Assembly (NCBI RefSeq): GCF_021462415.1 | Contig: NZ_JAKEDS010000001.1 | Span: 1,956,273-2,020,272, forward strand | Source of the DNA: Rhodohalobacter sp. 614A | GTDB taxonomy: Bacteria > Bacteroidota > Rhodothermia > Balneolales > Balneolaceae | Length of the DNA: 64,000 nucleotides | Direction of reading: 5' to 3' | Part shown: piece by piece, positions 1 through 64,000 of the stretch | Numbering within the stretch: position 1 is the first letter of the stretch | How the letters are laid out: every line of letters starts with the position of its first letter | Notes under the pieces: model-generated | The model's database searches: none | What the model saw: the letters and a program-made list of their open reading frames with translations, nothing else | What the model was told of the DNA's origin: nothing | Made by a program: the position numbers and the translations under genes

Positions 1-1
1 C

Positions 2-118
2 AGAATGTTGGCTCATACAAATAAAGAATGTGGCCGGAAGAGCAACTTGCTAACTCAGCTCAAAGAGAAAATAAAACGGGCGAATTACAGCTGTAAAATC
101 GAAAAACCTTTTCTCTAA
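2..118 (+). CDS. possible 3' end of an upstream gene (partial)
   Basis: Frame 2 is open from the window edge to a TAA at 116-118. The roughly 38-residue tail is basic (contains TQLKEKIKRANYSCKIEK) and ends near where dnaB's downstream spacer begins. It could be the C-terminus of a plus-strand gene that starts outside the window. No family is recognisable from so short a piece, and a chance open frame is possible. From 119 to 266 I see only AT-rich spacer with no gene. Confidence 0.3.
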   Translation, partial: RMLAHTNKECGRKSNLLTQLKEKIKRANYSCKIEKPFL

Positions 119-266
119 TGGATTGCTCGTTTTATTAGATTTCATAACTGAAAACACCATTTATACAGATGATTTCAGATTGAAGGTCACCGATCTTAGA
201 TTTGCGATTTCAGAAAATCAGGGATCGAATATTGGGAATCAAAAATCTTCAATTGCAAACCATCAA

Positions 267-1775
267 TCAAAAAGGAGCCTCTTCATCATCGCCGCCGGGA
301 TTATGGGTTGGAGGAGGAAGTGATGATCCGTTGTCGGGTTCTGAAAGATAGTCATCACCACCGGGCCCACGGTCAATTCGTGATAAACGTTCAAATCGAG
401 CATACTCTTTCACGAAGAACATGCGTGTGGTTCCAACAGGTCCGTTACGTTGTTTCCCGATAATCAGTTCTGCCAAACCATTCGTGGATTCGCCTTCAGC
501 CGTAGTGGTAATTCCATAATATTCAGGCCTGTAAAGGAAGCAAACCACGTCGGCATCCTGCTCGATGGAGCCGGACTCACGAAGGTCACTCAACTGCGGA
601 CGTTTATCACCGCCGCGCTGTTCTACCGCACGGCTGAGCTGTGCAAGAGCGATTACCGGCACATTGAGTTCTTTTGCCAACGATTTTAAACCCCGGGAAA
701 TGGTGGCAATTTCCTGCTCACGATTTCCGATATCGCGAGAATTCGCGGTCATAAGCTGAAGGTAATCCACCACAATCAGGCCGATGTCATGTTCACTTTT
801 TAAGCGCCGACATTTTGTGCGAAGCTCCATCAGGCTCAGGCTGGGCGTATCATCAATAAAAATGCGAGCGGTAAAGAGGCGGCTCGCTGCATCAATCAAT
901 CGTTTAAAATCTTCGTCTTTCACGCGGCCGGTTCGGGCATCCTGCGCATTGATGCGGGCTTCCATAGTGAGGAATCTCTGAACCAGTTGCTGCGCCGACA
1001 TCTCAAGACTGAAAATGGCCACATTCGACTGCATATCTTCATTGGGATGAAGCGCTGCATTCCGGGCGGCCGTCAGTACAAAAGCCGTTTTACCCATGGA
1101 GGGACGTGCGGCAATAATGATCAAATCCCCATTTTGCCAGCCAGAAGTGAACTTATCTACGTCCAGCCCGGAAGGAACTCCCGTAACGCCTTCCGGTTTT
1201 CCGCGCAAATCTTCCAGGTATCCCAGCGTATCTTTCAGAATATCGCCGATAATGGTAGCGTTGGCGCGGGTTTTATTATTGGACAGATCAAAGATTCTCT
1301 GCTCCGCTTCGTCCAATACATCGGAGGCATCGGAGGTGGTATCATAAGCGGCTTTTATAATGTCATTGCAATGCAAAATCAGGTTTCGCTTGATTGCCTT
1401 TTCAGCAATAATCTGCGAATGATAATCGATGTTTGCAGCCGAACTAACTGATCGTGTCAGATCTGCGAGATAACCGGTTCCGCCTACCGTATCCAAGAGA
1501 TTTTTATCACGAAGCTCATTTTCTACGGTAAGCAGGTCAAGCGGGTTGTCCCGTTCGTAGAGTTCGAAAAGGGTTTCAAAAATGTGCTTGTTGGCCGGTT
1601 TGTAGAAATCTTCAGTCCGCAAAAGCTGAAGCGCAATGGTTGCCGCTTCCCGTTCGATGAGCATGGCCCCCAAAACAGCTTCTTCCACTTCCACAGCCTG
1701 GGGAGGAATCCGTCCTCCTTCATGTTGAAGAGACTGCGAACTGCCGGATGAATTAGACCCGTTTTGGTTGGGCAT
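267..1775 (-). CDS. dnaB: replicative DNA helicase DnaB
   Basis: This is the hexameric helicase that unwinds DNA ahead of the replisome and loads with primase. The 502 residues match the family length. An N-terminal DnaB domain (about residues 23-125, PPQAVEVEEAVLGAML) is followed by a linker and the RecA-like C-terminal ATPase. Walker A is ARPSMGKTA at about 223-231, Walker B is LIVVDYLQL at about 333-341, and the LAQLSRAVEQR motif lies at 377-387. The start at 1775 is followed by a low-complexity Ser/Gly/Asn N-terminus, and the acidic C-terminal tail ends in GGDDEEAPF. No intein is visible in the Walker regions. It is a single gene, with a spacer carrying DnaA-box-like sequences just upstream. 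Confidence 0.97.
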   Translation of the reverse strand: MPNQNGSNSSGSSQSLQHEGGRIPPQAVEVEEAVLGAMLIEREAATIALQLLRTEDFYKPANKHIFETLFELYERDNPLDLLTVENELRDKNLLDTVGGTGYLADLTRSVSSAANIDYHSQIIAEKAIKRNLILHCNDIIKAAYDTTSDASDVLDEAEQRIFDLSNNKTRANATIIGDILKDTLGYLEDLRGKPEGVTGVPSGLDVDKFTSGWQNGDLIIIAARPSMGKTAFVLTAARNAALHPNEDMQSNVAIFSLEMSAQQLVQRFLTMEARINAQDARTGRVKDEDFKRLIDAASRLFTARIFIDDTPSLSLMELRTKCRRLKSEHDIGLIVVDYLQLMTANSRDIGNREQEIATISRGLKSLAKELNVPVIALAQLSRAVEQRGGDKRPQLSDLRESGSIEQDADVVCFLYRPEYYGITTTAEGESTNGLAELIIGKQRNGPVGTTRMFFVKEYARFERLSRIDRGPGGDDYLSEPDNGSSLPPPTHNPGGDDEEAPF

Positions 1776-1890
1776 ATACTGCTTAATTTAAAAAATGAGA
1801 ATTGAATGGATTTGTCGGGACGTTTGAAATGAGCCTGCCGCTACTCAAAGAATAAAAAGTAAGAAATATGTGAGAAAATATTTTGACGAC

Positions 1891-1945
1891 TTATTAACAA
1901 AGGTATCCACAACTATCGATTAGTTATTAACAATGATGTGGATAA
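1891..1945. promoter_or_regulatory. cluster of DnaA-box-like sites upstream of dnaB
   Basis: TGTGGATAA at 1937-1945 is the exact complement of the consensus DnaA box TTATCCACA. GTATCCACA at 1903-1911 differs from it by one base. TTATTAACA occurs twice, at 1891-1899 and 1924-1932, as looser matches. The stretch is AT-rich and lies about 120-170 bases upstream of the dnaB start. It could let DnaA control dnaB or mark an initiation region. The motif match is seen; the function is inferred. Confidence 0.5.
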
Positions 1946-1982
1946 CTTTTACCAACAACAAGATCTTCTCTCCGTCACATAG

Positions 1983-2086
1983 AGCGCAATGGAGCAACAG
2001 CGGAATGAAGTCGAGAAGTAAACTATCAATAGTATGACGAGATCTCGACTTCCTTTTCGTTTACTTCGTTACACTCAAAGTGCGCT
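1983..2086. repeat. imperfect inverted intergenic repeat
   Basis: The left arm (1983-2016) begins AGCGCA and ends GAAGTCGAGA. The right arm (2043-2086) begins TCTCGACTTC and ends TGCGCT, so the arms are imperfect reverse complements around a 26-base loop. A related sequence (CGACTGCGTTTCGTTGTGC read on the minus strand) is found at about 39285-39330. It is probably a dispersed palindromic element of this genome. It lies between dnaB and the aldo/keto reductase. Confidence 0.5.
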
Positions 2087-2119
2087 TGATCTGACGAGTC
2101 CTGAAACCCGAACCTTGAC

Positions 2120-3106
2120 TCACCACCTTTGATGTACATGCGGTTTGATCATCTCTTCGTAGATATTATCTATTTCGGACATGATTTCATCTGCAATCGG
2201 AGGTGTTTCGGAAGCATCACAATTGGATTTTACATGTTTATCGGATGAAGCGCCGGGAATCCCCACGCTCACTTCGTCACGCATCAATGTCCAACGTAAA
2301 GCCAGCTGGACCAAATTTGTATTTGGACCGACAACCTCTTTCAATCGTTCCACAGCTTCCACTCCCGTTTCATAAGGAATGCCTGAAAAAGTCTCGCCCA
2401 CATCAAAGAATTTTCCTTCCCGGTTGAAATTGCGATGGTCTTTTTCATCAAACGTAGTGTCTTTAGAAAATTTGCCCGTCAGAAGTCCGCTGGCTAAAGG
2501 TACTCGAACGATAATTCCAACATTATTCTTTTGAGCTTTTGGAAACAGTTCTTCATGTGGCCGCTGCCTGAACATATTATAGATCACCTGGATGGTCGTC
2601 ACATTTTCATACTCAATGGCTTTCAATCCTTCTTCTATTTTTTCGATACTTACACCGAGATTCAGGATTTTTCCTTCTTCTTTTAGTTTCTCAAATTCTC
2701 CGAAAATTTCCGGCCGGTAATAAACCTCCGTCGGCGGGCAATGAAGCTGAACCAAATCAAGCACATCTACATCCAGACGTTTTAAAGAATCCTCGACATA
2801 CCCGCGAAGAGCTTTTGGCGTGTAATTTTCGTTGATATGAGGATTGATTTGCCGCCCGCACTTGGTGGCTACATAAATTCGTTGGTCTGCTTTTTTGATC
2901 GCCTTTCCAACCTCAATCTCACTTTCAGTGTCTTTGTACACATCAGCCGTGTCAATAAAATTAACACCATTTGCGAAGGCTTCCTCTAACGTTTTTTGAG
3001 CAGTTTCGGCATCAAGACTCTGTCCCCATTTACCTCCAAGCTGCCACGTTCCAAGGGAGATTTCAGAAATTTCAAAGCCGGTTTTACCTAATGTTCTATA
3101 TTTCAT
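2120..3106 (-). CDS. aldo/keto reductase
   Basis: This is a 328-residue NADPH-dependent carbonyl reductase of the AKR superfamily, YajO/IolS-like branch. The catalytic tetrad is visible: Asp and Tyr in NFIDTADVYKDTESE (about 50-64), Lys in YVATKCGR and His in LVQLHCPP. The C-terminal half carries the NADP-binding stretch (RWTLMRDEVSVGIPGAS). The substrate cannot be read from the sequence. It is transcribed alone, with a 270-base divergent promoter region shared with the histidine kinase. It is one of four full-length AKR genes in the window. Confidence 0.93.
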   Translation of the reverse strand: MKYRTLGKTGFEISEISLGTWQLGGKWGQSLDAETAQKTLEEAFANGVNFIDTADVYKDTESEIEVGKAIKKADQRIYVATKCGRQINPHINENYTPKALRGYVEDSLKRLDVDVLDLVQLHCPPTEVYYRPEIFGEFEKLKEEGKILNLGVSIEKIEEGLKAIEYENVTTIQVIYNMFRQRPHEELFPKAQKNNVGIIVRVPLASGLLTGKFSKDTTFDEKDHRNFNREGKFFDVGETFSGIPYETGVEAVERLKEVVGPNTNLVQLALRWTLMRDEVSVGIPGASSDKHVKSNCDASETPPIADEIMSEIDNIYEEMIKPHVHQRW

Positions 3107-3376
3107 AAACCTGTGTGTTCAATTATACTTTCTCATTAAAAGTAAACATTGTAAAATCGGTTATCATTTTCTTACTTGTTAATTTTTCTTGCTTATTTTG
3201 TAAACAGAGAGATGATTTTTCAATCAATTTCATAGAAATTATTGAGCGCAAATTGTGTGATTACAATTAGATATTGATAAAGTGGAACAAATCGATTTTA
3301 AAATTGTTAGTTCTACTTCAGTATGGGTACGGGTATGAATTCGAAGATTTGACTTTAAAAAGTTAAGTTACTGGTT

Positions 3377-5119
3377 ATGGGTAAACAAAAGATTGAGCAT
3401 CTTGAGATTTTCCTGAAATGTAACTTGGGTCTCGATGGGGTATTGAAGAGGGTTCCAACTCAGTTTTGTACATTTCTGGAGTACACCGAACAAGAACTAA
3501 AAACAGAACCGTTTTCCAAATGGGTGCACCCGAAGGATCAGGAAATATGGTCTGAGTTTTTTGGTAAAATTATCAGCGAAAAATCCGGTGATTTTGAATC
3601 AGAAATTTCCCTTCTGACAAAATCAGGTGATTCTGTATCTGTTTTTATATCCGGAATACTTATCCGGGATGAGAAAGGAAATGCAGATTACATTGCCTGT
3701 CACATTCAAAATCTTTCAAAGCAACTGAAGATTTTTCAAAAGCTGGAAGAAAGAGAACAACAATTCAACTCGCTTTTCAGGAATAATCCCCACCCCGTTT
3801 ACTATTTTGACGTTGAGGGCAATTTTGAAGGAGTAAATAATAAGCTGGTAGAATTTAGCGGGATTAGTGAGAAAGAATTACTCAGCAAAAGGTTTGAGGA
3901 TTTTATTCACGAAGATGACCTTGAACGAACGAAAAGACATTTCCAGAAAACGCTAGATGGAAGTTCGGGCCAATACGAAATCAAAGTAAAGGTTAAGGAT
4001 GGCGTAAAAAATATCCGGGTTACCAAGTTCCCCAAATATTCGGGAGATAACGTAGTGGGTGTTTTCGGTGTTTTCCAGGATATCACAAAAGAGAAGAAAA
4101 CAATACAAAAGGTTAAGGAGAGTGAAGAGCGCTGGCAGCAATTATTGCGGCAAAATCCGCAGCCGGTTCAAATTGTACAGGATGGAAAAATCGTTTATAT
4201 CAACCAGGCCGGAACAAGATATTACGGGGCCCGATCACTGAGTGAGCTTATCCGGAAGCCCATTATGGACTTTGTGCATAATGATGATGCAGAGAAAGTT
4301 TTAAAACGGAAAAAATTGCTTGAACAAAATCAGCATATAGCTCCGGCCGTGAATAAGATTGTGCTGCTCAATGGTGAACAAAGATATATTGAAGCGCACT
4401 CCATCCCGATTTCTTATAAAGGTAAACCTGCCATCCAAACCGTTGTTCACGACATTACGGATCTGAAGCAGAATCAGGAAATGATCGGGAAATCTCTAAA
4501 AGAAAAAGAGACTCTTCTGAAAGAGATTCATCACCGGGTAAAGAATAATCTGGCGATGATTTCATCCATGCTCGAGCTTCAGATCATGCAGTCCACGGAT
4601 CAATCTGCAACAAATGCCCTTCGGGACAGCCAGCTTCGGATTCGTTCCATTGCCATGATACATGAGAAGCTCTATCAAAACGAATCACTTTACGGCATAC
4701 GGTTCGATAATTATCTGAAAGAATTGGTTGATACCATCAAGCAAACCTACCTTACATCCGGGAGAGAGGTCGACGTATTTCTTGATCTTGATTCAATATC
4801 ACTTGATATCAACCAGGTTATTCCATGTTCTTTGATTGTAAATGAGGTGGTGGTCAATTCTTTTAAACATGCTTTCAACGGTATGCAAAAAGGAGCTCTC
4901 CGGATTTTAATGAATTCTGAAGATTCCAACATTGATTTAGTTATTTCTGATGACGGCCTCGGTCTTCCCGAAAATTTTGATATGCATAAACAACAATCCC
5001 TGGGCATGACTCTGATTGACGCCCTATCCAATCAACTCGAGGGAAGGGTTAGTTTTCATGAAGGTGCTGACGGAACCGGAACTGTTTTTCGCCTGCGATT
5101 CAAGAAAAAGGCGGATTAG
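3377..5119 (+). CDS. PAS-domain sensor histidine kinase (HisKA_2 family)
   Basis: This is a soluble signal-transducing kinase of 580 residues. Three PAS folds occupy about 10-115, 128-238 and 250-365 (GVFQDITKEKK and VVHDITDLKQ mark the ends of the second and third). The dimerisation/phosphoacceptor segment contains EIHHRVKNNL at 383-392, typical of HisKA_2 kinases, with His386 the likely phosphate acceptor. The HATPase_c domain has an N box (NEVVVNSFKHAF, about 489-500), DDGLGL at 525-530 and SLGMTLI at 541-547. No transmembrane segment or signal peptide is visible, so the cue is probably cytoplasmic. No response regulator is adjacent, making it an orphan kinase. Confidence 0.93.
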   Translation: MGKQKIEHLEIFLKCNLGLDGVLKRVPTQFCTFLEYTEQELKTEPFSKWVHPKDQEIWSEFFGKIISEKSGDFESEISLLTKSGDSVSVFISGILIRDEKGNADYIACHIQNLSKQLKIFQKLEEREQQFNSLFRNNPHPVYYFDVEGNFEGVNNKLVEFSGISEKELLSKRFEDFIHEDDLERTKRHFQKTLDGSSGQYEIKVKVKDGVKNIRVTKFPKYSGDNVVGVFGVFQDITKEKKTIQKVKESEERWQQLLRQNPQPVQIVQDGKIVYINQAGTRYYGARSLSELIRKPIMDFVHNDDAEKVLKRKKLLEQNQHIAPAVNKIVLLNGEQRYIEAHSIPISYKGKPAIQTVVHDITDLKQNQEMIGKSLKEKETLLKEIHHRVKNNLAMISSMLELQIMQSTDQSATNALRDSQLRIRSIAMIHEKLYQNESLYGIRFDNYLKELVDTIKQTYLTSGREVDVFLDLDSISLDINQVIPCSLIVNEVVVNSFKHAFNGMQKGALRILMNSEDSNIDLVISDDGLGLPENFDMHKQQSLGMTLIDALSNQLEGRVSFHEGADGTGTVFRLRFKKKAD

Positions 5120-5404
5120 AACTCGAATCAAAAAACCTCCGTTTCACCATTTTTTTGGTCATCGGAAGATGTAAAATAGTCAAGTTACACAGGAGTTTGC
5201 TGACGAGGATTATATCAGAATATCTCTTTAAATGCTTTTAAAGGAATATTTTTTGATTGTATAAACGTACCCGCTCTTCTTATTTAGATTCATTTTAAAT
5301 AAAGTTTGAACTGCTTTTCCGGGGAGGGTATATTTGGATCGATCTAAATGACGTACCATAAATCTCAAATCCGGAGAACACGAGTAGTGTCATACGCGGG
5401 AAAT

Positions 5405-5434
5405 CCTGGTTGAGTGAATCAACCGGGGTTTTTC
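5405..5434 (+). terminator. rho-independent terminator or leader hairpin
   Basis: A 9-bp stem (5405-5413 with 5419-5427, one G-T pair) with a GTGAA loop is followed by GTTTTTCTT. It lies 286 bases after the kinase stop and only 45 bases before the next gene. It either ends a transcript from the kinase or a short leader RNA, or acts as an attenuator for the small downstream gene. Apart from this hairpin the 5120-5471 spacer shows no gene. Confidence 0.65.
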
Positions 5435-5471
5435 TTGTTAAGTGAATCAATCCAGAGGAAAGCAACAACAA

Positions 5472-5804
5472 ATGGAAAATTCGAATATGAAGGTATTAGC
5501 AGAGTCTGAACCTGATGCTCTGCAAATTGTACAATTTAAAGCATGCGGACATATTGGCCTTCGATTTAATAACATGCTTTTGACCTTTTCTGTAAAATCA
5601 TTCAAAGACTTTGTAAAGACATACGGAGCCATCAATTTTGACCGCTATTCCATTCTTTTTCCTGATGACAGAAACCGGTTGATTATGAATACCGTTGTGG
5701 AAGAGGTGCAATTCTGTTTTACATGTGAAGAGTTCGAAAGGCTGCAACAGGCATTAACCGAAGCTTCTCTGATTCTTGAAGCCAATACATTGATTCAAAA
5801 TTAA
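5472..5804 (+). CDS. small conserved-type protein of unknown function
   Basis: I do not recognise this gene with certainty. It encodes about 110 residues, with an upstream in-frame GTG at 5442 as the alternative start. I chose the ATG at 5472 because AGAGGAA at 5454-5460 is a plausible ribosome site and the extra ten residues are low in character. The layout (IVQFKACGHIGLRFNNMLL early, then EVQFCFTCEEFERLQQAL) resembles small Bacteroidota proteins of the DUF6686 type, which carry a CGH near a beta-rich start; that link is a guess. No signal peptide or membrane segment is seen. It sits between the kinase and the TPP riboswitch. Confidence 0.7.
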   Translation: MENSNMKVLAESEPDALQIVQFKACGHIGLRFNNMLLTFSVKSFKDFVKTYGAINFDRYSILFPDDRNRLIMNTVVEEVQFCFTCEEFERLQQALTEASLILEANTLIQN

Positions 5805-5847
5805 ATTCTCTTTCGATTTAATTGTCCTTTAAAATCTCGTATTTTAA

Positions 5848-5936
5848 AGAAGTGGGGTGCTTGGCGAACGTCGTCAGGCTGAGATCAAACCCAGTGAACC
5901 TGATCCGGATAATGCCGGCGTAGGAAACCATTCTGA
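5848..5936 (+). promoter_or_regulatory. TPP (THI-box) riboswitch
   Basis: The hallmark TPP aptamer sequences are present in order: GGGGTGC at 5854-5860, CTGAGAT at 5879-5885, then ACCCAGTGAACCTGATC from 5889, GGATAATGCCGGCGTAGGA ending at about 5926. The outer helix can form between AGAAGTGG (5848-5855) and CCATTCT (5929-5935). The aptamer begins 44 bases after the previous gene and ends 80 bases before the next start, so it is the leader of the four-gene operon from 6016 to 8724. No clear intrinsic terminator follows it. A CCCCTCC run at 5983-5989 could take part in expression-platform pairing. Confidence 0.95.
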
Positions 5937-6015
5937 CTCATCAAGTTTGGATAGATAAGTCGTTCACTGTAAGTGATTATTTCCCCTCCTGAAGTTAAAT
6001 ATCCAATTGAGATTT

Positions 6016-6741
6016 ATGAGTGACATTGAAAAGAAGCAGTTCGACCGCGTTACGAAGACCCTGGAACAGTGGCAGGATCGTGAGGAGTGGTTTTTTAATC
6101 GCGAGTACACAGATCGGTATGAAGATTATTACGAAACACGATACAAACGGGCCGAAATCTGGCAGAAAAAAACACTCGCAAAGCTGATCACAAAAGACGA
6201 GCGTGTAAACACTCTCCTGGAATTCGGCTGTGGAACCACACGATTTACGCGCTGGTGGAACGAGATCGGGATTGAAGCATCCGGCGCGGATATTTCACCA
6301 TTTATGCTGGGTCAGGGAGCGCATCTTTTTGATGGTGATTTAGCGTTGGCCGATTCTCATCACATGCCGTTTAAGGATAACAGTTTTGATGCTCTCGCCT
6401 TTATTGCCACGTTCGCTTATTACAAAGATCCAATTAAGGTGATTCGCGAAGCCGTTCGTGTTGGGAAATATGGAATCATTTTTGGGATTATGAACCGGAA
6501 CTCAACCAAAGTTGTGAGACGGCGAATTCAGGAAGTATTCAACAAAAATGAATACTACAAAACGGCCAATTTTTATACACCCGATTCACTGATCGAAAAA
6601 ATTCATGAAGCACTGGAGGGCCGCTTATATGAAATTGAGTGGACGGCAACCGGACTGCCCAAATGGTTTCCCATGCAGCAGTGGGGATTTCCGATTGGTG
6701 ATTTCTTTGCTCTTCACGTAAAACTAACCGATGTAGAATGA
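6016..6741 (+). CDS. class I SAM-dependent methyltransferase
   Basis: This 241-residue protein has the Rossmann-type methyltransferase fold: motif I is LLEFGCGTTRFT (about 67-78), the acidic motif II region follows in GADISPFMLG, and LADSHHMPFKDNSFDAL (111-127) is the motif typical of the Methyltransf_11 family. I start at the ATG of MSDIEKK rather than an in-frame TTG nine bases upstream. It is the first gene under the TPP riboswitch, and its stop overlaps the next start (ATGA). The acceptor is unknown. A Trm112-like protein, a known type of methyltransferase activator, is encoded last in the same operon. A thiamine-linked role is inferred from context only. Confidence 0.88.
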   Translation: MSDIEKKQFDRVTKTLEQWQDREEWFFNREYTDRYEDYYETRYKRAEIWQKKTLAKLITKDERVNTLLEFGCGTTRFTRWWNEIGIEASGADISPFMLGQGAHLFDGDLALADSHHMPFKDNSFDALAFIATFAYYKDPIKVIREAVRVGKYGIIFGIMNRNSTKVVRRRIQEVFNKNEYYKTANFYTPDSLIEKIHEALEGRLYEIEWTATGLPKWFPMQQWGFPIGDFFALHVKLTDVE

Positions 6742-7802
6742 GTGCTTTTGAAGACAACTTCGGCAAGATTGGCAGTTCAAATCTGAGTGATATTCTTCTT
6801 CCCCGAACCGGGAAAAAGAGGAGGGAAGTCCGAACCGGTCCCGGTTTTGGAGTGGATACATCCGTCATAGATCTGGGAAATAACCTGGGCTTGGCTATCT
6901 CAAGTGATCCGTTATCGCTGATTCCATCATTGGGTTTGAAAGAATCGGCCTGGCTTTCGGTGCATCTTTTGGTGAATGACATGGCGACAACCGGATTTTC
7001 TCCGCAGTATGCTCAATTTGTTTTAAACCTGTCGCCGGAACTTTCAAAAGAGAAATTTGAGGAGTATTGGGAATACATCCATCAGTTTTGCAAGGAAGTT
7101 GGCGTTGCCATTACCGGCGGACATACGGGGCAGATCGTGGGACAGAATTCAACGATTCCGGGTGGAGGGACAATGTTTCTATCCGCTCCGCTGAACGAAA
7201 TCATTACAAGCGATGGAGCCGAACCGGGAGATTTGATTGTCGTAACAAAAGAAACCGCGTTGAACTCAACAGCCATACTCGCCATGAGTTTCCCCGAAAC
7301 GGTGAAAGAAAATTTGGGCGAGGAGATCTATCAAACCGCTTGTGATAATTTTTACCGGACATCGTCTCTTCCGGATGCTTTAGCGGCATCCGAAATTTTG
7401 GAAAATAAAACTGAATTAAAAGCGATGCATGATGTAACCGAAGGCGGCGTTCTCGGAGCGATCGCGGAGATGGCCGAAGCCTCTGATTGTGGATTTATCG
7501 TTGATGATGCCAAAATACCCGTTGGTGAAGCTCCGAAAAAGATTGCCGAACTGTTTGAGATTGACCATCGGTTTTGTGTAGGAGCCGGGTCGATGATTAT
7601 GGCTGTGAAACCGGGATGCGATGAGAAACTGGTTGAATATTTGGAGAGCCAATCGATTCCGGCAACAATCGTTGGGAAAATGACAGACGTATCGGAAGGA
7701 AGAAAAATCATCGAACAAGAAGAAGTGAAAGAGTTTTCATTTGATGGAACAGATCCATATTGGGCAGCTTTTTTCAATGCAATAAAGGAAGGGAATAAAT
7801 GA
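6738..7802 (+). CDS. AIR-synthase/HypE/ThiL-superfamily ATP-dependent enzyme
   Basis: The 354 residues span both AIRS domains. The N-terminal domain has the nucleotide/metal site GFGVDTSVID (36-45, with Asp40 where ThiL and HypE have GDDAAV) and VNDMATTG (79-86). GGHT follows at 127-130. The C-terminal AIRS_C domain has PGDLIVVTKETALNSTAIL and HDVTEGGVLGAI (231-242). It looks nearer to HypE-like and archaeal AIRS paralogues than to classical ThiL, but lacks the C-terminal cysteine of true HypE. Coupled to a ThiE-like gene under a TPP riboswitch, it may be the thiamine-phosphate kinase of this organism or a kinase in a related salvage step. It overlaps both neighbours by four bases. Confidence 0.82.
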   Translation: MSAFEDNFGKIGSSNLSDILLPRTGKKRREVRTGPGFGVDTSVIDLGNNLGLAISSDPLSLIPSLGLKESAWLSVHLLVNDMATTGFSPQYAQFVLNLSPELSKEKFEEYWEYIHQFCKEVGVAITGGHTGQIVGQNSTIPGGGTMFLSAPLNEIITSDGAEPGDLIVVTKETALNSTAILAMSFPETVKENLGEEIYQTACDNFYRTSSLPDALAASEILENKTELKAMHDVTEGGVLGAIAEMAEASDCGFIVDDAKIPVGEAPKKIAELFEIDHRFCVGAGSMIMAVKPGCDEKLVEYLESQSIPATIVGKMTDVSEGRKIIEQEEVKEFSFDGTDPYWAAFFNAIKEGNK

Positions 7803-8452
7803 TGAAGAAAGAGATTAAGGGTGGAATTTATCTGGTTTTAGATCCATCCATCAACCAAAAAGAATTATTGGAAAAGTTAAAACAGGCTTTGGACGGAGGA
7901 GTAGATATTATCCAAATATGGAATCATTGGCCGGAGTCGTTTTCACAATCAGATAAAATAGGAGTGATTGAAGAAATTGTGGAAATCACCCAAAAATATA
8001 GCATTCCTGTTTTGATCAATGATGATTGGGAGCTGCTTAAAGAAACAGATTTGGATGGCGTCCATTTCGATGAGATTCCCGAAAGTTTTGAAGAAATTCA
8101 GACTGAAATTTGGCGAGAATTCATTGCCGGGATTACTTGCAGTAATGATGTAGAAATTATTCAATGGGCGGATGATCACAACTTCGATTACATCTCTTTC
8201 TGCTCCATGTTTCCATCCAAATCGGTAGATACCTGTGAGATCGTTCGTCCCGAAACGGTTCAAAAGACGAGAGAAATAACAAATCTGCCTCTGTTTGTCT
8301 CCGGGGGCATTACAACAGAAAATCTCGGCGATTTGAATGAGTTGGACTTTCAGGGAGTTGCAGTGATTTCGGGGATTTTAAGCTCGGATTCGCCTGAAAA
8401 ATCGGTAACGGAATACCAGGAAGTTCTTAACAATTTAAATTCAATATCATGA
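7799..8452 (+). CDS. divergent thiamine-phosphate synthase (ThiE/TenI family)
   Basis: This 217-residue (beta/alpha)8 protein matches ThiE in length and motif order. YLVLDP lies at 11-16, VLINDDWEL at 71-79 (usual VNDR), LDGVHFDE at 85-92 (usual DGVHLGQ), FCSMFPSKSVDT at 134-145 (usual GPIFPTxTK), VSGGIT at 167-172 and FQGVAVISGI at 184-193. The usual QLRxK substrate motif is replaced by IQIWNHWPE (38-46), so the diphosphate/HMP-binding residues are not conserved. The TPP riboswitch supports a thiamine-related role, but the exact reaction could differ from TMP synthesis (TenI-like variants are known to be non-catalytic in that step). It is translationally coupled on both sides. Confidence 0.82.
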   Translation: MMKKEIKGGIYLVLDPSINQKELLEKLKQALDGGVDIIQIWNHWPESFSQSDKIGVIEEIVEITQKYSIPVLINDDWELLKETDLDGVHFDEIPESFEEIQTEIWREFIAGITCSNDVEIIQWADDHNFDYISFCSMFPSKSVDTCEIVRPETVQKTREITNLPLFVSGGITTENLGDLNELDFQGVAVISGILSSDSPEKSVTEYQEVLNNLNSIS

Positions 8453-8724
8453 CAGAATCATTTGCCAAAAAACTGTGTTGCCCGATCGATAAACACGATC
8501 TGAATATGCGCGTATTTGTAAAACATGAAAACGGGGAGATCATCGAAGCGTTGTTGAGCTGTCCCGAGTGTAGCCGTTACTACCCGGTGATTTATGGAAT
8601 TCCAATTATGACGCCGGATGAATACAGAGACAAATCCATCGAAGCCCCGACTTTGAAGAAATGGGGATTGCAATTGAAGGATTCGAACTCTGAGAAATTG
8701 TTGCTAGAAGAGAATATTAGATAG
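8449..8724 (+). CDS. Trm112-like small zinc-binding protein
   Basis: This 91-residue protein has the Trm112/YcaR layout: LCCPIDKHDL at about 8-17, ALLSCPECSRYYPVIYGIPIM at about 33-53, so a CP-D/L start and a CxxC pair able to hold one zinc. In other systems Trm112 proteins stabilise and activate methyltransferases, so a partnership with the methyltransferase at the head of this operon is a reasonable inference. It is the last gene, its ATG overlapping the previous stop. The C-terminal 30 residues are charged and not recognisable. Confidence 0.8.
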   Translation: MTESFAKKLCCPIDKHDLNMRVFVKHENGEIIEALLSCPECSRYYPVIYGIPIMTPDEYRDKSIEAPTLKKWGLQLKDSNSEKLLLEENIR

Positions 8725-8809
8725 GAAACAGGATTGTGATGTTTGTAATACTGTAATACAATGATTGCAATGTTTCGATAAGCGTGTGAATCAGAACCCC
8801 GGGTGGAGC

Positions 8810-8834
8810 GTTCCGAAGGAGTTACCTTCGGAAC
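8810..8834. repeat. perfect 10-bp hairpin between convergent genes
   Basis: GTTCCGAAGG (8810-8819), loop AGTTA and CCTTCGGAAC (8825-8834) form a perfect stem between the thiamine-type operon and the convergent ferritin gene. There is no T-run on either side, so a classical intrinsic terminator is not supported. It may still end or protect transcripts from both directions. Confidence 0.55.
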
Positions 8835-8858
8835 GAGTTGAAAAATGATTCAATGGAT

Positions 8859-9377
8859 CTATTCAGTTCCGCTATTCCCGGGAATTTCAGCTCGACGCTG
8901 ACCCAATTCTTGGTCCAGCATATAAAGACCGGGACCTTTTTCCCCAAGAATATTCAGTTTGTCTAAAATGGTGCGGAAAAGATCTTCTTCTTCCACTTGT
9001 TCGTCCACATACCACTGAAGGAACTGATCGGTGGCGTGGTCTTTCTCCTCTTTTGCAGCCTCAACAAGTACGTTGATTTTTCGGGTATTTTCTTGTTCCA
9101 GTTCCAATCCGCGTTCAAAAAGATGGCGAATTGAATCAAACTCGCTGTCCGGTTTGGCGATTGACGGAGCGATGGCATGGCCATCACGATCATTCACATA
9201 ATGGAAGATTTTCATCGCATGAAAATGCTCTTCTTTCGACTGTTCCAGGAAAAAACTGGCGGTTCCGTGGAAACCATTTACTTCAGCCCAGGAAGACATC
9301 GATAAGTACCAATTTCCTGCTTCAAACTCGTGTTGAACCTGATCGTTCAGCAATGATTCAATTTTTTCAGAAAGCAT
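8859..9377 (-). CDS. ftnA: bacterial non-haem ferritin
   Basis: This iron-storage protein forms a 24-subunit cage that oxidises Fe(II) and stores it as ferrihydrite. The 172 residues are the usual length. Ferroxidase ligands can be placed at Glu17 (VQHEFEAGNWYLSMSSW), Glu50 and His53 (KEEHFHAMK) and in the third and fourth helices (VEAAKEEKDHATDQFLQWY). No haem-binding or N-terminal extension is seen. The gene stands alone on the minus strand with a short promoter gap to the aldo/keto reductase downstream in coordinates. Confidence 0.95.
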   Translation of the reverse strand: MLSEKIESLLNDQVQHEFEAGNWYLSMSSWAEVNGFHGTASFFLEQSKEEHFHAMKIFHYVNDRDGHAIAPSIAKPDSEFDSIRHLFERGLELEQENTRKINVLVEAAKEEKDHATDQFLQWYVDEQVEEEDLFRTILDKLNILGEKGPGLYMLDQELGQRRAEIPGNSGTE

Positions 9378-9471
9378 ATTTTAACTCTTAAATTTTAAGA
9401 TCTTGTACGCCAGAAAGATACAATAGAATCCAGAGAACACCAGTATTCCAGAGCACTTTCAGCCGTGTATT

Positions 9472-10506
9472 CTATTCGTTGGACCCAGGAATTCGATCTG
9501 AATCCTGACGATCGACCATCCAGAAAGGATAGCGTTTGGTCGTTGAAGAAACTTTATTTAATTCACTCAACTCATCATCAGTTAAATCTACATTTGTTGA
9601 ATTGATATTCGACTCAAGCTGAGTAATGTTTTTTGTCCCGATGATGGTACTGGTCACGCCCGATTGTAACCGAACCCAGGCAAGAGCCACTTCAGCTACA
9701 GAGCAATCCTGGTTCTCTGCAATTTCTTCCATCACATCTACAATATCGTAGGTTTGTTCTTTATTGATGGGAGGGAAGTCGAATTCATCGCGTCGGGAAC
9801 CGCCGCCGGCTTTTTCATTATCCCGGGTGTATTTTCCGGAAAGAAATCCGCCAGCAAGTGGGCTCCACGGCATGAATCCAAGTTTTTCAGACTGACTCAA
9901 TGGAATCAATGCGTCCTCTGCATCACGCCCTGATAGAGAATAGAAATATTGCATGGCTTTAAATTCATGCCATCCTTCCTGCCGAGCAATTCCGAGGGCT
10001 TTCATCACCATCCAAGCCGGCCAATTACAAACGCCTACATAACGGACTTTGCCGCTTTCCACAATATCATTCAATCCACGCATGATTTCTCTGATGGACG
10101 TAACGGAATCCACGCCATGTACATAGAGAAGATCGATATGGTCTAATTGTAATCTGTTTAAACTTTTTTCAACAGAATTGAAAATGTGATATCGGGAAAG
10201 TCCCTGGTTATTGGGTTGATCTCCCATTTTTCCACGGAGCTTGGTTGCAATGACCAGCTCATCGCGGTTTAAATCAAGATTTTTAATACTGTTTCCGAGA
10301 ATCGTTTCCGATTGACCAAACGAATAGACATTGGCTGTATCGATAAAATTAATTCCGGAATCCACTGATTTCTTGATCAGTTCATCCGCTTCACCCTGTT
10401 GCTGTTTTCCAACATGTTCCCACATCCCTTCGCCTCCAAACGTCATGGTTCCAAAACAAAGTTCGGAGACAAGCAGGCCGGTATTACCTAATAAATTGTA
10501 TTTCAT
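9472..10506 (-). CDS. aldo/keto reductase
   Basis: This 344-residue AKR has the tetrad residues in FIDTANVYSFGQSE (Asp, Tyr), VIATKLRG (Lys) and LLYVHGVD (His). The FGTMTFGGEGMWEHVG start and the C-terminal NADP-binding SGVTSTIIGTKNITQLESN are typical of the AKR11/12-like group. The substrate is unknown. It is the last ordinary chromosomal gene before the AT-rich island that begins near 10.7 kb. It is probably monocistronic. Confidence 0.93.
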   Translation of the reverse strand: MKYNLLGNTGLLVSELCFGTMTFGGEGMWEHVGKQQQGEADELIKKSVDSGINFIDTANVYSFGQSETILGNSIKNLDLNRDELVIATKLRGKMGDQPNNQGLSRYHIFNSVEKSLNRLQLDHIDLLYVHGVDSVTSIREIMRGLNDIVESGKVRYVGVCNWPAWMVMKALGIARQEGWHEFKAMQYFYSLSGRDAEDALIPLSQSEKLGFMPWSPLAGGFLSGKYTRDNEKAGGGSRRDEFDFPPINKEQTYDIVDVMEEIAENQDCSVAEVALAWVRLQSGVTSTIIGTKNITQLESNINSTNVDLTDDELSELNKVSSTTKRYPFWMVDRQDSDRIPGSNE

Positions 10507-10690
10507 CTGTACTTCTTTTTTGTTGAATGTTAGCTGATATCAAAACATATAAACAAGAGAAAGTGTTCATTTCCCTTTATCATAGTTCCTACTTAAAAGA
10601 GTCTTCAAAATTCAGAAAATGTTAAAATATTGATCAATAGCGGAAAGGGAAGACACTACGTTGTTATGTAGTTTTTAAATTCGGGATTTA

Positions 10691-10720
10691 TTGTTTAATT
10701 GGAGGGAAGTACTATTTTTA
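10691..10720 (+). promoter_or_regulatory. candidate promoter for the left end of the island
   Basis: TTG at 10691-10693 and TATTTTTA at 10713-10720, separated by 19 bases, fit the Bacteroidota-type promoter pattern (TTG, N19, TAnnTTTG) with one mismatch. Transcription would begin inside the 30-bp repeat that holds the ribosome site and start codon of the next gene. It lies outside the putative invertible segment, so it would drive whichever gene is attached to the left repeat. Confidence 0.35.
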
Positions 10721-10721
10721 A

Positions 10722-10751
10722 TGAAGGATAACTATTAATTATCATGCCTAA
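10722..10751 (+). repeat. left copy of a perfect 30-bp inverted repeat (putative inversion site)
   Basis: The 30 bases from 10722 to 10751 are the exact reverse complement of 16147-16176. The repeat starts TGAAGGATAACTATT, includes a GAAGGA ribosome site, the ATG at 10744 and the next five bases (CCTAA). Inside it GATAA (10727-10731) and TTATC (10739-10743) form inverted arms around a 7-bp asymmetric centre CTATTAA, the geometry of a tyrosine-recombinase crossover site. Confidence 0.85.
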
Positions 10752-11448
10752 AATGTTTGAAGAGAGTAGTAATAAAAAAGTAGGGAAAAGTAACGTTTTA
10801 ATTATATCATTACATGCTGATCCGATAGAGCCTAGTGGTAGTGGAGAAGGAGGAGGAACCCATTCTTATATTCGCGAGCTTCTTCGGCGCTTAGCGTATG
10901 AATCTAGGTATGCAAGCGTTGTAACAAGACATATTGATATTAAGCTGCCTGTATTTCAACGACTTTCAGACTATACCTCCATATATCGAATAAAGTTGGG
11001 AAAAATTGAACCCATGGATAAGCGTTTTTTAAATAAATATCACGACCTTTCTGTACAATTGATTAAAGAAATCATTAAAGAACTTCATTGGAAAGTAAAT
11101 ATATTGCAAGGAGTATATTGGTATTCTGGATATACGGCCATGACACTCTCAAAAGAATTGTCTATCCCCTTTGTTCAAACTGTTATTTCAAATGGAAAAA
11201 GAAAGCGAAGTGAAGGCTGCCTAGATGATGATACTGAGCGAATTCTGGTAGAGAAAGAAATTTACGATAATGCTTCTGCAATTTTCTGCATTTCAGGAGA
11301 AGAAAAAAAGGATTTAAGAGAGCTATACAAAATCGATTCTAGCAAATTAGTTGTGGTAGGAAGGCCAGTACCTCTTCCTTTCCTCGAGTATATATATAAT
11401 TCTGATAAAACACCTAGATATATAAATTTAATTAACCATATAAATTGA
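10744..11448 (+). CDS. glycosyltransferase, N-terminal half (5' part of a split gene)
   Basis: The 234 residues form the N-terminal half of a GT-B fold glycosyltransferase of the GT4 type: LIISLHADPIEPSGSGEGGGTHSYIRE opens with the glycine-rich loop of the acceptor domain, and ASAIFCISGEEKKDLRELY followed by VVVGRPVP is the usual end of that domain. The reading frame stops at 11446-11448, and the donor-binding half continues at once in the -1 frame. Both parts together (about 808 residues) look like one enzyme. Base composition is visibly more AT-rich than in neighbouring chromosomal genes, with many ATA and AGA codons. The start codon lies inside the left 30-bp repeat. Confidence 0.8.
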   Translation: MPKMFEESSNKKVGKSNVLIISLHADPIEPSGSGEGGGTHSYIRELLRRLAYESRYASVVTRHIDIKLPVFQRLSDYTSIYRIKLGKIEPMDKRFLNKYHDLSVQLIKEIIKELHWKVNILQGVYWYSGYTAMTLSKELSIPFVQTVISNGKRKRSEGCLDDDTERILVEKEIYDNASAIFCISGEEKKDLRELYKIDSSKLVVVGRPVPLPFLEYIYNSDKTPRYINLINHIN

Positions 11449-13169
11449 GTTCTCCAAAAATAGATCAGATTCTAAGATGGTACTCGAATCGAGCTTATAT
11501 CTATTTTGGTCGTTTAGCACCATCAAAAGGACTAGATATTATCCTCAAATCTTGGATTAGACTTGCTAAGGATAATCCTAATTCCTGTCCGCCCATTTGG
11601 ATAATTGGTGGAACACCAAAAGAGATCGTTAAGATTAAAAAATATTCTGGAATTAATAATGAGATAGATCTATATGAAAACCAAAAAAAAATCATATGGT
11701 GGGGATACATAGATCAAAAAGGAATAAGTACGATCTTATCAAAGGCATTAGTATTAGTCACCCATTCCCGTTATGAACCAGGAGGAAGGGTAATTTTAGA
11801 AGCGATGAGTAGAGGTGTACCAGTAATAGCAACCCCTCATGGGTTTGCTTGTGATTTAGTTGCTGATTGGATTTCGGGTTTTATAGTTAACTATGAAGAT
11901 ATACACATGCTTCAAAACCGTATGTCGCTATTCTTTAAGCAACCTTTTTTAACCCAGGCATTAGGAGAAAGAGCTAGATATATTGCTAAAGAAAAAATAA
12001 AAGAATGGGATTTTTATAATCGCCATTTTCAAACTTATGATGCTATAGTGACTGATAGGCCCCTTCAAATTAGTTCAAACTCAAATTTATTGCATGATTT
12101 TGAGCCTATATATAAACGTAGATTTGTGCGTTTATTCGGCGACAAAGGTGAGTTTGATAATTCTTCTGATCTAGTATTGAAATGGGCAGACTCAATTGTT
12201 GGTCCCATTAAGTCTTTAAACGCTCAAAAGGTAAACGGTAAGTCTCAGGCTTGGATTGCTAATGGTGAAAAGGACTCCATTTGGATTAAAAAAATCCATA
12301 ATCATTTTTGTATGACCCCAATCTGGTTGCCAGAAGGTACTTCTCAGTACTGCCACTCAGCTCTACAGAAATTCAAGAGTGAGATATATAACAAAAATGA
12401 AAGCTTGATTAGGACCATCGCATCGAATAAGGATTATTTGTTAGTTGCATTTCCTATATATCGAGCACTTCCTATTGTTTATCAAACTCATAATATTATT
12501 GAAATTTATAAAAGACCTCTTAAAAATTTGGCTAATAATTCTAGGATTGAAAATGAGGTAGATTTAGAATCGATAGTTAAAAAGTGTATCTCTTCTTATG
12601 AAAATTTTGATATAAAAAAAACCAATAAATTACTTGGATCTACTTTACTCAATAAAATTTCACCTACTCCAATAGACTATCGATTTAGTATTAGAATTTA
12701 TCTTATATATCTAATGAAAGCGGCAAGCAATGAATCTATATTGGTTCCTCAATCTATGAATGCAGAATTCATCAGACTATATTCCAAACTTAAAATCTTA
12801 GCGGAATGTGAAGAAAAAATGCCAATAGTACTAAACCATAATGCCGCTAAACCTCATCATTTTGTTCAATCTGATAGAAGGATTATACTAATAGATAAAG
12901 AACGCCTTTCCTTTGGTTTTATGGGAAAAGATGGCGGTCAACTAATAGCTAATTTAGCTCAAGAATATAGCTATGAACAACTCAAACGAACTCTGAATAT
13001 ATTCTCTGACTCAGACGAAGAAAAAATTATTATAGCTATTTGGATAGGAGTACATTTAATAGAAGAAGCGGGATTTTCCTTGGCGTGTGAACAAAACAAC
13101 AAACTCAAGAAAATAATTTATGCTTGGAATCATTGGTATCGATATATATCAACTACCCTGTTACCATAA
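11445..13169 (+). CDS. glycosyltransferase, C-terminal half, with a kinase-like C-terminal domain (3' part of a split gene)
   Basis: The 574 residues start (TTG) by overlapping the previous stop. The first 200 residues are the GT4 donor domain: YIYFGRLAPSKGLDII (18-33), WIIGGTP, then the E-x7-E motif in RYEPGGRVILEAMSRGVPVIATP (Glu111, Glu119). The rest is unusual. A region near residue 460-490 (LNHNAAKPHHF, then IILIDKERLSFGF) resembles a degenerate aminoglycoside-phosphotransferase-type kinase loop. The frame-0 stop at 11433 leaves only about 12 bases in which the two frames can join, so this is either a frameshifted gene or a TTGA-coupled pair. It runs 17 bases into the 3' end of the convergent STAND gene. 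Confidence 0.75.
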   Translation: MSSPKIDQILRWYSNRAYIYFGRLAPSKGLDIILKSWIRLAKDNPNSCPPIWIIGGTPKEIVKIKKYSGINNEIDLYENQKKIIWWGYIDQKGISTILSKALVLVTHSRYEPGGRVILEAMSRGVPVIATPHGFACDLVADWISGFIVNYEDIHMLQNRMSLFFKQPFLTQALGERARYIAKEKIKEWDFYNRHFQTYDAIVTDRPLQISSNSNLLHDFEPIYKRRFVRLFGDKGEFDNSSDLVLKWADSIVGPIKSLNAQKVNGKSQAWIANGEKDSIWIKKIHNHFCMTPIWLPEGTSQYCHSALQKFKSEIYNKNESLIRTIASNKDYLLVAFPIYRALPIVYQTHNIIEIYKRPLKNLANNSRIENEVDLESIVKKCISSYENFDIKKTNKLLGSTLLNKISPTPIDYRFSIRIYLIYLMKAASNESILVPQSMNAEFIRLYSKLKILAECEEKMPIVLNHNAAKPHHFVQSDRRIILIDKERLSFGFMGKDGGQLIANLAQEYSYEQLKRTLNIFSDSDEEKIIIAIWIGVHLIEEAGFSLACEQNNKLKKIIYAWNHWYRYISTTLLP

Positions 13170-15162
13170 TTTTATTTCCATGAACATGTGATGTTTCGGA
13201 AAGAAATTTTTTAGGCCATTTTTTATTTCGTAAGTATTGCAGATCTTTTCTGAGTTGAATTATTTGAGTTTTTGCTACTAGTTCATCAGCAAGTTCTCTT
13301 TCGTCTACTAGATCCAATGAGCATAATATTGAAAGCAGCCCTGCATACCATCTTTGACGATACAGCGATTCATTATCAAATCTATTCTTGCGCGGTTCAG
13401 TAATTAAATGATAAGCATCCAATGCATTTTGTATTGTGACATCTTTTTTGTTTAACTCTGCAAAAATTGCCGCTGCGTTTGTTTTCATTCTCCATAGGAA
13501 TCGAAAATAAAAGCTCTTTTCCGCAGTGAAAGTGGCCAGCTCTATTTGGTTAGCTGCTGCAGAAATTTTTTTATCCACCCAATAACAGCAAGCTAAGATA
13601 TTCCTAGCACGTGCCTCTTGGGTCTCAAATCCATTTGACAAAGAATTGGCTACGGCATTTTCGGCATGTACTGTAGCATCCGTATATTTTTTTATCAGAA
13701 AGTGTGCCATAGCTATATCTACTTTTACATGTAGCATAGTAAGTAATGATGCCTCAGCATCATTTTCTAACAAAATCCGAATCTTTTTATAAAAAGAAAG
13801 TGATCTTTCGGGATTACTACCGAGATAATTGGCAGCAAGATTTGAATATCTTTGTACTTTTAGCTCTAAATTTTCTGGAATTTTTTTTACTGCCTTATCA
13901 TACACAGCTTGAGCATGTTCTTTCTTTCCTAATCCTTTTTTGGTAAGTGCTAAAGAAGACCAAATCGAAGCTTGTATTTTTTTATCAGTTTTTGTGATTA
14001 ATCTTTCCAGTAATTCCGCAATGTCGTTAGCTTCTTGAAATTGCTCAAGTAGAAAATATCGTTTCCACTTTAGGAGTAAAAATTTTGCTTTCAAAGATTC
14101 ATTTTCAATGAGTTCTGGTGTCAAAGTAATATGAGTCTCAAGGGCGGCTAGTTTTCCTTTATTCCGGTCAAGTTGTATTCTATTACGTAATTCTTCAACT
14201 TTAAGAAGTCCTAGTAATGAGTGGCAAATATGTTTTTCACGATCAACTATTTCATTTTGATATAGTTCAGCGGCATTATAAGCTACTTCCCACATTTCGC
14301 TCGCTAAACTCATTTGTCCTTCCTTAAGATATTCATCTGCGCAATGAGAGGCTTGGTCAAAAGCTTCCTCTAAATCTCCAGCAGTAAGGGACAGACTTGC
14401 AACAAGATTCTGTTTATGAAGATCTTCGTATGAAAAGTCTAAGACTAGTTTTTTCAATTTATTTGAAATTTCTGCGGTAAGAAAAGGATTGTCATCCGAT
14501 ACAGTTGAAATACATTCTTTTAATAAATCATGACGAATTCGTAAAGAAGGAAAAGTCGAGAAATTCTTTACAAACAAGCCTGTTTGTAGAAGCTTATCCG
14601 CCAAAATATTTCCGTTTTGAGTTGAAGTTATATGGCCTAAGAAGCCTAAGGGCAATTCACCTTTTAGAAGACCAGCCGCTAATATCACATATCTATATGC
14701 TGCGTTTTTGTGATGTACCCAAAAATCAATATGGCTTCTAACTACTGTTATAGCTTTTTCAGGAGTAATTCCTTCAAAAAAAACTTCGAGATTTGATATA
14801 GAAGTATATGTCCCAGATGAAAGGGTGACTATTTTGCGGTTTTTTAACCAATGGCAAGTAGTTTCAATAAGAAAAGGGTTCATTCCGATTCGCTTGAGGA
14901 TGACTTTGGCTCTCTTGCTTCCCAAACCAGGTAGCCAATATTCTACAAATTCAATCCCGTCATTTTCATTTAATTCGGGTACTTTTAATTGTTGCAGTGT
15001 TGTTGACCTTTGTAAAATATTCTGAAAAGAAATCCAGTCTGAGGGAGAGGTTTTAACAGCAGAACCATCAGTTCTTAATTCGAGCAAACTTACACAATAT
15101 GGTTCTATTTTATTTATAACAGCAACTAAAAAATCTAATACCTCAGAAGTAGATTTGTTCAA
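13153..15162 (-). CDS. STAND-type ATPase, C-terminal part with TPR repeats (3' part of a split gene)
   Basis: The 669 residues continue the gene at 15174-16154 in another frame. The first third looks like the rest of a STAND/AAA-type ATPase with winged-helix region (GIEFVEYWLPGLG, KRIGMNPFLIETTCHWL). From about residue 240 on the protein is helical, with TPR-like units (AQAVYDKAVKKIPENLELKVQR, ALLERLITKT-type repeats). The frame stays open upstream of the TTG start, and those codons read LLIFENL, a good Walker B sequence, which shows the true protein is continuous with the upstream frame. STAND proteins with N-terminal nucleases are known anti-phage sensors. AT-rich like the rest of the island. 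Confidence 0.75.
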   Translation of the reverse strand: MNKSTSEVLDFLVAVINKIEPYCVSLLELRTDGSAVKTSPSDWISFQNILQRSTTLQQLKVPELNENDGIEFVEYWLPGLGSKRAKVILKRIGMNPFLIETTCHWLKNRKIVTLSSGTYTSISNLEVFFEGITPEKAITVVRSHIDFWVHHKNAAYRYVILAAGLLKGELPLGFLGHITSTQNGNILADKLLQTGLFVKNFSTFPSLRIRHDLLKECISTVSDDNPFLTAEISNKLKKLVLDFSYEDLHKQNLVASLSLTAGDLEEAFDQASHCADEYLKEGQMSLASEMWEVAYNAAELYQNEIVDREKHICHSLLGLLKVEELRNRIQLDRNKGKLAALETHITLTPELIENESLKAKFLLLKWKRYFLLEQFQEANDIAELLERLITKTDKKIQASIWSSLALTKKGLGKKEHAQAVYDKAVKKIPENLELKVQRYSNLAANYLGSNPERSLSFYKKIRILLENDAEASLLTMLHVKVDIAMAHFLIKKYTDATVHAENAVANSLSNGFETQEARARNILACCYWVDKKISAAANQIELATFTAEKSFYFRFLWRMKTNAAAIFAELNKKDVTIQNALDAYHLITEPRKNRFDNESLYRQRWYAGLLSILCSLDLVDERELADELVAKTQIIQLRKDLQYLRNKKWPKKFLSETSHVHGNKIMVTG

Positions 15163-15173
15163 GTTTTCAAAAA

Positions 15174-16154
15174 TTAAGAGAAAGCTTCGACGATATCGTA
15201 TGATTGATGAGCTCCTATAGCCATTTCAAGTATTTTTATAATACTTTTTTTATTCTTGCTATAAGTAGAATTAATTAACCGCAAATCAATGCTTGTAATC
15301 TGTTCAAATACAGTAAAAAAAAGTTGATTTACTGTACTCATAAATGACATATCAATAGAAGCAATACGTTTACTATCAGTAAGTGAATTAATAGCATGAC
15401 TTAACAAAAAACTTTTTCCTACGCCTGATCCTCCTTCTAATACAGCTATTCCAGCCTCTGAACTTATGCATTGAATCAAATCCTCTACAAAAAGCTGACG
15501 TTTTTGGCCTATAATGGGTTCTAAATCAACAGATTCTTCAGAGATTATAATTTCACATGGTAGCAAAGAACCATTTTTATTTGTACCTATTGAGAGTTCA
15601 GCCTTTATTCTTGAGTTAGTATTTGCATAAAGATCTAATTGAAAAGTTCTTTGTTTCTCTGATTTATTTTGACTTATAGTCACCCAATTCAAAAGCTCTT
15701 GTGAAAAACCCATTGACTCAAGTCGGTGATATTCATTTTTTACCCACGTCGCCATAGCAATGCCATCAATAAGTCTGACCTGCATGTGGGTGGCTTGGGC
15801 AAATCTTGCCACTTCTCGAAAAGCTTGAGGAGAAAAAAGTTGATTTGAAGTTATAATAAGAGCACCAGCTGCATTACTATGTGCTATCACAAGCGTTGCA
15901 GCAAATGTTCTTAAACCAATTTTTTTTTTCGTTGAACTTAGTTTTGCTTCTAATAAGACTTTAAATGTCAAGTCCAAACTATTTTCATTTCCTAATTGGA
16001 AATGAGCAGCTGCATCATATCCTCCATCACCCTTAGCAGGGGTAAGATGGAGAAGAGTGGGTTCCATCTTAAATTGTTCCTTGATTAACTCTACGCTAAG
16101 CTCTTCAAACTCTCTCCAATATTTCTCCGCCTTTGATTTTACTTTCTTAGGCAT
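15174..16154 (-). CDS. Mrr-like nuclease domain plus STAND P-loop (5' part of a split gene)
   Basis: The 326 residues begin with a restriction-endonuclease-like (Mrr/PD-(D/E)xK) domain: KYWREFEELSVELIKEQF is the usual first helix, DGGYD (43-47) and EAK (69-71) supply catalytic Asp, Glu and Lys. A P-loop follows, GGSGVGKS at 241-248, at the start of an ATPase domain. The frame then breaks at 15174, just before Walker B. Joined with the next frame the protein would have about 1000 residues in the order nuclease-STAND-TPR, an architecture like AVAST-type defence proteins. The start codon lies inside the right 30-bp repeat and follows the recombinase gene stop by 35 bases. Confidence 0.8.
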   Translation of the reverse strand: MPKKVKSKAEKYWREFEELSVELIKEQFKMEPTLLHLTPAKGDGGYDAAAHFQLGNENSLDLTFKVLLEAKLSSTKKKIGLRTFAATLVIAHSNAAGALIITSNQLFSPQAFREVARFAQATHMQVRLIDGIAMATWVKNEYHRLESMGFSQELLNWVTISQNKSEKQRTFQLDLYANTNSRIKAELSIGTNKNGSLLPCEIIISEESVDLEPIIGQKRQLFVEDLIQCISSEAGIAVLEGGSGVGKSFLLSHAINSLTDSKRIASIDMSFMSTVNQLFFTVFEQITSIDLRLINSTYSKNKKSIIKILEMAIGAHQSYDIVEAFS

Positions 16155-16176
16155 GATAATTAATAGTTATCCTTCA
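16147..16176 (-). repeat. right copy of the perfect 30-bp inverted repeat (putative inversion site)
   Basis: This is the exact reverse complement of 10722-10751. On the minus strand it carries the leader, GAAGGA ribosome site, ATG (16152-16154) and next five bases of the nuclease-STAND gene. The 7-bp centre (16160-16166) is flanked by GATAA and TTATC arms. It ends 14 bases from the stop codon of the tyrosine recombinase gene. Confidence 0.85.
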
Positions 16177-16189
16177 CTCACCTAACTAT

Positions 16190-17137
16190 TTATGCCAACC
16201 TCAACCGATTCCTCGGATGGTTTTTTGCCAAAATTTCTTTCTGTTTTTTGTTGCTGACGTGGGTATAAATTTGAGTCGTCATGATAGAACTGTGCCCCAG
16301 GATTTTTTGGATGTATTTGATATCGACTCCTTCTTCAAGAAGCATGGTGGCAAAGGTGTGGCGGAAGGAATGGGGCGTAACGGTTTTACGAATCGTTGTT
16401 TCGGCGACATACTTTTTGAGCATAAATCTGACGGATTGGGTGGAGAGAGGTTTTTGAAGCCGATTCAGAAAAAAATAGCCACATTTCTTAGATCGGAGAG
16501 GTAAGGAGATCTTGTGGTATTCTTCCAAGGCATTCAAAAGTTCTGGATTGCAGAGCTGGATGATTCGCTCTTTACTTCCTTTTCCATTCACCTTAATAAA
16601 TCCCCGGCTTAAGTCAATATTGGAGCATTTTAAACTGCAAAGTTCTCCGACCCGAATGCCGGTGGCAAATAGAAGTTCAAGAATGGCTATGTCCCGTATG
16701 ATAGTTTTGTAAAAATAGGACTCCTGATTCTTCGCTTTTTTTTTTCGTTTGTAAAGAACATTAAAAATTTTCTGTATCTCTTTGAGATCCAAAACAACAG
16801 GAAGATGAAAAGGTTCTTTCAAGTGTAGCCTTACCTTTCGGAATGGGTTTGAAAAAATGACATCATCGAATTCCAGATAGTTAAAAAAAGCTTTTACGGT
16901 AGCTACCTTTCTTTTGACCGATTTGATGGCATATTTTTTGGTCAGATGAGCTACATAGGACTTGATCTCTTGTTTGCCAATGTCCGTGATTTCCCATGAT
17001 TTTACAGTTCTTTTTGTTAAGAATTTTTTGAACTGACGGAGGTCAATTTGATAGGCTTTGAGCGTTTTGGGGCTAAGGTTTTTTTCGTATTTGCAGTGTG
17101 AGAGAAATTCGGAGGTTCGTAAGTCTATGTCCTTCAT
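16190..17137 (-). CDS. tyrosine recombinase (XerC/XerD-like)
   Basis: This site-specific DNA recombinase has 315 residues. An N-terminal SAM-like core-binding domain (about 6-90, FLSHCKYEKNLSPKTLKAYQ) precedes the catalytic domain. The catalytic residues are all present: Arg162 (ATGIRVGELCSL), a lysine in the NGKGSKER hairpin, His256 and Arg259 (PHSFRHTFA), His282 (ILGHSS) and Tyr291 (QIYTHVS). It looks intact and functional. Its position, next to the right 30-bp repeat, suggests it acts on those repeats rather than at chromosomal dif. A 15-bp inverted repeat overlaps its start codon and may regulate it. It could otherwise be an island integrase. Confidence 0.92.
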   Translation of the reverse strand: MKDIDLRTSEFLSHCKYEKNLSPKTLKAYQIDLRQFKKFLTKRTVKSWEITDIGKQEIKSYVAHLTKKYAIKSVKRKVATVKAFFNYLEFDDVIFSNPFRKVRLHLKEPFHLPVVLDLKEIQKIFNVLYKRKKKAKNQESYFYKTIIRDIAILELLFATGIRVGELCSLKCSNIDLSRGFIKVNGKGSKERIIQLCNPELLNALEEYHKISLPLRSKKCGYFFLNRLQKPLSTQSVRFMLKKYVAETTIRKTVTPHSFRHTFATMLLEEGVDIKYIQKILGHSSIMTTQIYTHVSNKKQKEILAKNHPRNRLRLA

Positions 17138-17189
17138 GAGTTTATTTTGTGAGCATTAAAAAAGCCACAAATATGTAAACTCATGAAGG
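17130..17189. repeat. 15-bp perfect inverted repeat over the recombinase start
   Basis: TCCTTCATGAGTTTA (17130-17144) and TAAACTCATGAAGGA (17175-17189) are perfect reverse complements with a 30-base spacer. The left arm contains the recombinase start codon (CAT at 17135-17137). The arms share ATGAAGGAT-type sequence with the 30-bp repeats. It could be an autoregulatory operator, an mRNA hairpin masking the start, or an accessory recombinase site. Confidence 0.7.
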
Positions 17190-17278
17190 ATTTTACCAGT
17201 GCTGAAAAGAATAACTAAGTTTTAATTTATCTTCTGGTAGGGAATGTGATAATGAGTCTCTCCTGGGACAACCAATCC

Positions 17279-19009
17279 TCAATGTGAATCTTTCGGAACG
17301 TAACTCCCGGAACCACCTCTGAGGAAATCTAAATCTGCTCCAAGGTGTGCTCCCTGAACATGTTTTTGATAGAGCTGTACATATCCTCTTGGCAATTCCT
17401 CATGGGTTGCTTCTCTGTTTTTCTTTCGCTCTTCGATCTCTTTGTCGGAGACATTCAACTGAAGCAGGCGTTTTTCCACATCAAGAATAATTTCATCTCC
17501 GTTCTGAACAATGCTGAGTGTTCCGCCTTCGGCTGATTCTGGTGAGACATGCAAAACAACAGTTCCAAACCCGGTTCCGCTCATTCGTCCGTCCGAAATC
17601 CGGACCATATCCTTAATTCCCTTTTCGAGAAGTTTTGGTGGCAGCCCCATGTTTCCAACTTCCGGCATCCCTGGATATCCTTTTGGCCCCACATTTTTCA
17701 AAACCATAATGCTGTTTTCGTCAATTTCCAGATCGGGATCATTGATTTTTGCTTTATAATCGTCAATATCTTCAAAAACTACAGCTTTGCCGGTATGTTT
17801 GAGAAGAGATTTTGTGGCTGCATTCGGCTTGAGAACCGCTCCATTTTCAGTAAGATTTCCTTTTAATACCACCACGCCCGACATCTCATTAAACGGTTTT
17901 TCCATGCCCGAGATAATATTTTCATCGTAGCATTCGGCCTCGTCAAAGTTCTCTTCAACGGTTTTCCCGTTTACAGTCATGCACTCCTTGTGAAGATGCG
18001 GAAGCAATTCTTTCATAATTGCGGGAAGCCCTCCAGCGTAGTAAAAATCCTCCATAAAATAATCACCGGAGGGCTGAAGATTGGCGAGAAGCGGGATGCC
18101 GTTAGACAGTTCATCAAAATCTTCGATGGCCAAATCAACACCAATTCGGCCGGCAATGGCCAGCAGGTGAATTACAAAATTGGTGGACCCTCCAATCGCC
18201 GCATTTACCATAATGGCATTTTCAAAAGCTTCCCGCGTGAGAATGTCGGAGAGTTTTCGGTCTTCCTGAACCATTTTCACGATTTCGGATCCTGAATGAT
18301 GAGCCAACACTTTACGGGCAGCATCGGGAGCGGGAATAGCTGCGTTGCCGGGAAGTGAGAGTCCCAGCGATTCCACCATACAAGCCATGGTAGAGGCCGT
18401 TCCCATTACGGCACAGTGGCCATCGCTTCGGCAGATTCCGGCTTCGGCGATGCTCATTTCCTGATCGTCAATCTCGCCCGCACGATACGCATCACTAAAC
18501 CGCCAAACGTCGGATGTACTAATACTTTTCCCCCTGTATTTACCAGTCAGCATCGGTCCGCCGGAAACCACAATCGTTGGCAGATCCACACTACATGCGC
18601 CCATTACGAGAGATGGAGTGGTCTTATCACAACCGCACAAAAGTACAACACCGTCCAGCGGATTTGCACGAATGCTCTCTTCCGTATCCATCGAAGCGAG
18701 ATTGCGGTAGAGCATGGCGGTGGGTTTGAGGAGCGTTTCACCGAGTGACATCACAGGGAATTCTACAGGAAAACCACCTGCTTCGTAGACGCCTTTTTTT
18801 ACATGTTCGGCAAGATCTCTGAAATGCGAATTGCACGGGGTTAATTCTGACCATGTATTGCAAATTCCGATCACCGGTCGGCCGTCAAATTCATGTGCGG
18901 GAATTCCGCTCTTTTTCATCCATGCGCGGTAAATAATTCCATCTTTTCCCTTTCGTCCGAACCATTCATGGCTTCTCAGTTTCTTATCATCCATAATAAA
19001 TTTCTTCAA
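17279..19009 (-). CDS. sugar-acid dehydratase of the IlvD/Edd family (L-arabinonate dehydratase-like)
   Basis: This 576-residue Fe-S dehydratase removes water from an aldonic acid to give a 2-keto-3-deoxy acid. The start RSHEWFGRKGKDGIIYR and the long stretch around GICNTWSELTPCNSHF, LLCGCDKTTPSLVMGA and AGICRSDGHCAVMGTAST hold the cluster-binding cysteines (in CNSH, CGCDK and SDGHCAVMG). The family resemblance is to L-arabinonate/D-xylonate/fuconate dehydratases rather than to biosynthetic IlvD, because of the RSHEWF opening and HAHL-type end (GAHLGADLDFLRGGSG). An internal Met6 is a possible start. It lies beside a secreted beta-galactosidase, in keeping with sugar catabolism. Confidence 0.88.
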   Translation of the reverse strand: MKKFIMDDKKLRSHEWFGRKGKDGIIYRAWMKKSGIPAHEFDGRPVIGICNTWSELTPCNSHFRDLAEHVKKGVYEAGGFPVEFPVMSLGETLLKPTAMLYRNLASMDTEESIRANPLDGVVLLCGCDKTTPSLVMGACSVDLPTIVVSGGPMLTGKYRGKSISTSDVWRFSDAYRAGEIDDQEMSIAEAGICRSDGHCAVMGTASTMACMVESLGLSLPGNAAIPAPDAARKVLAHHSGSEIVKMVQEDRKLSDILTREAFENAIMVNAAIGGSTNFVIHLLAIAGRIGVDLAIEDFDELSNGIPLLANLQPSGDYFMEDFYYAGGLPAIMKELLPHLHKECMTVNGKTVEENFDEAECYDENIISGMEKPFNEMSGVVVLKGNLTENGAVLKPNAATKSLLKHTGKAVVFEDIDDYKAKINDPDLEIDENSIMVLKNVGPKGYPGMPEVGNMGLPPKLLEKGIKDMVRISDGRMSGTGFGTVVLHVSPESAEGGTLSIVQNGDEIILDVEKRLLQLNVSDKEIEERKKNREATHEELPRGYVQLYQKHVQGAHLGADLDFLRGGSGSYVPKDSH

Positions 19010-19342
19010 TTATTTTTTGCTTCCGGCAGACATCCGTTCTTTTAAAGTATGTAATTGTATGTGGGAAAGAAATTGGCAATATGAAAAATCCGGAAACAAG
19101 AGCTGTTTTTTTATATGCCTACTCTCAACAAAAATGATTGTTCAATGGACTTTCTTCTTTCCGTATTCGAACAATTGAGCCGATCTTGCTGATTTCATCA
19201 TAAAGCAGATCGATTCTGATCAATTTATTCACAAGAAGTCAGTTAACAGAGTTTAATCGTGCTTACAGTCTCTCAGAAATTGGACTTCATTCATAAATAA
19301 CACATTCAAAAACAGTGGATAACAATGATAGAGAGCTGTTAT
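19010..19342. other. 333-base spacer without a gene
   Basis: AT-rich spacer between the dehydratase and beta-galactosidase genes, which are both on the minus strand. I see no open frame of note, no strong hairpin and no recognisable RNA. It should hold the promoter of the dehydratase gene. Confidence 0.5.
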
Positions 19343-22474
<3,132 letters not shown>

Positions 22475-22587
22475 TTACGTTTCTATAAAGATTTTCAGTA
22501 AGCTACAACCACAATCTCACTTCACCAAGAAATTTCCTTACAAGGGTTTGATCGAAATATCCTGACTATCTAGACTTTATTATAAAG

Positions 22588-23319
22588 TCACCCTTTTAGC
22601 GCAACATTCGTAACTTCTTTACAGATGTCAAAAAACTCTTCCTGCAATTCGGTATTATCAGCTATGGACTGATACATTGCTTCTTTTTTATGATAAAAAT
22701 AGCGACCGCTGACCTTCGCTTTCTCATCGTCACTCGCTGCCAGCCATACCTGCGTTTCGTATCCTTTGTCGAGATTATCCGGAGCACCGGAACCACCCAT
22801 TTTTGTGGGAACCCAGCCGGGGTCAACGGCATTGGCATATACCTCCGGCCATTTTCGGGCCACGGCTTTCGCTAATAAAACTACATGCAGTTTAGAATCG
22901 GAATAACTGATAGGACCACCTGATTTTATCTTGTCAAGGGAGGGATTTCCCTGCTTATGCATTCCGGAGCTAAGGTAGATCAGTCTTTGAGGCTTTTTCA
23001 TCATACACGTGAGGATATAGGGAGACAATGTATTTACGGCCAATATCTCTTCCCCTGAAGCACGGTAAACTCCGGCATTATGGATAATGGCATCAAAGTA
23101 TCCGAGAGCGTTAGCGGCTTCAGCCAGTTGTTTGGTCTCTTTGGTATTTGTCAGATCTGCAATTAATACACTACTGACTTTTGGTAACTTCTGTCGGACT
23201 TGTTCCGCCCGCGCTGAGTTTCGGGCATGTACAACAACTTCATGACCGGCTTTGATTAACTTTTGAGCAGCTAAGAGCCCTAATCCATCGGTAGAACCTG
23301 TGATAAATATTTTAGACAA
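22588..23319 (-). CDS. short-chain dehydrogenase/reductase
   Basis: This 243-residue Rossmann-fold enzyme has the cofactor loop ITGSTDGLGLLAAQKL at about 6-21, NAGVYRA near residue 80 and the active site S/Y/K with YSDSKLHVVLLAKAVA. An Arg at the end of strand two (HARNSAR) favours NADP. It looks like a classical SDR of the retinol-dehydrogenase-like kind. It is the last gene of the six-gene minus-strand set from 26584, 46 bases after the DUF2255 gene, consistent with a carbonyl-reduction role. Confidence 0.9.
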   Translation of the reverse strand: MSKIFITGSTDGLGLLAAQKLIKAGHEVVVHARNSARAEQVRQKLPKVSSVLIADLTNTKETKQLAEAANALGYFDAIIHNAGVYRASGEEILAVNTLSPYILTCMMKKPQRLIYLSSGMHKQGNPSLDKIKSGGPISYSDSKLHVVLLAKAVARKWPEVYANAVDPGWVPTKMGGSGAPDNLDKGYETQVWLAASDDEKAKVSGRYFYHKKEAMYQSIADNTELQEEFFDICKEVTNVALKG

Positions 23320-23365
23320 AATTATTCTTTCCTTTTTTTTAAAACTGTACCAATCAATGGTTGGT

Positions 23366-23761
23366 TTAGGCCGGTCGATGGAACGGGAGTACCTTGACAG
23401 TGGCTGCTTTGGCTCGACTATTAATCATGGAATTGAGATATGGACTGCCACTATATTTCTCGCAATAAGCTTCATCAATTTTTTCATTGATCTCTCCAGC
23501 CACGGGTTCGAATCGTACTTTCTTTACCATACCGGCAGCTTCTATTTTTCCCGCTTTCTGCCGAATTGCGGATTGATACCATCTTGAGGCTGTCCCGTTA
23601 TACGCTCTCACAAAAAGCTGACCATCTACAGCTACCACCCAAATCCAGGTTGGTGTGCCGTATGTTTCACCATCCTCGCGAAATGGAGCAATATGGAAGT
23701 CATCTTTTCGGGCGATTTTTTCGGTTTCTTCTCGTGTTAATACTTCTGATAATTCACTCAT
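23366..23761 (-). CDS. DUF2255 family protein
   Basis: The 131 residues contain the pattern of DUF2255 proteins: EETEKIARKDDFHIAPFRED, TWIWVVAVDGQLFVRAYNG and SRWYQSAIRQKAGKIEAAGM, resembling the split-barrel flavin-binding fold (pyridoxamine-oxidase-like). The biochemical role is unknown. It lies in a tight operon (12 bases after the tautomerase gene, 46 before the SDR gene) with carbonyl-metabolising enzymes. Confidence 0.82.
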   Translation of the reverse strand: MSELSEVLTREETEKIARKDDFHIAPFREDGETYGTPTWIWVVAVDGQLFVRAYNGTASRWYQSAIRQKAGKIEAAGMVKKVRFEPVAGEINEKIDEAYCEKYSGSPYLNSMINSRAKAATVKVLPFHRPA

Positions 23762-23773
23762 AGAAAATTCTGA

Positions 23774-24001
23774 TTATACATTGTATCCCGGCTTTTTATA
23801 GAGAATATCTTTTCGGCCATCTATTTCTTGAGGATAAATATTGTTTTTCCACTCATCCCATGAGAAATCCTCAATGGTCACCGAGTACGATTCATCACCA
23901 TACCCGATGACTTTCTGAGCGGCTTTGACGACTTCTTCAGCAAGTCTTTGCTTCTGCTCTTTCGACTTGCCTTCCAGGAGTTTGATTTGAAAATGTGGCA
24001 T
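23774..24001 (-). CDS. 4-oxalocrotonate tautomerase family protein
   Basis: I place the start at 24001, giving a 75-residue protein that begins MPHFQIKLLEGKSKEQK. After removal of Met this exposes Pro1, the catalytic base of the family; the longer upstream frame (to 24082) only overlaps the preceding cupin gene. EEVVKAAQKVIGYGDESYSVTIEDF matches the second half of the beta-alpha-beta fold. It should form an oligomer and tautomerise an enol/keto substrate. Its start is two bases from the cupin gene's end, so the pair is co-translated. Confidence 0.85.
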   Translation of the reverse strand: MPHFQIKLLEGKSKEQKQRLAEEVVKAAQKVIGYGDESYSVTIEDFSWDEWKNNIYPQEIDGRKDILYKKPGYNV

Positions 24002-24002
24002 C

Positions 24003-24401
24003 TTATTTCGATGAATATTGTTCGTCGGATACTTTCTCCATCCACGTAACCACATCCCCATCCACTTCTTCCTGAATCGCAATATGGCTCATCGCTTTAT
24101 CGGGAGAGGCTCCATGCCAATGCTTTTCATCGGGTTCAAACCAAACGATATCGCCCGGACGAACTTCTTCAATGGGTCCGCCTTCTTTTTGAACCCAACC
24201 AAACCCTGACTGAATAATCAGGGTTTGTCCGGCCGGATGCGTATGCCAGGCCGTTCGTGCGCCGGCCTCAAACGTGACCAACGCACCTGCCGCTTTTGTT
24301 ACCTCTTTTTGTTGAAATAACGGATCTATTCGAACCGAACCCGTGAACCAATCTTCCGGCCCCTGTACGGATTTTAGTTCTTCATTTTTGATGATTTTCA
24401 T
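24003..24401 (-). CDS. cupin domain protein
   Basis: This is a 132-residue single-domain cupin. Motif 1, [24 protein letters not shown], supplies two histidines and a glutamine-type position. Motif 2, [19 protein letters not shown], supplies the last histidine, so a metal site is likely. No signal peptide is present. Cupins of this kind usually sit beside aldo/keto reductases and alcohol dehydrogenases in AraC-controlled clusters, as here. The substrate is not known. The gene lies 70 bases after the aldo/keto reductase. A close relative with a signal peptide is at 34206-34700. Confidence 0.87.
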
Positions 24402-24471
24402 AATGTTTTCCTTCTAATTTGATTGCTTTGACGTTTTTCAGTCCTGATATAATTGAGAGAATCAATTGGAA

Positions 24472-25332
24472 TTAACCTTCAGCAAATACGGGAAATTTGC
24501 TGGCTTCACCGTAATCTTCGAGAGGCGCCCTGTTTTTCAGGGTATTCATATCTTCATCCGAAATTTCAAAATCCACACCGGCATTATCTTTCATATGCTC
24601 AGGATTGGCGGTCTTCGGTAATGGAAGAAGATCCAGCTGCAGGCAGTAACGAATGCATAACTGTGGCACTGAAACATCATACTTTTTCGCCATCTCTTCT
24701 AAATCATCCGCTTTTAACAATTCTCCGTGGCCGATGGGAGAGTACGCTTCAACCAGGATATCATTCTCTTCACAGAATTCAATCAAATCGAAAGGTGTAT
24801 TGCTAATATGTGCCAACACCTGATTGACCATCGGTTTTACGGATCCATTTTCAAGAATATTCTGGACATCCTCTTTTTTGAAGTTTGAAAGACCAATCGC
24901 TTTAAGTTTTCCGGCCTCATAGGCTTCTTCAAGAGCTTTCCACGCTTCAAGATTTCCTTCTTCGTAGCGGTCTTCGCTCCCGAATTCTGCCCATGGCTGC
25001 GGACTGTGAATAATCATCAGATCAATATATTCAAGCCCCATTTTTTCCAGTGATTCATCAATGGAAGCAACAGCTTCATCATAGGATTTTACTTCAGCCG
25101 CAAGCTTGGTAGTTACAAAGATATCCTCTCGATCTAAACCAGACTCACGGACACCTTTCCCAACTCCTCGTTCATTTTGGTAGGCTTGAGCTGAATCAAC
25201 ATGACGATAACCGATTTTTACAGCATCTTTCACAGCTTGTGCCGCATCATCATCACTAATGAACCATGTTCCGAGCCCTAATTTTGGAATCTCAACTCCG
25301 TTATATAGAGTATATTTTTCTTGTAAAGACAT
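24472..25332 (-). CDS. aldo/keto reductase (2,5-diketo-gluconate reductase-like)
   Basis: The 286 residues match the DkgA/AKR5 branch: GVEIPKLGLGTWFI at the start, GYRHVDSAQAYQNERGVGKG with Asp and Tyr, FVTTKLAAE with Lys and LMIIHSPQPW with His. LLPLPKTANPEHMKDN is the NADPH-binding stretch. Such enzymes reduce short-chain aldehydes such as methylglyoxal. It is the second gene of the ADH-AKR-cupin-tautomerase-DUF2255-SDR set, 46 bases after the alcohol dehydrogenase, and is probably induced by carbonyl stress through the AraC regulator upstream. Confidence 0.94.
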   Translation of the reverse strand: MSLQEKYTLYNGVEIPKLGLGTWFISDDDAAQAVKDAVKIGYRHVDSAQAYQNERGVGKGVRESGLDREDIFVTTKLAAEVKSYDEAVASIDESLEKMGLEYIDLMIIHSPQPWAEFGSEDRYEEGNLEAWKALEEAYEAGKLKAIGLSNFKKEDVQNILENGSVKPMVNQVLAHISNTPFDLIEFCEENDILVEAYSPIGHGELLKADDLEEMAKKYDVSVPQLCIRYCLQLDLLPLPKTANPEHMKDNAGVDFEISDEDMNTLKNRAPLEDYGEASKFPVFAEG

Positions 25333-25378
25333 ACTTATTATCTCCTTTCTTTTTATTTATCTATTAAACTATTCTTGA

Positions 25379-26584
25379 TTAAAATGTTGCTGCATCAATT
25401 ACATACCGGTAACGTGCTTTTTTGTTAACAACATTTTCCCAGGCATCATTTATCTCTTCAGCGTTGATAACCTGGATTTCCGGATGAACACCATTGTCGG
25501 CACAGTAATGAACCACTTCCTGGGTTTCTGGTATTCCTCCAATCAAAGATGCATTAAAATTTACGCGGCTTGCTGCCAGAGCTATGTTGCTCAGATTAAT
25601 TTGAAACCCTTCCGGCATTCCCACATATGTAAATGTTCCATAGGGTTTTAGCGTTGCGACATATGGTGCGGCGTTGAACTGGTAGGGAATGGTGCAGATC
25701 ATATAATCCAGCATCTTACTGTAATTTCTGAGATTGCTCAAATCGTCATTTACAACGATCACTTCTTCGGCTCCCCAGGATTTGATGTCTTCAACCTTAT
25801 CTGCTGAGGTTGTAAACGCATACACTTCGGCACCTTTGGACACCGCAAGCTTCACAGCCATGTGTCCTAAACCCCCAATTCCAGCCACACCCACTTTATC
25901 TCCAATTTTGAATTGAGCTTTCATCAATGGAGAATACGTGGTGATACCGGCACAGAGGAGGGGAGCTGCCTCCTGAAAACTAATATGTTCCGGAATATGA
26001 ACCGCGAAGTGATCTCTTACCACAATTTTATTGGAATAACCGCCCTGGGTAATACCGGTTGGTGAATCTTCCGTTGGATAACCATAAGTAAACAATGTTT
26101 CTCCCCGTTCACAGTGTTGTTCCTCACCATGTGTACAGCTTTCACACTCCATACAGCTGTCAACCATACAACCAACACCGGCTCTGTCACCTACTTTAAA
26201 TTTCGTTACATTTGTACCAACGGCGGCTACCACACCCACAATTTCATGACCCGGAACTTGTGGGTATTGTTGAGGGGCCCAGTGGCCTTTCATCTGATGA
26301 ATATCCGAATGACAGATGCTGGCATATTTGATGTCGATCAAAATATCATCATCGCCAACGGGTCGGCGTTCAAACTCCCACGGACTCAATTTTCCGGATT
26401 CGTCCGTTGCTGCATAACCTCTTGTTTTTATATTTGTATTCATAAAATCATCTTCGCGTTGATGTGGTTTAGAAAAAAGTTGGATGGGACTGGTCAGCGT
26501 TAATCCTGCTCCTGCCAACGCTGTTCGCTGAATAAATTCTTTTCTTGTCTGAGTTTCTTTCCGGGTAATCTTTTTTTCTCCCAT
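25379..26584 (-). CDS. zinc-dependent NADP alcohol dehydrogenase with Tat-like N-terminus
   Basis: The 401 residues end in a full medium-chain dehydrogenase of the YahK/cinnamyl-alcohol type: catalytic-zinc Cys and His in ASICHSDIHQ and PGHEIVGVV, structural-zinc cysteines in MVDSCMECESCTHGEEQHCE, and GIGGLGHMAVKLA as cofactor loop. The first 47 residues are extra: TRKEFIQRTALAGAGLTLTS looks like a Tat signal with Arg-Lys instead of Arg-Arg. A Met at residue 48 (26443, MNTNIKTRGYAA) would give the normal cytoplasmic enzyme. It heads the six-gene carbonyl cluster, 178 bases from the AraC gene. Confidence 0.92.
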   Translation of the reverse strand: MGEKKITRKETQTRKEFIQRTALAGAGLTLTSPIQLFSKPHQREDDFMNTNIKTRGYAATDESGKLSPWEFERRPVGDDDILIDIKYASICHSDIHQMKGHWAPQQYPQVPGHEIVGVVAAVGTNVTKFKVGDRAGVGCMVDSCMECESCTHGEEQHCERGETLFTYGYPTEDSPTGITQGGYSNKIVVRDHFAVHIPEHISFQEAAPLLCAGITTYSPLMKAQFKIGDKVGVAGIGGLGHMAVKLAVSKGAEVYAFTTSADKVEDIKSWGAEEVIVVNDDLSNLRNYSKMLDYMICTIPYQFNAAPYVATLKPYGTFTYVGMPEGFQINLSNIALAASRVNFNASLIGGIPETQEVVHYCADNGVHPEIQVINAEEINDAWENVVNKKARYRYVIDAATF

Positions 26585-26763
26585 AGCACATTTAATTAAT
26601 TAGTGGTTTCAGTTGAACTAAAACTGCCAAGGTCAGTACCAGAATAAATACTGCTCATTTCACCCTGCCCTCAGGCTTCATTTTCAATACATCAAGAAGA
26701 TAGCAGTGTCTTTTCTTTCCTGGTTAAAGACTTTCAAACCATTAATTAAGATATTCAAACCTT

Positions 26764-27630
26764 TTACCGGTACGAGGTAGGATTGGTGCCGGTCTGCTTT
26801 TTAAAAAAATTGTTGAAGTAGGTAGGATATTCGAAACCAAGGGAATAGGCGATTTCCGAAATATTCCAGTCAGTATGTTGTATAAGAGCTTTTGCTTCGT
26901 TTACGATGCGCTCGCTGATATGATCGGTAGTTGGTTTCCCGGTAATTTTTTTAATGAACCGGTTTAAATAATTGACATGAATGTTCAGATCCTCTGCAAA
27001 ATCCTTTGCTGTTCGTAAAGGCATAGGTTGATCTTTTGTCTCAATCGGAAACTGGCGCTCCAACAACTCAAGAAATACACGCGTGATACGTGAAGCTGCA
27101 TTTTTCTCGGCATCATAATTTTCCGAAGGTTGCAGCTTCAGGGCTTCATGAAGAATCAAATTAATATAGGTTCGGATCAGGTCGTCTTTGTAATTATAAT
27201 CCGATTCCTGCTCCTCCATCATCTTCTCGAAAATGGAGTTCAGGTATTCCCGCTGCTCTTGCGTTACATTCAAAATGGGTGTTCCTCCAATCTTGAATAA
27301 TGGAGATTTCAACAAACTCTCGGAATGATCAGACAATTGAAGAAATTCTTCCGAAAACAAACAGGTATAACCAACATAACGGGTTGAAATCGTCTCCCAT
27401 GAATAGGGGATATGGGGATTTCCGAAGAACAATACCGTTCCTTCAGCCTCAAAACTCCGGTCAGCGTAGTGGATTTTGCTTTTCCCGGTAGTCAGGCAAA
27501 TTTTATAGAAATCTTTTCTGCTGTACGTTCGGGTCGCCTCACTATCGTCTTCAATTCTAAAGACATTAAACCCTTTAAGCTTTAGTTCTTGATTAAAATT
27601 GGAAACAATACGTTCTTTTGCAGTTTTCAT
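26764..27630 (-). CDS. AraC-family transcriptional regulator
   Basis: The 288 residues consist of an N-terminal cupin-like sensor (about 30-150) and two C-terminal helix-turn-helix units: ISERIVNEAKALIQHTDWN, ISEIAYSLGFEYPTYFNNFFKK, ending TGTNPTSYR. The N-terminal features (SFEAEGTVLFFGNPHIPYSWE) match regulators of aldo/keto reductase and alcohol dehydrogenase clusters. It lies between the Tat-tagged aldo/keto reductase and the ADH gene, all on the minus strand, and probably activates one or both. The inducer is unknown; reactive aldehydes are an inference from the neighbours. Confidence 0.92.
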   Translation of the reverse strand: MKTAKERIVSNFNQELKLKGFNVFRIEDDSEATRTYSRKDFYKICLTTGKSKIHYADRSFEAEGTVLFFGNPHIPYSWETISTRYVGYTCLFSEEFLQLSDHSESLLKSPLFKIGGTPILNVTQEQREYLNSIFEKMMEEQESDYNYKDDLIRTYINLILHEALKLQPSENYDAEKNAASRITRVFLELLERQFPIETKDQPMPLRTAKDFAEDLNIHVNYLNRFIKKITGKPTTDHISERIVNEAKALIQHTDWNISEIAYSLGFEYPTYFNNFFKKQTGTNPTSYR

Positions 27631-27689
27631 AAACTGAAATTAAGGAATTCAAACTTAATTGTACACAAAAACTACAAATCCTGAAACTC

Positions 27690-28850
27690 TTATTGATCCA
27701 CAAGAGCCGATTCAAAGGATCGGACTCCGGCCAGTTCAATGGCCTCGAAATCCTCGCGGAATTCTTTCATCTCTTCATCCGTGAATTCAACATCAAGTGA
27801 TCCGAGATCTTCTTTCAGATGATGGAGTTTAGTCGTTCCCGGAATGGGCACGATAAACGGTTTTTGAGCCAGCAGCCATGCGAGTGAAACTTGCGCAGGT
27901 GTTGCATCCTTACGTACGCCCCAATCCCGAATCAGATTTAAAAGCGCCATATTTTGTTCCAAGTTTGCGGGAGAAAACGATTCAACAGAGCTGAGCCGGG
28001 CATTTTCAGAAAAGCGGCTGTATTCGTTAAACTTGTCTCCAAAAAAGCCACGTGCAACCGGTCCCCAGGGTACAAAACCGATTCCTAATTCTTCGCAAGT
28101 ATCCAGAATCTGGTTTTCAGGAAATCGTTCTAAAAGTGAGTATTGAGTTTGAAGTGCCGCAACGGGCTGAACAGCATGTGCCCGGCGAATGGTATCCGGT
28201 GCCATTTCCGAAAGCCCAAAGTGAAGAGTTTTTCCTTCATCAATCAAGTCACGAACGGTTCCCGCAATATCTTCAATTGGCACATCAGGATCGAGTCGGT
28301 GGCAATAAAGCAGGTCAATTCGATCTGTTTGGAGCCGCTGAAGCATTCCCTCGACAGCCTGGCGAATGTGCTCCGGCCGGCTGTTTCGTCCACCTCTTCC
28401 CCCATTCCCCAAATCGAACCCAAACTTGGAGGCTATCACCACATCATCCCGAACGGGCGCTAATGCTTCCCCGACAAGTTCTTCATCTGTAAATGGTCCA
28501 TAAACTTCTGCCGTATCAAAAAAAGTCACGCCGAGATCCACAGCCCCGCGAATCACGGGAATCATCTCTTCATTGGCGCGAGGCGGGTTGTAGGAACCCG
28601 ACTTCATACTCATACATCCCAACCCAATGGGCGAAACTTCAAGATCACCAAGCATTCGGGTTTCCCCGGCAGATTGAATACGGCTCTTTTTAGAATCTAT
28701 TTCAGACACCTCTGAAGAATTCGCTCTGGAAGATGTCCATGCTAATGAAGCCAGTGTTAAACCGGCTCCTGCACCCGCCGTTTTTCTCAGAAAATCCCTG
28801 CGGCTGGTTTTATTCATTTCCGTATTGGATGATTCTTTCTCTTTTTTCAT
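27690..28850 (-). CDS. aldo/keto reductase with Tat signal
   Basis: The 386 residues start with a Tat signal (SRRDFLRKTAGAGAGLTLASLAW, about 16-38), so the enzyme is probably exported folded with its cofactor. Met12 (28817) is an alternative start that keeps the signal. The AKR domain follows: GCMSMKSGSYNPPRAN, FFDTAEVYGPFTDEELVG with Asp and Tyr, VIASKFGFD with Lys and LLYCHRLDPDVP with His. FIVPIPGTTKLHHLKEDL is the NADP-binding end. It closely resembles YhdN-like aldo/keto reductases. A decayed C-terminal copy of a related gene lies just upstream at 29159-29311. Confidence 0.92.
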   Translation of the reverse strand: MKKEKESSNTEMNKTSRRDFLRKTAGAGAGLTLASLAWTSSRANSSEVSEIDSKKSRIQSAGETRMLGDLEVSPIGLGCMSMKSGSYNPPRANEEMIPVIRGAVDLGVTFFDTAEVYGPFTDEELVGEALAPVRDDVVIASKFGFDLGNGGRGGRNSRPEHIRQAVEGMLQRLQTDRIDLLYCHRLDPDVPIEDIAGTVRDLIDEGKTLHFGLSEMAPDTIRRAHAVQPVAALQTQYSLLERFPENQILDTCEELGIGFVPWGPVARGFFGDKFNEYSRFSENARLSSVESFSPANLEQNMALLNLIRDWGVRKDATPAQVSLAWLLAQKPFIVPIPGTTKLHHLKEDLGSLDVEFTDEEMKEFREDFEAIELAGVRSFESALVDQ

Positions 28851-28900
28851 GATTTTGGCTTTTGGTTGAGGGTTTTAAAAAGGGTTTATTCCCTGAAAAA

Positions 28901-29011
28901 GTCATCGCGAACGGAGTGAAGTCCCGAAAAGGGATGCCTTTGGTGCAATCTCCATATTTGATCGCTGCCAGGAGATTGCCGCGTCGTCGCTAAACTCCTC
29001 CTCGCAATGTC
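28901..29011. repeat. 111-bp palindromic intergenic repeat, copy A
   Basis: It begins GTCATCGCGA and ends CTCGCAATGTC, so the ends are near-perfect inverted repeats. The interior has TGCAATCTCC and, in the other half, GGAGATTGCCGCGTCG. This is the layout of the GTCATTGCGAGG...CCTCGCAATGAC type of dispersed element common in this bacterial group. Copy B follows 23 bases later and is also 111 bases long. Confidence 0.75.
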
Positions 29012-29034
29012 AAAAAATATTCAATGGGTTTACT

Positions 29035-29145
29035 GTCATCGCGAGTTCCGTGATTTTCGGAACGTGGCGATCTCCATGCATCAACAAAGTTTTTGGCATA
29101 ATTACGTTCGGGGACTGCCGCGGCCGCAGGCTTTCTCGCAATGAC
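29035..29145. repeat. 111-bp palindromic intergenic repeat, copy B
   Basis: It begins GTCATCGCGAG and ends CTCGCAATGAC. GGCGATCTCC and GGGGACTGCCGCGG correspond to the interior of copy A, with many differences. The two copies are in tandem between the Tat-tagged aldo/keto reductase and a pseudogene remnant, a site that seems prone to insertion. Confidence 0.75.
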
Positions 29146-29158
29146 TTTTGCATTCATT

Positions 29159-29311
29159 TTAATTACCCGTTATTTCTTCCAATTCCTTCGGATATCTCGC
29201 GCCCTGTACGTCTATTTTTGATAAAGCGTTTTCAATCTGATCACGATCATCAGATGTAAGCTCAATCTCAGCCGCTCCAATATTACTCTCCAAATGTTTC
29301 AGCTTTGCAGT
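29159..29311 (-). pseudogene. C-terminal remnant of an aldo/keto reductase
   Basis: The minus strand is open from a stop just above 29311 down to TAA at 29159-29161 and reads AKLKHLESNIGAAEIELTSD, ending with QGARYPKELEEI. That is the standard C-terminal end of YajO/YhdN-type aldo/keto reductases (NADP-binding helix, then LT-D and G-RYP). No start codon, catalytic residues or upstream body remain, so it is a decayed fragment, cut off close to the palindromic repeats. The rest of the 28851-29345 gap holds only those repeats. Confidence 0.75.
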
Positions 29312-29345
29312 TTAGATTTCAAACACTGCCTACTACATAATAATA

Positions 29346-30101
29346 CTAAAAACGAAACGAGTAATTTAAACTGATATTCCAGAGCGGGTCCGTGTTGGTA
29401 ATCTCCGTATCAATCACTTTGTTAATGGTTGATGAAACGGTAACCGGAATATTTTTCATACCCAGCGCAATGCTTGCAGCTACATAAAACCCGTCAATTT
29501 TATCGATTTTTAAATAATAGATCTGCGGTCTTAGATTCATGTACAGATCACTAAAAAGAGGAATATCAGGAATACTTGTAAAAAAACTCAGGTAATGGGT
29601 TTGATCGGGTACGGAGGACTCAAACCCGTGTCCAAGTAAATAATAAAATCCAATATCAACATTTTCAGCTACTGAATAACTTGTGTTGATATCACCTGCT
29701 AAAAATTGGCGTGCTTCCATAATTTCTTCTGATTCATCGGCTTCATCAATGAGTGCAGGAACGGTTCGAAAATTATACGCCGGATGAGCTCCTATCCGGA
29801 ATGAAAATTTATTATTTCTAATAATATCATATCGAAACCAAAACAGAAACGACCACGGTTTGCCTTCTAGTGAAAACCGTAATTCCGGCTCAAACCGAAA
29901 CCGTTTCCCTACGGACAAATTGTAGATCATGGCCGGTTCGCCAAGCGACAGTGAGGGAACTGTGGAAATCCCTTCGTTCATCACACTAATACTTCCTGAT
30001 ACATCCAGTTTTTCCGTTGAATTTTCTTGTGAGAACCCCACCGTTGCCAAGCTTACAATGATTATTATCAGAAGGGTGATTCTGAGTACAGTTTTGGTCA
30101 T
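29346..30101 (-). CDS. predicted outer-membrane beta-barrel-type protein
   Basis: I do not recognise a named family. I start at the Met of MTKTVLRITLLIIIIVSLATVGFSQ (30101), because this gives a clear signal peptide; the frame extends 16 residues further upstream. The mature protein (about 225 residues) alternates polar and apolar residues in strands such as FRFEPELRFSLEGKPWSFLFWFRYDI and ends NISLNYSFRF, with an aromatic last residue as in barrel proteins. It stands between the pseudogene region and the acetyltransferase gene on the same strand. Confidence 0.75.
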   Translation of the reverse strand: MTKTVLRITLLIIIIVSLATVGFSQENSTEKLDVSGSISVMNEGISTVPSLSLGEPAMIYNLSVGKRFRFEPELRFSLEGKPWSFLFWFRYDIIRNNKFSFRIGAHPAYNFRTVPALIDEADESEEIMEARQFLAGDINTSYSVAENVDIGFYYLLGHGFESSVPDQTHYLSFFTSIPDIPLFSDLYMNLRPQIYYLKIDKIDGFYVAASIALGMKNIPVTVSSTINKVIDTEITNTDPLWNISLNYSFRF

Positions 30102-30228
30102 CGTTAAATTTTCTTTATTTAGAATTATGAAATAAATGTATACCGACAATCCTCCATCTAATTATTCTTATCAAACAAACCCTTACAAAATTCAAACAAT
30201 CCATTCATTGTTTACTAAACCTGTTTTA

Positions 30229-30813
30229 TCACAACTCTTTCATCACTTTTGCCGGTACACCCGCTACAACCGTATTCGCCGGTATGTCTTTAGTAACTAC
30301 AGCGCCGGCCGCCACCACAGAATTTTCTCCGATCGTAATACCCGGTAATATCGTCGCAGCCGCACCAATCCATGCATTGCGTTTGATCAGCACCGAACCG
30401 GGAACCATTGTTTTTCGATTGGTTACTTCCACAGGATGATTCTCAGATGTAATATTTACTCTTGGACCAATCATTACATCGTCTTCAATAGTGATACCAC
30501 CCAAATCCAAAAATGAACAGGCGTGGTTGATAAACACATTTTTACCCAATCGAATGGCCTTTCCAACATTGGTATAGAAAGGAGGAAAAACCGTGGTGCT
30601 TTCATCAACTTCTTCGCCGATTATTTCTCCCAAAAACTTTCGTACTTCATCTATATTCTTCGATGCATTCAGTTTGCCGGATAATTCTATCGTTCGGTTT
30701 ACTTCTTCACGGATTTTAGTATAATCAGGATCATCCATTGAAATCATCTTTCCGGCTTTCAGCCTTTCAAAAATGTCTTTCCCGTTTTTTATTTCCTTTT
30801 CAGAAGGCATCAT
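30229..30813 (-). CDS. hexapeptide-repeat O-acetyltransferase (maltose/galactoside acetyltransferase-like)
   Basis: The 194 residues have an N-terminal Mac-type helical segment (MMPSEKEIKNGKDIFERLKAG) and a left-handed beta-helix: VFINHACSFLDLGGITIEDDVMIGPRVNI, NAWIGAAATILPGITIGENSVVAAGAVVTKDIPANTVVAGVPAKV. The catalytic His lies in SENHPVEV. The enzyme would transfer acetyl groups from acetyl-CoA to a sugar or similar hydroxyl. Its neighbours (GH97, AraC, cupin) fit sugar metabolism but do not fix the substrate. Confidence 0.92.
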   Translation of the reverse strand: MMPSEKEIKNGKDIFERLKAGKMISMDDPDYTKIREEVNRTIELSGKLNASKNIDEVRKFLGEIIGEEVDESTTVFPPFYTNVGKAIRLGKNVFINHACSFLDLGGITIEDDVMIGPRVNITSENHPVEVTNRKTMVPGSVLIKRNAWIGAAATILPGITIGENSVVAAGAVVTKDIPANTVVAGVPAKVMKEL

Positions 30814-31168
30814 TAAAAAAATCGTTTTTCATTTCTAAGTATAGGAAGGGTAAGTAAGTTGTCATTGTGGATTTGTGTTTTGAGACATGGCAAACTCCCT
30901 GCTTAAGTGATTGCCACAATACGTTCAATCAACGACAAAAAATCCCATTCAACAGAAAGCTATGAAGAAAGGAGAAACCGAAAATATACGATTTACAGAA
31001 AGGTTTATAGATTTTACTTCTATTTGTTATTCTGGATATCATACTGGGAAATTTCGATTCCTGATTTTCTGAATTGAGATAAAGCAGGAGTCTTATTTGT
31101 AAACGGGAGAAGCTAAAATGAAAACGTTGCAATATTTAAAATGAATTTTTAATTATTGGAGATATCCA
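30814..31168. other. 355-base spacer, divergent promoter region
   Basis: AT-rich spacer between the minus-strand acetyltransferase gene and the plus-strand GH97 gene. I see no convincing gene or RNA. A minus-strand open frame at 30929-31132 is rich in Phe/Ser/Ile and looks like chance. GGAG at 31159-31162 is a good ribosome site for the GH97 start at 31169. Confidence 0.5.
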
Positions 31169-33133
31169 ATGCAGATAAAAATCAAAACAATGATGAAAAA
31201 ATACTTGATGACCGGTTTCATGTGCGTTATGTCTTATTGTGTGATGGCCCAGGAACCGGTGAAAGTGAAAGGGCCTGATGGCTTGTTAGAAGTTCAAATA
31301 GAGGAGAACAATGGATCGCCTGTTTATACAGTTTGGTACAACGGTAAGAACTTCCTCAATCCTTCACCTCTGGGCCTCAAAACATCCATTGGAAACTTTG
31401 CTGATTCTTTGTCTTTTACCTCTCATTCCGTCCGATTAGTGGAAGAAACCTATGAGATGGATAGAGGTAAGTTTAGCCGCATACACTACAAAGCCAATGA
31501 ACTTACCTGTAAATTTGTGAATGCTGCCGGAGATACGTTGCATACCATATTTCGGGTAAGTGACCATGATGTGGCTTTTTCTTATCGGGTGACGGCTGCA
31601 GATGACAAAACCAAGCTTAAGGTTTTTAGTGAAGCTACCGGATTTGATCTGCCGGATCACAGTACGACATTTATTACCCCGCAGGCATTACCCATGACCG
31701 GCTGGCAAAATACGAAGCCAAGTTATGAGGAGGAATATACGTATGATGAACCCGTAGGCACGCCATCAAAAAATGGAGTGGGTTATACATTCCCGGCACT
31801 TTTTAAAGTTGGTGAAGAAGGCTGGGTGTTAATCTCTGAAACCGGTGTCGATAGCCGATATGTTGGAGCCAGGTTAGGTGAAGGCACAGAAGATGGTTTA
31901 TACCCGCTAAAATTTCCCCAACCGGGCGAAAATAATGGCATCGGAGAAACCTATGCGGCGATGGGCTTACCGGCTCAAACGGCATGGCGTACGATAACGG
32001 TTGGTGAATCTCTGAAACCAATTGTAGAATCTACCGTGGCCTTTGATGTTGTGAAACCGCATTATCAACCCTCAATAGATTATGAGACGGGCCGCGCTAC
32101 CTGGAGTTGGATTGTATGGCAGGACCTAAGTATCAATTACGAAGATCAGCTCAGGTTTATCGATTTGGCGGCGGAATTGGAGTTTGAGTTCGTGCTGATC
32201 GACAACTGGTGGGATCGTAATATTGGACGAGACCACATTGAAGAACTTGTGGACTATGCCGCATCAAAAGATGTAGGAGTAATCCTATGGTATAATTCCA
32301 ATGGCTGGTGGAATAATGCCCCTCAGACTCCACAAGATCGCATGAATACCGCCCCAGCCAGAATGAAGGAAATGGCCTGGCTACAAAGTATTGGAGTCAA
32401 AGGCCTAAAAGTAGACTTCTTTGGCGGTGATAAGCAGCAAACCATCGAGCTCTATGAAGATATTTTGACGGATGCCAATAAGTACGGACTTACGATTAAC
32501 TTTCATGGTTCTACCTTGCCCAGGGGATGGCAGCGAATGTATCCCAATTTTGTAACCTCCGAAGCCGTTTTGGCTTCTGAAAATCTTATTTTCAATCAAG
32601 AGCATGCAGATAAACATGCTTTTAATGCAACTATACTTCCGTTTACCAGAAATGCTGTAGGAGCGATGGATTTTGCTCCCGTCTTTTTTAATAAGAGACT
32701 TTCAAAAGACAATAGCTCTGGCAATATTCGTAAAACAACTGATGCTTTTGAAGTAGCTACTTCCGTTTTGTACTTCTCTCCAATACAGCATTTTGGGATG
32801 ACACCCAATAATCTTGAAGAGCAACCGGAACACGTACTCAATTTTATTAAGGAAGTACCCACGACATGGGATGAAACAGCGTTTATCGATGGATACCCCG
32901 GAAAGCATGTCGTAATGGCCCGAAGAAAAAGCGAAAAATGGTTTGTTGTAGCAGTAAACGGCGAAAGAAAAGAAAAGGAGCTGACGGTGACACTGCCGAT
33001 GTTGGCGAATCGTGAAGTGAATTACATTTTTGATAAAGAAGATCGATCGGCTGGCATTAGAAAAGTGAAATTGAATGATAATGGAGAGGTACGTTTGAAG
33101 CTTCAATCGGAAGGGGGCGCGGTCCTCTATTAA
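31169..33133 (+). CDS. secreted glycoside hydrolase family 97 enzyme
   Basis: The 654 residues carry a signal peptide (about 8-28, ending CVMAQ) and the three GH97 regions: N-terminal beta-sandwich (VKVKGPDGLLEVQIEE onward), TIM barrel (about 300-560) and a C-terminal beta domain. In the barrel GLKVDFFGGD places Asp416 where retaining GH97 alpha-galactosidases have their nucleophile, and SEAVLASE about 45 residues later supplies a glutamate. This favours an alpha-galactosidase-like retaining member over the inverting SusB type, but I cannot prove it. It is alone on its strand, converging with the AraC gene. Confidence 0.9.
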   Translation: MQIKIKTMMKKYLMTGFMCVMSYCVMAQEPVKVKGPDGLLEVQIEENNGSPVYTVWYNGKNFLNPSPLGLKTSIGNFADSLSFTSHSVRLVEETYEMDRGKFSRIHYKANELTCKFVNAAGDTLHTIFRVSDHDVAFSYRVTAADDKTKLKVFSEATGFDLPDHSTTFITPQALPMTGWQNTKPSYEEEYTYDEPVGTPSKNGVGYTFPALFKVGEEGWVLISETGVDSRYVGARLGEGTEDGLYPLKFPQPGENNGIGETYAAMGLPAQTAWRTITVGESLKPIVESTVAFDVVKPHYQPSIDYETGRATWSWIVWQDLSINYEDQLRFIDLAAELEFEFVLIDNWWDRNIGRDHIEELVDYAASKDVGVILWYNSNGWWNNAPQTPQDRMNTAPARMKEMAWLQSIGVKGLKVDFFGGDKQQTIELYEDILTDANKYGLTINFHGSTLPRGWQRMYPNFVTSEAVLASENLIFNQEHADKHAFNATILPFTRNAVGAMDFAPVFFNKRLSKDNSSGNIRKTTDAFEVATSVLYFSPIQHFGMTPNNLEEQPEHVLNFIKEVPTTWDETAFIDGYPGKHVVMARRKSEKWFVVAVNGERKEKELTVTLPMLANREVNYIFDKEDRSAGIRKVKLNDNGEVRLKLQSEGGAVLY

Positions 33134-33227
33134 TATTCTCTTGTATCCTTACAGTTAATGAGGTGCTTATAGACCGTAGAAATTGACCACTACAAGTGGA
33201 TTTATTCGGACTCAATAACAAAGAATA

Positions 33228-34178
33228 TCATGCGCCGGCGAGTTTGGATTTTTGTCTCTTCCTGAATTCAGAGGGAGTAAGATCCGTATGATTTTTGAAG
33301 AATTTGGAAAAATTGTTGGGATACTCAAAACCTAATTGATAAGCAATCTGAGACATGTTGGAATGGCCATCTCGAAGGAGTTTTTTCGCTTTTTGAAGAA
33401 TAAACTCATGAATAGTTTCAATAGCCGTTTTTTCGGTGTGATGTTTTACAATATCCCCCAAATAATTCGGCGATAAATGGAGTTTATCCGCAAAATATTG
33501 AACGGTTGGTATCTGATTAACTTCTTTGTTATAGTAATCCCGCAGCAATTGCTGGAACTCTGTAACAATGGGGTTGTATTTTTTGATGTCTGTAGAAAAT
33601 TGCCTGCGGTAAAAGGATTCAATCAGTGAAACCAACACATGTGTGTAAGAGATGAGAACGGAGATATTCTCCGGGTTTTCGTGATAGTGACGGTTCAATG
33701 CGCTAAAAATCTCTTTAATCTCCCTCTCTTCGCTTTCGTTTAAACCAAGCACCTCATGGCTGCCGTATTCCATATAATTCTGGAAAAGATATCGGTGTTT
33801 ATTGATGATGTCTTTACTCAACTGCAAATAAAATCCTTTAATGGGTCCCTCAAGATCCCATTCAAGACGAGTGCTTGGGCTGTAAAAAAACAGGCCGGAA
33901 ACAGGATCAGGATTTTTCGGGTCGTAATAAGGGGCCGCCCGGTTCACATAGTTTCTCTTGTAAGAAATGCGGTAATAATCAATTTTTACAGGTTCGGATA
34001 TCAATCGGGGTGAATCAGAATCCTGGTATCGTCCCAAATCAATATGCTCATTCCGGGGCTCAGGCATCCCCACATATCGATTGTAATCTTTAAAATTGGT
34101 AAACGTCTTCATGAAATCCCGATGTTTATTCCTTTTCAGAGTTTGAATAAACGTCGATATTTTCGATTTCATTTCCAA
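33228..34178 (-). CDS. AraC-family transcriptional regulator
   Basis: The 316 residues have an N-terminal ligand-binding half (RISYKRNYVNRAAPYYDPKNPDPVSGLFFYSP) and a C-terminal AraC DNA-binding region: NYLGDIVKHHTEKTAIETIHEF, LQKAKKLLRDGHSNMSQIAYQLGFEYPNNFSKFFKNHTDLTPSEFR. Met23 (34112) is an equally good start because relatives begin near MKTFTNFKDYNRY. Upstream of it lies a secreted cupin on the same strand, and the pair repeats the AraC/cupin pairing seen at 24-27.6 kb. The controlled genes are probably the cupin or GH97. Confidence 0.9.
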   Translation of the reverse strand: MEMKSKISTFIQTLKRNKHRDFMKTFTNFKDYNRYVGMPEPRNEHIDLGRYQDSDSPRLISEPVKIDYYRISYKRNYVNRAAPYYDPKNPDPVSGLFFYSPSTRLEWDLEGPIKGFYLQLSKDIINKHRYLFQNYMEYGSHEVLGLNESEEREIKEIFSALNRHYHENPENISVLISYTHVLVSLIESFYRRQFSTDIKKYNPIVTEFQQLLRDYYNKEVNQIPTVQYFADKLHLSPNYLGDIVKHHTEKTAIETIHEFILQKAKKLLRDGHSNMSQIAYQLGFEYPNNFSKFFKNHTDLTPSEFRKRQKSKLAGA

Positions 34179-34205
34179 AATGGAATGAAGAACATCGTGT
34201 GATAC

Positions 34206-34700
34206 TTAATTCAAAAACTCCTCGTCTGTAACCGGATCACCCCAATTCACAATTCCTTTTTCTGTATTCGGAATCAGATAGATATGATTCATTCCACTGT
34301 CTTCTGAGGCCCCATGCCAGTGATTAACATTGGGTGGGCATTGTACAACATCCCCTTTTTTGATGATCTCTTTTTCCTCACCTTCAATCTGGTGATATCC
34401 TATTCCGGAGGTGACAATTAAGATTTGTCCGGCCGGATGCGAATGCCAATTGCTTCTTGCTCCCGCTTCAAATTCAACATTTCCGCCTAACATGTTATAG
34501 ACGTCATCATTTTCAATCAAACCGGTTACCCACACATTACCCGTAAAAAACTGTTCCGACCCTAATTCACCTTTAGGAAAAATAGCTTCATTCTCTGCAC
34601 TCGTGCCTGATTCTTGTCCATGTGCATAATCCACAGAGTGGAGTAAAATCATAAGAGTTCCAATAATTGTAGCTGATTTTCTTATGCGTTTTTTCATCAT
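34206..34700 (-). CDS. secreted cupin domain protein
   Basis: The 164 residues start with a signal peptide (KSATIIGTLMILLHSVDYAHG) and contain one cupin: ARSNWHSHPAGQILIVTSGIGYHQ and KKGDVVQCPPNVNHWHGASEDSG with three metal-binding histidines. It is very similar in layout to the cytoplasmic cupin at 24003-24401 (both share HSHPAGQ/HTHPAGQ and HWHGAS), but exported. It lies 27 bases from the AraC start and is transcribed in the same direction. Role unknown. Confidence 0.87.
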   Translation of the reverse strand: MMKKRIRKSATIIGTLMILLHSVDYAHGQESGTSAENEAIFPKGELGSEQFFTGNVWVTGLIENDDVYNMLGGNVEFEAGARSNWHSHPAGQILIVTSGIGYHQIEGEEKEIIKKGDVVQCPPNVNHWHGASEDSGMNHIYLIPNTEKGIVNWGDPVTDEEFLN

Positions 34701-34835
34701 GAATAGTTTGAATTAAGATTGTAATTCTTTCCGGAAAGGAAAATCTCACACTAATCTAAAAAAATAGGAATAGCGAAAAATATCCAACCTACAGAAAGCC
34801 GTATATATTTTACGGCTTTGTAAACTTTCATGAGA

Positions 34836-36596
34836 TTATTCTTGATTAGATAATCCGGCTTGATATTGCAACGCTTCCAAAGCAGCCGATAAATAAACCA
34901 TTGGTGCATTCCAGTTAATAGCAATTTCGTTGGATGCATACGAGCAATAATCATCCAGATAGGAAAGAGCGGGAAGGTCAGACGGATACTCACAGCCATC
35001 CTGTTGCCCCGCATTAGGTCCGCCGGCCAACAAACCGGGCACCGGTTCAGAAATCAGATGGGCACCTGACGGACGATGATGAATGTTTATGGGAGTTTTA
35101 TCGCCAAAGCCTGTTAGGAATGAATAGCCCGTTGCATTTCGCCCCAGAAGATAATCCAGGTTTGAAAGTGCATGATCGAGATAATCGCGGTGTTCTGTAA
35201 TAAGATACGCCTGAATCAATACAATTCCCTGGTTAGCTGCAGTCGATGAGCTTCCCCAAATGTAATTCCCGGCGCTTCGATCCATGACAGTTTGATAGCC
35301 GGTTTCTGTCCCGCTGTTAATTAAACTATCTGCCAGCGAAACGATTATCTGGCTGGCTTTGGTGATATCATCCGGAGCAGTTTCAGAGAGATCATCAGAC
35401 AGGCGAGCTATAGTATAGTAAGCGAGGGAACGTACATTTTGCCAGCTTGGAACCGTGGCCTGATCCGACGGGAAAAGATCGATTGCATTGTAGAAAAGAG
35501 AATTTTTTGTTGTAGCAAAAAGCTCCGTTGCCGCCCAAATAAATTCATCAGAAGCATCGCTGTCACCATATTCACCGGTAGTGATATCAGGGTCAAACTG
35601 ATCGTTCAACTCATTTTGATTGTATAGTTGATCCTGGTTTTGACGAGCCCACAGCCATGCGTTGAGTGATGCGATGACGGCTGAATCCGCGAAGGCAGGT
35701 GCTTCACCCGGATACTCCCGAAACACCCGTGCGGCTTGTGCCATCACCGCGGCAAAGTTTAACGTTCCGGTGACGCTTTTTTGAATAACATACCTTGCAT
35801 TGGTGTCCTCAACCGGCATTACTTGTCCGGAAAAGTTTGCGGACGTCAGTTTGTGATAGACTCCGCCATCGGCAGGATCCTGCATTTTCATATACCAGCG
35901 GAGATTCCAAAGCACTTCATCCAAAATATCGGGCAGCCGGTTCTCGCTTTCGGGAATATCCGTTTCAAACGTTTGCATGAACTCCGGAAAATCTTCGTAC
36001 AAAGAGAGAAGTGTGGCCGTTGAAATTCCTGAGTTTACGGCGTATTTGTTGTAATCTCCGGCATCATACCAGCCTCCGGGAGCCGAAATTGTGGAATCAA
36101 CCGGACGATTTGATGAGGCTGCCGAGGGATGAATCAGAACCACATCATCCGGGTGGCCGGCAGGTCGGGCCCACTTTCCACCGTATTCAAATGGAATGGC
36201 AGTTGATGCTCTTTGAAAATAGAATCCTTTCAATGCAGCTTTGGCGACGTCTTCATGAACATTTTCTGAAATTGAAAAGGAATAGGAGTAGCCTAATTCT
36301 GGAATCCAGACGATGTATTGTCCGGTTTGATTTAATTGAGAAAAATCAGCGATTCGAACTGTTTCACCGGAATTTGGAGATTCAAAACTGTCGCTGAGTT
36401 GACCGGTGTGAAGTGTGTCTGAAAAATCCGGTGAGACAATGTAGAAAATTCCCGAAGCGCTCTCCGGCACTACAGCCATTTTTTGCGCTTCCGGATAAAA
36501 TCCGATTTGATTCAGTTTAATGTCATCAGTGAGCCGCTGTGCGGAAACTATTTGAGTAAGCAGAAATGAACAAATTAGAAATACAATTCTTTTCAT
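34836..36596 (-). CDS. secreted endoglucanase, glycoside hydrolase family 9
   Basis: The 586 residues have a signal peptide (MKRIVFLICSFLLTQIVSAQ), an N-terminal CelD-type Ig-like domain (about 24-110, IKLNQIGFYPEAQKMAVV) and the (alpha/alpha)6 GH9 barrel. GGWYDAGDYNKY (174-185) carries the catalytic Asp pair, HHRPSGAH marks the GH9 signature and SNEIAINWNAP at the end carries the acid Glu557. It should cut beta-1,4-glucan in the periplasm or outside. It is monocistronic; no dockerin or carbohydrate-binding module is seen. Confidence 0.95.
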   Translation of the reverse strand: MKRIVFLICSFLLTQIVSAQRLTDDIKLNQIGFYPEAQKMAVVPESASGIFYIVSPDFSDTLHTGQLSDSFESPNSGETVRIADFSQLNQTGQYIVWIPELGYSYSFSISENVHEDVAKAALKGFYFQRASTAIPFEYGGKWARPAGHPDDVVLIHPSAASSNRPVDSTISAPGGWYDAGDYNKYAVNSGISTATLLSLYEDFPEFMQTFETDIPESENRLPDILDEVLWNLRWYMKMQDPADGGVYHKLTSANFSGQVMPVEDTNARYVIQKSVTGTLNFAAVMAQAARVFREYPGEAPAFADSAVIASLNAWLWARQNQDQLYNQNELNDQFDPDITTGEYGDSDASDEFIWAATELFATTKNSLFYNAIDLFPSDQATVPSWQNVRSLAYYTIARLSDDLSETAPDDITKASQIIVSLADSLINSGTETGYQTVMDRSAGNYIWGSSSTAANQGIVLIQAYLITEHRDYLDHALSNLDYLLGRNATGYSFLTGFGDKTPINIHHRPSGAHLISEPVPGLLAGGPNAGQQDGCEYPSDLPALSYLDDYCSYASNEIAINWNAPMVYLSAALEALQYQAGLSNQE

Positions 36597-36738
36597 GATA
36601 ATGCATTTGGTAGACCGTCTGTTTGAATGAAATGTAATTCATTTAGATTGTAAATCAGACAAAATTAGTTGAAAAAATTAGCTAATTACTGTCTGCTTTG
36701 CTTCCAGAAAATTGGCAGTATATGAGGAGGGGAGAAAT

Positions 36739-37803
36739 TTAGTCTCCATCATTATCACTAAAAACGGTCAAGATGCCAAGCTGGGAAATCATGTCAATGT
36801 CGGTATAAATATATAACTGGTTGATGCTGTCAATCAGCTCCTGTACCGTGGATTTTTGATTGAGGATGGCATCTTCCAGCGAGCCGTCTATTTCATCAAG
36901 AATAAGAAAAGCATTTTCGTATTCCCGGTTGACCGCTTCAGAGAGCAGTTCACCATTTTCATCTTCAATTCCGAGAGCGGCGATGTAGTCATCAAAACCA
37001 CTTCCTTCGCCGCCATTGAATGTTTGTTGTGCGGAGATGAGATTTTCACGAATCAGTTCTTTGGTAAGATTAGCATGAACCGATTCCAGCATTTGAAGCC
37101 GTGGGGTGCCTTCCGTTTGTGATCCAAATGGTATTTCAATTTTTTCCATTCTCACTTTTTGAAGCATGTATCCCAGCTCATTTGCCAAAAGCGTAATTCC
37201 TGAATCTGCCTCATTCCCGGTTTTGCTGATAAATTCTTCGGCATATCCGGAATTCCACTCCTCAAGAATAGCAGAACTGTGCTGTGTGAGAGCTTCCGTC
37301 AACAAATTGAGATAAGTTTTTCGATCAGCATCCGAAAATTCTTCGAGGATAACCGGCCCTTCATCATGAAACAGCAGGTACTCAATAGCCGGCAGACCTT
37401 TTCGGTTGCTTCCGATTCTGATCAGGTAATCATCTGATCTGTCAAAATCTTCAATTGCCTGTTCAATTCCCCGTTCGCTTGTTGGCCAGCGGTCAATGGC
37501 GGTTACCAGAACCAGCGATTCAACCGGCCCAAAATTATACACTTCCGCTCGTTTCCAGGATTTTATGGATCGCTCCCATGCCGTTTTTAAATCCGCAAGA
37601 GTTTGGGGTGAGGGATTTTCCGTAAAAGTTAAAGAAGAAGAATGAAGGGCATCCGCCGTTTGATTGAAATCTTCGTATGCAGGAATAATCAGGTTATTGG
37701 TAACATTTTCGAGGATCAAAGAGCGATCGAAATTGTTGCCTGAGCAGCCGCTAATCAGGAAAATTATAAAAGCAGCAATTGTAAATTTTTTGATGAGGCT
37801 CAT
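36739..37803 (-). CDS. imelysin-family periplasmic lipoprotein (second paralogue)
   Basis: The 354 residues start with a lipoprotein signal (KKFTIAAFIIFLISGCSGNN, Cys20). The helical imelysin/peptidase-M75-like fold follows, linked in other bacteria to iron uptake. The usual GxHxxE motif appears as GLPAIEYLLF, so the histidine is replaced by proline; such a variant is typical of the second imelysin in these clusters and may not bind metal the same way. Its start overlaps the cytochrome gene stop by four bases. It is the third gene of the imelysin-cytochrome-imelysin operon. Confidence 0.87.
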   Translation of the reverse strand: MSLIKKFTIAAFIIFLISGCSGNNFDRSLILENVTNNLIIPAYEDFNQTADALHSSSLTFTENPSPQTLADLKTAWERSIKSWKRAEVYNFGPVESLVLVTAIDRWPTSERGIEQAIEDFDRSDDYLIRIGSNRKGLPAIEYLLFHDEGPVILEEFSDADRKTYLNLLTEALTQHSSAILEEWNSGYAEEFISKTGNEADSGITLLANELGYMLQKVRMEKIEIPFGSQTEGTPRLQMLESVHANLTKELIRENLISAQQTFNGGEGSGFDDYIAALGIEDENGELLSEAVNREYENAFLILDEIDGSLEDAILNQKSTVQELIDSINQLYIYTDIDMISQLGILTVFSDNDGD

Positions 37804-39221
37804 AACGAATTCAAAAATTTAATGAGATTATCGCGCTCTTCTTTACTGAGTTGTTTGAAATTTTGTTGGCTTTGTTCGGCTTCACCGCCGTGCCATAGAA
37901 TGGCCTCTTCAAGATTTCGGGCACGTCCGTCATGAAGAAAATAGGTGTGGCCGCTTACGGTTTCCACCAGACCGATTCCCCACAGCGGCGGCGTTCTCCA
38001 TTCGGTTCCGGTGGCTTCGGCATCCAGGGCGTTATCTGCCAGGCCTTCTCCCATATCGTGGAGAAGCAGATCCGTATAGGGATAGATAATTTGATTCGAA
38101 AATTCTGGGTGTTCAGGATGCTCGCCCGTTTGCAATTTCGGAACGTGGCAAGATGCACAACCAATCGTATGAAAAGCCCGTTTGCCTTTCAAAACATCTG
38201 GTTCATCCCAATTTCGCCGGGCAGGGACGGCAATCGTTTCCATGTAAAGGGCTACCCGGTCGAGGATATCTTCGGTGAGTTCAGGATCGCCGCCAGATCG
38301 CGCTTCTTTACATTCGGTTTGAAATTCAGCACAAAGTTCATCCGGGAAAAGTTCGGAAGTAATTCCAATATCTTCACGAAAAGCCACCGCTGTCTGTTGA
38401 CGAACCGAGGGCTGATTCGCTTTCCAGCCAAATCGCCCAACCTTCAACTCTTCCGATGCATAATCATACACATAGTTGAGTTTGCCGGAAATACCGTCTC
38501 CGTCAGAATCATCAGGATCAGCCAGCGACTTTAAAGTCTCTTCATCTATCGCTTCGAGCAGGCCAAGCCCCACAAGGTGTTGGGCAATCCGTGGAGAAAT
38601 CATGATATCATCCGGAAACGCGCCATACTTTAAATTCTTAAACTCATAGACAGGTTCGCGAAGAGTATAGGACATTCCATCGGGATACTCTCCGGAAATT
38701 TCATTGTAGGTGACCTGCACTTCGCCCTCAGGTTCAACTCCCAAAACAGACAGATGATTGAACTGGCGTCCATAGTTTTCATCCGGTATGGTGCGGATGC
38801 TGTCCGGCGCAGGCCGGCTCAAACGGAAGAGCAAATCAACGGGATGCTCATCCGGACTTTCAGGCGGCGCGCCTTTTCCATCAAGATTATGGCAGCTTGA
38901 ACAAGAGCGAGCATTGAATAGGGGGCCAAGCCCGTCCAGGTCTTCTGTAGATGCGGGAGCCGTGACCCAATTTCGTTTGAAAAAAGCATTTCCCGTTACG
39001 AAGAAAAGATCCTTATTACCTGTAAGATTTGGTGCTGCCTCTCCAAACGCATTCACTGATGTATTAAAAACAGTTGTTTCACCACCGCTTAATTGTTCGC
39101 CTTCCTCACGCCATTCAGAGAGCGGATCGAAAAAACCGCGGCTGAATGCAAACGCAAAACCGACAAACAGAAGAACGACAAAAAGTGCCGTTCCTATTTT
39201 GGTGATCTTACCTTTTTTCAA
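37800..39221 (-). CDS. di-haem oxidoreductase (thiol-oxidoreductase-like c-type cytochrome)
   Basis: The 473 residues have an N-terminal membrane anchor or signal (ALFVVLLFVGFAFAF, about 12-26) and two haem-c sites: CSSCH at 107-111 and CASCH near residue 355. It matches the di-haem oxidoreductase family often annotated as thiol oxidoreductase and found next to imelysin genes. It should work in the periplasm, passing electrons to or from iron or another substrate. It ends with GHTYFLHDGRARNLEEAILWHGGEAE, the usual end of the family. Sandwiched between two imelysins; a 126-base spacer with repeat sequence precedes it. Confidence 0.9.
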   Translation of the reverse strand: MKKGKITKIGTALFVVLLFVGFAFAFSRGFFDPLSEWREEGEQLSGGETTVFNTSVNAFGEAAPNLTGNKDLFFVTGNAFFKRNWVTAPASTEDLDGLGPLFNARSCSSCHNLDGKGAPPESPDEHPVDLLFRLSRPAPDSIRTIPDENYGRQFNHLSVLGVEPEGEVQVTYNEISGEYPDGMSYTLREPVYEFKNLKYGAFPDDIMISPRIAQHLVGLGLLEAIDEETLKSLADPDDSDGDGISGKLNYVYDYASEELKVGRFGWKANQPSVRQQTAVAFREDIGITSELFPDELCAEFQTECKEARSGGDPELTEDILDRVALYMETIAVPARRNWDEPDVLKGKRAFHTIGCASCHVPKLQTGEHPEHPEFSNQIIYPYTDLLLHDMGEGLADNALDAEATGTEWRTPPLWGIGLVETVSGHTYFLHDGRARNLEEAILWHGGEAEQSQQNFKQLSKEERDNLIKFLNSL

Positions 39222-39284
39222 TGTGATTTGGATTTGGATTGCATGAGCAAAGTCTTGGGACCTATTCGTGGTTCCTTCTCATCG

Positions 39285-39330
39285 CGGTTTGGCTGACGTC
39301 GCATTGAGCACAACGAAACGCAGTCGAAAT
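39285..39330. repeat. copy of the intergenic repeat seen at 1983-2086 (single arm)
   Basis: Read on the minus strand this has CGACTGCGTTTCGTTGTGC followed by TCAATGCGACG, like the right arm at 2043-2086 (TCTCGACTTC ... CACTCAAAGTGCGC). Only one arm is clear here. It sits in the spacer between the first imelysin and the di-haem cytochrome genes. Confidence 0.4.
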
Positions 39331-39347
39331 ATCGCCAAATTTGTTTA

Positions 39348-40538
39348 TTAAATGGCATCCGGATCAACAGTAAATCCGAATTCTGCAGCGGCTTCTGCAA
39401 TCAGGTCACCTTGTCTTCTAAGAAGATTGATGGTTTCCATAATGCGCTGGCGGCCTTCCTGGTTCAGGATTTCCTGGTCGAAGGGAGCCTGGATCTGCAT
39501 GCTCGAAGAGACACTTTCAGTAACTGTATCGCGTAACTCTGCAGCTAATTCAGGATCTTTGTTTTCGATCAATTGCAAAATACTGGGACCGCTTATTAAG
39601 GCGCCATTTGAGCGCGTGTACATTCCGGTCAGAACACTTTTGATTCCAATCGCATTTGCCACGATATCCCGGTGAGTATTATCGCTAAAGCAAGAGTGTT
39701 CATCTTCTTTACTTCGGAGATCAAGAGAAACAAACATTCGTTCACCGGCCAGTTCGCCTTTGCTCAGTTTTCCAATCCCATTCAAAATTCGTTCAACAGA
39801 ATTCATTAATTGATCTTCGGAAGTGAAAAAAGCCCGGTAATTGTCGCTGTCTTCTTCCCATTCATTCACCAGCATTTGGAGATCATCCAGAATAAGTGCC
39901 GAGGTTTCAGTCAGGTATTCAGCCCGGCGTTCCTGGTTCTCGTTTGTTCCTTCACTGCCGGTTACATAATCCGTATACGGACGCTCACCACCACCGGGAC
40001 CAGAGCTCAAATCCTGTCCCCACAGCAAAAATTCTACAGCGTGATAACCCGAGCTTACATTTGTCTCGCCGCCCCGTTCATTCAGAGACGCAATCAATTC
40101 CTTGTCAATCTCTGGAAACTCTTCCGGGCTGTTGATGATATTGGCTCCGTTGGATTCCAAATCCCCGTTGGCCGGTTCCACAACATAATCGATGTAGGAT
40201 TCGTCAAGCGGCCATGCGTTGAGTTGTGCTTCGGGGCCTTCTTCATCATCAATAGGGCCGCCATAAAACCGGAATGCTTCGGTCTGTCCATAGGTTTCCC
40301 GCGCTGCAAGCCAGGCATCTTTTGCAGACTGTAAAGTGGATTTCGACGGATTTTCAACAAATTCGTTGATGGCCTGATCCATTGCTTCTGCATCTGCGAG
40401 TGCATCCTCATAGGAGGCCAGGGCTATATCAGCATAGTTTTCAATGACCGGCCTTACATCGGTGTCAGAACTGCAAGATGAAAAGAGAAATACTAAAACG
40501 ATGAGGGAAAGTGTGGAAGGAAAAAAAATCTTATTCAT
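39348..40538 (-). CDS. imelysin-family periplasmic lipoprotein (first paralogue)
   Basis: I start at 40538 because MNKIFFPSTLSLIVLVFLFSSC is a clean lipoprotein signal; the open frame continues 44 residues upstream. The mature protein is a helical imelysin-like protein with the full GxHxxE motif in GYHAVEFLLWGQD, and the second repeat half carries RMFVSLDLRSKEDEHSCFSDNTHRDI, typical of the insulin-cleaving-membrane-protease/ICMP group. It probably binds iron or haem at the outer face of the periplasm. It is the first gene of the minus-strand operon and is divergent from the TonB receptor, whose regulatory gap it shares. Confidence 0.9.
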   Translation of the reverse strand: MNKIFFPSTLSLIVLVFLFSSCSSDTDVRPVIENYADIALASYEDALADAEAMDQAINEFVENPSKSTLQSAKDAWLAARETYGQTEAFRFYGGPIDDEEGPEAQLNAWPLDESYIDYVVEPANGDLESNGANIINSPEEFPEIDKELIASLNERGGETNVSSGYHAVEFLLWGQDLSSGPGGGERPYTDYVTGSEGTNENQERRAEYLTETSALILDDLQMLVNEWEEDSDNYRAFFTSEDQLMNSVERILNGIGKLSKGELAGERMFVSLDLRSKEDEHSCFSDNTHRDIVANAIGIKSVLTGMYTRSNGALISGPSILQLIENKDPELAAELRDTVTESVSSSMQIQAPFDQEILNQEGRQRIMETINLLRRQGDLIAEAAAEFGFTVDPDAI

Positions 40539-40686
40539 GAAAGGTTGAGTGATTTTGGAATGGGAGCGACTGTCGCCAAGAGTATTATTTAGATTGATTA
40601 CAGATAAGGTAAGGAATTCAAGAAGAGTTCTAAAGAAAATTGACCGATTTAGAATGGAATGCTGAAGCAAGAGAAAAAACCAAATA

Positions 40687-40709
40687 TTATTTATATTAAG
40701 TCTAAATAA
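40687..40709. promoter_or_regulatory. AT-rich palindrome between imelysin and TonB receptor genes
   Basis: TTATTTA (40687-40693) and TAAATAA (40703-40709) form inverted arms around nine bases; inner CTAAA-type half-sites recall DtxR/IdeR-like iron boxes. A TATTATA at 40711-40717 just after it could be the receptor's -10. A related TTATTTAGATT at 40585-40595 faces the imelysin. Binding by an iron regulator is inferred. Confidence 0.4.
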
Positions 40710-40767
40710 GTATTATATTTTCCCTCGCAAATTAACCTGCAATGTAAATGATTTTGAAGTTTTTGTA

Positions 40768-43179
40768 ATGAAGTTTTCTACGGTTCTGTTTGCAGCAGTC
40801 ATCGCGTGTTTTTTTTCTACCGAAATTCTTTTTGCTCAAACCGGCTCCATTTCAGGAATGATTACAGATGAGTCGGGAGAATCCCTGCCCGGGATAACTA
40901 TTCAATTCAAAGATAGTCCGAAAGGTGTGGCGACGGATGCCACCGGTTTTTTCATTATCGAAAATATTCCTGCAGGTAGACATACATTTGTCGTATCTGG
41001 CGTTGGATTTAGCCGACAGGAATTCGAGGCTGAAATACGGGCCAATGAGAAAACGGACGTAGAAATTACTCTCAACCGAAGCACCACTGAGTTAGAAACG
41101 CTGACTGTTGAAGCGAAATCAGAAACTCAGGAGATTCGTGAACAGGCTTATTCTGTGACATCTATTGGTACCCGAAGCATCGAAAACCGGAGTACCAATA
41201 TGAATCAGGTTTTAACCCGTGCCGCAGGTATTCGGGTACGTGAGCAGGGTGGGATGGGCTCGAACTTTAATGTTTCCATTAATGGCCTGTCTGGCCGTGC
41301 AGTTCGGTTTTTTGTAGATGGTAAACCCATTGATCGGTTTGGATCTGCATATGGTATCAACAATTTTCCAATTAATCTTGTAGACCGTATTGAAGTTTAC
41401 AAAGGTGTTGTGCCGGCAGAATTTGGAAGTGATGCTCTTGGCGGGGTGGTCAATCTGGTCACCAAATCGGGCTACAATAATTTTGTCGATGTCTCTTATA
41501 GTATCGGTTCTTTTGGAACGCATCAAACCTCGTTTTTAAGCAATTGGCAACACCCCTCAAATGGCCTGTCTTTAAATTTGGAAGGGTTTTTCAACTATTC
41601 GGATAATAATTATGAAGTTTGGGGAGAAGGTGTAGAAGTGGGCGATCCGGAGACGGGAAGAGCTATTGGTATTCGCATCGAGCGTTTTCATGATGCGTAT
41701 CGTTCGTGGTCTGGCAAAGCGGAAATTGGACTGAATGATAAAAAATGGGCGGATACATTTACGGCAAGTTTTATTTATGCGGATGATAAAAATGAAGTTC
41801 AACATGGCGCTACAATGGCCAGTGTTTATGGGGAAGCGGAACGCATGGAAGAAACCATTGGCCCCTCAGCATATTATCTGAAAGATGATCTGTTTGTTGA
41901 TGGATTGGGCGTTGAGCTTTATTCATCATTCACATGGTTAGAAAGTACAACAGTTGATACAAGTTCACGGCGATACAACTGGGCGGGAGAAGTGATTGAT
42001 GAACGTCCGACCAATAGTGAGATGGGAAGTGGCAGAAACGGAAAATCCCTGTTGACTCTCAGTAACGAAAATCAACTTTATCAGGGATCTGCCTGGTATG
42101 AAATGAATGATAATCATCAACTGAGGTTCAATGTCACGATCGATCATACAGAGCGGGATGGTAATGATCCTTACATATCAAACCGAACGGCTTCATTCAG
42201 AGAACCCCAGGAGATCAAAAAAAGAGTTGTATCTCTAAGCTATCAGGCCGATGCATTGGATGATAAACTGAATCAAACTGTATGGGCCAAAAATTACGAT
42301 TTCAAAGCCTATTCAGTTGATGAAGAATATGTAACAGATTCTTTAGGTCACCGCCCCGTAGCATTTCCGGTTGAAGGGAGCACCAATGATTTTGGATATG
42401 GATACGCTGTTAAATACTCTTTTAGTGATGATCTGATCGCAAAATTTTCAGCAGAAAAAACGTACAGAATTCCCGATGCTGATGAAATTTTAGGGGACGG
42501 ACTTTTTGTTGCCAACAGTCCGAACCTCGAACCTGAAAGCAGTTTAAACTTTAACCTTAGTTTTCTTGCGAACAGGCTGAAAATAGGGCAAAGCCGAATC
42601 TCATTTGAGCCCTCCTTTTTTTACAGGAATACAGAAAATTTAATTCTTTATATCGTTCAGGAGAACAGGAATTCCGGCAGCTACTCAAACATTGGGAAAG
42701 TGCGTGGAATGGGAGCCAGTCTGGATGCAACCTATGAATATCAACATTGGCTTAATCTGAATGCAAATATTACCTACCAGGATTTAAGGGATTGGAGAGA
42801 GACCATTGGGCCGAACCGAAATCAAACCTATAAAGATCGTCTGAGAAACACACCTTATTTGATGTCGAACGGAGAACTCAATCTTCGGAAAACAGAATTT
42901 TTCAGGGAGGATGATGAAGCGTCATTCTTCTGGTCTGTAAAATATGTTCATGAGTTCTTTTTAAACTGGCCGAGTCTTGGAAATCCAAATACAAAGTCTG
43001 CCATTCCTGCTCAACTGGTGAATGATATTGGCGTGAACTACTCCTTTTCTCACGGGACGTACAATGTATCGTTCGAGGTTCGAAATCTACTGAATGAACA
43101 AGTATACGATAACTACTTACTGCAAAAACCTGGACGAGGATTTTACCTCAAACTCAGAACTTTTTTTAATCAAAAGTAA
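40768..43179 (+). CDS. TonB-dependent outer-membrane receptor
   Basis: The 803 residues start with a signal peptide (ending STEILFAQ), then a carboxypeptidase-regulatory-like domain (TGSISGMITDESGESLPGITIQF, about 25-110), the plug (about 115-235, TRAAGIRVREQGG, VDRIEVYKGVVPAEFGSDALGGVVNLVTK) and a 22-stranded barrel ending LRTFFNQK. It should take up a ferric siderophore or haem-like ligand using TonB energy; the DUF4374 and PepSY genes behind it fit siderophore uptake. It is the first gene of a three-gene plus-strand operon (21 bases to the next gene). Confidence 0.95.
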   Translation: MKFSTVLFAAVIACFFSTEILFAQTGSISGMITDESGESLPGITIQFKDSPKGVATDATGFFIIENIPAGRHTFVVSGVGFSRQEFEAEIRANEKTDVEITLNRSTTELETLTVEAKSETQEIREQAYSVTSIGTRSIENRSTNMNQVLTRAAGIRVREQGGMGSNFNVSINGLSGRAVRFFVDGKPIDRFGSAYGINNFPINLVDRIEVYKGVVPAEFGSDALGGVVNLVTKSGYNNFVDVSYSIGSFGTHQTSFLSNWQHPSNGLSLNLEGFFNYSDNNYEVWGEGVEVGDPETGRAIGIRIERFHDAYRSWSGKAEIGLNDKKWADTFTASFIYADDKNEVQHGATMASVYGEAERMEETIGPSAYYLKDDLFVDGLGVELYSSFTWLESTTVDTSSRRYNWAGEVIDERPTNSEMGSGRNGKSLLTLSNENQLYQGSAWYEMNDNHQLRFNVTIDHTERDGNDPYISNRTASFREPQEIKKRVVSLSYQADALDDKLNQTVWAKNYDFKAYSVDEEYVTDSLGHRPVAFPVEGSTNDFGYGYAVKYSFSDDLIAKFSAEKTYRIPDADEILGDGLFVANSPNLEPESSLNFNLSFLANRLKIGQSRISFEPSFFYRNTENLILYIVQENRNSGSYSNIGKVRGMGASLDATYEYQHWLNLNANITYQDLRDWRETIGPNRNQTYKDRLRNTPYLMSNGELNLRKTEFFREDDEASFFWSVKYVHEFFLNWPSLGNPNTKSAIPAQLVNDIGVNYSFSHGTYNVSFEVRNLLNEQVYDNYLLQKPGRGFYLKLRTFFNQK

Positions 43180-43199
43180 CATAATCTATAACGAATCAA

Positions 43200-44465
43200 A
43201 TGAATCAAACGAATCATAATCTTTTAAGAAAATTATCAAGGCTGCTAAGCATTGCTCTTGTATTTACCGTTATATCCTGCTCAGATAATTCCACATCACC
43301 TGATCCTGAGCCAGAGCCCGAACCTGAAAACCAATATTTTACCATGGGGATTGGTGCCGGAGGTGGTAACTACCTTTTAACCTCCGATGAATTACTGACG
43401 GGCGAAATTTCCCCTGAAGGAAATGGCCTTGAAGTAGGTGCCGGGCGAGATCTGCTATCTGAAGGAAGGTATATTTATGATTTCGATCGAAACACCAAAA
43501 ATTTTATTCAATATGAAATGATCGAAGATGGTACCATTCAGGAAGTAGCTACCATTCTCGGAACGGAGTACGTTGCCGATCGTGCAAACTCCAAAAACAA
43601 ACTTGATGAAAACACACTCCTGTATTTAGATCCCGTTCAGTGGGGAGAGCCTGAAGTAAAATGGGTGAGAATCAGCATTCCGGAATTTACAGTTCATAGT
43701 TCCGGTAGCTTTAATTTGCCAACCATTGCTCAAACCGAGGATGTCAATTGGCAGGTAAATGTTGGGCGTGCAACTGTGCATGGAGACAAACTTGTCATGG
43801 GTACCGTTTATTACGATTTGGATGGCAATTATTTGGAAGATGCTCATGCAATTGTTCTGGATTATCCCGGTATGACAAACCCTGCACTTATTGAAACGGA
43901 TAAGCTCAATGCAGAATTGGGAATTACCAGTGATGCAAATTATGTACACACAGATAATGGTGATCTGTATATTAAAGCCAGTGGCGGAAATTTTTGGGGG
44001 AAACCAGGTACCGAGGATCAGCCCGGTGGAGGCATTTTGAGGATTAAAGCAGGAGAAACCGACTTTGATGACAGCTATTTTCTGGATCTGACTGAAGTAC
44101 TTGGGGAACCCACCAACATCATGCACCTGAACCATGTATCTGGTAACACAGCCATCGCTATGCTTTTTAATCCATCGGAAATGGATTGGAGCAACTACGA
44201 AGGAGATCACTACTATTATGCTAAAATAAATCTCGAAACACAGGAAGTAACTCCGTATGATGTCCCCACCTCAGGCTCCAGGCTTTCCCGATATCCATTA
44301 GTGCATGACGGAATGTTTTATACATTTCTGAAAAGCGCCGCCAACAGCACAACCCATGTTCTTCGAATTGACACAGAAGGAGGTCCTGATGCATACACCG
44401 TAGGAGCTCGGCTTGTTGGAGAGAATATTATTGGCTACTCCATTTTTGCCCATCCAACGGAGTAA
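43200..44465 (+). CDS. DUF4374-type periplasmic lipoprotein
   Basis: The 421 residues have a lipoprotein signal (LLSIALVFTVISCSDNSTS, Cys28 region) with a Pro-Glu-rich linker (PDPEPEPEPE), then a beta-propeller-like body. The start YFTMGIGAGGGNYLLTSDEL and the Asp/Asn-rich repeats match DUF4374, a family encoded next to TonB receptors for siderophores in Bacteroidota. It probably captures the iron complex or helps reduce or release it in the periplasm. The 21-base gap to the receptor and 12 bases to the PepSY gene mark one operon. Confidence 0.85.
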   Translation: MNQTNHNLLRKLSRLLSIALVFTVISCSDNSTSPDPEPEPEPENQYFTMGIGAGGGNYLLTSDELLTGEISPEGNGLEVGAGRDLLSEGRYIYDFDRNTKNFIQYEMIEDGTIQEVATILGTEYVADRANSKNKLDENTLLYLDPVQWGEPEVKWVRISIPEFTVHSSGSFNLPTIAQTEDVNWQVNVGRATVHGDKLVMGTVYYDLDGNYLEDAHAIVLDYPGMTNPALIETDKLNAELGITSDANYVHTDNGDLYIKASGGNFWGKPGTEDQPGGGILRIKAGETDFDDSYFLDLTEVLGEPTNIMHLNHVSGNTAIAMLFNPSEMDWSNYEGDHYYYAKINLETQEVTPYDVPTSGSRLSRYPLVHDGMFYTFLKSAANSTTHVLRIDTEGGPDAYTVGARLVGENIIGYSIFAHPTE

Positions 44466-44476
44466 TCCAAGTATAA

Positions 44477-45679
44477 ATGCAGAAATACTCCTTTAAAAAA
44501 ATTGTTGGAAAAATACACCTCTGGCTCGGGCTTGCTTCCGGGCTGGTGGTGTTTATCGTTAGTCTTACAGGTTGTATTTACGTATTTCAAGAGGAGATTA
44601 GCAGAGCTTTAAACACCAATGTATGGGTAGAAGTAGAACCCCAAAATCAACCTTATGCCTCCGTTGAAACATACATCAACAAAGTAAAAGAACAGTATAC
44701 AGGAGAATTAAACCGTATTACGTTTGATATATTTTATTCTCAAAATGATGCTGTAGTAAGCTGGGTTGAGGATCTGGATGATAACAACAAGGCTTTTATT
44801 TTGAATCCGTACACGGGAGAGGTGATCAAAAGCTTTGAGTATTCCGTTACATTTTGGGCATTTGTTCGTTCCATGCACGTTTCATTGTTAATTCCCGGAA
44901 TTGGCGATGATATCGTAGCTGCATCAACACTTATTTTTTTGATATCTCTGATTTCCGGATTGGTACTTTGGTGGCCCCGAAATAAAAAAGTGGCTAAAAA
45001 ACGAGTGTCTTTCAAATGGCAGAAGCGAACCGGAATGAAGAGAAAAAATTATGACCTGCATAATATTCTGGGATTTTACTCCATTTTTGCTCTGATTTTT
45101 ATTACTGTTTCCGGCTTAACGATGGCATATGACTGGATGGACCAGGCCGTTATGTGGACGGTAAACGGCGGATCTGTTAACAATCAGGAAGAAATTACAG
45201 AACCTACTCTCTCTGAAAGCTTGCAAAACAAACAGCAAGAAGAGTATTCTCTTGGAGTTGATGAAACTCTGAAATCCATTCGGGAATCTTATAATGGATT
45301 TAAACACTTCTTTATAATTTTTCCCGAAAGCACTGATACAGTTTACGTTATGGCTGAACCCACAGAGGATTCGTTTTATAACAGAACTGATATTTATAAA
45401 CTCGAAAGAAGTAGTGGCAGAATTGCCGGATATGAACTCTGGGAATCCAAAAATAACGGAGAGATCTATCAGGGAATGGAACTCGACATCCATGTGGGTT
45501 CTGTATTGGGGCTGCCGGGAAAAATTTTAGCCTTCGTAGTTAGCTTGATTGCTGCAACCTTACCCATTACCGGATTTTATATTTGGTGGGGCCGTCGGCC
45601 AAAGAAATCAAAAAGAAAACCTGTCAAAAAAAACCAGAGGTCGCGTAAGCCCAACAAAGTTGCTGCATCTGTTTCTTAA
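44477..45679 (+). CDS. PepSY-associated TM-helix membrane protein
   Basis: The 400 residues show about four membrane helices: GLVVFIVSLTGCIYVFQ (20-36), AASTLIFLISLISGLVLWW, ILGFYSIFALIFITVSGLTMAY and a final FVVSLIAATLPITGFYIWWGRR. WWPRNKK after the second helix and the YIWWGRRPKK end are typical of the PepSY-TM family found with siderophore receptors, thought to reduce ferric complexes using haem or flavin. It ends in a basic tail and overlaps the convergent NUDIX gene by four bases. Confidence 0.9.
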   Translation: MQKYSFKKIVGKIHLWLGLASGLVVFIVSLTGCIYVFQEEISRALNTNVWVEVEPQNQPYASVETYINKVKEQYTGELNRITFDIFYSQNDAVVSWVEDLDDNNKAFILNPYTGEVIKSFEYSVTFWAFVRSMHVSLLIPGIGDDIVAASTLIFLISLISGLVLWWPRNKKVAKKRVSFKWQKRTGMKRKNYDLHNILGFYSIFALIFITVSGLTMAYDWMDQAVMWTVNGGSVNNQEEITEPTLSESLQNKQQEEYSLGVDETLKSIRESYNGFKHFFIIFPESTDTVYVMAEPTEDSFYNRTDIYKLERSSGRIAGYELWESKNNGEIYQGMELDIHVGSVLGLPGKILAFVVSLIAATLPITGFYIWWGRRPKKSKRKPVKKNQRSRKPNKVAASVS

Positions 45680-46191
45680 TGATTTTTTAGCTCATCCAGG
45701 TTATCCGACATCTCATTGATATTCAGGTCTTTATCATAATCTACATCAAGAAAAAAGAATTCTTTGGCTAAAATCTTTTTGTAGATATAAAGATCCGTTT
45801 TAGGAATCGGGATTGATTCCAGCCGGTCTTTATGAATCCATTCCAGTTCACCTTCATCCGAAATTGGAGGTTCAACACGATCGATGTTGTACGAAAAAAT
45901 CAGGCTGATCCAGTTGTACTTTACCGGGGAGGATTCAACCATCACTCCGCCTAAAACAGGGGGATCAATATCAAATCCGGTTTCCTCTTTTACTTCTCGT
46001 ACAATAGCTGTTTTGGGAGATTCGTGAGGATCCACTTTTCCGCCAACCGGGCAATAAAGTCCCTGGTGCGGATCTTTTTTTCTTTTGATGAGGAGCAACT
46101 CATTTTCGCAAATCAGGATACATGAAACCGCGGTAACCTTAAATCCTGAATGAAGGAGCGCCGCTTCCAGTTTTTTGTCGGATGCTTTCAT
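45676..46191 (-). CDS. NUDIX hydrolase
   Basis: The 171 residues contain a complete Nudix box at about 50-72, GGKVDPHESPKTAIVREVKEETGF, with the REVKEE metal-binding core. Such enzymes hydrolyse nucleoside diphosphates linked to other groups. An 8-oxo-dGTP-type MutT role is possible but unproved. No membrane or signal sequence is seen. Its 3' end overlaps the PepSY gene end by four bases; a 130-base gap separates it from the permease gene. Confidence 0.92.
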   Translation of the reverse strand: MKASDKKLEAALLHSGFKVTAVSCILICENELLLIKRKKDPHQGLYCPVGGKVDPHESPKTAIVREVKEETGFDIDPPVLGGVMVESSPVKYNWISLIFSYNIDRVEPPISDEGELEWIHKDRLESIPIPKTDLYIYKKILAKEFFFLDVDYDKDLNINEMSDNLDELKNH

Positions 46192-46322
46192 AGATCGGTT
46201 ATCATTAGAGGCGTGAATATATCGATTTCAAGAGCAAAAAAATGATCTATTCGGGAGATACCGGAACGTGGTTTTACATCAGTATGTTTTTAAATGGAAT
46301 AACAAATAAACCAAGTTGTTCA

Positions 46323-47606
46323 ATGTCCTCAGAAAAGAAACTTTCACTCTTTGATGCCTGCGGAATGGCCATCGGGGGAATGATCGGGGGAGGAATTTTT
46401 GCAGTATTGGGAGAAGGTGTCATGACCGCTGGAAACGCTACCTTCATCAGTTTGGGAATCGGGGGGATTCTGGCATTAATTACCGGGGTTGTTTATGCGC
46501 GGCTTACCACAAAATTCGATGAATCTGGCGGAGAGTTTATTTTTATGGAACACATTGCGGGCGTTCGGTTTGCAGGCACGATCAGTTGGTTTTTGATTTT
46601 GGGATATGTATTCACAATCAGTCTTTATGCTTACACATTTGGTGCTTATTCCGGACGGCTTTTCGGGATGGAATCAGGCCCAAATTTTTGGCTGGGTGGG
46701 GGAATCATTCTGCTGTTAACCGGTCTGAATCTTTCGGGAGTCAAAGAATCCGGTATTTCTGAAGACATTCTGGTCTATACGAAAACGGCCATTCTGATCG
46801 GTTTAATTGCACTTGGTTTCTACACGGTTCAACCCGATAAAATCTACCCGATTGCGAATGAAGGTGTTGGTAATATGATTAAAGCCGGTGCCCTGGTGTT
46901 TGTAGCCTATGAAGGGTTTCAGCTCCTCACGTATGACTACAATACGATAGAAGATCACAAAAAGAATTTGCCCAGGGCCATTACCATATCCATCATAACT
47001 GTAACTCTCATTTATATGTTGATTGCATTTGTTCTGACCGGCTCGCTGGCACAAGATGTAATAGCCGAGCATAAAGAGACGGTTTTGGCAATGCTTGCAC
47101 AACCGGTAATGGGGCAATTGGGAATTGTTATTGTACTGATAGCAGCTGTTTTTTCAACCTCATCGGCCATCCTGGCTACGGTCTTTGCAATCTCCCGGCT
47201 TGGTAAGCGAATCGCAAAAGACGGTCAGCTTCCACATCAGCTTACTGATCGCCAGAGTTCAGGGGTACCGGTTTACTTTTCACTGATGCTTGCAGCACTT
47301 GCCATACTTGTTCAGTTCTTCGGCAACCTGGAGCAGATCACCACGTTTTCCAGCATTACTTTTCTTTTCGTTTTTTCTATTGTCAACTATATGGGATACA
47401 AACACAGTGTTTTTAATGGTTGGAATAGAGCTGTGCCACTGTTGGGATCATTCGGTTGCGCTTCGGCAATGCTTGTTCTTTTCTATGAGATGTTCGTCTC
47501 AAACCGACAGACATTTTATCTCGTACTTGGAATAGCCGTTGTACTCTTGCTTTGCCGTGAAGCGTATATTTGGTTTCATTCAAAATATAAAGGGAAACGG
47601 GACTGA
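46323..47606 (+). CDS. APC-family amino-acid permease
   Basis: From the Met at 46323 (MSSEKKLSLFDACGMAIGGMIGGGIF) the protein has 427 residues; the frame could start 81 bases earlier but those residues are not membrane-like. GGMIGGGIFAVLGEG is the APC fold's first broken helix; about 12 helices follow, including VYARLTTKFDESGGEFIF, VAYEGFQLLTYD and LIAAVFSTSSAILATVFAISRL. It should import amino acids or polyamines by proton symport. It stands alone and ends before a strong bidirectional terminator. Confidence 0.92.
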   Translation: MSSEKKLSLFDACGMAIGGMIGGGIFAVLGEGVMTAGNATFISLGIGGILALITGVVYARLTTKFDESGGEFIFMEHIAGVRFAGTISWFLILGYVFTISLYAYTFGAYSGRLFGMESGPNFWLGGGIILLLTGLNLSGVKESGISEDILVYTKTAILIGLIALGFYTVQPDKIYPIANEGVGNMIKAGALVFVAYEGFQLLTYDYNTIEDHKKNLPRAITISIITVTLIYMLIAFVLTGSLAQDVIAEHKETVLAMLAQPVMGQLGIVIVLIAAVFSTSSAILATVFAISRLGKRIAKDGQLPHQLTDRQSSGVPVYFSLMLAALAILVQFFGNLEQITTFSSITFLFVFSIVNYMGYKHSVFNGWNRAVPLLGSFGCASAMLVLFYEMFVSNRQTFYLVLGIAVVLLLCREAYIWFHSKYKGKRD

Positions 47607-47640
47607 TTCTTTCTTTAAAAATATCTGAATAAATAAAAAA

Positions 47641-47666
47641 GCCTGTCCGTAAAGACAGGCTTTTTT
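47641..47666. terminator. bidirectional rho-independent terminator
   Basis: GCCTGTC (47641-47647), loop CGTAAA and GACAGGC (47654-47660) followed by TTTTTT. An AAAAAA-rich run precedes the stem, so it also works on the minus strand. It separates the plus-strand permease gene from the convergent BON gene. Confidence 0.9.
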
Positions 47667-47682
47667 GTGAAACAGTTTGGAA

Positions 47683-48342
47683 TTAACCCACTACAATTCT
47701 GTTATTCACACCGGTAACTCCCGGAGTGTAAAGCGCAGATTCAAAAGCAGCGTTTCTTGCACTAAACGTTTTTACAGATCCAGAAAGAGTTACACTGCCA
47801 TTCATTACCGTTACTTCGATATCATCGGCAGTCACCTGAACATTCCGTTCAAGCGCATTTACAATCTCTTCCGCAATGATTTCGTCTTTAAAATCATCCG
47901 TGGGAACCACTGCAAGATTATTGCTGACACCCAATACGCCGTTAATATCAAGCACTTCTTTTTCGGCAGAGATTTTCTCCCAAAAAGCATCAACAGTGCC
48001 TTCGAGAGTTACCCAGCCATTATCGACTGTTACATCAATAGAATACGATTGCACATCACTATTAATACTTAGCGAATTGCGCACATGTTCTTGAAGTTGT
48101 ACATCACCCGGAATGGTATGGGTTGATATCATTTGTACGTCCAGGTTGTTCGCTACGGAAACAACGCCATCAACCTGTTGAGCATCATCGTACGCTGCAG
48201 ATTTGCCCGTCATTGTTGGGACTTTTCCTTCAAGGTCTACATTTCCGTTCATGACCTTGATACTAATTTCTTTCGATTCGATTCGGTCATCCCAGTCTAA
48301 TTGATGGGCTACGTCTGCAAGTATTTTTTCATCATCTCTCAT
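47683..48342 (-). CDS. BON-domain protein
   Basis: The 219 residues consist of three BON domains, each with a GxVxLxGxV-type core: GNVDLEGKVPTMTGKSAAYDDAQQVDGVVSVANNLDV, GWVTLEGTVDAFWEKISAEKEVLDINGVLGVSNNL and GSVTLSGSVKTFSARNAAFESALYTPGVTGVNNRI. No signal peptide is seen, unlike OsmY. BON proteins are thought to bind phospholipid or ligands and respond to stress. It ends at the shared terminator with the permease; the 105-base gap upstream is its promoter region. Confidence 0.92.
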   Translation of the reverse strand: MRDDEKILADVAHQLDWDDRIESKEISIKVMNGNVDLEGKVPTMTGKSAAYDDAQQVDGVVSVANNLDVQMISTHTIPGDVQLQEHVRNSLSINSDVQSYSIDVTVDNGWVTLEGTVDAFWEKISAEKEVLDINGVLGVSNNLAVVPTDDFKDEIIAEEIVNALERNVQVTADDIEVTVMNGSVTLSGSVKTFSARNAAFESALYTPGVTGVNNRIVVG

Positions 48343-48447
48343 AATTATTACCTCTTTTGATTTATGATTCTTCCATTTATTTCTATGTCTTATAGCAAAG
48401 TGAACGGTTGAATCATTCCATTTTTCAATAGATTGGAAAACAAGCCG

Positions 48448-49323
48448 TTAGGAAGCTTTTTTAACCGGAATCCAGATTTCGCTGTATTGTTTATCTGAGG
48501 AATTTTCAATCTCTTTATTCAAGAGCATTTCAGGTCCTTCGGATAGTTCATACCGGGATTCGGGAAACCACTCCGAAAAAATTCGTCCCCATGTGTTTTG
48601 GATTTTTTCTGCTGAAGAATCCTCAATTTCGAAGACAGCCCACGAAGATGACGGAACCTGAAGAGTTGCAAAATCCTTAACAGCCGACTTGGTTGTAGCT
48701 ACTCCGATGTAATGATCTAATTCCCCATTTTCCTCCATCCGGCCTTCGTCAAAATTCGTGGATGCATGAATCAATCCCCTGGGTTCAGTATTGCAAAGGG
48801 ATGTGAGCTCCGCAATTGTATCAGTATCCAGGCTCTTTCGCAGATCGACAATTTCCTGGTTCACTCCCTCAAAAATGATTTGAATCCGTTTCATCACTCC
48901 GACGATGGTAAAAGCTTCTTTTTTGATAATTCGATGGTTCATTTCAGTACCTCCTTTTATGGACATGTGAAAACTCATTCGAGGATAGGCTTTGATCGAT
49001 TGCCCGCCTTTTTGGACTTCTGATGGTGTGATGCCATGCCAGTTTTTAAACGCCCGGGTAAAAGAGTCTGGCGAGTCATAACCAACCTTTTGGGCGATAG
49101 TTGCAATAGACAGTTCCCTATCAGATAGTTCAGAAGCAGCAAGGGAAAGACGCCTGCGGCGAATGTATTCCGACAGAGAAATTCCTGTCATAAAGGGAAA
49201 CATCCTTCGGAAATGATATTCTGAGCACCTGGCAACCCGGGCCACTTCAAAATAATCGACCTCATCCGTCAGATGATCTTCGATATAATTCATGGCACCG
49301 TTCATCTTATCAAGCCAATCCAT
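48448..49323 (-). CDS. AraC-family regulator with GyrI-like effector domain
   Basis: The 291 residues have the helix-turn-helix pair at the N-terminus (about 10-105, HFRRMFPFMTGISLSEYIRRRRLSLAASEL, IAQKVGYDSPDSFTRAFKNWHGITPSEVQ) and a GyrI-like/SOUL-type small-molecule domain after residue 125 (ENGELDHYIGVATTKSAV). This is the Rob/SoxS-BmrR-like design used for drug and stress response. It is divergent from the FtsX-type permease at 49562, a possible target. Confidence 0.92.
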   Translation of the reverse strand: MDWLDKMNGAMNYIEDHLTDEVDYFEVARVARCSEYHFRRMFPFMTGISLSEYIRRRRLSLAASELSDRELSIATIAQKVGYDSPDSFTRAFKNWHGITPSEVQKGGQSIKAYPRMSFHMSIKGGTEMNHRIIKKEAFTIVGVMKRIQIIFEGVNQEIVDLRKSLDTDTIAELTSLCNTEPRGLIHASTNFDEGRMEENGELDHYIGVATTKSAVKDFATLQVPSSSWAVFEIEDSSAEKIQNTWGRIFSEWFPESRYELSEGPEMLLNKEIENSSDKQYSEIWIPVKKAS

Positions 49324-49561
49324 ATGAATGGTTGTTCGTTACTATTTCTTGTTCAGAGGTAAATTAAAAGCAGTAAACCGACAGTTCATGTACAAGTTTG
49401 CAGGGTGGCAGTGAAATTTATAGTAAGATGTTTCCTCAAAATCACTTCCTCTTTAATGTAGAAAGACTGATCTTTAAATAAGAGGATATAGTTTTTCTGG
49501 AAATAGGTGGTACTCCTCTGGTTAAGCATTGCTTTTTTTAAGAAGGTTAAACCAAGAGATC

Positions 49562-51901
49562 ATGATCAAATATAACTTCTATAGAGCTGTAAAAAATATA
49601 TTCAGGTTCAGGAGTCATTACATCATTGGAATTAGCGGCCTGGTTTTGGGAATGGCCAGCGCATTGGTCATTACGGCCTGGGTTATACAGGAAATGAGTT
49701 ACGACAGATTTCATGATCGTAGTGAGTCCATTTATATGGTTACCACCGATATTAAAAATAATCAAGGAGATGATAACCGATTCCCGGAGACGCCACCGCC
49801 TCTGTCTGATGCTCTGGAAGAAGAAATACCATCTATTACCAACAGCACTCATTTCGTCTACTTATATGGAGGCCGGGAATTACAGTCAGGCGATGTACGA
49901 TTCAACGAAACGGGCATTGCTGCAACTTCAAGTTTTTTTGATGTTTTTAATTTTGATTTAGAAACCGGGAACCCAAAATCTCTTGAAGAACCGAATAGTA
50001 TTTTTCTTACCCGGAATTTGGCCACTAAAATTTTCTCTCATCAAAATCCCATTGGTGAAACAGTGGTATACAATGGGGATAAAAACCTGACGGTAAGAGG
50101 GATTCTGAGCAATATTCCAAAAACCTCAAGTCTGAGATTTGAATACCTTATATCCTATACGCTTGAAAATGAAAATCAGGAGGAGTGGTGGCAGTTATCC
50201 GATGCGACTTTTATCAAAACCAGGGAAAATGCGGATCAGAATGAAGTGAAAAATCTATCCCAGCAGGTGTTCAGGAAACATATTACGGATGAACAGTATA
50301 ACTTGAACCTCATTCCAATAACAGATCTGCGATATAAAGCTGATTTTAGTTTTTTTAATGCCGAACACGGCAGTTACAAGAAGCTGTTAACATTGGCGTT
50401 TGTAGCTGTTTTGATCTTGGTTTTAGCATGTCTTAACTATACAAATCTTATCTCGGCGTATGCCTATAAAAGAAGAATGGAAGTAATGGTAAGAAAAGTG
50501 AATGGAGCCAGCTCAAAGCAACTATTCTACTTTTTTTTGATGGAATCTATCGTGGTTTCAGTTCTTGTGTGGGGATTGGCTGTTCTGGTCTCAGAGTTTT
50601 TCAGTTTTGGATTCCAGTCGATTTTGGATGTTGAACTTACACGCTTCTATTTCAACCGTAGTATTTTAATCACATTTCCAATTTCTGTTATACTGATTGG
50701 AATCATCTCCGGATTATTTCCTGCAATGCTCGCAAGTTCGATGGAGGCTATAACAAAAACCGGCAGGATGCACGTTAACTCTTTTTTTTCGGGGCGGGTT
50801 CGCAATGCATTTATTCTGAGTCAGTTTGTGGTTTCTATCGCGCTTACAATTTCCTGCCTTGTAATATGGCAACAGGTTCATTTCATGGAGAGTTATGATG
50901 TTGGATACAAAAAAGAGAACATCATTGAAGTTGTTCTGCCGGATAATCCACAGATAAATCTTGAAATTATCAGGAGTGAACTGCTTGCAGAACCAAACAT
51001 TACCCAGGTAAGTTTGGCCGGGACTTCCCCGGTGAATCTGCCACCTATTTTTACCACGGAAGGCTGGCAATGGGAAGGCCTCGAAGAAGGCGCGCACACA
51101 TCTGTATATCGAATTTATGCTGATGAAAATTATGCCGGTCTTTTCGAAATAAATTTGGTTGAAGGGCAATTTTATTCCCCCGAAAAAACAAATGAGAACA
51201 AAATTGTGATCAATGAAACGTTTGCCGGACTCATGGGATTTGCAGATCCGGTTGGACGAATAGTAGAACACAACGACAAAAAATATGAGATAGCCGGGGT
51301 GATGGAAGACTTTAATTATCAGCATTTGTCCAATTCCATTCAACCGATGGCTGTTCTGTACGACAAATCCAGGAATAAAATATTCATTAAAACGGAAAAT
51401 ATTTCTGAAGATGCGCTTGAAAACATTTCTGATATTCTTACTTCTTTTACCGGTACAACGATCTCCTATTCCCTCGTTTCTGACGAGTTCAGCAAACTCT
51501 ATTATGGTGAAAACAAAATTATAGAAGCTCTTCTGGCTTTTACATTGTTAACAATTCTATTGTCCGGAATGGGTATGATCGGTATGATTACGTTTACCAT
51601 TGAAAGAAGAACGAAAGAGATTGCAATTCGAAAAATCAGCGGAGCAAAAATCAGAGAAATCATGATGTTGTTGAATAAGGGAATTGTAAAATGGTTTTTG
51701 CTCGGTTTTATAATATGCATCCCATTTACTGTGGCTGGTTTAAACTACTGGCTTGATAATTTTGCCTTTAAAGTTTCCCTGAGTGCCTGGATATTTATTG
51801 AAGGAGCAGCCATCATTTTATTAATAAATCTATTGACAGTTAGCTGGCAAACGTGGCGTGCCGCTATTCAAAATCCTGCAAATTCATTAAGGCAGGAGTA
51901 G
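49562..51901 (+). CDS. FtsX/MacB-type ABC transporter permease
   Basis: The 779 residues from the Met at 49562 hold two FtsX permease units, each with a periplasmic MacB-PCD-like domain between the first and second helix: IGISGLVLGMASALVITAWV near the start, NYTNLISAYAYKRRMEVMVRKVNGASSKQLFYFFLMES in the middle and IGMITFTIERRTKEIAIRKISGAKIREIMML near the end. Upstream frame residues add only a few more. No ATPase gene is nearby, so its partner is elsewhere. Divergent from the GyrI-like regulator; converging with the TIM-barrel gene across a palindromic spacer. Confidence 0.92.
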   Translation: MIKYNFYRAVKNIFRFRSHYIIGISGLVLGMASALVITAWVIQEMSYDRFHDRSESIYMVTTDIKNNQGDDNRFPETPPPLSDALEEEIPSITNSTHFVYLYGGRELQSGDVRFNETGIAATSSFFDVFNFDLETGNPKSLEEPNSIFLTRNLATKIFSHQNPIGETVVYNGDKNLTVRGILSNIPKTSSLRFEYLISYTLENENQEEWWQLSDATFIKTRENADQNEVKNLSQQVFRKHITDEQYNLNLIPITDLRYKADFSFFNAEHGSYKKLLTLAFVAVLILVLACLNYTNLISAYAYKRRMEVMVRKVNGASSKQLFYFFLMESIVVSVLVWGLAVLVSEFFSFGFQSILDVELTRFYFNRSILITFPISVILIGIISGLFPAMLASSMEAITKTGRMHVNSFFSGRVRNAFILSQFVVSIALTISCLVIWQQVHFMESYDVGYKKENIIEVVLPDNPQINLEIIRSELLAEPNITQVSLAGTSPVNLPPIFTTEGWQWEGLEEGAHTSVYRIYADENYAGLFEINLVEGQFYSPEKTNENKIVINETFAGLMGFADPVGRIVEHNDKKYEIAGVMEDFNYQHLSNSIQPMAVLYDKSRNKIFIKTENISEDALENISDILTSFTGTTISYSLVSDEFSKLYYGENKIIEALLAFTLLTILLSGMGMIGMITFTIERRTKEIAIRKISGAKIREIMMLLNKGIVKWFLLGFIICIPFTVAGLNYWLDNFAFKVSLSAWIFIEGAAIILLINLLTVSWQTWRAAIQNPANSLRQE

Positions 51902-51947
51902 ATGATTTTGTGGGTAACACCAGAGTTGAATTTTTGGTTTTTCGGAT

Positions 51948-52081
51948 CCACCCTCCGGCTCCCTCCCTATGACGAAAAGCACGTCACAAGGAGGGAGGGA
52001 CTTTCGTCAATGGTTGATTTTTTAAAAGCCACTTCTTGTCACGACTGTTTTTTGTCGGGATAGGGAGGGGTTTGGGGTGGG
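51948..52081. repeat. palindromic GC-rich intergenic element
   Basis: The left part reads CCACCCTCCGGCTCCCTCCC, the right part GATAGGGAGGGGTTTGGGG, approximately reverse-complementary. An inner pair (CCCTCCCTATGACG with CACAAGGAGGGAGGG) adds a second hairpin. The sequence is clearly richer in C/G runs than its surroundings and lies between convergent genes. It may serve as a terminator and as a dispersed repeat. Confidence 0.55.
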
Positions 52082-52087
52082 TTTATC

Positions 52088-52984
52088 CTACATATTCTCA
52101 AACTCGTACACATCATCTTTTGTCAGGCTCTTCAGATATTCAATGGTTTTTGGAACCTGGTAGAGAGGATCACTGCTTTCGTCTTCGATAAACATGTAAT
52201 CAATGCCAATTTCATTCGCAGTGTTGATGATATTTGGGATATTAAGTTCGCCGGTTCCAAGAATTACATCGTTATCTGTGTCGGTGAGGCCGGTATGGTC
52301 TTTCAGCGTGCCTTTGCGAAGATCTTTCAGATGAAGGGAAACCCATCGGTCGGGATACTTTTTGAGAAGGTGTTCAGGATTCGCTCCGCCGAAATGAGCC
52401 CAGAGAATATCCATCTGGAATTTCACATTGTCGGGATCGGTGTTTTCTACCATATAATCAAACAGGGTTCCTTTGCCATGAGGCTGAAATTCATATCCGT
52501 GTGCATGATACATCAAGGTAAGACCGTTTTCTGCCATTACTTTACCAGCCTTGTTGAAAACTTCAACGGCTTCGCTTGCATTCAAAAAATTGAAATTTCC
52601 TACTTCATGATCGATCCATGCATTCATCACAAATTTTGCTCCAAGTTCTTTCGCACGGTCGGCTACCGCCTGGGGATTATCACGCAGCTCACCAAACCCT
52701 GATCCGGTTGAAATCAATTCCAATCCCCGTTCATCCAGCATTTGGAGATACTCTTCGGCAGTTTGCCCCTGGCCCGGTCCCCCTTCAATATATTTGATGC
52801 CCATATCGGCAACGATATCGAGTGTCTCTTCTAATCCCTTTTCAGGAATTACATTCCGGAACGTGTACATCTGAATGCCAAATTCATCGGTGTATATCGG
52901 TTCGCCAGAATTTTGGGCAACTGTAAACTGTGTTGTAAGTAGAGTTACAAAAAACGTTATGGTAAGAATTACATTTTTTTTCAT
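52088..52984 (-). CDS. secreted TIM-barrel sugar isomerase/epimerase-like protein
   Basis: I start at 52984, where MKKNVILTITFFVTLLTTQ gives a clear signal peptide; the frame runs on upstream only inside the GMC gene. The body is an AP-endonuclease-2-type barrel: FGIQMYTFRNV, IKYIEGGPGQG, MYHAHGYEFQPHGKG, FQMDILWAHFGGANPEHLL, VSLHLKDLRKG and MFIEDESS with Glu, Asp, His and Glu metal ligands. An exported member next to a sugar-oxidising GMC pair fits 3-keto-glycoside processing. It is the last gene of the operon, 23 bases after the GMC gene. Confidence 0.87.
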   Translation of the reverse strand: MKKNVILTITFFVTLLTTQFTVAQNSGEPIYTDEFGIQMYTFRNVIPEKGLEETLDIVADMGIKYIEGGPGQGQTAEEYLQMLDERGLELISTGSGFGELRDNPQAVADRAKELGAKFVMNAWIDHEVGNFNFLNASEAVEVFNKAGKVMAENGLTLMYHAHGYEFQPHGKGTLFDYMVENTDPDNVKFQMDILWAHFGGANPEHLLKKYPDRWVSLHLKDLRKGTLKDHTGLTDTDNDVILGTGELNIPNIINTANEIGIDYMFIEDESSDPLYQVPKTIEYLKSLTKDDVYEFENM

Positions 52985-53007
52985 AGTAATGATATGGTTG
53001 ATAGTTT

Positions 53008-54717
53008 TTAAATATTTCCCTTCTTCAATTCCTCCACAGCATGATTTGCTGCACGAGCGGTCAGTGCCATAAATGTTAGTGTGGGATTTTGGCTGCCGGT
53101 CGATGTCATACAGGCACCGTCGGTCACAAAAACATTTTTGGCGTGATGAAGCTGATTCCACTCATTTGTAATCGATGTTTGAGGATCATGTCCCATTCGA
53201 ACGCCGCCCATTTCGTGGATGTCTGATCCGGGAGGGGAGTTCGAATCTTCCACTTCCACATTAATAAAACCGGCTTTCTCGAACATGGCCGTTTGTTCCC
53301 GGATATAATCCTCGGTCATTTTATCATCGTTTTCATCCCACTCACAAGAGACAATCAACTGCGGAATTCCGTATTTATCCGTTTGATCTTCAGATAACCG
53401 AACATGATTTTTCTCCAGCGGTACGCATTCTCCCATCATCCAGCTGCTGATGTACCACGTGTCGTTCAGTTCCGGATGCAAGATATTTTCGCGGAGTTCA
53501 TCGCCTATAGGATTTGTGTCTGTATTTGTACCCCGCCCGGCACTGATTCCAATGGCATATCCCCGAAGAAAATCTGTTTCCTGTTGAAAAACGTTTCGGA
53601 ATCTCGGGACATATGCATAGGAGGGACGGCGTCCATCGGTTTTCTTATGGCTAAATCCGGGGACCACCGCACCGCCTTTCCCACGATAATTGTGCCAGGA
53701 GATATATTTTCCGAGCAGCCCGTTATCATTGCCAAGTCCGTTAGGGAATCGCTGTGATTTGGAATTCAGCAGAATCATATTACTGTTCAGGGCCGAGGCA
53801 TTCACAAATATGATATCCGCATAAAATTCCACCATCTCTTTGGAATGGCGGTCAACAATTCGAACGCCGGTAACCTTCTCTTTCTCATCATCATAAATAA
53901 CAGAGTGAACCACCGAATCGGGACGCATCGTCAGGTTTCCGGTTTTCATCGCCCACGGAAGGGTCGAAGCATTACTGCTAAAATATCCGCCCAGATTACA
54001 GCCCCGGTTACACATGGTTTGATGGAGACATTTCGCCCGTCCCTGCTCCAGATGAATTTGTTGCGGATCGGTCAGATGAGCACAACGCGCAGCAATCAGG
54101 TGGCGGTCATTTCCGTAGTGTTCTTTGATTTTTTCCTTGAAGTAATGCTCCACAACATTCAGCGGAACGGCAGGTTGCACCTCGCTGTCAGGAAGTTCCG
54201 GCAAGCCGTCTTTGTCTCCGGCAATTCCGGCAAATTTTTCAACATGATCGTACCATGGTTCAATATCCTTGTATCGGATCGGCCAGTCAATGGCAAAACC
54301 GTCACGTGCGGGACCTTCAAAATCGTAATCACTCCAGCGTTGGGTTTGGCGTGCCCAAAGCAATGATTTTCCACCCACGTGGTATCCCCGGAACCAGCGA
54401 AATGGTTTTTCGGCAATGTACGGCTGCTCATCATCTTTGAGTTGCCAGTGGAGTGTTTCCATTCGTAAGTATCGGCCGTTGCCGTATCCCGTTCGTTTAT
54501 CCAGAGGCACAGAACCACGGAATTCAAATTCCCAGGGAGCTTTGGAAGCTGTCGGGTAATCTTCAATATGTTTTACATCCCGTCCCCGTTCCAGGACCAG
54601 TGTGTTCAATCCATTCTCGCACAGTTCTTTAGCCGCCCATCCACCCGATGCACCGGAACCGATGACAATCGCATCATACGTTCGTTTATTTTTCGAATCG
54701 ATATTAAAATTTGCCAT
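53008..54717 (-). CDS. GMC-family FAD sugar oxidoreductase (large subunit)
   Basis: The 569 residues start with the FAD-binding loop VIGSGASGGWAAKELCENGL, then LVLERGRDV. The C-terminal GMC_oxred_C domain ends IHEMGGVRMGHDPQTS, NVFVTDGACMTSTGSQNPTLTFMA with the catalytic His/Asn region. No signal peptide is present; in this family the subunit rides out on the Tat signal of its small partner, which lies four bases upstream. Gluconate 2-dehydrogenase or glucoside 3-dehydrogenase activity is possible. I favour glucoside 3-dehydrogenase because of the TIM-barrel partner. Confidence 0.92.
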   Translation of the reverse strand: MANFNIDSKNKRTYDAIVIGSGASGGWAAKELCENGLNTLVLERGRDVKHIEDYPTASKAPWEFEFRGSVPLDKRTGYGNGRYLRMETLHWQLKDDEQPYIAEKPFRWFRGYHVGGKSLLWARQTQRWSDYDFEGPARDGFAIDWPIRYKDIEPWYDHVEKFAGIAGDKDGLPELPDSEVQPAVPLNVVEHYFKEKIKEHYGNDRHLIAARCAHLTDPQQIHLEQGRAKCLHQTMCNRGCNLGGYFSSNASTLPWAMKTGNLTMRPDSVVHSVIYDDEKEKVTGVRIVDRHSKEMVEFYADIIFVNASALNSNMILLNSKSQRFPNGLGNDNGLLGKYISWHNYRGKGGAVVPGFSHKKTDGRRPSYAYVPRFRNVFQQETDFLRGYAIGISAGRGTNTDTNPIGDELRENILHPELNDTWYISSWMMGECVPLEKNHVRLSEDQTDKYGIPQLIVSCEWDENDDKMTEDYIREQTAMFEKAGFINVEVEDSNSPPGSDIHEMGGVRMGHDPQTSITNEWNQLHHAKNVFVTDGACMTSTGSQNPTLTFMALTARAANHAVEELKKGNI

Positions 54718-54721
54718 TATC

Positions 54722-55243
54722 CTACGCTTCTACATCCACATTTCCGTTATAAAAACCGGGCATCACACTGTACCCGTAAAAATCCTGCATCACCACTTGT
54801 GTGGTTTGAAATCCCCGTATGGTTTCTGCTTTCACCAGGTCGAAGAATTCTTTTTCAGGAGCATGTTCGGAGTTGTTAAAGGTTAGCAGAAATTCCTCCC
54901 GTTTTTCCTGCTCACAATCGGTAAAAGATTTTCCGGATGATTCTCCCGCTTTTTCATCCAATTTGGCCAATTGCGATTTGATGTTATCGCGAACCGGTTC
55001 TTCATAACATTCATCAAAAAGCCGAATCAAAAATTTATCTACTCCCTGAGGAATCGCACCTAACGAATCTTTTTCCGGCAGAATGGTATCGGCAACGGAC
55101 GACAGCAATCGTTGTTCTTTGGCGCTAAAAGAAGTTGAACCCGGAACAATCTCCTGCGAGGTCCAGTCCCGTGCGCAGGAGGGGAGAGCTACTAATCCAA
55201 GAGTTGCAAAACCGAGCGTCTTCAGAGCTTCACGTCGTTTCAT
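54722..55243 (-). CDS. gluconate 2-dehydrogenase subunit 3-type small subunit (Tat lipoprotein)
   Basis: The 173 residues start KRREALKTLGFATLGLVALPSC, a Tat signal combined with a lipobox Cys. The body, LSSVADTILPEKDSLGAIPQGVDKFLIRLFDECY, EEFLLTFNNS and GFQTTQVVMQDFYGYSVMPGFYNGN, is the gluconate-2-dehydrogenase subunit 3 pattern. It carries the GMC subunit across the membrane and anchors it. It is the first gene of the three-gene minus-strand operon. Confidence 0.9.
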   Translation of the reverse strand: MKRREALKTLGFATLGLVALPSCARDWTSQEIVPGSTSFSAKEQRLLSSVADTILPEKDSLGAIPQGVDKFLIRLFDECYEEPVRDNIKSQLAKLDEKAGESSGKSFTDCEQEKREEFLLTFNNSEHAPEKEFFDLVKAETIRGFQTTQVVMQDFYGYSVMPGFYNGNVDVEA

Positions 55244-55470
55244 AAAGTTGAGGTTTTGATGAGCGGTTGAACATTGAGGAGAAAATTATTTAAAAGAATA
55301 ACCCACATTTTTCTCCATCCCGAAACAGATTGAATCAATTAACACAATCACGGTTTAAAAATCCAGTAAACGGGTTTGATGTATCTTGATTTTAAAAGGG
55401 CACTAATCTTAAAAAAAGCTTGTTTATTATGAATCAAACAAGCACTTACAAGAAGTTTAAAAGTATAATT

Positions 55471-56466
55471 ATGACGAAAATACCATACTCTGTGCTGGAT
55501 TTGGCGATTGTGACAGAGGGAGATTCCCTGCGCGATGCCATCCAAAAAAGCAGGGAATTAGCAGTACATGTTGAGGAATGGGGATACACCCGTTTCTGGA
55601 TGGCCGAACATCACAATATGGAAAATATTGCAAGTTCAGCCACGTCCATTTTATTAGGATATGTAGCGGAAGCAACAAAATCGTTGCGAATTGGATCCGG
55701 CGGTGTGATGCTGCCGAATCATTCGCCGCTAATTATAGCCGAACAGTTTGGAACCCTGGCAACCATTTACCCGGGGCGTATTGATTTGGGATTGGGCAGG
55801 GCACCCGGTACCGATCAAACCACAGCGAGCGCCATTCGCGAAAACCGGATTCAGGAAGTGCATAAATTTCCGCAGAATGTGAAGCTTCTTCAAACCTATC
55901 TGTCATCTGAAAATAAAAAAAGTAAAGTCCGTGCCATTCCCGGAGAAGGTACCGACATTCCACTTTGGATTTTAGGTTCCAGTACCGATAGTGCGTACCT
56001 GGCCGCTGAATTGGGACTCCCGTATGTGTTTGCGAGCCATTTTGCTCCGCAACAATTTGCCCCGGCAATCCGGATTTATCGTGAGCATTTTAAACCGTCG
56101 GACCAACTCGATAAACCATTTCTCATGCCTTGTGTAAACGTAATCCTGGCAGATACGGATGAGCAGGCTGAATATCTTTCCACATCCATGAAACAGATGA
56201 TGATGGGAATTGTAACCGGCGAACGAAAACCGATGCCTCCTCCCGTAGATGATATAGAGAAGGTATGGAGTCCCCATCAGAAAATGGCCGTTCAACAGAT
56301 GCTTACCTATTCGTTTATTGGAAGCCCTGAAACAGTGAAGAAACAGATCTCCCAATTCATAGAAAAAACAGGCTCTGATGAAGTGATGATTGCCTCTTAT
56401 ATCTATGATAAAGATGAGCGGTTGAAATCATATCGTTTGTTTTCCGACATGATGAATGAGTTATAA
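55471..56466 (+). CDS. luciferase-like (LLM) flavin-dependent monooxygenase
   Basis: From the Met at 55471 ([20 protein letters not shown]) the protein has 331 residues, which is where relatives begin; ATG 55429 or TTG 55420 are longer options. The barrel has WMAEHHNM at about 50-57, [43 protein letters not shown], and the C-terminal [10 protein letters not shown]. It matches the MsnO8/alkanal-type LLM group 2 (YhbW-like) using reduced flavin. The substrate is unknown. Transcribed alone; it ends before the terminator shared with the RND operon. Confidence 0.9.
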
Positions 56467-56499
56467 AAATCACTTAATAAATAGTGAAGGTGAAATAAA

Positions 56500-56530
56500 A
56501 AACCCCTCTCCCGGCCAGGAAGAGGGGTTT
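56500..56530. terminator. terminator shared by LLM gene and RND operon
   Basis: AAACCCCTCT (56500-56509) and AGAGGGGTTT (56521-56530) form a 10-bp stem with an 11-base loop. On the minus strand the stem is followed by TTTTTATTT, a good terminator for the RND operon. On the plus strand the T-run is only three bases, so it is weaker for the LLM gene. Confidence 0.85.
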
Positions 56531-56582
56531 AACTTGATCTTAGATGGGAGTTATGTAAAGATCAAGAGTTGTGTTTGGTGAA

Positions 56583-59500
56583 CTATTCACTAACCTTATT
56601 GAATTTCTGTTTGAACCATACTTTGGAGTTTACACCGATGTAGTACATGGACGGGACGAGGAACAGAGTCAGGAATGTGGCGAATCCGAGTCCGTAAATG
56701 ATGGTCCATGCCAGTGGCCCCCAGAAGTCGGCGTTATCACCTCCGAAATAGATATTTGGCTCAAAGCTTGCAAACAGACCGTAGAAGTCAATGTTCAATC
56801 CGATGGCCAACGGAATCAAACCGAGAATGGTAGAAGCGGCTGTCAATAAAACAGGGTTTAAACGTGTGGCCCCGCCTTCAATCACAGCCGTTTTCAGGTC
56901 GGCTCCCTCATTTCGTACAATGTCGATATAATCAACGAGGATAATTCCGTTTTTCACCACAATTCCGGCAACGGCAATAATACCCATCCCGGTCAATACA
57001 ACCGAAATATCCATACCGAATGTGGAAAAACCGATGAATACACCGATCAAACTAAATATCACCTGCGACATAATGATTAATGGTTTACCGATAGAGTTGA
57101 ATTGAGCAACCAATACAAGGAAGATCAATCCGACAGCTGCCACCAGGGCAACCATCAAGAATTGTCCGGTTTCTGCCTGCTCTTCCTGTTCACCGGTCAG
57201 GGAAATTTCGTATCCCTGCGGTACTTCAAAATCTTCGAGAGCCTGGCGGATCTGGGTATTAATCTCATTGGCATTGTAGCCGGCCAGCACGTTGGATGAT
57301 AACGTTGCCACGCGCTCCAAATCAATCCGGTTGATGGCACCGTAACTGGTTTCGAATCGTGGTGTAGCCACAGCTGAGATCGGTATGTAGCCGGTTGGTG
57401 TGGCCACAGTCATGTTCATAAGGTTGGTAATATTTGATCGATCTTCTTTCTGCAAGCGCAGTGTTACATCAAATTCATCCTCGTCTACCCGATAGGTGGA
57501 TATTGGTGAACCCAACAGAGCCGTTCGAATGGCACTACCTACCTGAACATTGCTGATTCCATAACTATTTGCTTTCTCATTATCGATATCTACGATGATC
57601 TCAGGATTGGTTACCTGCAGGTCTGATCGCAACTCTTCAATTCCGGCAATATTCTGATCTTCGATATAACTTTTGAATTCATCCGTCAATTCAATCAGTT
57701 GAGAAAACTCTTCCCCGGAAATTTCAATATTAATCGGTTTACCAGTTGAAGGACCCGATTGCTCTTTATCAACCGTTATAATCGTGTTTGGAATATCCTG
57801 TACATTTTCGCGGATTTCATTCAGAAGATCCTGAGTGGATACGCCATCTCGATCCTGGTAATCCACAAACTCCACACTTACTTTACTTTTTGTGGGAGAT
57901 GGGGTTGGATCGATACTGCTTGGCGGATTTGCCCCAATGGCTACGTTTGAAATCACCGATTTTACAATGGGATTGTCCTGGCCAACCACTTCATACACGC
58001 GCTCTTCAATGAGCCGGTTAACCCGGTTGGTTTCATCCAGGTCTGTACCGGCCGGCATTTCGTTGTACACGTACACAAAATTGGGATCACTTTCCGGGAA
58101 AAACACCACTTTTGGAGAAACAATCCCCAGCATGAAAATACTTACAAACAGAAACACAACCGTACTGCCTAAAATAATCCAGGGCCAGCGTCCATTGAGT
58201 ATAAACTGGATACTGTCGTGATATCCTTTCTGAAGTCTGGGAAGAGCCGATTCATTGAATTTTCGGATCATTGGTTTCAGAACAAATCGTTCAAGCACCC
58301 ATAATAAATAGATGAAAATAAGAAGGTTGGCGACAAACATTCCTCCTGTCAGGTACAGAAAAATGGCAATAACTCCAACAACTGCGGTTGCAATCCATAC
58401 AAAACGATTATCATGATAATGCTTTTGTGTGATGTGATCTTCATCATCGTTCATAAATGACACCGCAAAAACCGGGTTCATTATAAGAGCTACCAGCAGC
58501 GAGGCTACCAGCGTAAGAATCAACGTAACGGGCAGATACATCATAAATTTACCGATAATACCTCCCCAGAACAGAAGCGGAACAAACGGAGCAATTGTGG
58601 TGAGAGTCCCGGTAATAACAGGAAGTGCAATTTCACCCGCAGCTTTTTTGGCGGCTTCGATCTTGCTGAGATCGCCTTTGGTCACATGCCTGTAAATATT
58701 TTCAACGATCACAATGGCGTTATCCACAACAATTCCCAATCCCAAGATCAATGCAAAAAGAACAACCATGTTGATGGAAAAATCGATGGGAGGCATCACT
58801 GCGAATGCAATCAATGAAGAGAGCGGAATGGCCAGCCCTACAAAGACCGCATTCTGAACGCCCATGATGAACATCAATACCAGCACCACAAAAAAGAAAC
58901 CGAGAATAACGGTATTAAACAGGTTGGAAACCTGGTCTTTGGTATCCTGAGACCGATCTCCGGTGATGTTGATATGCAAATCTTCCGGGAATTGTGTTCG
59001 TTGAAGTTCTTCCACGATAGCTATACTCGCTTCGGAAGTTTCAATCAGGTTACCACCGCTTTTCTTCTTCACATTGATGGTAATTACCGGCTCGCCATTC
59101 AAACTGGCGTAACTTTCCCGGTCGGCAAAATCATCTTTAATCTCTGCGATGTCTTTCAGGTAAACTTCATTTCCCTGATTATTTTTGATGATAAGGTTTT
59201 CCAAATCACTGGCCTGTTCAATTTCGCCATCCACCCGAACAGATCGTTCCATGGCACCGATATCAAGCTGACCGGCAGAAATGGTCATATTCTTATTGAT
59301 TACCGCTGTCTGTATATCATTAAATGTAATACCAACGGCCTGCATTTTGTGCAGATCTACATTAATCTGGATTTCCCGCTCTAATGCCCCTACAATTTCA
59401 GCTTCGTTTACATCGGTGAGGCTTTCGATCTGATCTTGAATTTCATCGGCAAATTCTTTCAATTCAACCAGGTCGAAATTTCCAAACAGGTTGATGTTAA

Positions 59501-59933
59501 GAATCGGTTGGTCATCAAGGTTAAAGTCATTGACTTGCGGCTCCTGGGTAAGCTGTGCCGGAAGTTCTACCCGTGCTTTTTCGACGGCATCATTTACCTC
59601 TTGCTGAGCAACCAGTTTGTCTTTGCTTGTCTGAAATTCAATCGTAATGATTGAGGTGGCCTGCTTCGACACACTGCTGATTTCATCAATCCCGTCAATG
59701 CTTTTTAACTCCTGTTCAATCGGACGGGTAATCACATTTTCGATATCCGCCGGAGAAGCCCCCGCATAAATGGTAACTACATTAAAAATAGGGATTTCCA
59801 CTTCAGGAAACGACTCTTTCGGCAACGTAACATATGCAAAAACGCCGATGAGTGTTATCAAAACTGTCAGCAAATAAACCGTTGTACGGTTGTTGATTGC
59901 CAGACTGGAAAGTTTAAATTCTTTAAAATTCAT
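56583..59933 (-). CDS. RND efflux pump inner-membrane transporter
   Basis: The 1116 residues are the AcrB/MexB/CzcA size and show two repeated halves. AYVTLPKESFPEVEIPIFNVVTIYAGASPADIENVITRPIE at about 30-70 starts the first porter domain. VLFALILGLGIVVDNAIVIVENIYRHV around 400 carries the usual Asp in TM4, and IIAVAGIVVKNGIILVDYIDIVR the equivalent region in the second half. It should expel drugs or lipophilic compounds with proton energy. It is the last gene of the tetR-tolC-MFP-RND operon. Confidence 0.95.
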   Translation of the reverse strand: MNFKEFKLSSLAINNRTTVYLLTVLITLIGVFAYVTLPKESFPEVEIPIFNVVTIYAGASPADIENVITRPIEQELKSIDGIDEISSVSKQATSIITIEFQTSKDKLVAQQEVNDAVEKARVELPAQLTQEPQVNDFNLDDQPILNINLFGNFDLVELKEFADEIQDQIESLTDVNEAEIVGALEREIQINVDLHKMQAVGITFNDIQTAVINKNMTISAGQLDIGAMERSVRVDGEIEQASDLENLIIKNNQGNEVYLKDIAEIKDDFADRESYASLNGEPVITINVKKKSGGNLIETSEASIAIVEELQRTQFPEDLHINITGDRSQDTKDQVSNLFNTVILGFFFVVLVLMFIMGVQNAVFVGLAIPLSSLIAFAVMPPIDFSINMVVLFALILGLGIVVDNAIVIVENIYRHVTKGDLSKIEAAKKAAGEIALPVITGTLTTIAPFVPLLFWGGIIGKFMMYLPVTLILTLVASLLVALIMNPVFAVSFMNDDEDHITQKHYHDNRFVWIATAVVGVIAIFLYLTGGMFVANLLIFIYLLWVLERFVLKPMIRKFNESALPRLQKGYHDSIQFILNGRWPWIILGSTVVFLFVSIFMLGIVSPKVVFFPESDPNFVYVYNEMPAGTDLDETNRVNRLIEERVYEVVGQDNPIVKSVISNVAIGANPPSSIDPTPSPTKSKVSVEFVDYQDRDGVSTQDLLNEIRENVQDIPNTIITVDKEQSGPSTGKPINIEISGEEFSQLIELTDEFKSYIEDQNIAGIEELRSDLQVTNPEIIVDIDNEKANSYGISNVQVGSAIRTALLGSPISTYRVDEDEFDVTLRLQKEDRSNITNLMNMTVATPTGYIPISAVATPRFETSYGAINRIDLERVATLSSNVLAGYNANEINTQIRQALEDFEVPQGYEISLTGEQEEQAETGQFLMVALVAAVGLIFLVLVAQFNSIGKPLIIMSQVIFSLIGVFIGFSTFGMDISVVLTGMGIIAVAGIVVKNGIILVDYIDIVRNEGADLKTAVIEGGATRLNPVLLTAASTILGLIPLAIGLNIDFYGLFASFEPNIYFGGDNADFWGPLAWTIIYGLGFATFLTLFLVPSMYYIGVNSKVWFKQKFNKVSE

Positions 59934-59952
59934 GTCTTAAATGCTCTTGCAA

Positions 59953-61011
59953 TTAATTTTCTTGAATCGAAATTGGACTGTCATCAGAAAGGTTTGCATA
60001 CCCGGCTGTGATTAACATATCGCCCGGCTCCAATCCTTCTGTAATGACCTGGTCATTTTCGTAATTATAACCGGTGGTAACTTCTCTGTTTACAGCTACC
60101 CAACCGTTTTCGGTTTCTTCAGCAATGAATACAAAGCTTTTATCATTGGCCTGCTGAACAGCATTAATAGGAACCACAATCTGATCATTTTGCGTGATGT
60201 CATTAATGCTGACTTTAGCCATCATATTTGGCCGGATATTTTCGCTGTCGTTTGAGATATAAACCTCAATGCCAAATGTTCGGTTTGAAGGATTGATGGC
60301 CTTGCTAACCACATCCAGTTTTTTATGAATGGTTTCATCGAGGCTGGGAAAGCTGATTTTTACACTATCGGTTTGTTCAATCCGGGTGATATATGCTTCC
60401 GAAACCTGTGCGGTAACTTTCAGTGCGTCTGAATTTGCCAATTGAAAAACCGGAGCTGAAGGGCCAACAGTCTCCCCAACTTTCAGATCCACTCGGTCTA
60501 CCGTTCCGGAGATGGTAGCGCGGATGGTGTAATTTTCATACTGCTCGGTTAACGTAGCCAATTGATTCTGGGCAGATTCATACTGAGTTTTTGCCTGCAG
60601 GAATTCCACTTCAGAGCCAATATTCTTTTCCCGAAGATTTTGCTGTCGTTCGTAGAGTGTTTCTGCCAAATCAAGTTGGGTTTCCACTTCCTGAATCTGG
60701 CTGCGGGTAATTTCACCGTCGAGGCGGGCCAGAACATCTCCTTTTTGAACCTGGTCGCCGGTACGAACCAGTATTTCCTCCACAGTTGCAGTGGTTTTTG
60801 GGGTAATCATAATTGTTTTATCCGATTCCACAGTCCCCTGGATATTTACATAGTGTTTGAAATCAGAAAGTTGTAGTTCCTGAACATAAACCGGAATTGT
60901 TCGGGTGGTTTCACTTTCGCTGTTCTCGGTTTGATCGCCATTACCACAGGCTGTAATCAATAAAAACAGCGACAAGATTGAGAGTTGGAATTTCATAGTT
61001 GTAAGGTTCAT
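59953..61011 (-). CDS. RND efflux membrane-fusion protein
   Basis: The 352 residues have a lipoprotein signal (LSLFLLITACGNGDQ), then the barrel-sandwich hybrid VEEILVRTGDQVQKGDVLARLDGEITRSQIQEVETQLDLAETLYERQQNL with the coiled-coil hairpin, then TIRATISGTVDRVDLKVGETVG, the beta-barrel and the membrane-proximal domain. It joins the RND pump to the outer-membrane channel. It is 19 bases before the pump gene and 1 base after the TolC gene. HlyD-like. Confidence 0.94.
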   Translation of the reverse strand: MNLTTMKFQLSILSLFLLITACGNGDQTENSESETTRTIPVYVQELQLSDFKHYVNIQGTVESDKTIMITPKTTATVEEILVRTGDQVQKGDVLARLDGEITRSQIQEVETQLDLAETLYERQQNLREKNIGSEVEFLQAKTQYESAQNQLATLTEQYENYTIRATISGTVDRVDLKVGETVGPSAPVFQLANSDALKVTAQVSEAYITRIEQTDSVKISFPSLDETIHKKLDVVSKAINPSNRTFGIEVYISNDSENIRPNMMAKVSINDITQNDQIVVPINAVQQANDKSFVFIAEETENGWVAVNREVTTGYNYENDQVITEGLEPGDMLITAGYANLSDDSPISIQEN

Positions 61012-61012
61012 A

Positions 61013-62548
61013 TTAGTTGAGTTCTATATTATTTTTAATTTCCTGTACATCTTTTCCTACAAAGGGCACCTGGCCAAGAGCCTGATCATATTGTGCTTTG
61101 GCATTCAGATAGTTGAAGACTGTTTGCGCGTAGCTATTTTCGGCCTGGCGAAGCTGTAGATCGGCATCGGTTACTTCTGCCTGGGAGCCAACCCCGTTTT
61201 GGTATCTTACCAATGCCCGCTCATAACCCTCACGGGCCTGTTCCAAAACGTTTTCTTGAGCTTCAATTGTCTCAAATGCTTGTTCAATCCCCTGCTGTGC
61301 CGAGAGAATTTCTTTGCGTGCAGTTTGTTTGGTTTGATTTTCCTGTATTTCCAGATCTTTCAATTGAATCTTTGTTCGCTCGATTGCAGCATCTCGGCTG
61401 AAGCCCTGGAATATAGGAACACTCAGGCTCAGCATTACAGTTTGCGAGCGTGCCCGTTGATCTTCCGTCCCAAAGAAATTTGGAGTTCCGGGTTGGGAAG
61501 CTGTCCACTGGAGATTGTAGTTCGCAGAAAGCGTTGGCAGATATTGGCTTCTCTGAGCTTTTAATTGCCGGTCTTGTAACTGCTGCTGAACACCAAGGAT
61601 TCGGAGATCTCCGCGAAGATCAAATGCCTGCTGGGCGAGAAGTGAATCCCGTTCAAGCTGGATAGGTACGGATTTGTCCACTTTTTTGAGGGATTCATTC
61701 GCTTCCGATTCAACCGTGGCAGTAAAAATGTTATATGTATTCAACTCGCCTTTCAGGTCAATGGGCAGGTGGAGGGGTAGTCCAAGAATGTCAAGCAGTT
61801 CGCGTTTGGCGGTGTTTACTGAAAAACGCGCACCGGTTAATTGCGGTTGCAAATTACCGAGTTGAACTTCCAGTTGGGTGACGGCATAATCATCCACAAA
61901 ACCCTCTTCATATCGTCCTTGAGTATCATTCAGATTATCTTCAATCCGGCTCATCTGTGCTTCAATCAGGCGAACCTGTTCTTTGGCAATTAATACCTGA
62001 TGGTACGCCAACCGGGTTTGTGTTACCACTCCCTGTGAGGTCGCCCGCAGATTTTCCGACTGAGCCGCTTTATAAACTTCCGAACTGCTGATTCCCACAA
62101 AAGCCTGTCCGCTGAAAATAGTCTGGGAAACGGATAAACCTCCCTGCCAGTTATTGTCCGTACCAAAAGCAACGGGCATTAAATCATTTGGATCCGCTTC
62201 GGGATCAAAAATTACGGCCGGAATAAAATTCACCGGTACCTCAAGGTTCCGGGTGTAGTTAGCAGAGGCGGAAACGCTTGGCATCACCTCGCTCCATGCG
62301 GTTCGTACTTGTTGATCGGCATCCCGAACGGTAAGCAGTGCCCGTTTCATTTGCGTATTGTTTGCAAGTGCTATTTGAATGGCTTGGGTGAGGTCAATCA
62401 CGGGGCCATTATTCAAGCTATCCGGCACAGCTGTCGTATTTTGTGCAACAGCTATTTGAGAAGCCATTGCCACAATTATAACCAAGGCAACCGATTTCAA
62501 ATAAAGGGTGAAAGAGTTAAGATTTATTTTCAAGTGTTTGATATTCAT
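61013..62548 (-). CDS. TolC-family outer-membrane efflux channel
   Basis: The 511 residues start with a signal peptide (ALVIIVAMASQIAVAQ) and show two TolC repeats: LTQAIQIALANNTQMKRALLTVRDADQQVRTAWSEVMPSVSASANYTR in the first half and EIQENQTKQTARKEILSAQQGIEQAF in the second, ending NYLNAKAQYDQALGQVP. It forms the trimeric exit duct of the pump. Its start overlaps the tetR stop by four bases (ATGA), so it is co-translated with the regulator gene. Confidence 0.95.
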   Translation of the reverse strand: MNIKHLKINLNSFTLYLKSVALVIIVAMASQIAVAQNTTAVPDSLNNGPVIDLTQAIQIALANNTQMKRALLTVRDADQQVRTAWSEVMPSVSASANYTRNLEVPVNFIPAVIFDPEADPNDLMPVAFGTDNNWQGGLSVSQTIFSGQAFVGISSSEVYKAAQSENLRATSQGVVTQTRLAYHQVLIAKEQVRLIEAQMSRIEDNLNDTQGRYEEGFVDDYAVTQLEVQLGNLQPQLTGARFSVNTAKRELLDILGLPLHLPIDLKGELNTYNIFTATVESEANESLKKVDKSVPIQLERDSLLAQQAFDLRGDLRILGVQQQLQDRQLKAQRSQYLPTLSANYNLQWTASQPGTPNFFGTEDQRARSQTVMLSLSVPIFQGFSRDAAIERTKIQLKDLEIQENQTKQTARKEILSAQQGIEQAFETIEAQENVLEQAREGYERALVRYQNGVGSQAEVTDADLQLRQAENSYAQTVFNYLNAKAQYDQALGQVPFVGKDVQEIKNNIELN

Positions 62549-63222
62549 TTCTGTTCAGTTTTTCGATCCGTATCAATTTGATTTAACAGTGCGTCTATAA
62601 AAAGTTTTAGCATGCTGTGAATGGTGAGATTGTGTTCATCCATTACTTTGTTTATATGGCTTTGAGTGTTACTGAGGTGAAACTGTAAAATGCCCCGCAT
62701 AATGAAACCAATTTGGATAGCCAGGATTTTGGGTTCAATCGTAGAGGGTATACTTCCGTCCTGAATGCCGATCTGCAGGGCTCGTGTCAAAACTACGCGG
62801 AGTTCACTTTCAACCTCTTCAATGTCTTCAACATCAGTGGGTTCAACCTGACTTGAATGTTGGGCAAGAGCTTTGCTCAGAACCTTTTTTTCTTCCATAA
62901 ATGCTAAGAAACTTTCCGCCATTTTCTTCACAAGTACAGCTCCCGGTTCATCCTGCTGAATGATTTTCATGAACTCTTCACTCAGAGTCCGGATGCTTTC
63001 TCTGCGAATAGCCCTGAAAAGTGCGGATTTATCTTTAAAGTAGAAGTAAAGAGTGCCTTTACTAAGCTCTGCCCGTTCCGCAATTTCGTCCATCGTGGTT
63101 TTTTCAAACCCATGCTCTTGAATTGATTCAATGGCGGCGAGCAATATTTGCTCCCTGCGGTTTTCCTGTTTTCTCGATGCCTTATTACTGGTTTTCATTT
63201 TTTTTGAATCTCGATTTTTCAT
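62545..63222 (-). CDS. TetR-family transcriptional repressor of the RND operon
   Basis: The 225 residues carry the TetR helix-turn-helix, ILLAAIESIQEHGFEKTTMDEIAERAELSKGTLYFYFKDKSALFRAIRRE (about 27-76), followed by a ligand-binding helical half. A basic Lys/Arg-rich N-terminus precedes it. It is the first gene of the operon with the tolC, fusion and pump genes, so it probably controls its own synthesis and the pump, released by a drug. Candidate operators are at 63244-63261 and 63302-63319. Confidence 0.95.
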   Translation of the reverse strand: MKNRDSKKMKTSNKASRKQENRREQILLAAIESIQEHGFEKTTMDEIAERAELSKGTLYFYFKDKSALFRAIRRESIRTLSEEFMKIIQQDEPGAVLVKKMAESFLAFMEEKKVLSKALAQHSSQVEPTDVEDIEEVESELRVVLTRALQIGIQDGSIPSTIEPKILAIQIGFIMRGILQFHLSNTQSHINKVMDEHNLTIHSMLKLFIDALLNQIDTDRKTEQK

Positions 63223-63243
63223 TCATTCTTCTGGTGTAATTTT

Positions 63244-63261
63244 ACTAACTGTACTGTCAGT
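63244..63261. promoter_or_regulatory. imperfect palindromic operator upstream of tetR
   Basis: The 18 bases read ACTAACTGTACTGTCAGT, with 14 of 18 positions symmetrical. They lie 22 bases before the tetR start on the minus strand, between a TTGACA-like -35 (63277-63282 complement) and the start, so a repressor bound here would block the promoter. TetR-type operators of this kind are common in the group. Confidence 0.5.
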
Positions 63262-63301
63262 CAATGAATGAGTCATGTCAAAGATATCATTATTTCAATT
63301 A

Positions 63302-63319
63302 GTTTACTAATTAGTAAAC
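63302..63319. promoter_or_regulatory. perfect 18-bp palindromic operator
   Basis: GTTTACTAATTAGTAAAC is its own reverse complement. A further GTAAAC follows at 63323-63328. The site is 80 bases upstream of tetR and 180 bases downstream of the MarR/GbsR gene stop on the minus strand. TetR- or MarR/GbsR-type dimers bind such sequences. Confidence 0.65.
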
Positions 63320-63499
63320 AAAGTAAACTTACGAATATTCTATGCTGATGTTGCAGAAAAGGTGATTTTTTTTCTGACAATCTAATAAAAAAGTGATGGT
63401 AGCGGTTTTTTAAAGACTTAAGGCAGATTGGCGGACAGGTATGTCTTTAAAAAAATTTTACAGTTTTTTAACTCTCAGTAGAAAAAGAAGAGGTGTATA

Positions 63500-63970
63500 T
63501 CAGAAATTGTGTTCTTTTTTGAATTTTTCAATTAATACTGGGAATTCTCTTGAGAGGAATGTGTGAAATTTAAACATCCGATCAAGCCGGTACGGGTCCG
63601 TTCCTTTTTTTTCCTTTACAAGTTCCAAAGCCTTTCCGGAGATATCCTTCAGGTCGGTAACCAATTGCATCTGTCGTTCCATAAAATCGGTTACCGACCC
63701 TTCTCGAATGCGAAAATAGATTTGCCGTTCTCCTGTAATTCTCACTTTCTCAATCAGGCCCGCTTCAAGTAACATTCGGGTAATATTACTAACGGAAGCC
63801 TTACTGATTCCAAGGTTATCCATCAGGTCAGGAAACGACTGATGAGGAGGGTCGCAAATCAAGAGCCAGCCAAGTATTTGCCCATAAATTCGGGGATGCC
63901 CAATCTGCTCCATTTTAAGACTGAATTCATCCACAAAATCTATTTTGCTCGCATAACATTCTTCGCTCAT
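63500..63970 (-). CDS. MarR/GbsR-family transcriptional regulator
   Basis: The 156 residues are a winged-helix regulator: IYGQILGWLLICDPPHQSFPDLMDNLGISKASVSNITRMLLEAGLIEKVRITGERQIYFRI, the GbsR-type arrangement, with helical ends for dimerisation. It is transcribed in the same direction as tetR, 277 bases away, and may control the efflux operon or its own gene. The start at 63970 lies near the window end; no upstream neighbour is visible. Confidence 0.93.
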   Translation of the reverse strand: MSEECYASKIDFVDEFSLKMEQIGHPRIYGQILGWLLICDPPHQSFPDLMDNLGISKASVSNITRMLLEAGLIEKVRITGERQIYFRIREGSVTDFMERQMQLVTDLKDISGKALELVKEKKGTDPYRLDRMFKFHTFLSREFPVLIEKFKKEHNF

Positions 63971-64000
63971 AAATATTGATTCCTGATTGAGTATGAAAAT

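What the first reader, a model, noticed from the sequence alone, without database searches (positions are those of the whole stretch)
10722..16176. Putative 5.4-kb invertible switch: two convergent genes bounded by perfect 30-bp inverted repeats beside a tyrosine recombinase
The sequences 10722-10751 and 16147-16176 are exact reverse complements. Each contains the ribosome site, start codon and first codons of one gene: a glycosyltransferase on the left and a Mrr-nuclease/STAND-ATPase on the right. Everything between is those two tail-to-tail genes. An intact tyrosine recombinase gene lies 14 bases outside the right repeat. Inversion would swap the gene attached to the left promoter with the gene attached behind the recombinase, without breaking either coding frame. 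Phase-variable inversions run by local tyrosine recombinases are known in Bacteroidota. One pairing a surface-sugar gene with a candidate anti-phage gene would be new to me.
Basis: partly seen in the sequence, partly recalled or inferred. Interest (0 to 1): 0.9.

Follow-up and report, generated by a model that had tools for sequence, protein, structure and literature searches.

The report
Invertible two-gene cassette beside its recombinase
This stretch is one member of a family, found in at least three bacterial phyla, of DNA switches in which a dedicated recombinase can flip (and whose cargo strains exchange) a cassette of two facing genes, often phage-defence-like genes; in this genome both cargo genes are broken.

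Summary
A perfect 30-bp inverted repeat, present only twice in the genome, holds the start of a glycosyltransferase (GT) gene and of an Mrr-nuclease/STAND-ATPase gene. The genes face tail to tail, and an Xer-like tyrosine recombinase lies 13 bp outside the right repeat. The repeat contains an Xer-like site, GGATAA-CTATTAA-TTATC.

The locus belongs to a family. About 30 relatives (Balneolaceae, other Bacteroidota, Lachnospiraceae and other Bacillota, Campylobacterota, Streptococcus and Aliarcobacter plasmids) have a recombinase of this clade beside inverted GGATAA-N7-TTAT sites around a usually convergent gene pair. Three Lachnospiraceae carry this same GT/Mrr-STAND pair, intact, in either orientation. 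In one isolate (L114) the assembly joins both cassette ends to the same recombinase flank, as expected if both orientations coexist. Contigs of relatives break at the sites. Strains with identical flanks carry different pairs, so cassettes are also exchanged. Cargo includes Thoeris, TIR/kinase and ATP-grasp/STAND pairs.

So the invertible-switch reading is well supported for the family but not demonstrated in this genome. Here both cargo genes carry internal non-triplet deletions and are probably inactive. Which gene is on in which state, and the function, are inferred. I found no earlier description, but the closest survey (Milman 2023) could not be read.

The parts
10507..10721 (+). Left flank: intergenic region between the divergent aldo/keto reductase gene and the left site; presumed promoter of whichever gene sits on the left. 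Bacteroidota-type promoter-like match TTG-N19-TATTTTT at 10691-10719.
   Evidence: match in 10% of shuffles and about 3% of 220-bp stretches of the window: weak.
10722..10751 (+). Left arm of the perfect 30-bp inverted repeat; holds the start codon and first codons (MPK) of the GT gene.
10726..10743 (+). Left recombination site GGATAA-CTATTAA-TTATC (arm, 7-bp spacer 10732-10738, arm).
   Evidence: Family comparison.
10744..13169 (+). Glycosyltransferase (GT4 type) gene with a C-terminal extension; disrupted: ORFs 10744-11448 and 11445-13169 are the two halves of one gene.
   Evidence: Pfam; intact homologues of 789-799 aa in L114, L116, L119; 149 nt against 165-177 nt between flanking motifs.
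13153..16154 (-). Mrr-type nuclease / STAND ATPase / TPR gene; disrupted: ORFs 16154-15174 and 15162-13153 are the two halves of one gene.
   Evidence: Pfam; intact homologues of 985-1023 aa; Walker A to Walker B 248 nt against 363-369 nt.
16147..16176 (-). Right arm of the 30-bp inverted repeat; holds the start codon and first codons (MPK) of the Mrr-STAND gene; core site 16155-16172.
16190..17137 (-). Xer-like tyrosine recombinase (315 aa), transcribed toward the right site; presumed invertase of the cassette.
   Evidence: Pfam; NCBIfam (below the XerC and XerD cut-offs); tree.

Best explanation
The locus is a site-specific inversion switch with exchangeable cargo. The adjacent Xer-like tyrosine recombinase acts on two inverted sites (GGATAA-N7-TTAT) and flips the segment between them. 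The segment holds two convergent genes that carry their own starts but lie behind promoters outside the sites. Flipping therefore swaps which gene sits behind the outer (left) promoter and which sits behind the recombinase gene. Occasionally the whole pair is replaced by another pair at the same sites. Shown: anatomy, the conserved family, cargo exchange, the same pair in both orientations in relatives, and assembly junctions of both kinds in one relative. Inferred: catalysis by this recombinase, flipping in this organism, and which gene is on in which state. In this genome the pair (GT and Mrr-STAND) is broken by internal deletions, so the cargo is probably inactive.
For: (1) Perfect 30-bp IR at two places only. 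(2) Two other genera of the family have a 68-69% identical recombinase beside inverted sites around different cargo, at one shared chromosomal position (GAPDH to M28 peptidase) that lacks the insertion in relatives. (3) Of 88 recombinase loci, 36 have an exact IR of at least 17 bp next to the recombinase, against 1 of 114 control stretches; 33 of the 36 contain ATAA-N6-8-TTA. Of 23 distinct loci with paired sites, 19 hold convergent genes. (4) Two further Bacteroidota loci, found by recombinase alone, also have sites and convergent pairs. (5) The same pair in opposite orientation relative to the recombinase: GT/Mrr-STAND (window, L114, L119 against L116), ThsA/ThsB (L070 against L074, L165), ATP-grasp/STAND (L150 against L151), c18/c70 (L095 against L100). 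(6) In L114 both cassette ends join the same flank, a 1,906-bp perfect IR that diverges exactly at the site and ends in a scaffold gap. (7) Twenty of 41 downstream contig ends lie within 200 nt of the recombinase stop (uniform expectation about 1), many at the site itself. (8) Streptococcus plasmids with 96-100% identical recombinase and identical flanks up to the ribosome site carry three unrelated gene pairs.
Against: No inverted reads or strains of this species were available. Contig breaks could also reflect mixed strains with different cassettes. L114's IR could be a true duplication or a scaffolding error. Site pairs were found by exact match, so spacer identity within a pair is partly selected for. 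More than half of the recombinase loci showed no paired site, many because the contig ends. Three loci have non-convergent cargo. The cargo of this window is broken, so any switch here may no longer matter.
Confidence: 0.8

Rival explanations
1. Cassette-exchange platform: the main role of recombinase and sites is to capture and swap promoterless convergent gene pairs. The inverted, convergent design makes a cassette work in either orientation, and inversion is a by-product rather than regulation.
For: Identical flanks with unrelated pairs in Streptococcus plasmids; different cargo at one locus in G032 and G099; identical recombinase, different first gene in L076 and L077; the same pair beside recombinases that are not closest relatives. 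Thoeris (L070) needs both of its genes (established knowledge), which fits poorly with strictly exclusive expression.
Against: Terminator-like hairpins between recombinase and site in 12 of 23 loci with room for one, against 8 of 115 shuffles, suggest that the proximal gene is often insulated from the recombinase transcript. Both orientations appear to coexist in one isolate (L114).
Confidence: 0.35
2. Relic: the recombinase once inverted or integrated the segment, but the locus is now static here and its cargo is decaying.
For: Both cargo genes carry internal frame-breaking deletions; the G099 cargo is eroded too.
Against: The recombinase is intact and the 30-bp arms are still identical.
Confidence: 0.3
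3. Attachment sites or terminal repeats of an integrated element or transposon, not a switch.
For: A tyrosine recombinase next to a repeat; insertion between GAPDH and M28 in only some genomes.
Against: Sites are inverted, not direct; the recombinase lies outside the repeats; the repeat is absent elsewhere in the genome; orientation varies between relatives.
Confidence: 0.05
4. Coincidence or gene conversion of a shared leader sequence without site-specific recombination.
For: The repeat spans the start codon region, a place where conversion could be selected.
Against: The same core site recurs beside homologous recombinases over several phyla with unrelated genes; expected 0 by chance; no copy on non-flanking genes.
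Confidence: 0.02

Closest known systems
Ureaplasma mba/UU376 and UU172 inversions (PMC3047005)
   Same: Inversion at short inverted repeats near gene starts lets one of two genes be expressed in turn.
   Different: Surface antigens of one family; no exchangeable pairs of unrelated genes; genus-specific.
Lactobacillus acidophilus slpA/slpB inversion (slpB described as silent in PMC6015585; the rest recalled)
   Same: Two facing genes share a 5' region, and inversion swaps which one lies behind the promoter.
   Different: Two related S-layer genes; no known family of swappable cassettes.
PsrA/hsdS invertible type I restriction loci of Streptococcus pneumoniae (PMC7096588, PMC4948785)
   Same: Tyrosine recombinase and inverted repeats; DNA inversion in a restriction-modification locus.
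   Different: Recombines between hsdS genes; no hsdS here, and whole genes are flipped.
Gene-altering programmed inversions survey (Milman et al. 2023, Nucleic Acids Res.; not readable here)
   Same: Systematic search for inversions that alter genes; may contain members of this family.
   Different: Could not be checked.
Integrons
   Same: A recombinase related to Xer exchanges promoterless cargo at defined sites.
   Different: Inverted instead of direct sites, two-gene convergent cargo, recombinase far below the integron-integrase cut-off.

Membership tests
Xer-like tyrosine recombinases | Phage_integrase catalytic domain with its conserved residues and a SAM-like N-terminal domain | tested here: met
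   Pfam PF00589 E 2.5e-42 and PF02899 E 3.9e-15; HSFRHTFA, LGHSS and Y291 region conserved in the three closest relatives.
XerC/XerD chromosome-dimer resolvases | Score above the NCBIfam equivalog cut-off and grouping with resident XerC/XerD-type proteins | tested here: not met
   260.5 bits against 329.6 (XerD), 257.8 against 335.15 (XerC); on the other side of a branch from 13 XerC/D-type rows (quick tree).
Gene-swapping DNA inversion switch | Inverted sites bounding two convergent genes next to a recombinase | tested here: met
   and 19 of 23 related loci.
Gene-swapping DNA inversion switch | Both orientations occur | tested here: inconclusive
   Yes between relatives with the same pair, and both junctions in the L114 assembly; no data for this genome.
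Gene-swapping DNA inversion switch | Inversion changes expression | not testable with these tools
   Promoter and terminator hints only.
Integron | Integron-type integrase and directly oriented attI/attC sites | tested here: not met
   TIGR02249 121.9 bits against cut-off 265; sites inverted.
Type I restriction hsdS inversion system | hsdS genes carry the repeats | tested here: not met
   Cargo is GT and Mrr-STAND.
Thoeris (considered for the family's cargo) | ThsA (SIR2-STALD) plus ThsB (TIR) | tested here: not met
   Not in the window; met in relative L070 (PADLOC ThsA 1e-98, ThsB 9e-10).
Mrr-type nuclease | Mrr_cat domain with conserved D and E-x-K | tested here: met
   PF04471 1.1e-7; GYD..EAK in the window and in three homologues. 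Nuclease activity not tested, and the gene is broken here.

The most novel reading that the evidence does not exclude
A family of portable, invertible two-gene cassettes that spans several phyla and often carries defence-like pairs (Thoeris, GT/Mrr-STAND, TIR/kinase, ATP-grasp/STAND). A resident Xer-like recombinase both exchanges the pairs between strains and flips them to alternate which partner is expressed: a phase-variable, modular conflict or immune locus.
Probability: 0.5. Interest if true: 0.9.

Novelty: new variant of a known kind. Interest (0 to 1): 0.8.

Why it matters
Recombinases are often found beside anti-phage genes, but their role there is described as unknown (abstract of PMC12529663). 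This family gives a concrete, testable answer: a recombinase that flips and swaps two-gene, often defence-like cassettes. The recurring pairs also nominate new two-gene systems (for example GT with Mrr-STAND, ATP-grasp with STAND, polyprenyl synthetase with an uncharacterised 330-370 aa protein) by guilt by association, and cultured isolates exist in which inversion can be measured at once.

Tried and rejected
AGGATAACTANTAATTAT in viral contigs: one hit, inside a phage coding gene, chance. The Mrr-STAND half searched in 98 relatives, plasmids and viral contigs: no relatives; the GT half gave only generic glycosyltransferases. GT profile in 394 genomes of the phylum: only this genome. A genome handle for L116 was not accepted. 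The AlphaFold model of the GT from five sequences was poor (mean pLDDT 50), so no fold search was made; the Mrr-STAND job was not collected. The careful tree did not finish, so the quick tree is cited. Considered and rejected: integron, attachment sites, IS ends, hsdS shufflon, and simple one-base sequencing errors as the cause of both frame breaks. My reading of an aminoglycoside-phosphotransferase-like motif (NHGGFDYKN..LLDNE) in the GT C-terminus of L114 and L116 is unconfirmed.
Full report
WHAT IS THERE. The perfect 30-bp inverted repeat 10722-10751 / 16147-16176 is real. It is the only perfect one found in the region, is far beyond chance and occurs nowhere else in the genome. Each arm carries a start codon and the codons for MPK. 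Between the arms lie a GT4-type glycosyltransferase (Glyco_transf_4 and Glycos_transf_1) and an Mrr-type nuclease / P-loop / TPR protein, tail to tail. Outside the right arm, 13 bp from its stop codon, lies an intact Xer-like recombinase transcribed toward the arm.

Each cargo gene is split in two ORFs. Intact homologues (GT 789-799 aa; Mrr-STAND 985-1023 aa) exist in three Lachnospiraceae loci, L114, L116 and L119. Measured between conserved motifs, the window STAND is 115-121 nt shorter and the GT 16-28 nt shorter, with a frame change in both. Neighbouring genes have complete domain matches. Both genes are therefore probably broken by real deletions, though raw reads were not available.

A FAMILY. 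The recombinase has 68-69% identical relatives in two other genera (G032, G099). Both sit at the same chromosomal place, between GAPDH and an M28 peptidase that are direct neighbours in genomes without the recombinase (L168, L170, L174, L176). Both are followed by a copy of the core site, with an inverted copy 1.8-2.5 kb away: AGGATAA-CTAGTAA-TTAT in G032, AGGATAA-CTAGGGA-TTAT in G099. Cargo differs: an EamA-like transporter facing a methyltransferase in G032 (both my reading of the sequence, not scanned), eroded genes in G099. A scan of about 85,000 species genomes with the three-sequence alignment gave 80 loci from Bacteroidota and relatives, Bacillota and Campylobacterota. Next to the recombinase, 36 of 88 loci (these plus plasmid and window loci) have an exact inverted repeat of 17 bp or more, against 1 of 114 control stretches, and 33 of the 36 contain ATAA-N6-8-TTA. 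Nineteen different 7-bp spacers occur in 24 loci. Partners were found by exact match, so spacer identity within a pair is partly a result of the method. Of 23 distinct loci with paired sites, 19 hold convergent genes (my count). Two further Bacteroidota loci, found by recombinase alone, have the same arrangement. In some members the site lies upstream of the recombinase. In a quick tree all these recombinases fall on one side of a branch from 13 XerC/D-type proteins.

EVIDENCE FOR FLIPPING. (a) Relative to the recombinase, the same pair is seen in both orientations: GT/Mrr-STAND (Mrr-STAND next to the recombinase in the window, L114 and L119; GT next to it in L116), Thoeris-like SIR2/TIR pairs (L070 against L074 and L165), ATP-grasp/STAND (L150 against L151), and the pair c18/c70 (L095 against L100). 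L114 and L116 are 83% identical over 5.4 kb but opposite in orientation. (b) In L114, an isolate assembly, both ends of the cassette run into the same 1.9-kb flank with the recombinase. The two junctions diverge exactly at GATAATAAGAAATTATC, and the second copy ends in a run of N. The simplest reading is that both orientations were in the DNA; a true duplication or a scaffolding error is possible. (c) Of 41 contig ends within 7.9 kb downstream of the recombinase, 20 fall within 200 nt of its stop codon, where about 1 is expected, and several end at the site itself. Three contigs (L100, L102, L137) end exactly at the last base of the distal repeat. Such forks need two different continuations of a repeat shorter than a normal k-mer: inversion or cassette exchange in the population.

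EVIDENCE FOR EXCHANGE. Five Streptococcus plasmids with 96-100% identical recombinase and identical sequence up to the ribosome site carry three unrelated pairs: methyltransferase and unknown; polyprenyl synthetase and unknown; serine hydroxymethyltransferase-like and STAND-TPR. L076 and L077 share 915/915 recombinase nucleotides but diverge right after the site. The recombinases next to the four GT/Mrr-STAND pairs are not closest relatives.

CARGO. Many pairs contain a conflict-type protein: Thoeris ThsA and ThsB (L070, PADLOC), TIR proteins, STAND or TPR proteins, Mrr-type nucleases. The partners include glycosyltransferases, ATP-grasp ligases, small kinases and methyltransferases. The Mrr D and E-x-K residues are conserved in the window and in the homologues. 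Other pairs show no obvious defence link (L125 and L163: a membrane protein and an FAD-type protein by my reading), so 'defence' does not describe the whole family.

MECHANISM. Shown: anatomy, family, exchange, orientation differences. Inferred: the neighbouring recombinase cuts at the 7-bp spacer and inverts the segment. The outer flank carries a promoter: in L116 I read TTGAAA-N17-TAATAT outside the distal site (sequence, not scored); in the window only a weak TTG-N19-TATTTTT match. Where there is room, a terminator-like hairpin often separates recombinase and site (12 of 23 against 8 of 115 shuffles), so the proximal gene would be off or low and the distal gene on. In the window there is no such gap, so the proximal gene (now Mrr-STAND) would be read through from the recombinase. 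Thoeris needs both partners, so strict either/or expression may not hold everywhere. Exchange may be the main function and inversion a by-product; this is the leading rival.

COMPARISON. It works like the gene-swapping inversions of Ureaplasma (PMC3047005) and, from memory, the S-layer switch of Lactobacillus acidophilus. It differs in the unrelated, often defence-like and exchangeable gene pairs, and in its spread over phyla. It is not an integron, not an hsdS shufflon, and the recombinase is not XerC/XerD by the curated cut-offs. Literature searches returned no description of such a family, but Milman et al. 2023 could not be read, so priority is uncertain.

VERDICT. The repeat leads to what appears to be an undescribed family. 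For the window itself: a probable inversion switch whose cargo is broken. Interest 0.8.

Noticed in passing
L070, L074, L133, L165: Thoeris or Thoeris-like genes (ThsA SIR2-STALD and ThsB TIR; PADLOC scan done for L070 only) arranged tail to tail inside invertible cassettes beside the recombinase (L133 shows only the TIR gene before the contig ends).
   Followed up: partly
L153-L157 (Streptococcus salivarius and S. equinus plasmids): Near-identical recombinase locus and flanks with three unrelated gene pairs, exchanged precisely at the sites: a natural cassette-exchange series in closed plasmids.
   Followed up: partly
L114:1717-3622 and 9000-10905: A 1,906-bp perfect inverted repeat ending in a scaffold gap; probably an assembly trace of both cassette orientations in Lachnospiraceae bacterium 3-2.
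   Followed up: partly
L076 and L077: Recombinase genes identical over 915 nt in metagenome bins assigned to different groups (Melioribacteraceae and Chloroherpetonaceae), with different genes after the site: misbinning or recent transfer.
   Followed up: no
L165 (MT835475.1): A record deposited as 'Bacteriophage sp.' carries a recombinase cassette with a SIR2/TIR pair and genes that look bacterial.
   Followed up: no
L126 and L135: Two loci in one Lachnospiraceae genome have near-identical recombinases, one with a large nuclease-like gene next to the recombinase and glycosyltransferases far from it, the other the reverse.
   Followed up: no
L067, L102, L154, L156: A polyprenyl synthetase is paired with an uncharacterised 330-371 aa protein in Bacteroidetes, Lachnospiraceae and Streptococcus plasmids.
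   Followed up: no
L079 and L097, just after the recombinase stop: Full palindromic sites (GGATAA-N7-TTATCC with longer complementary arms) with no partner site found; possibly empty platforms.
   Followed up: no
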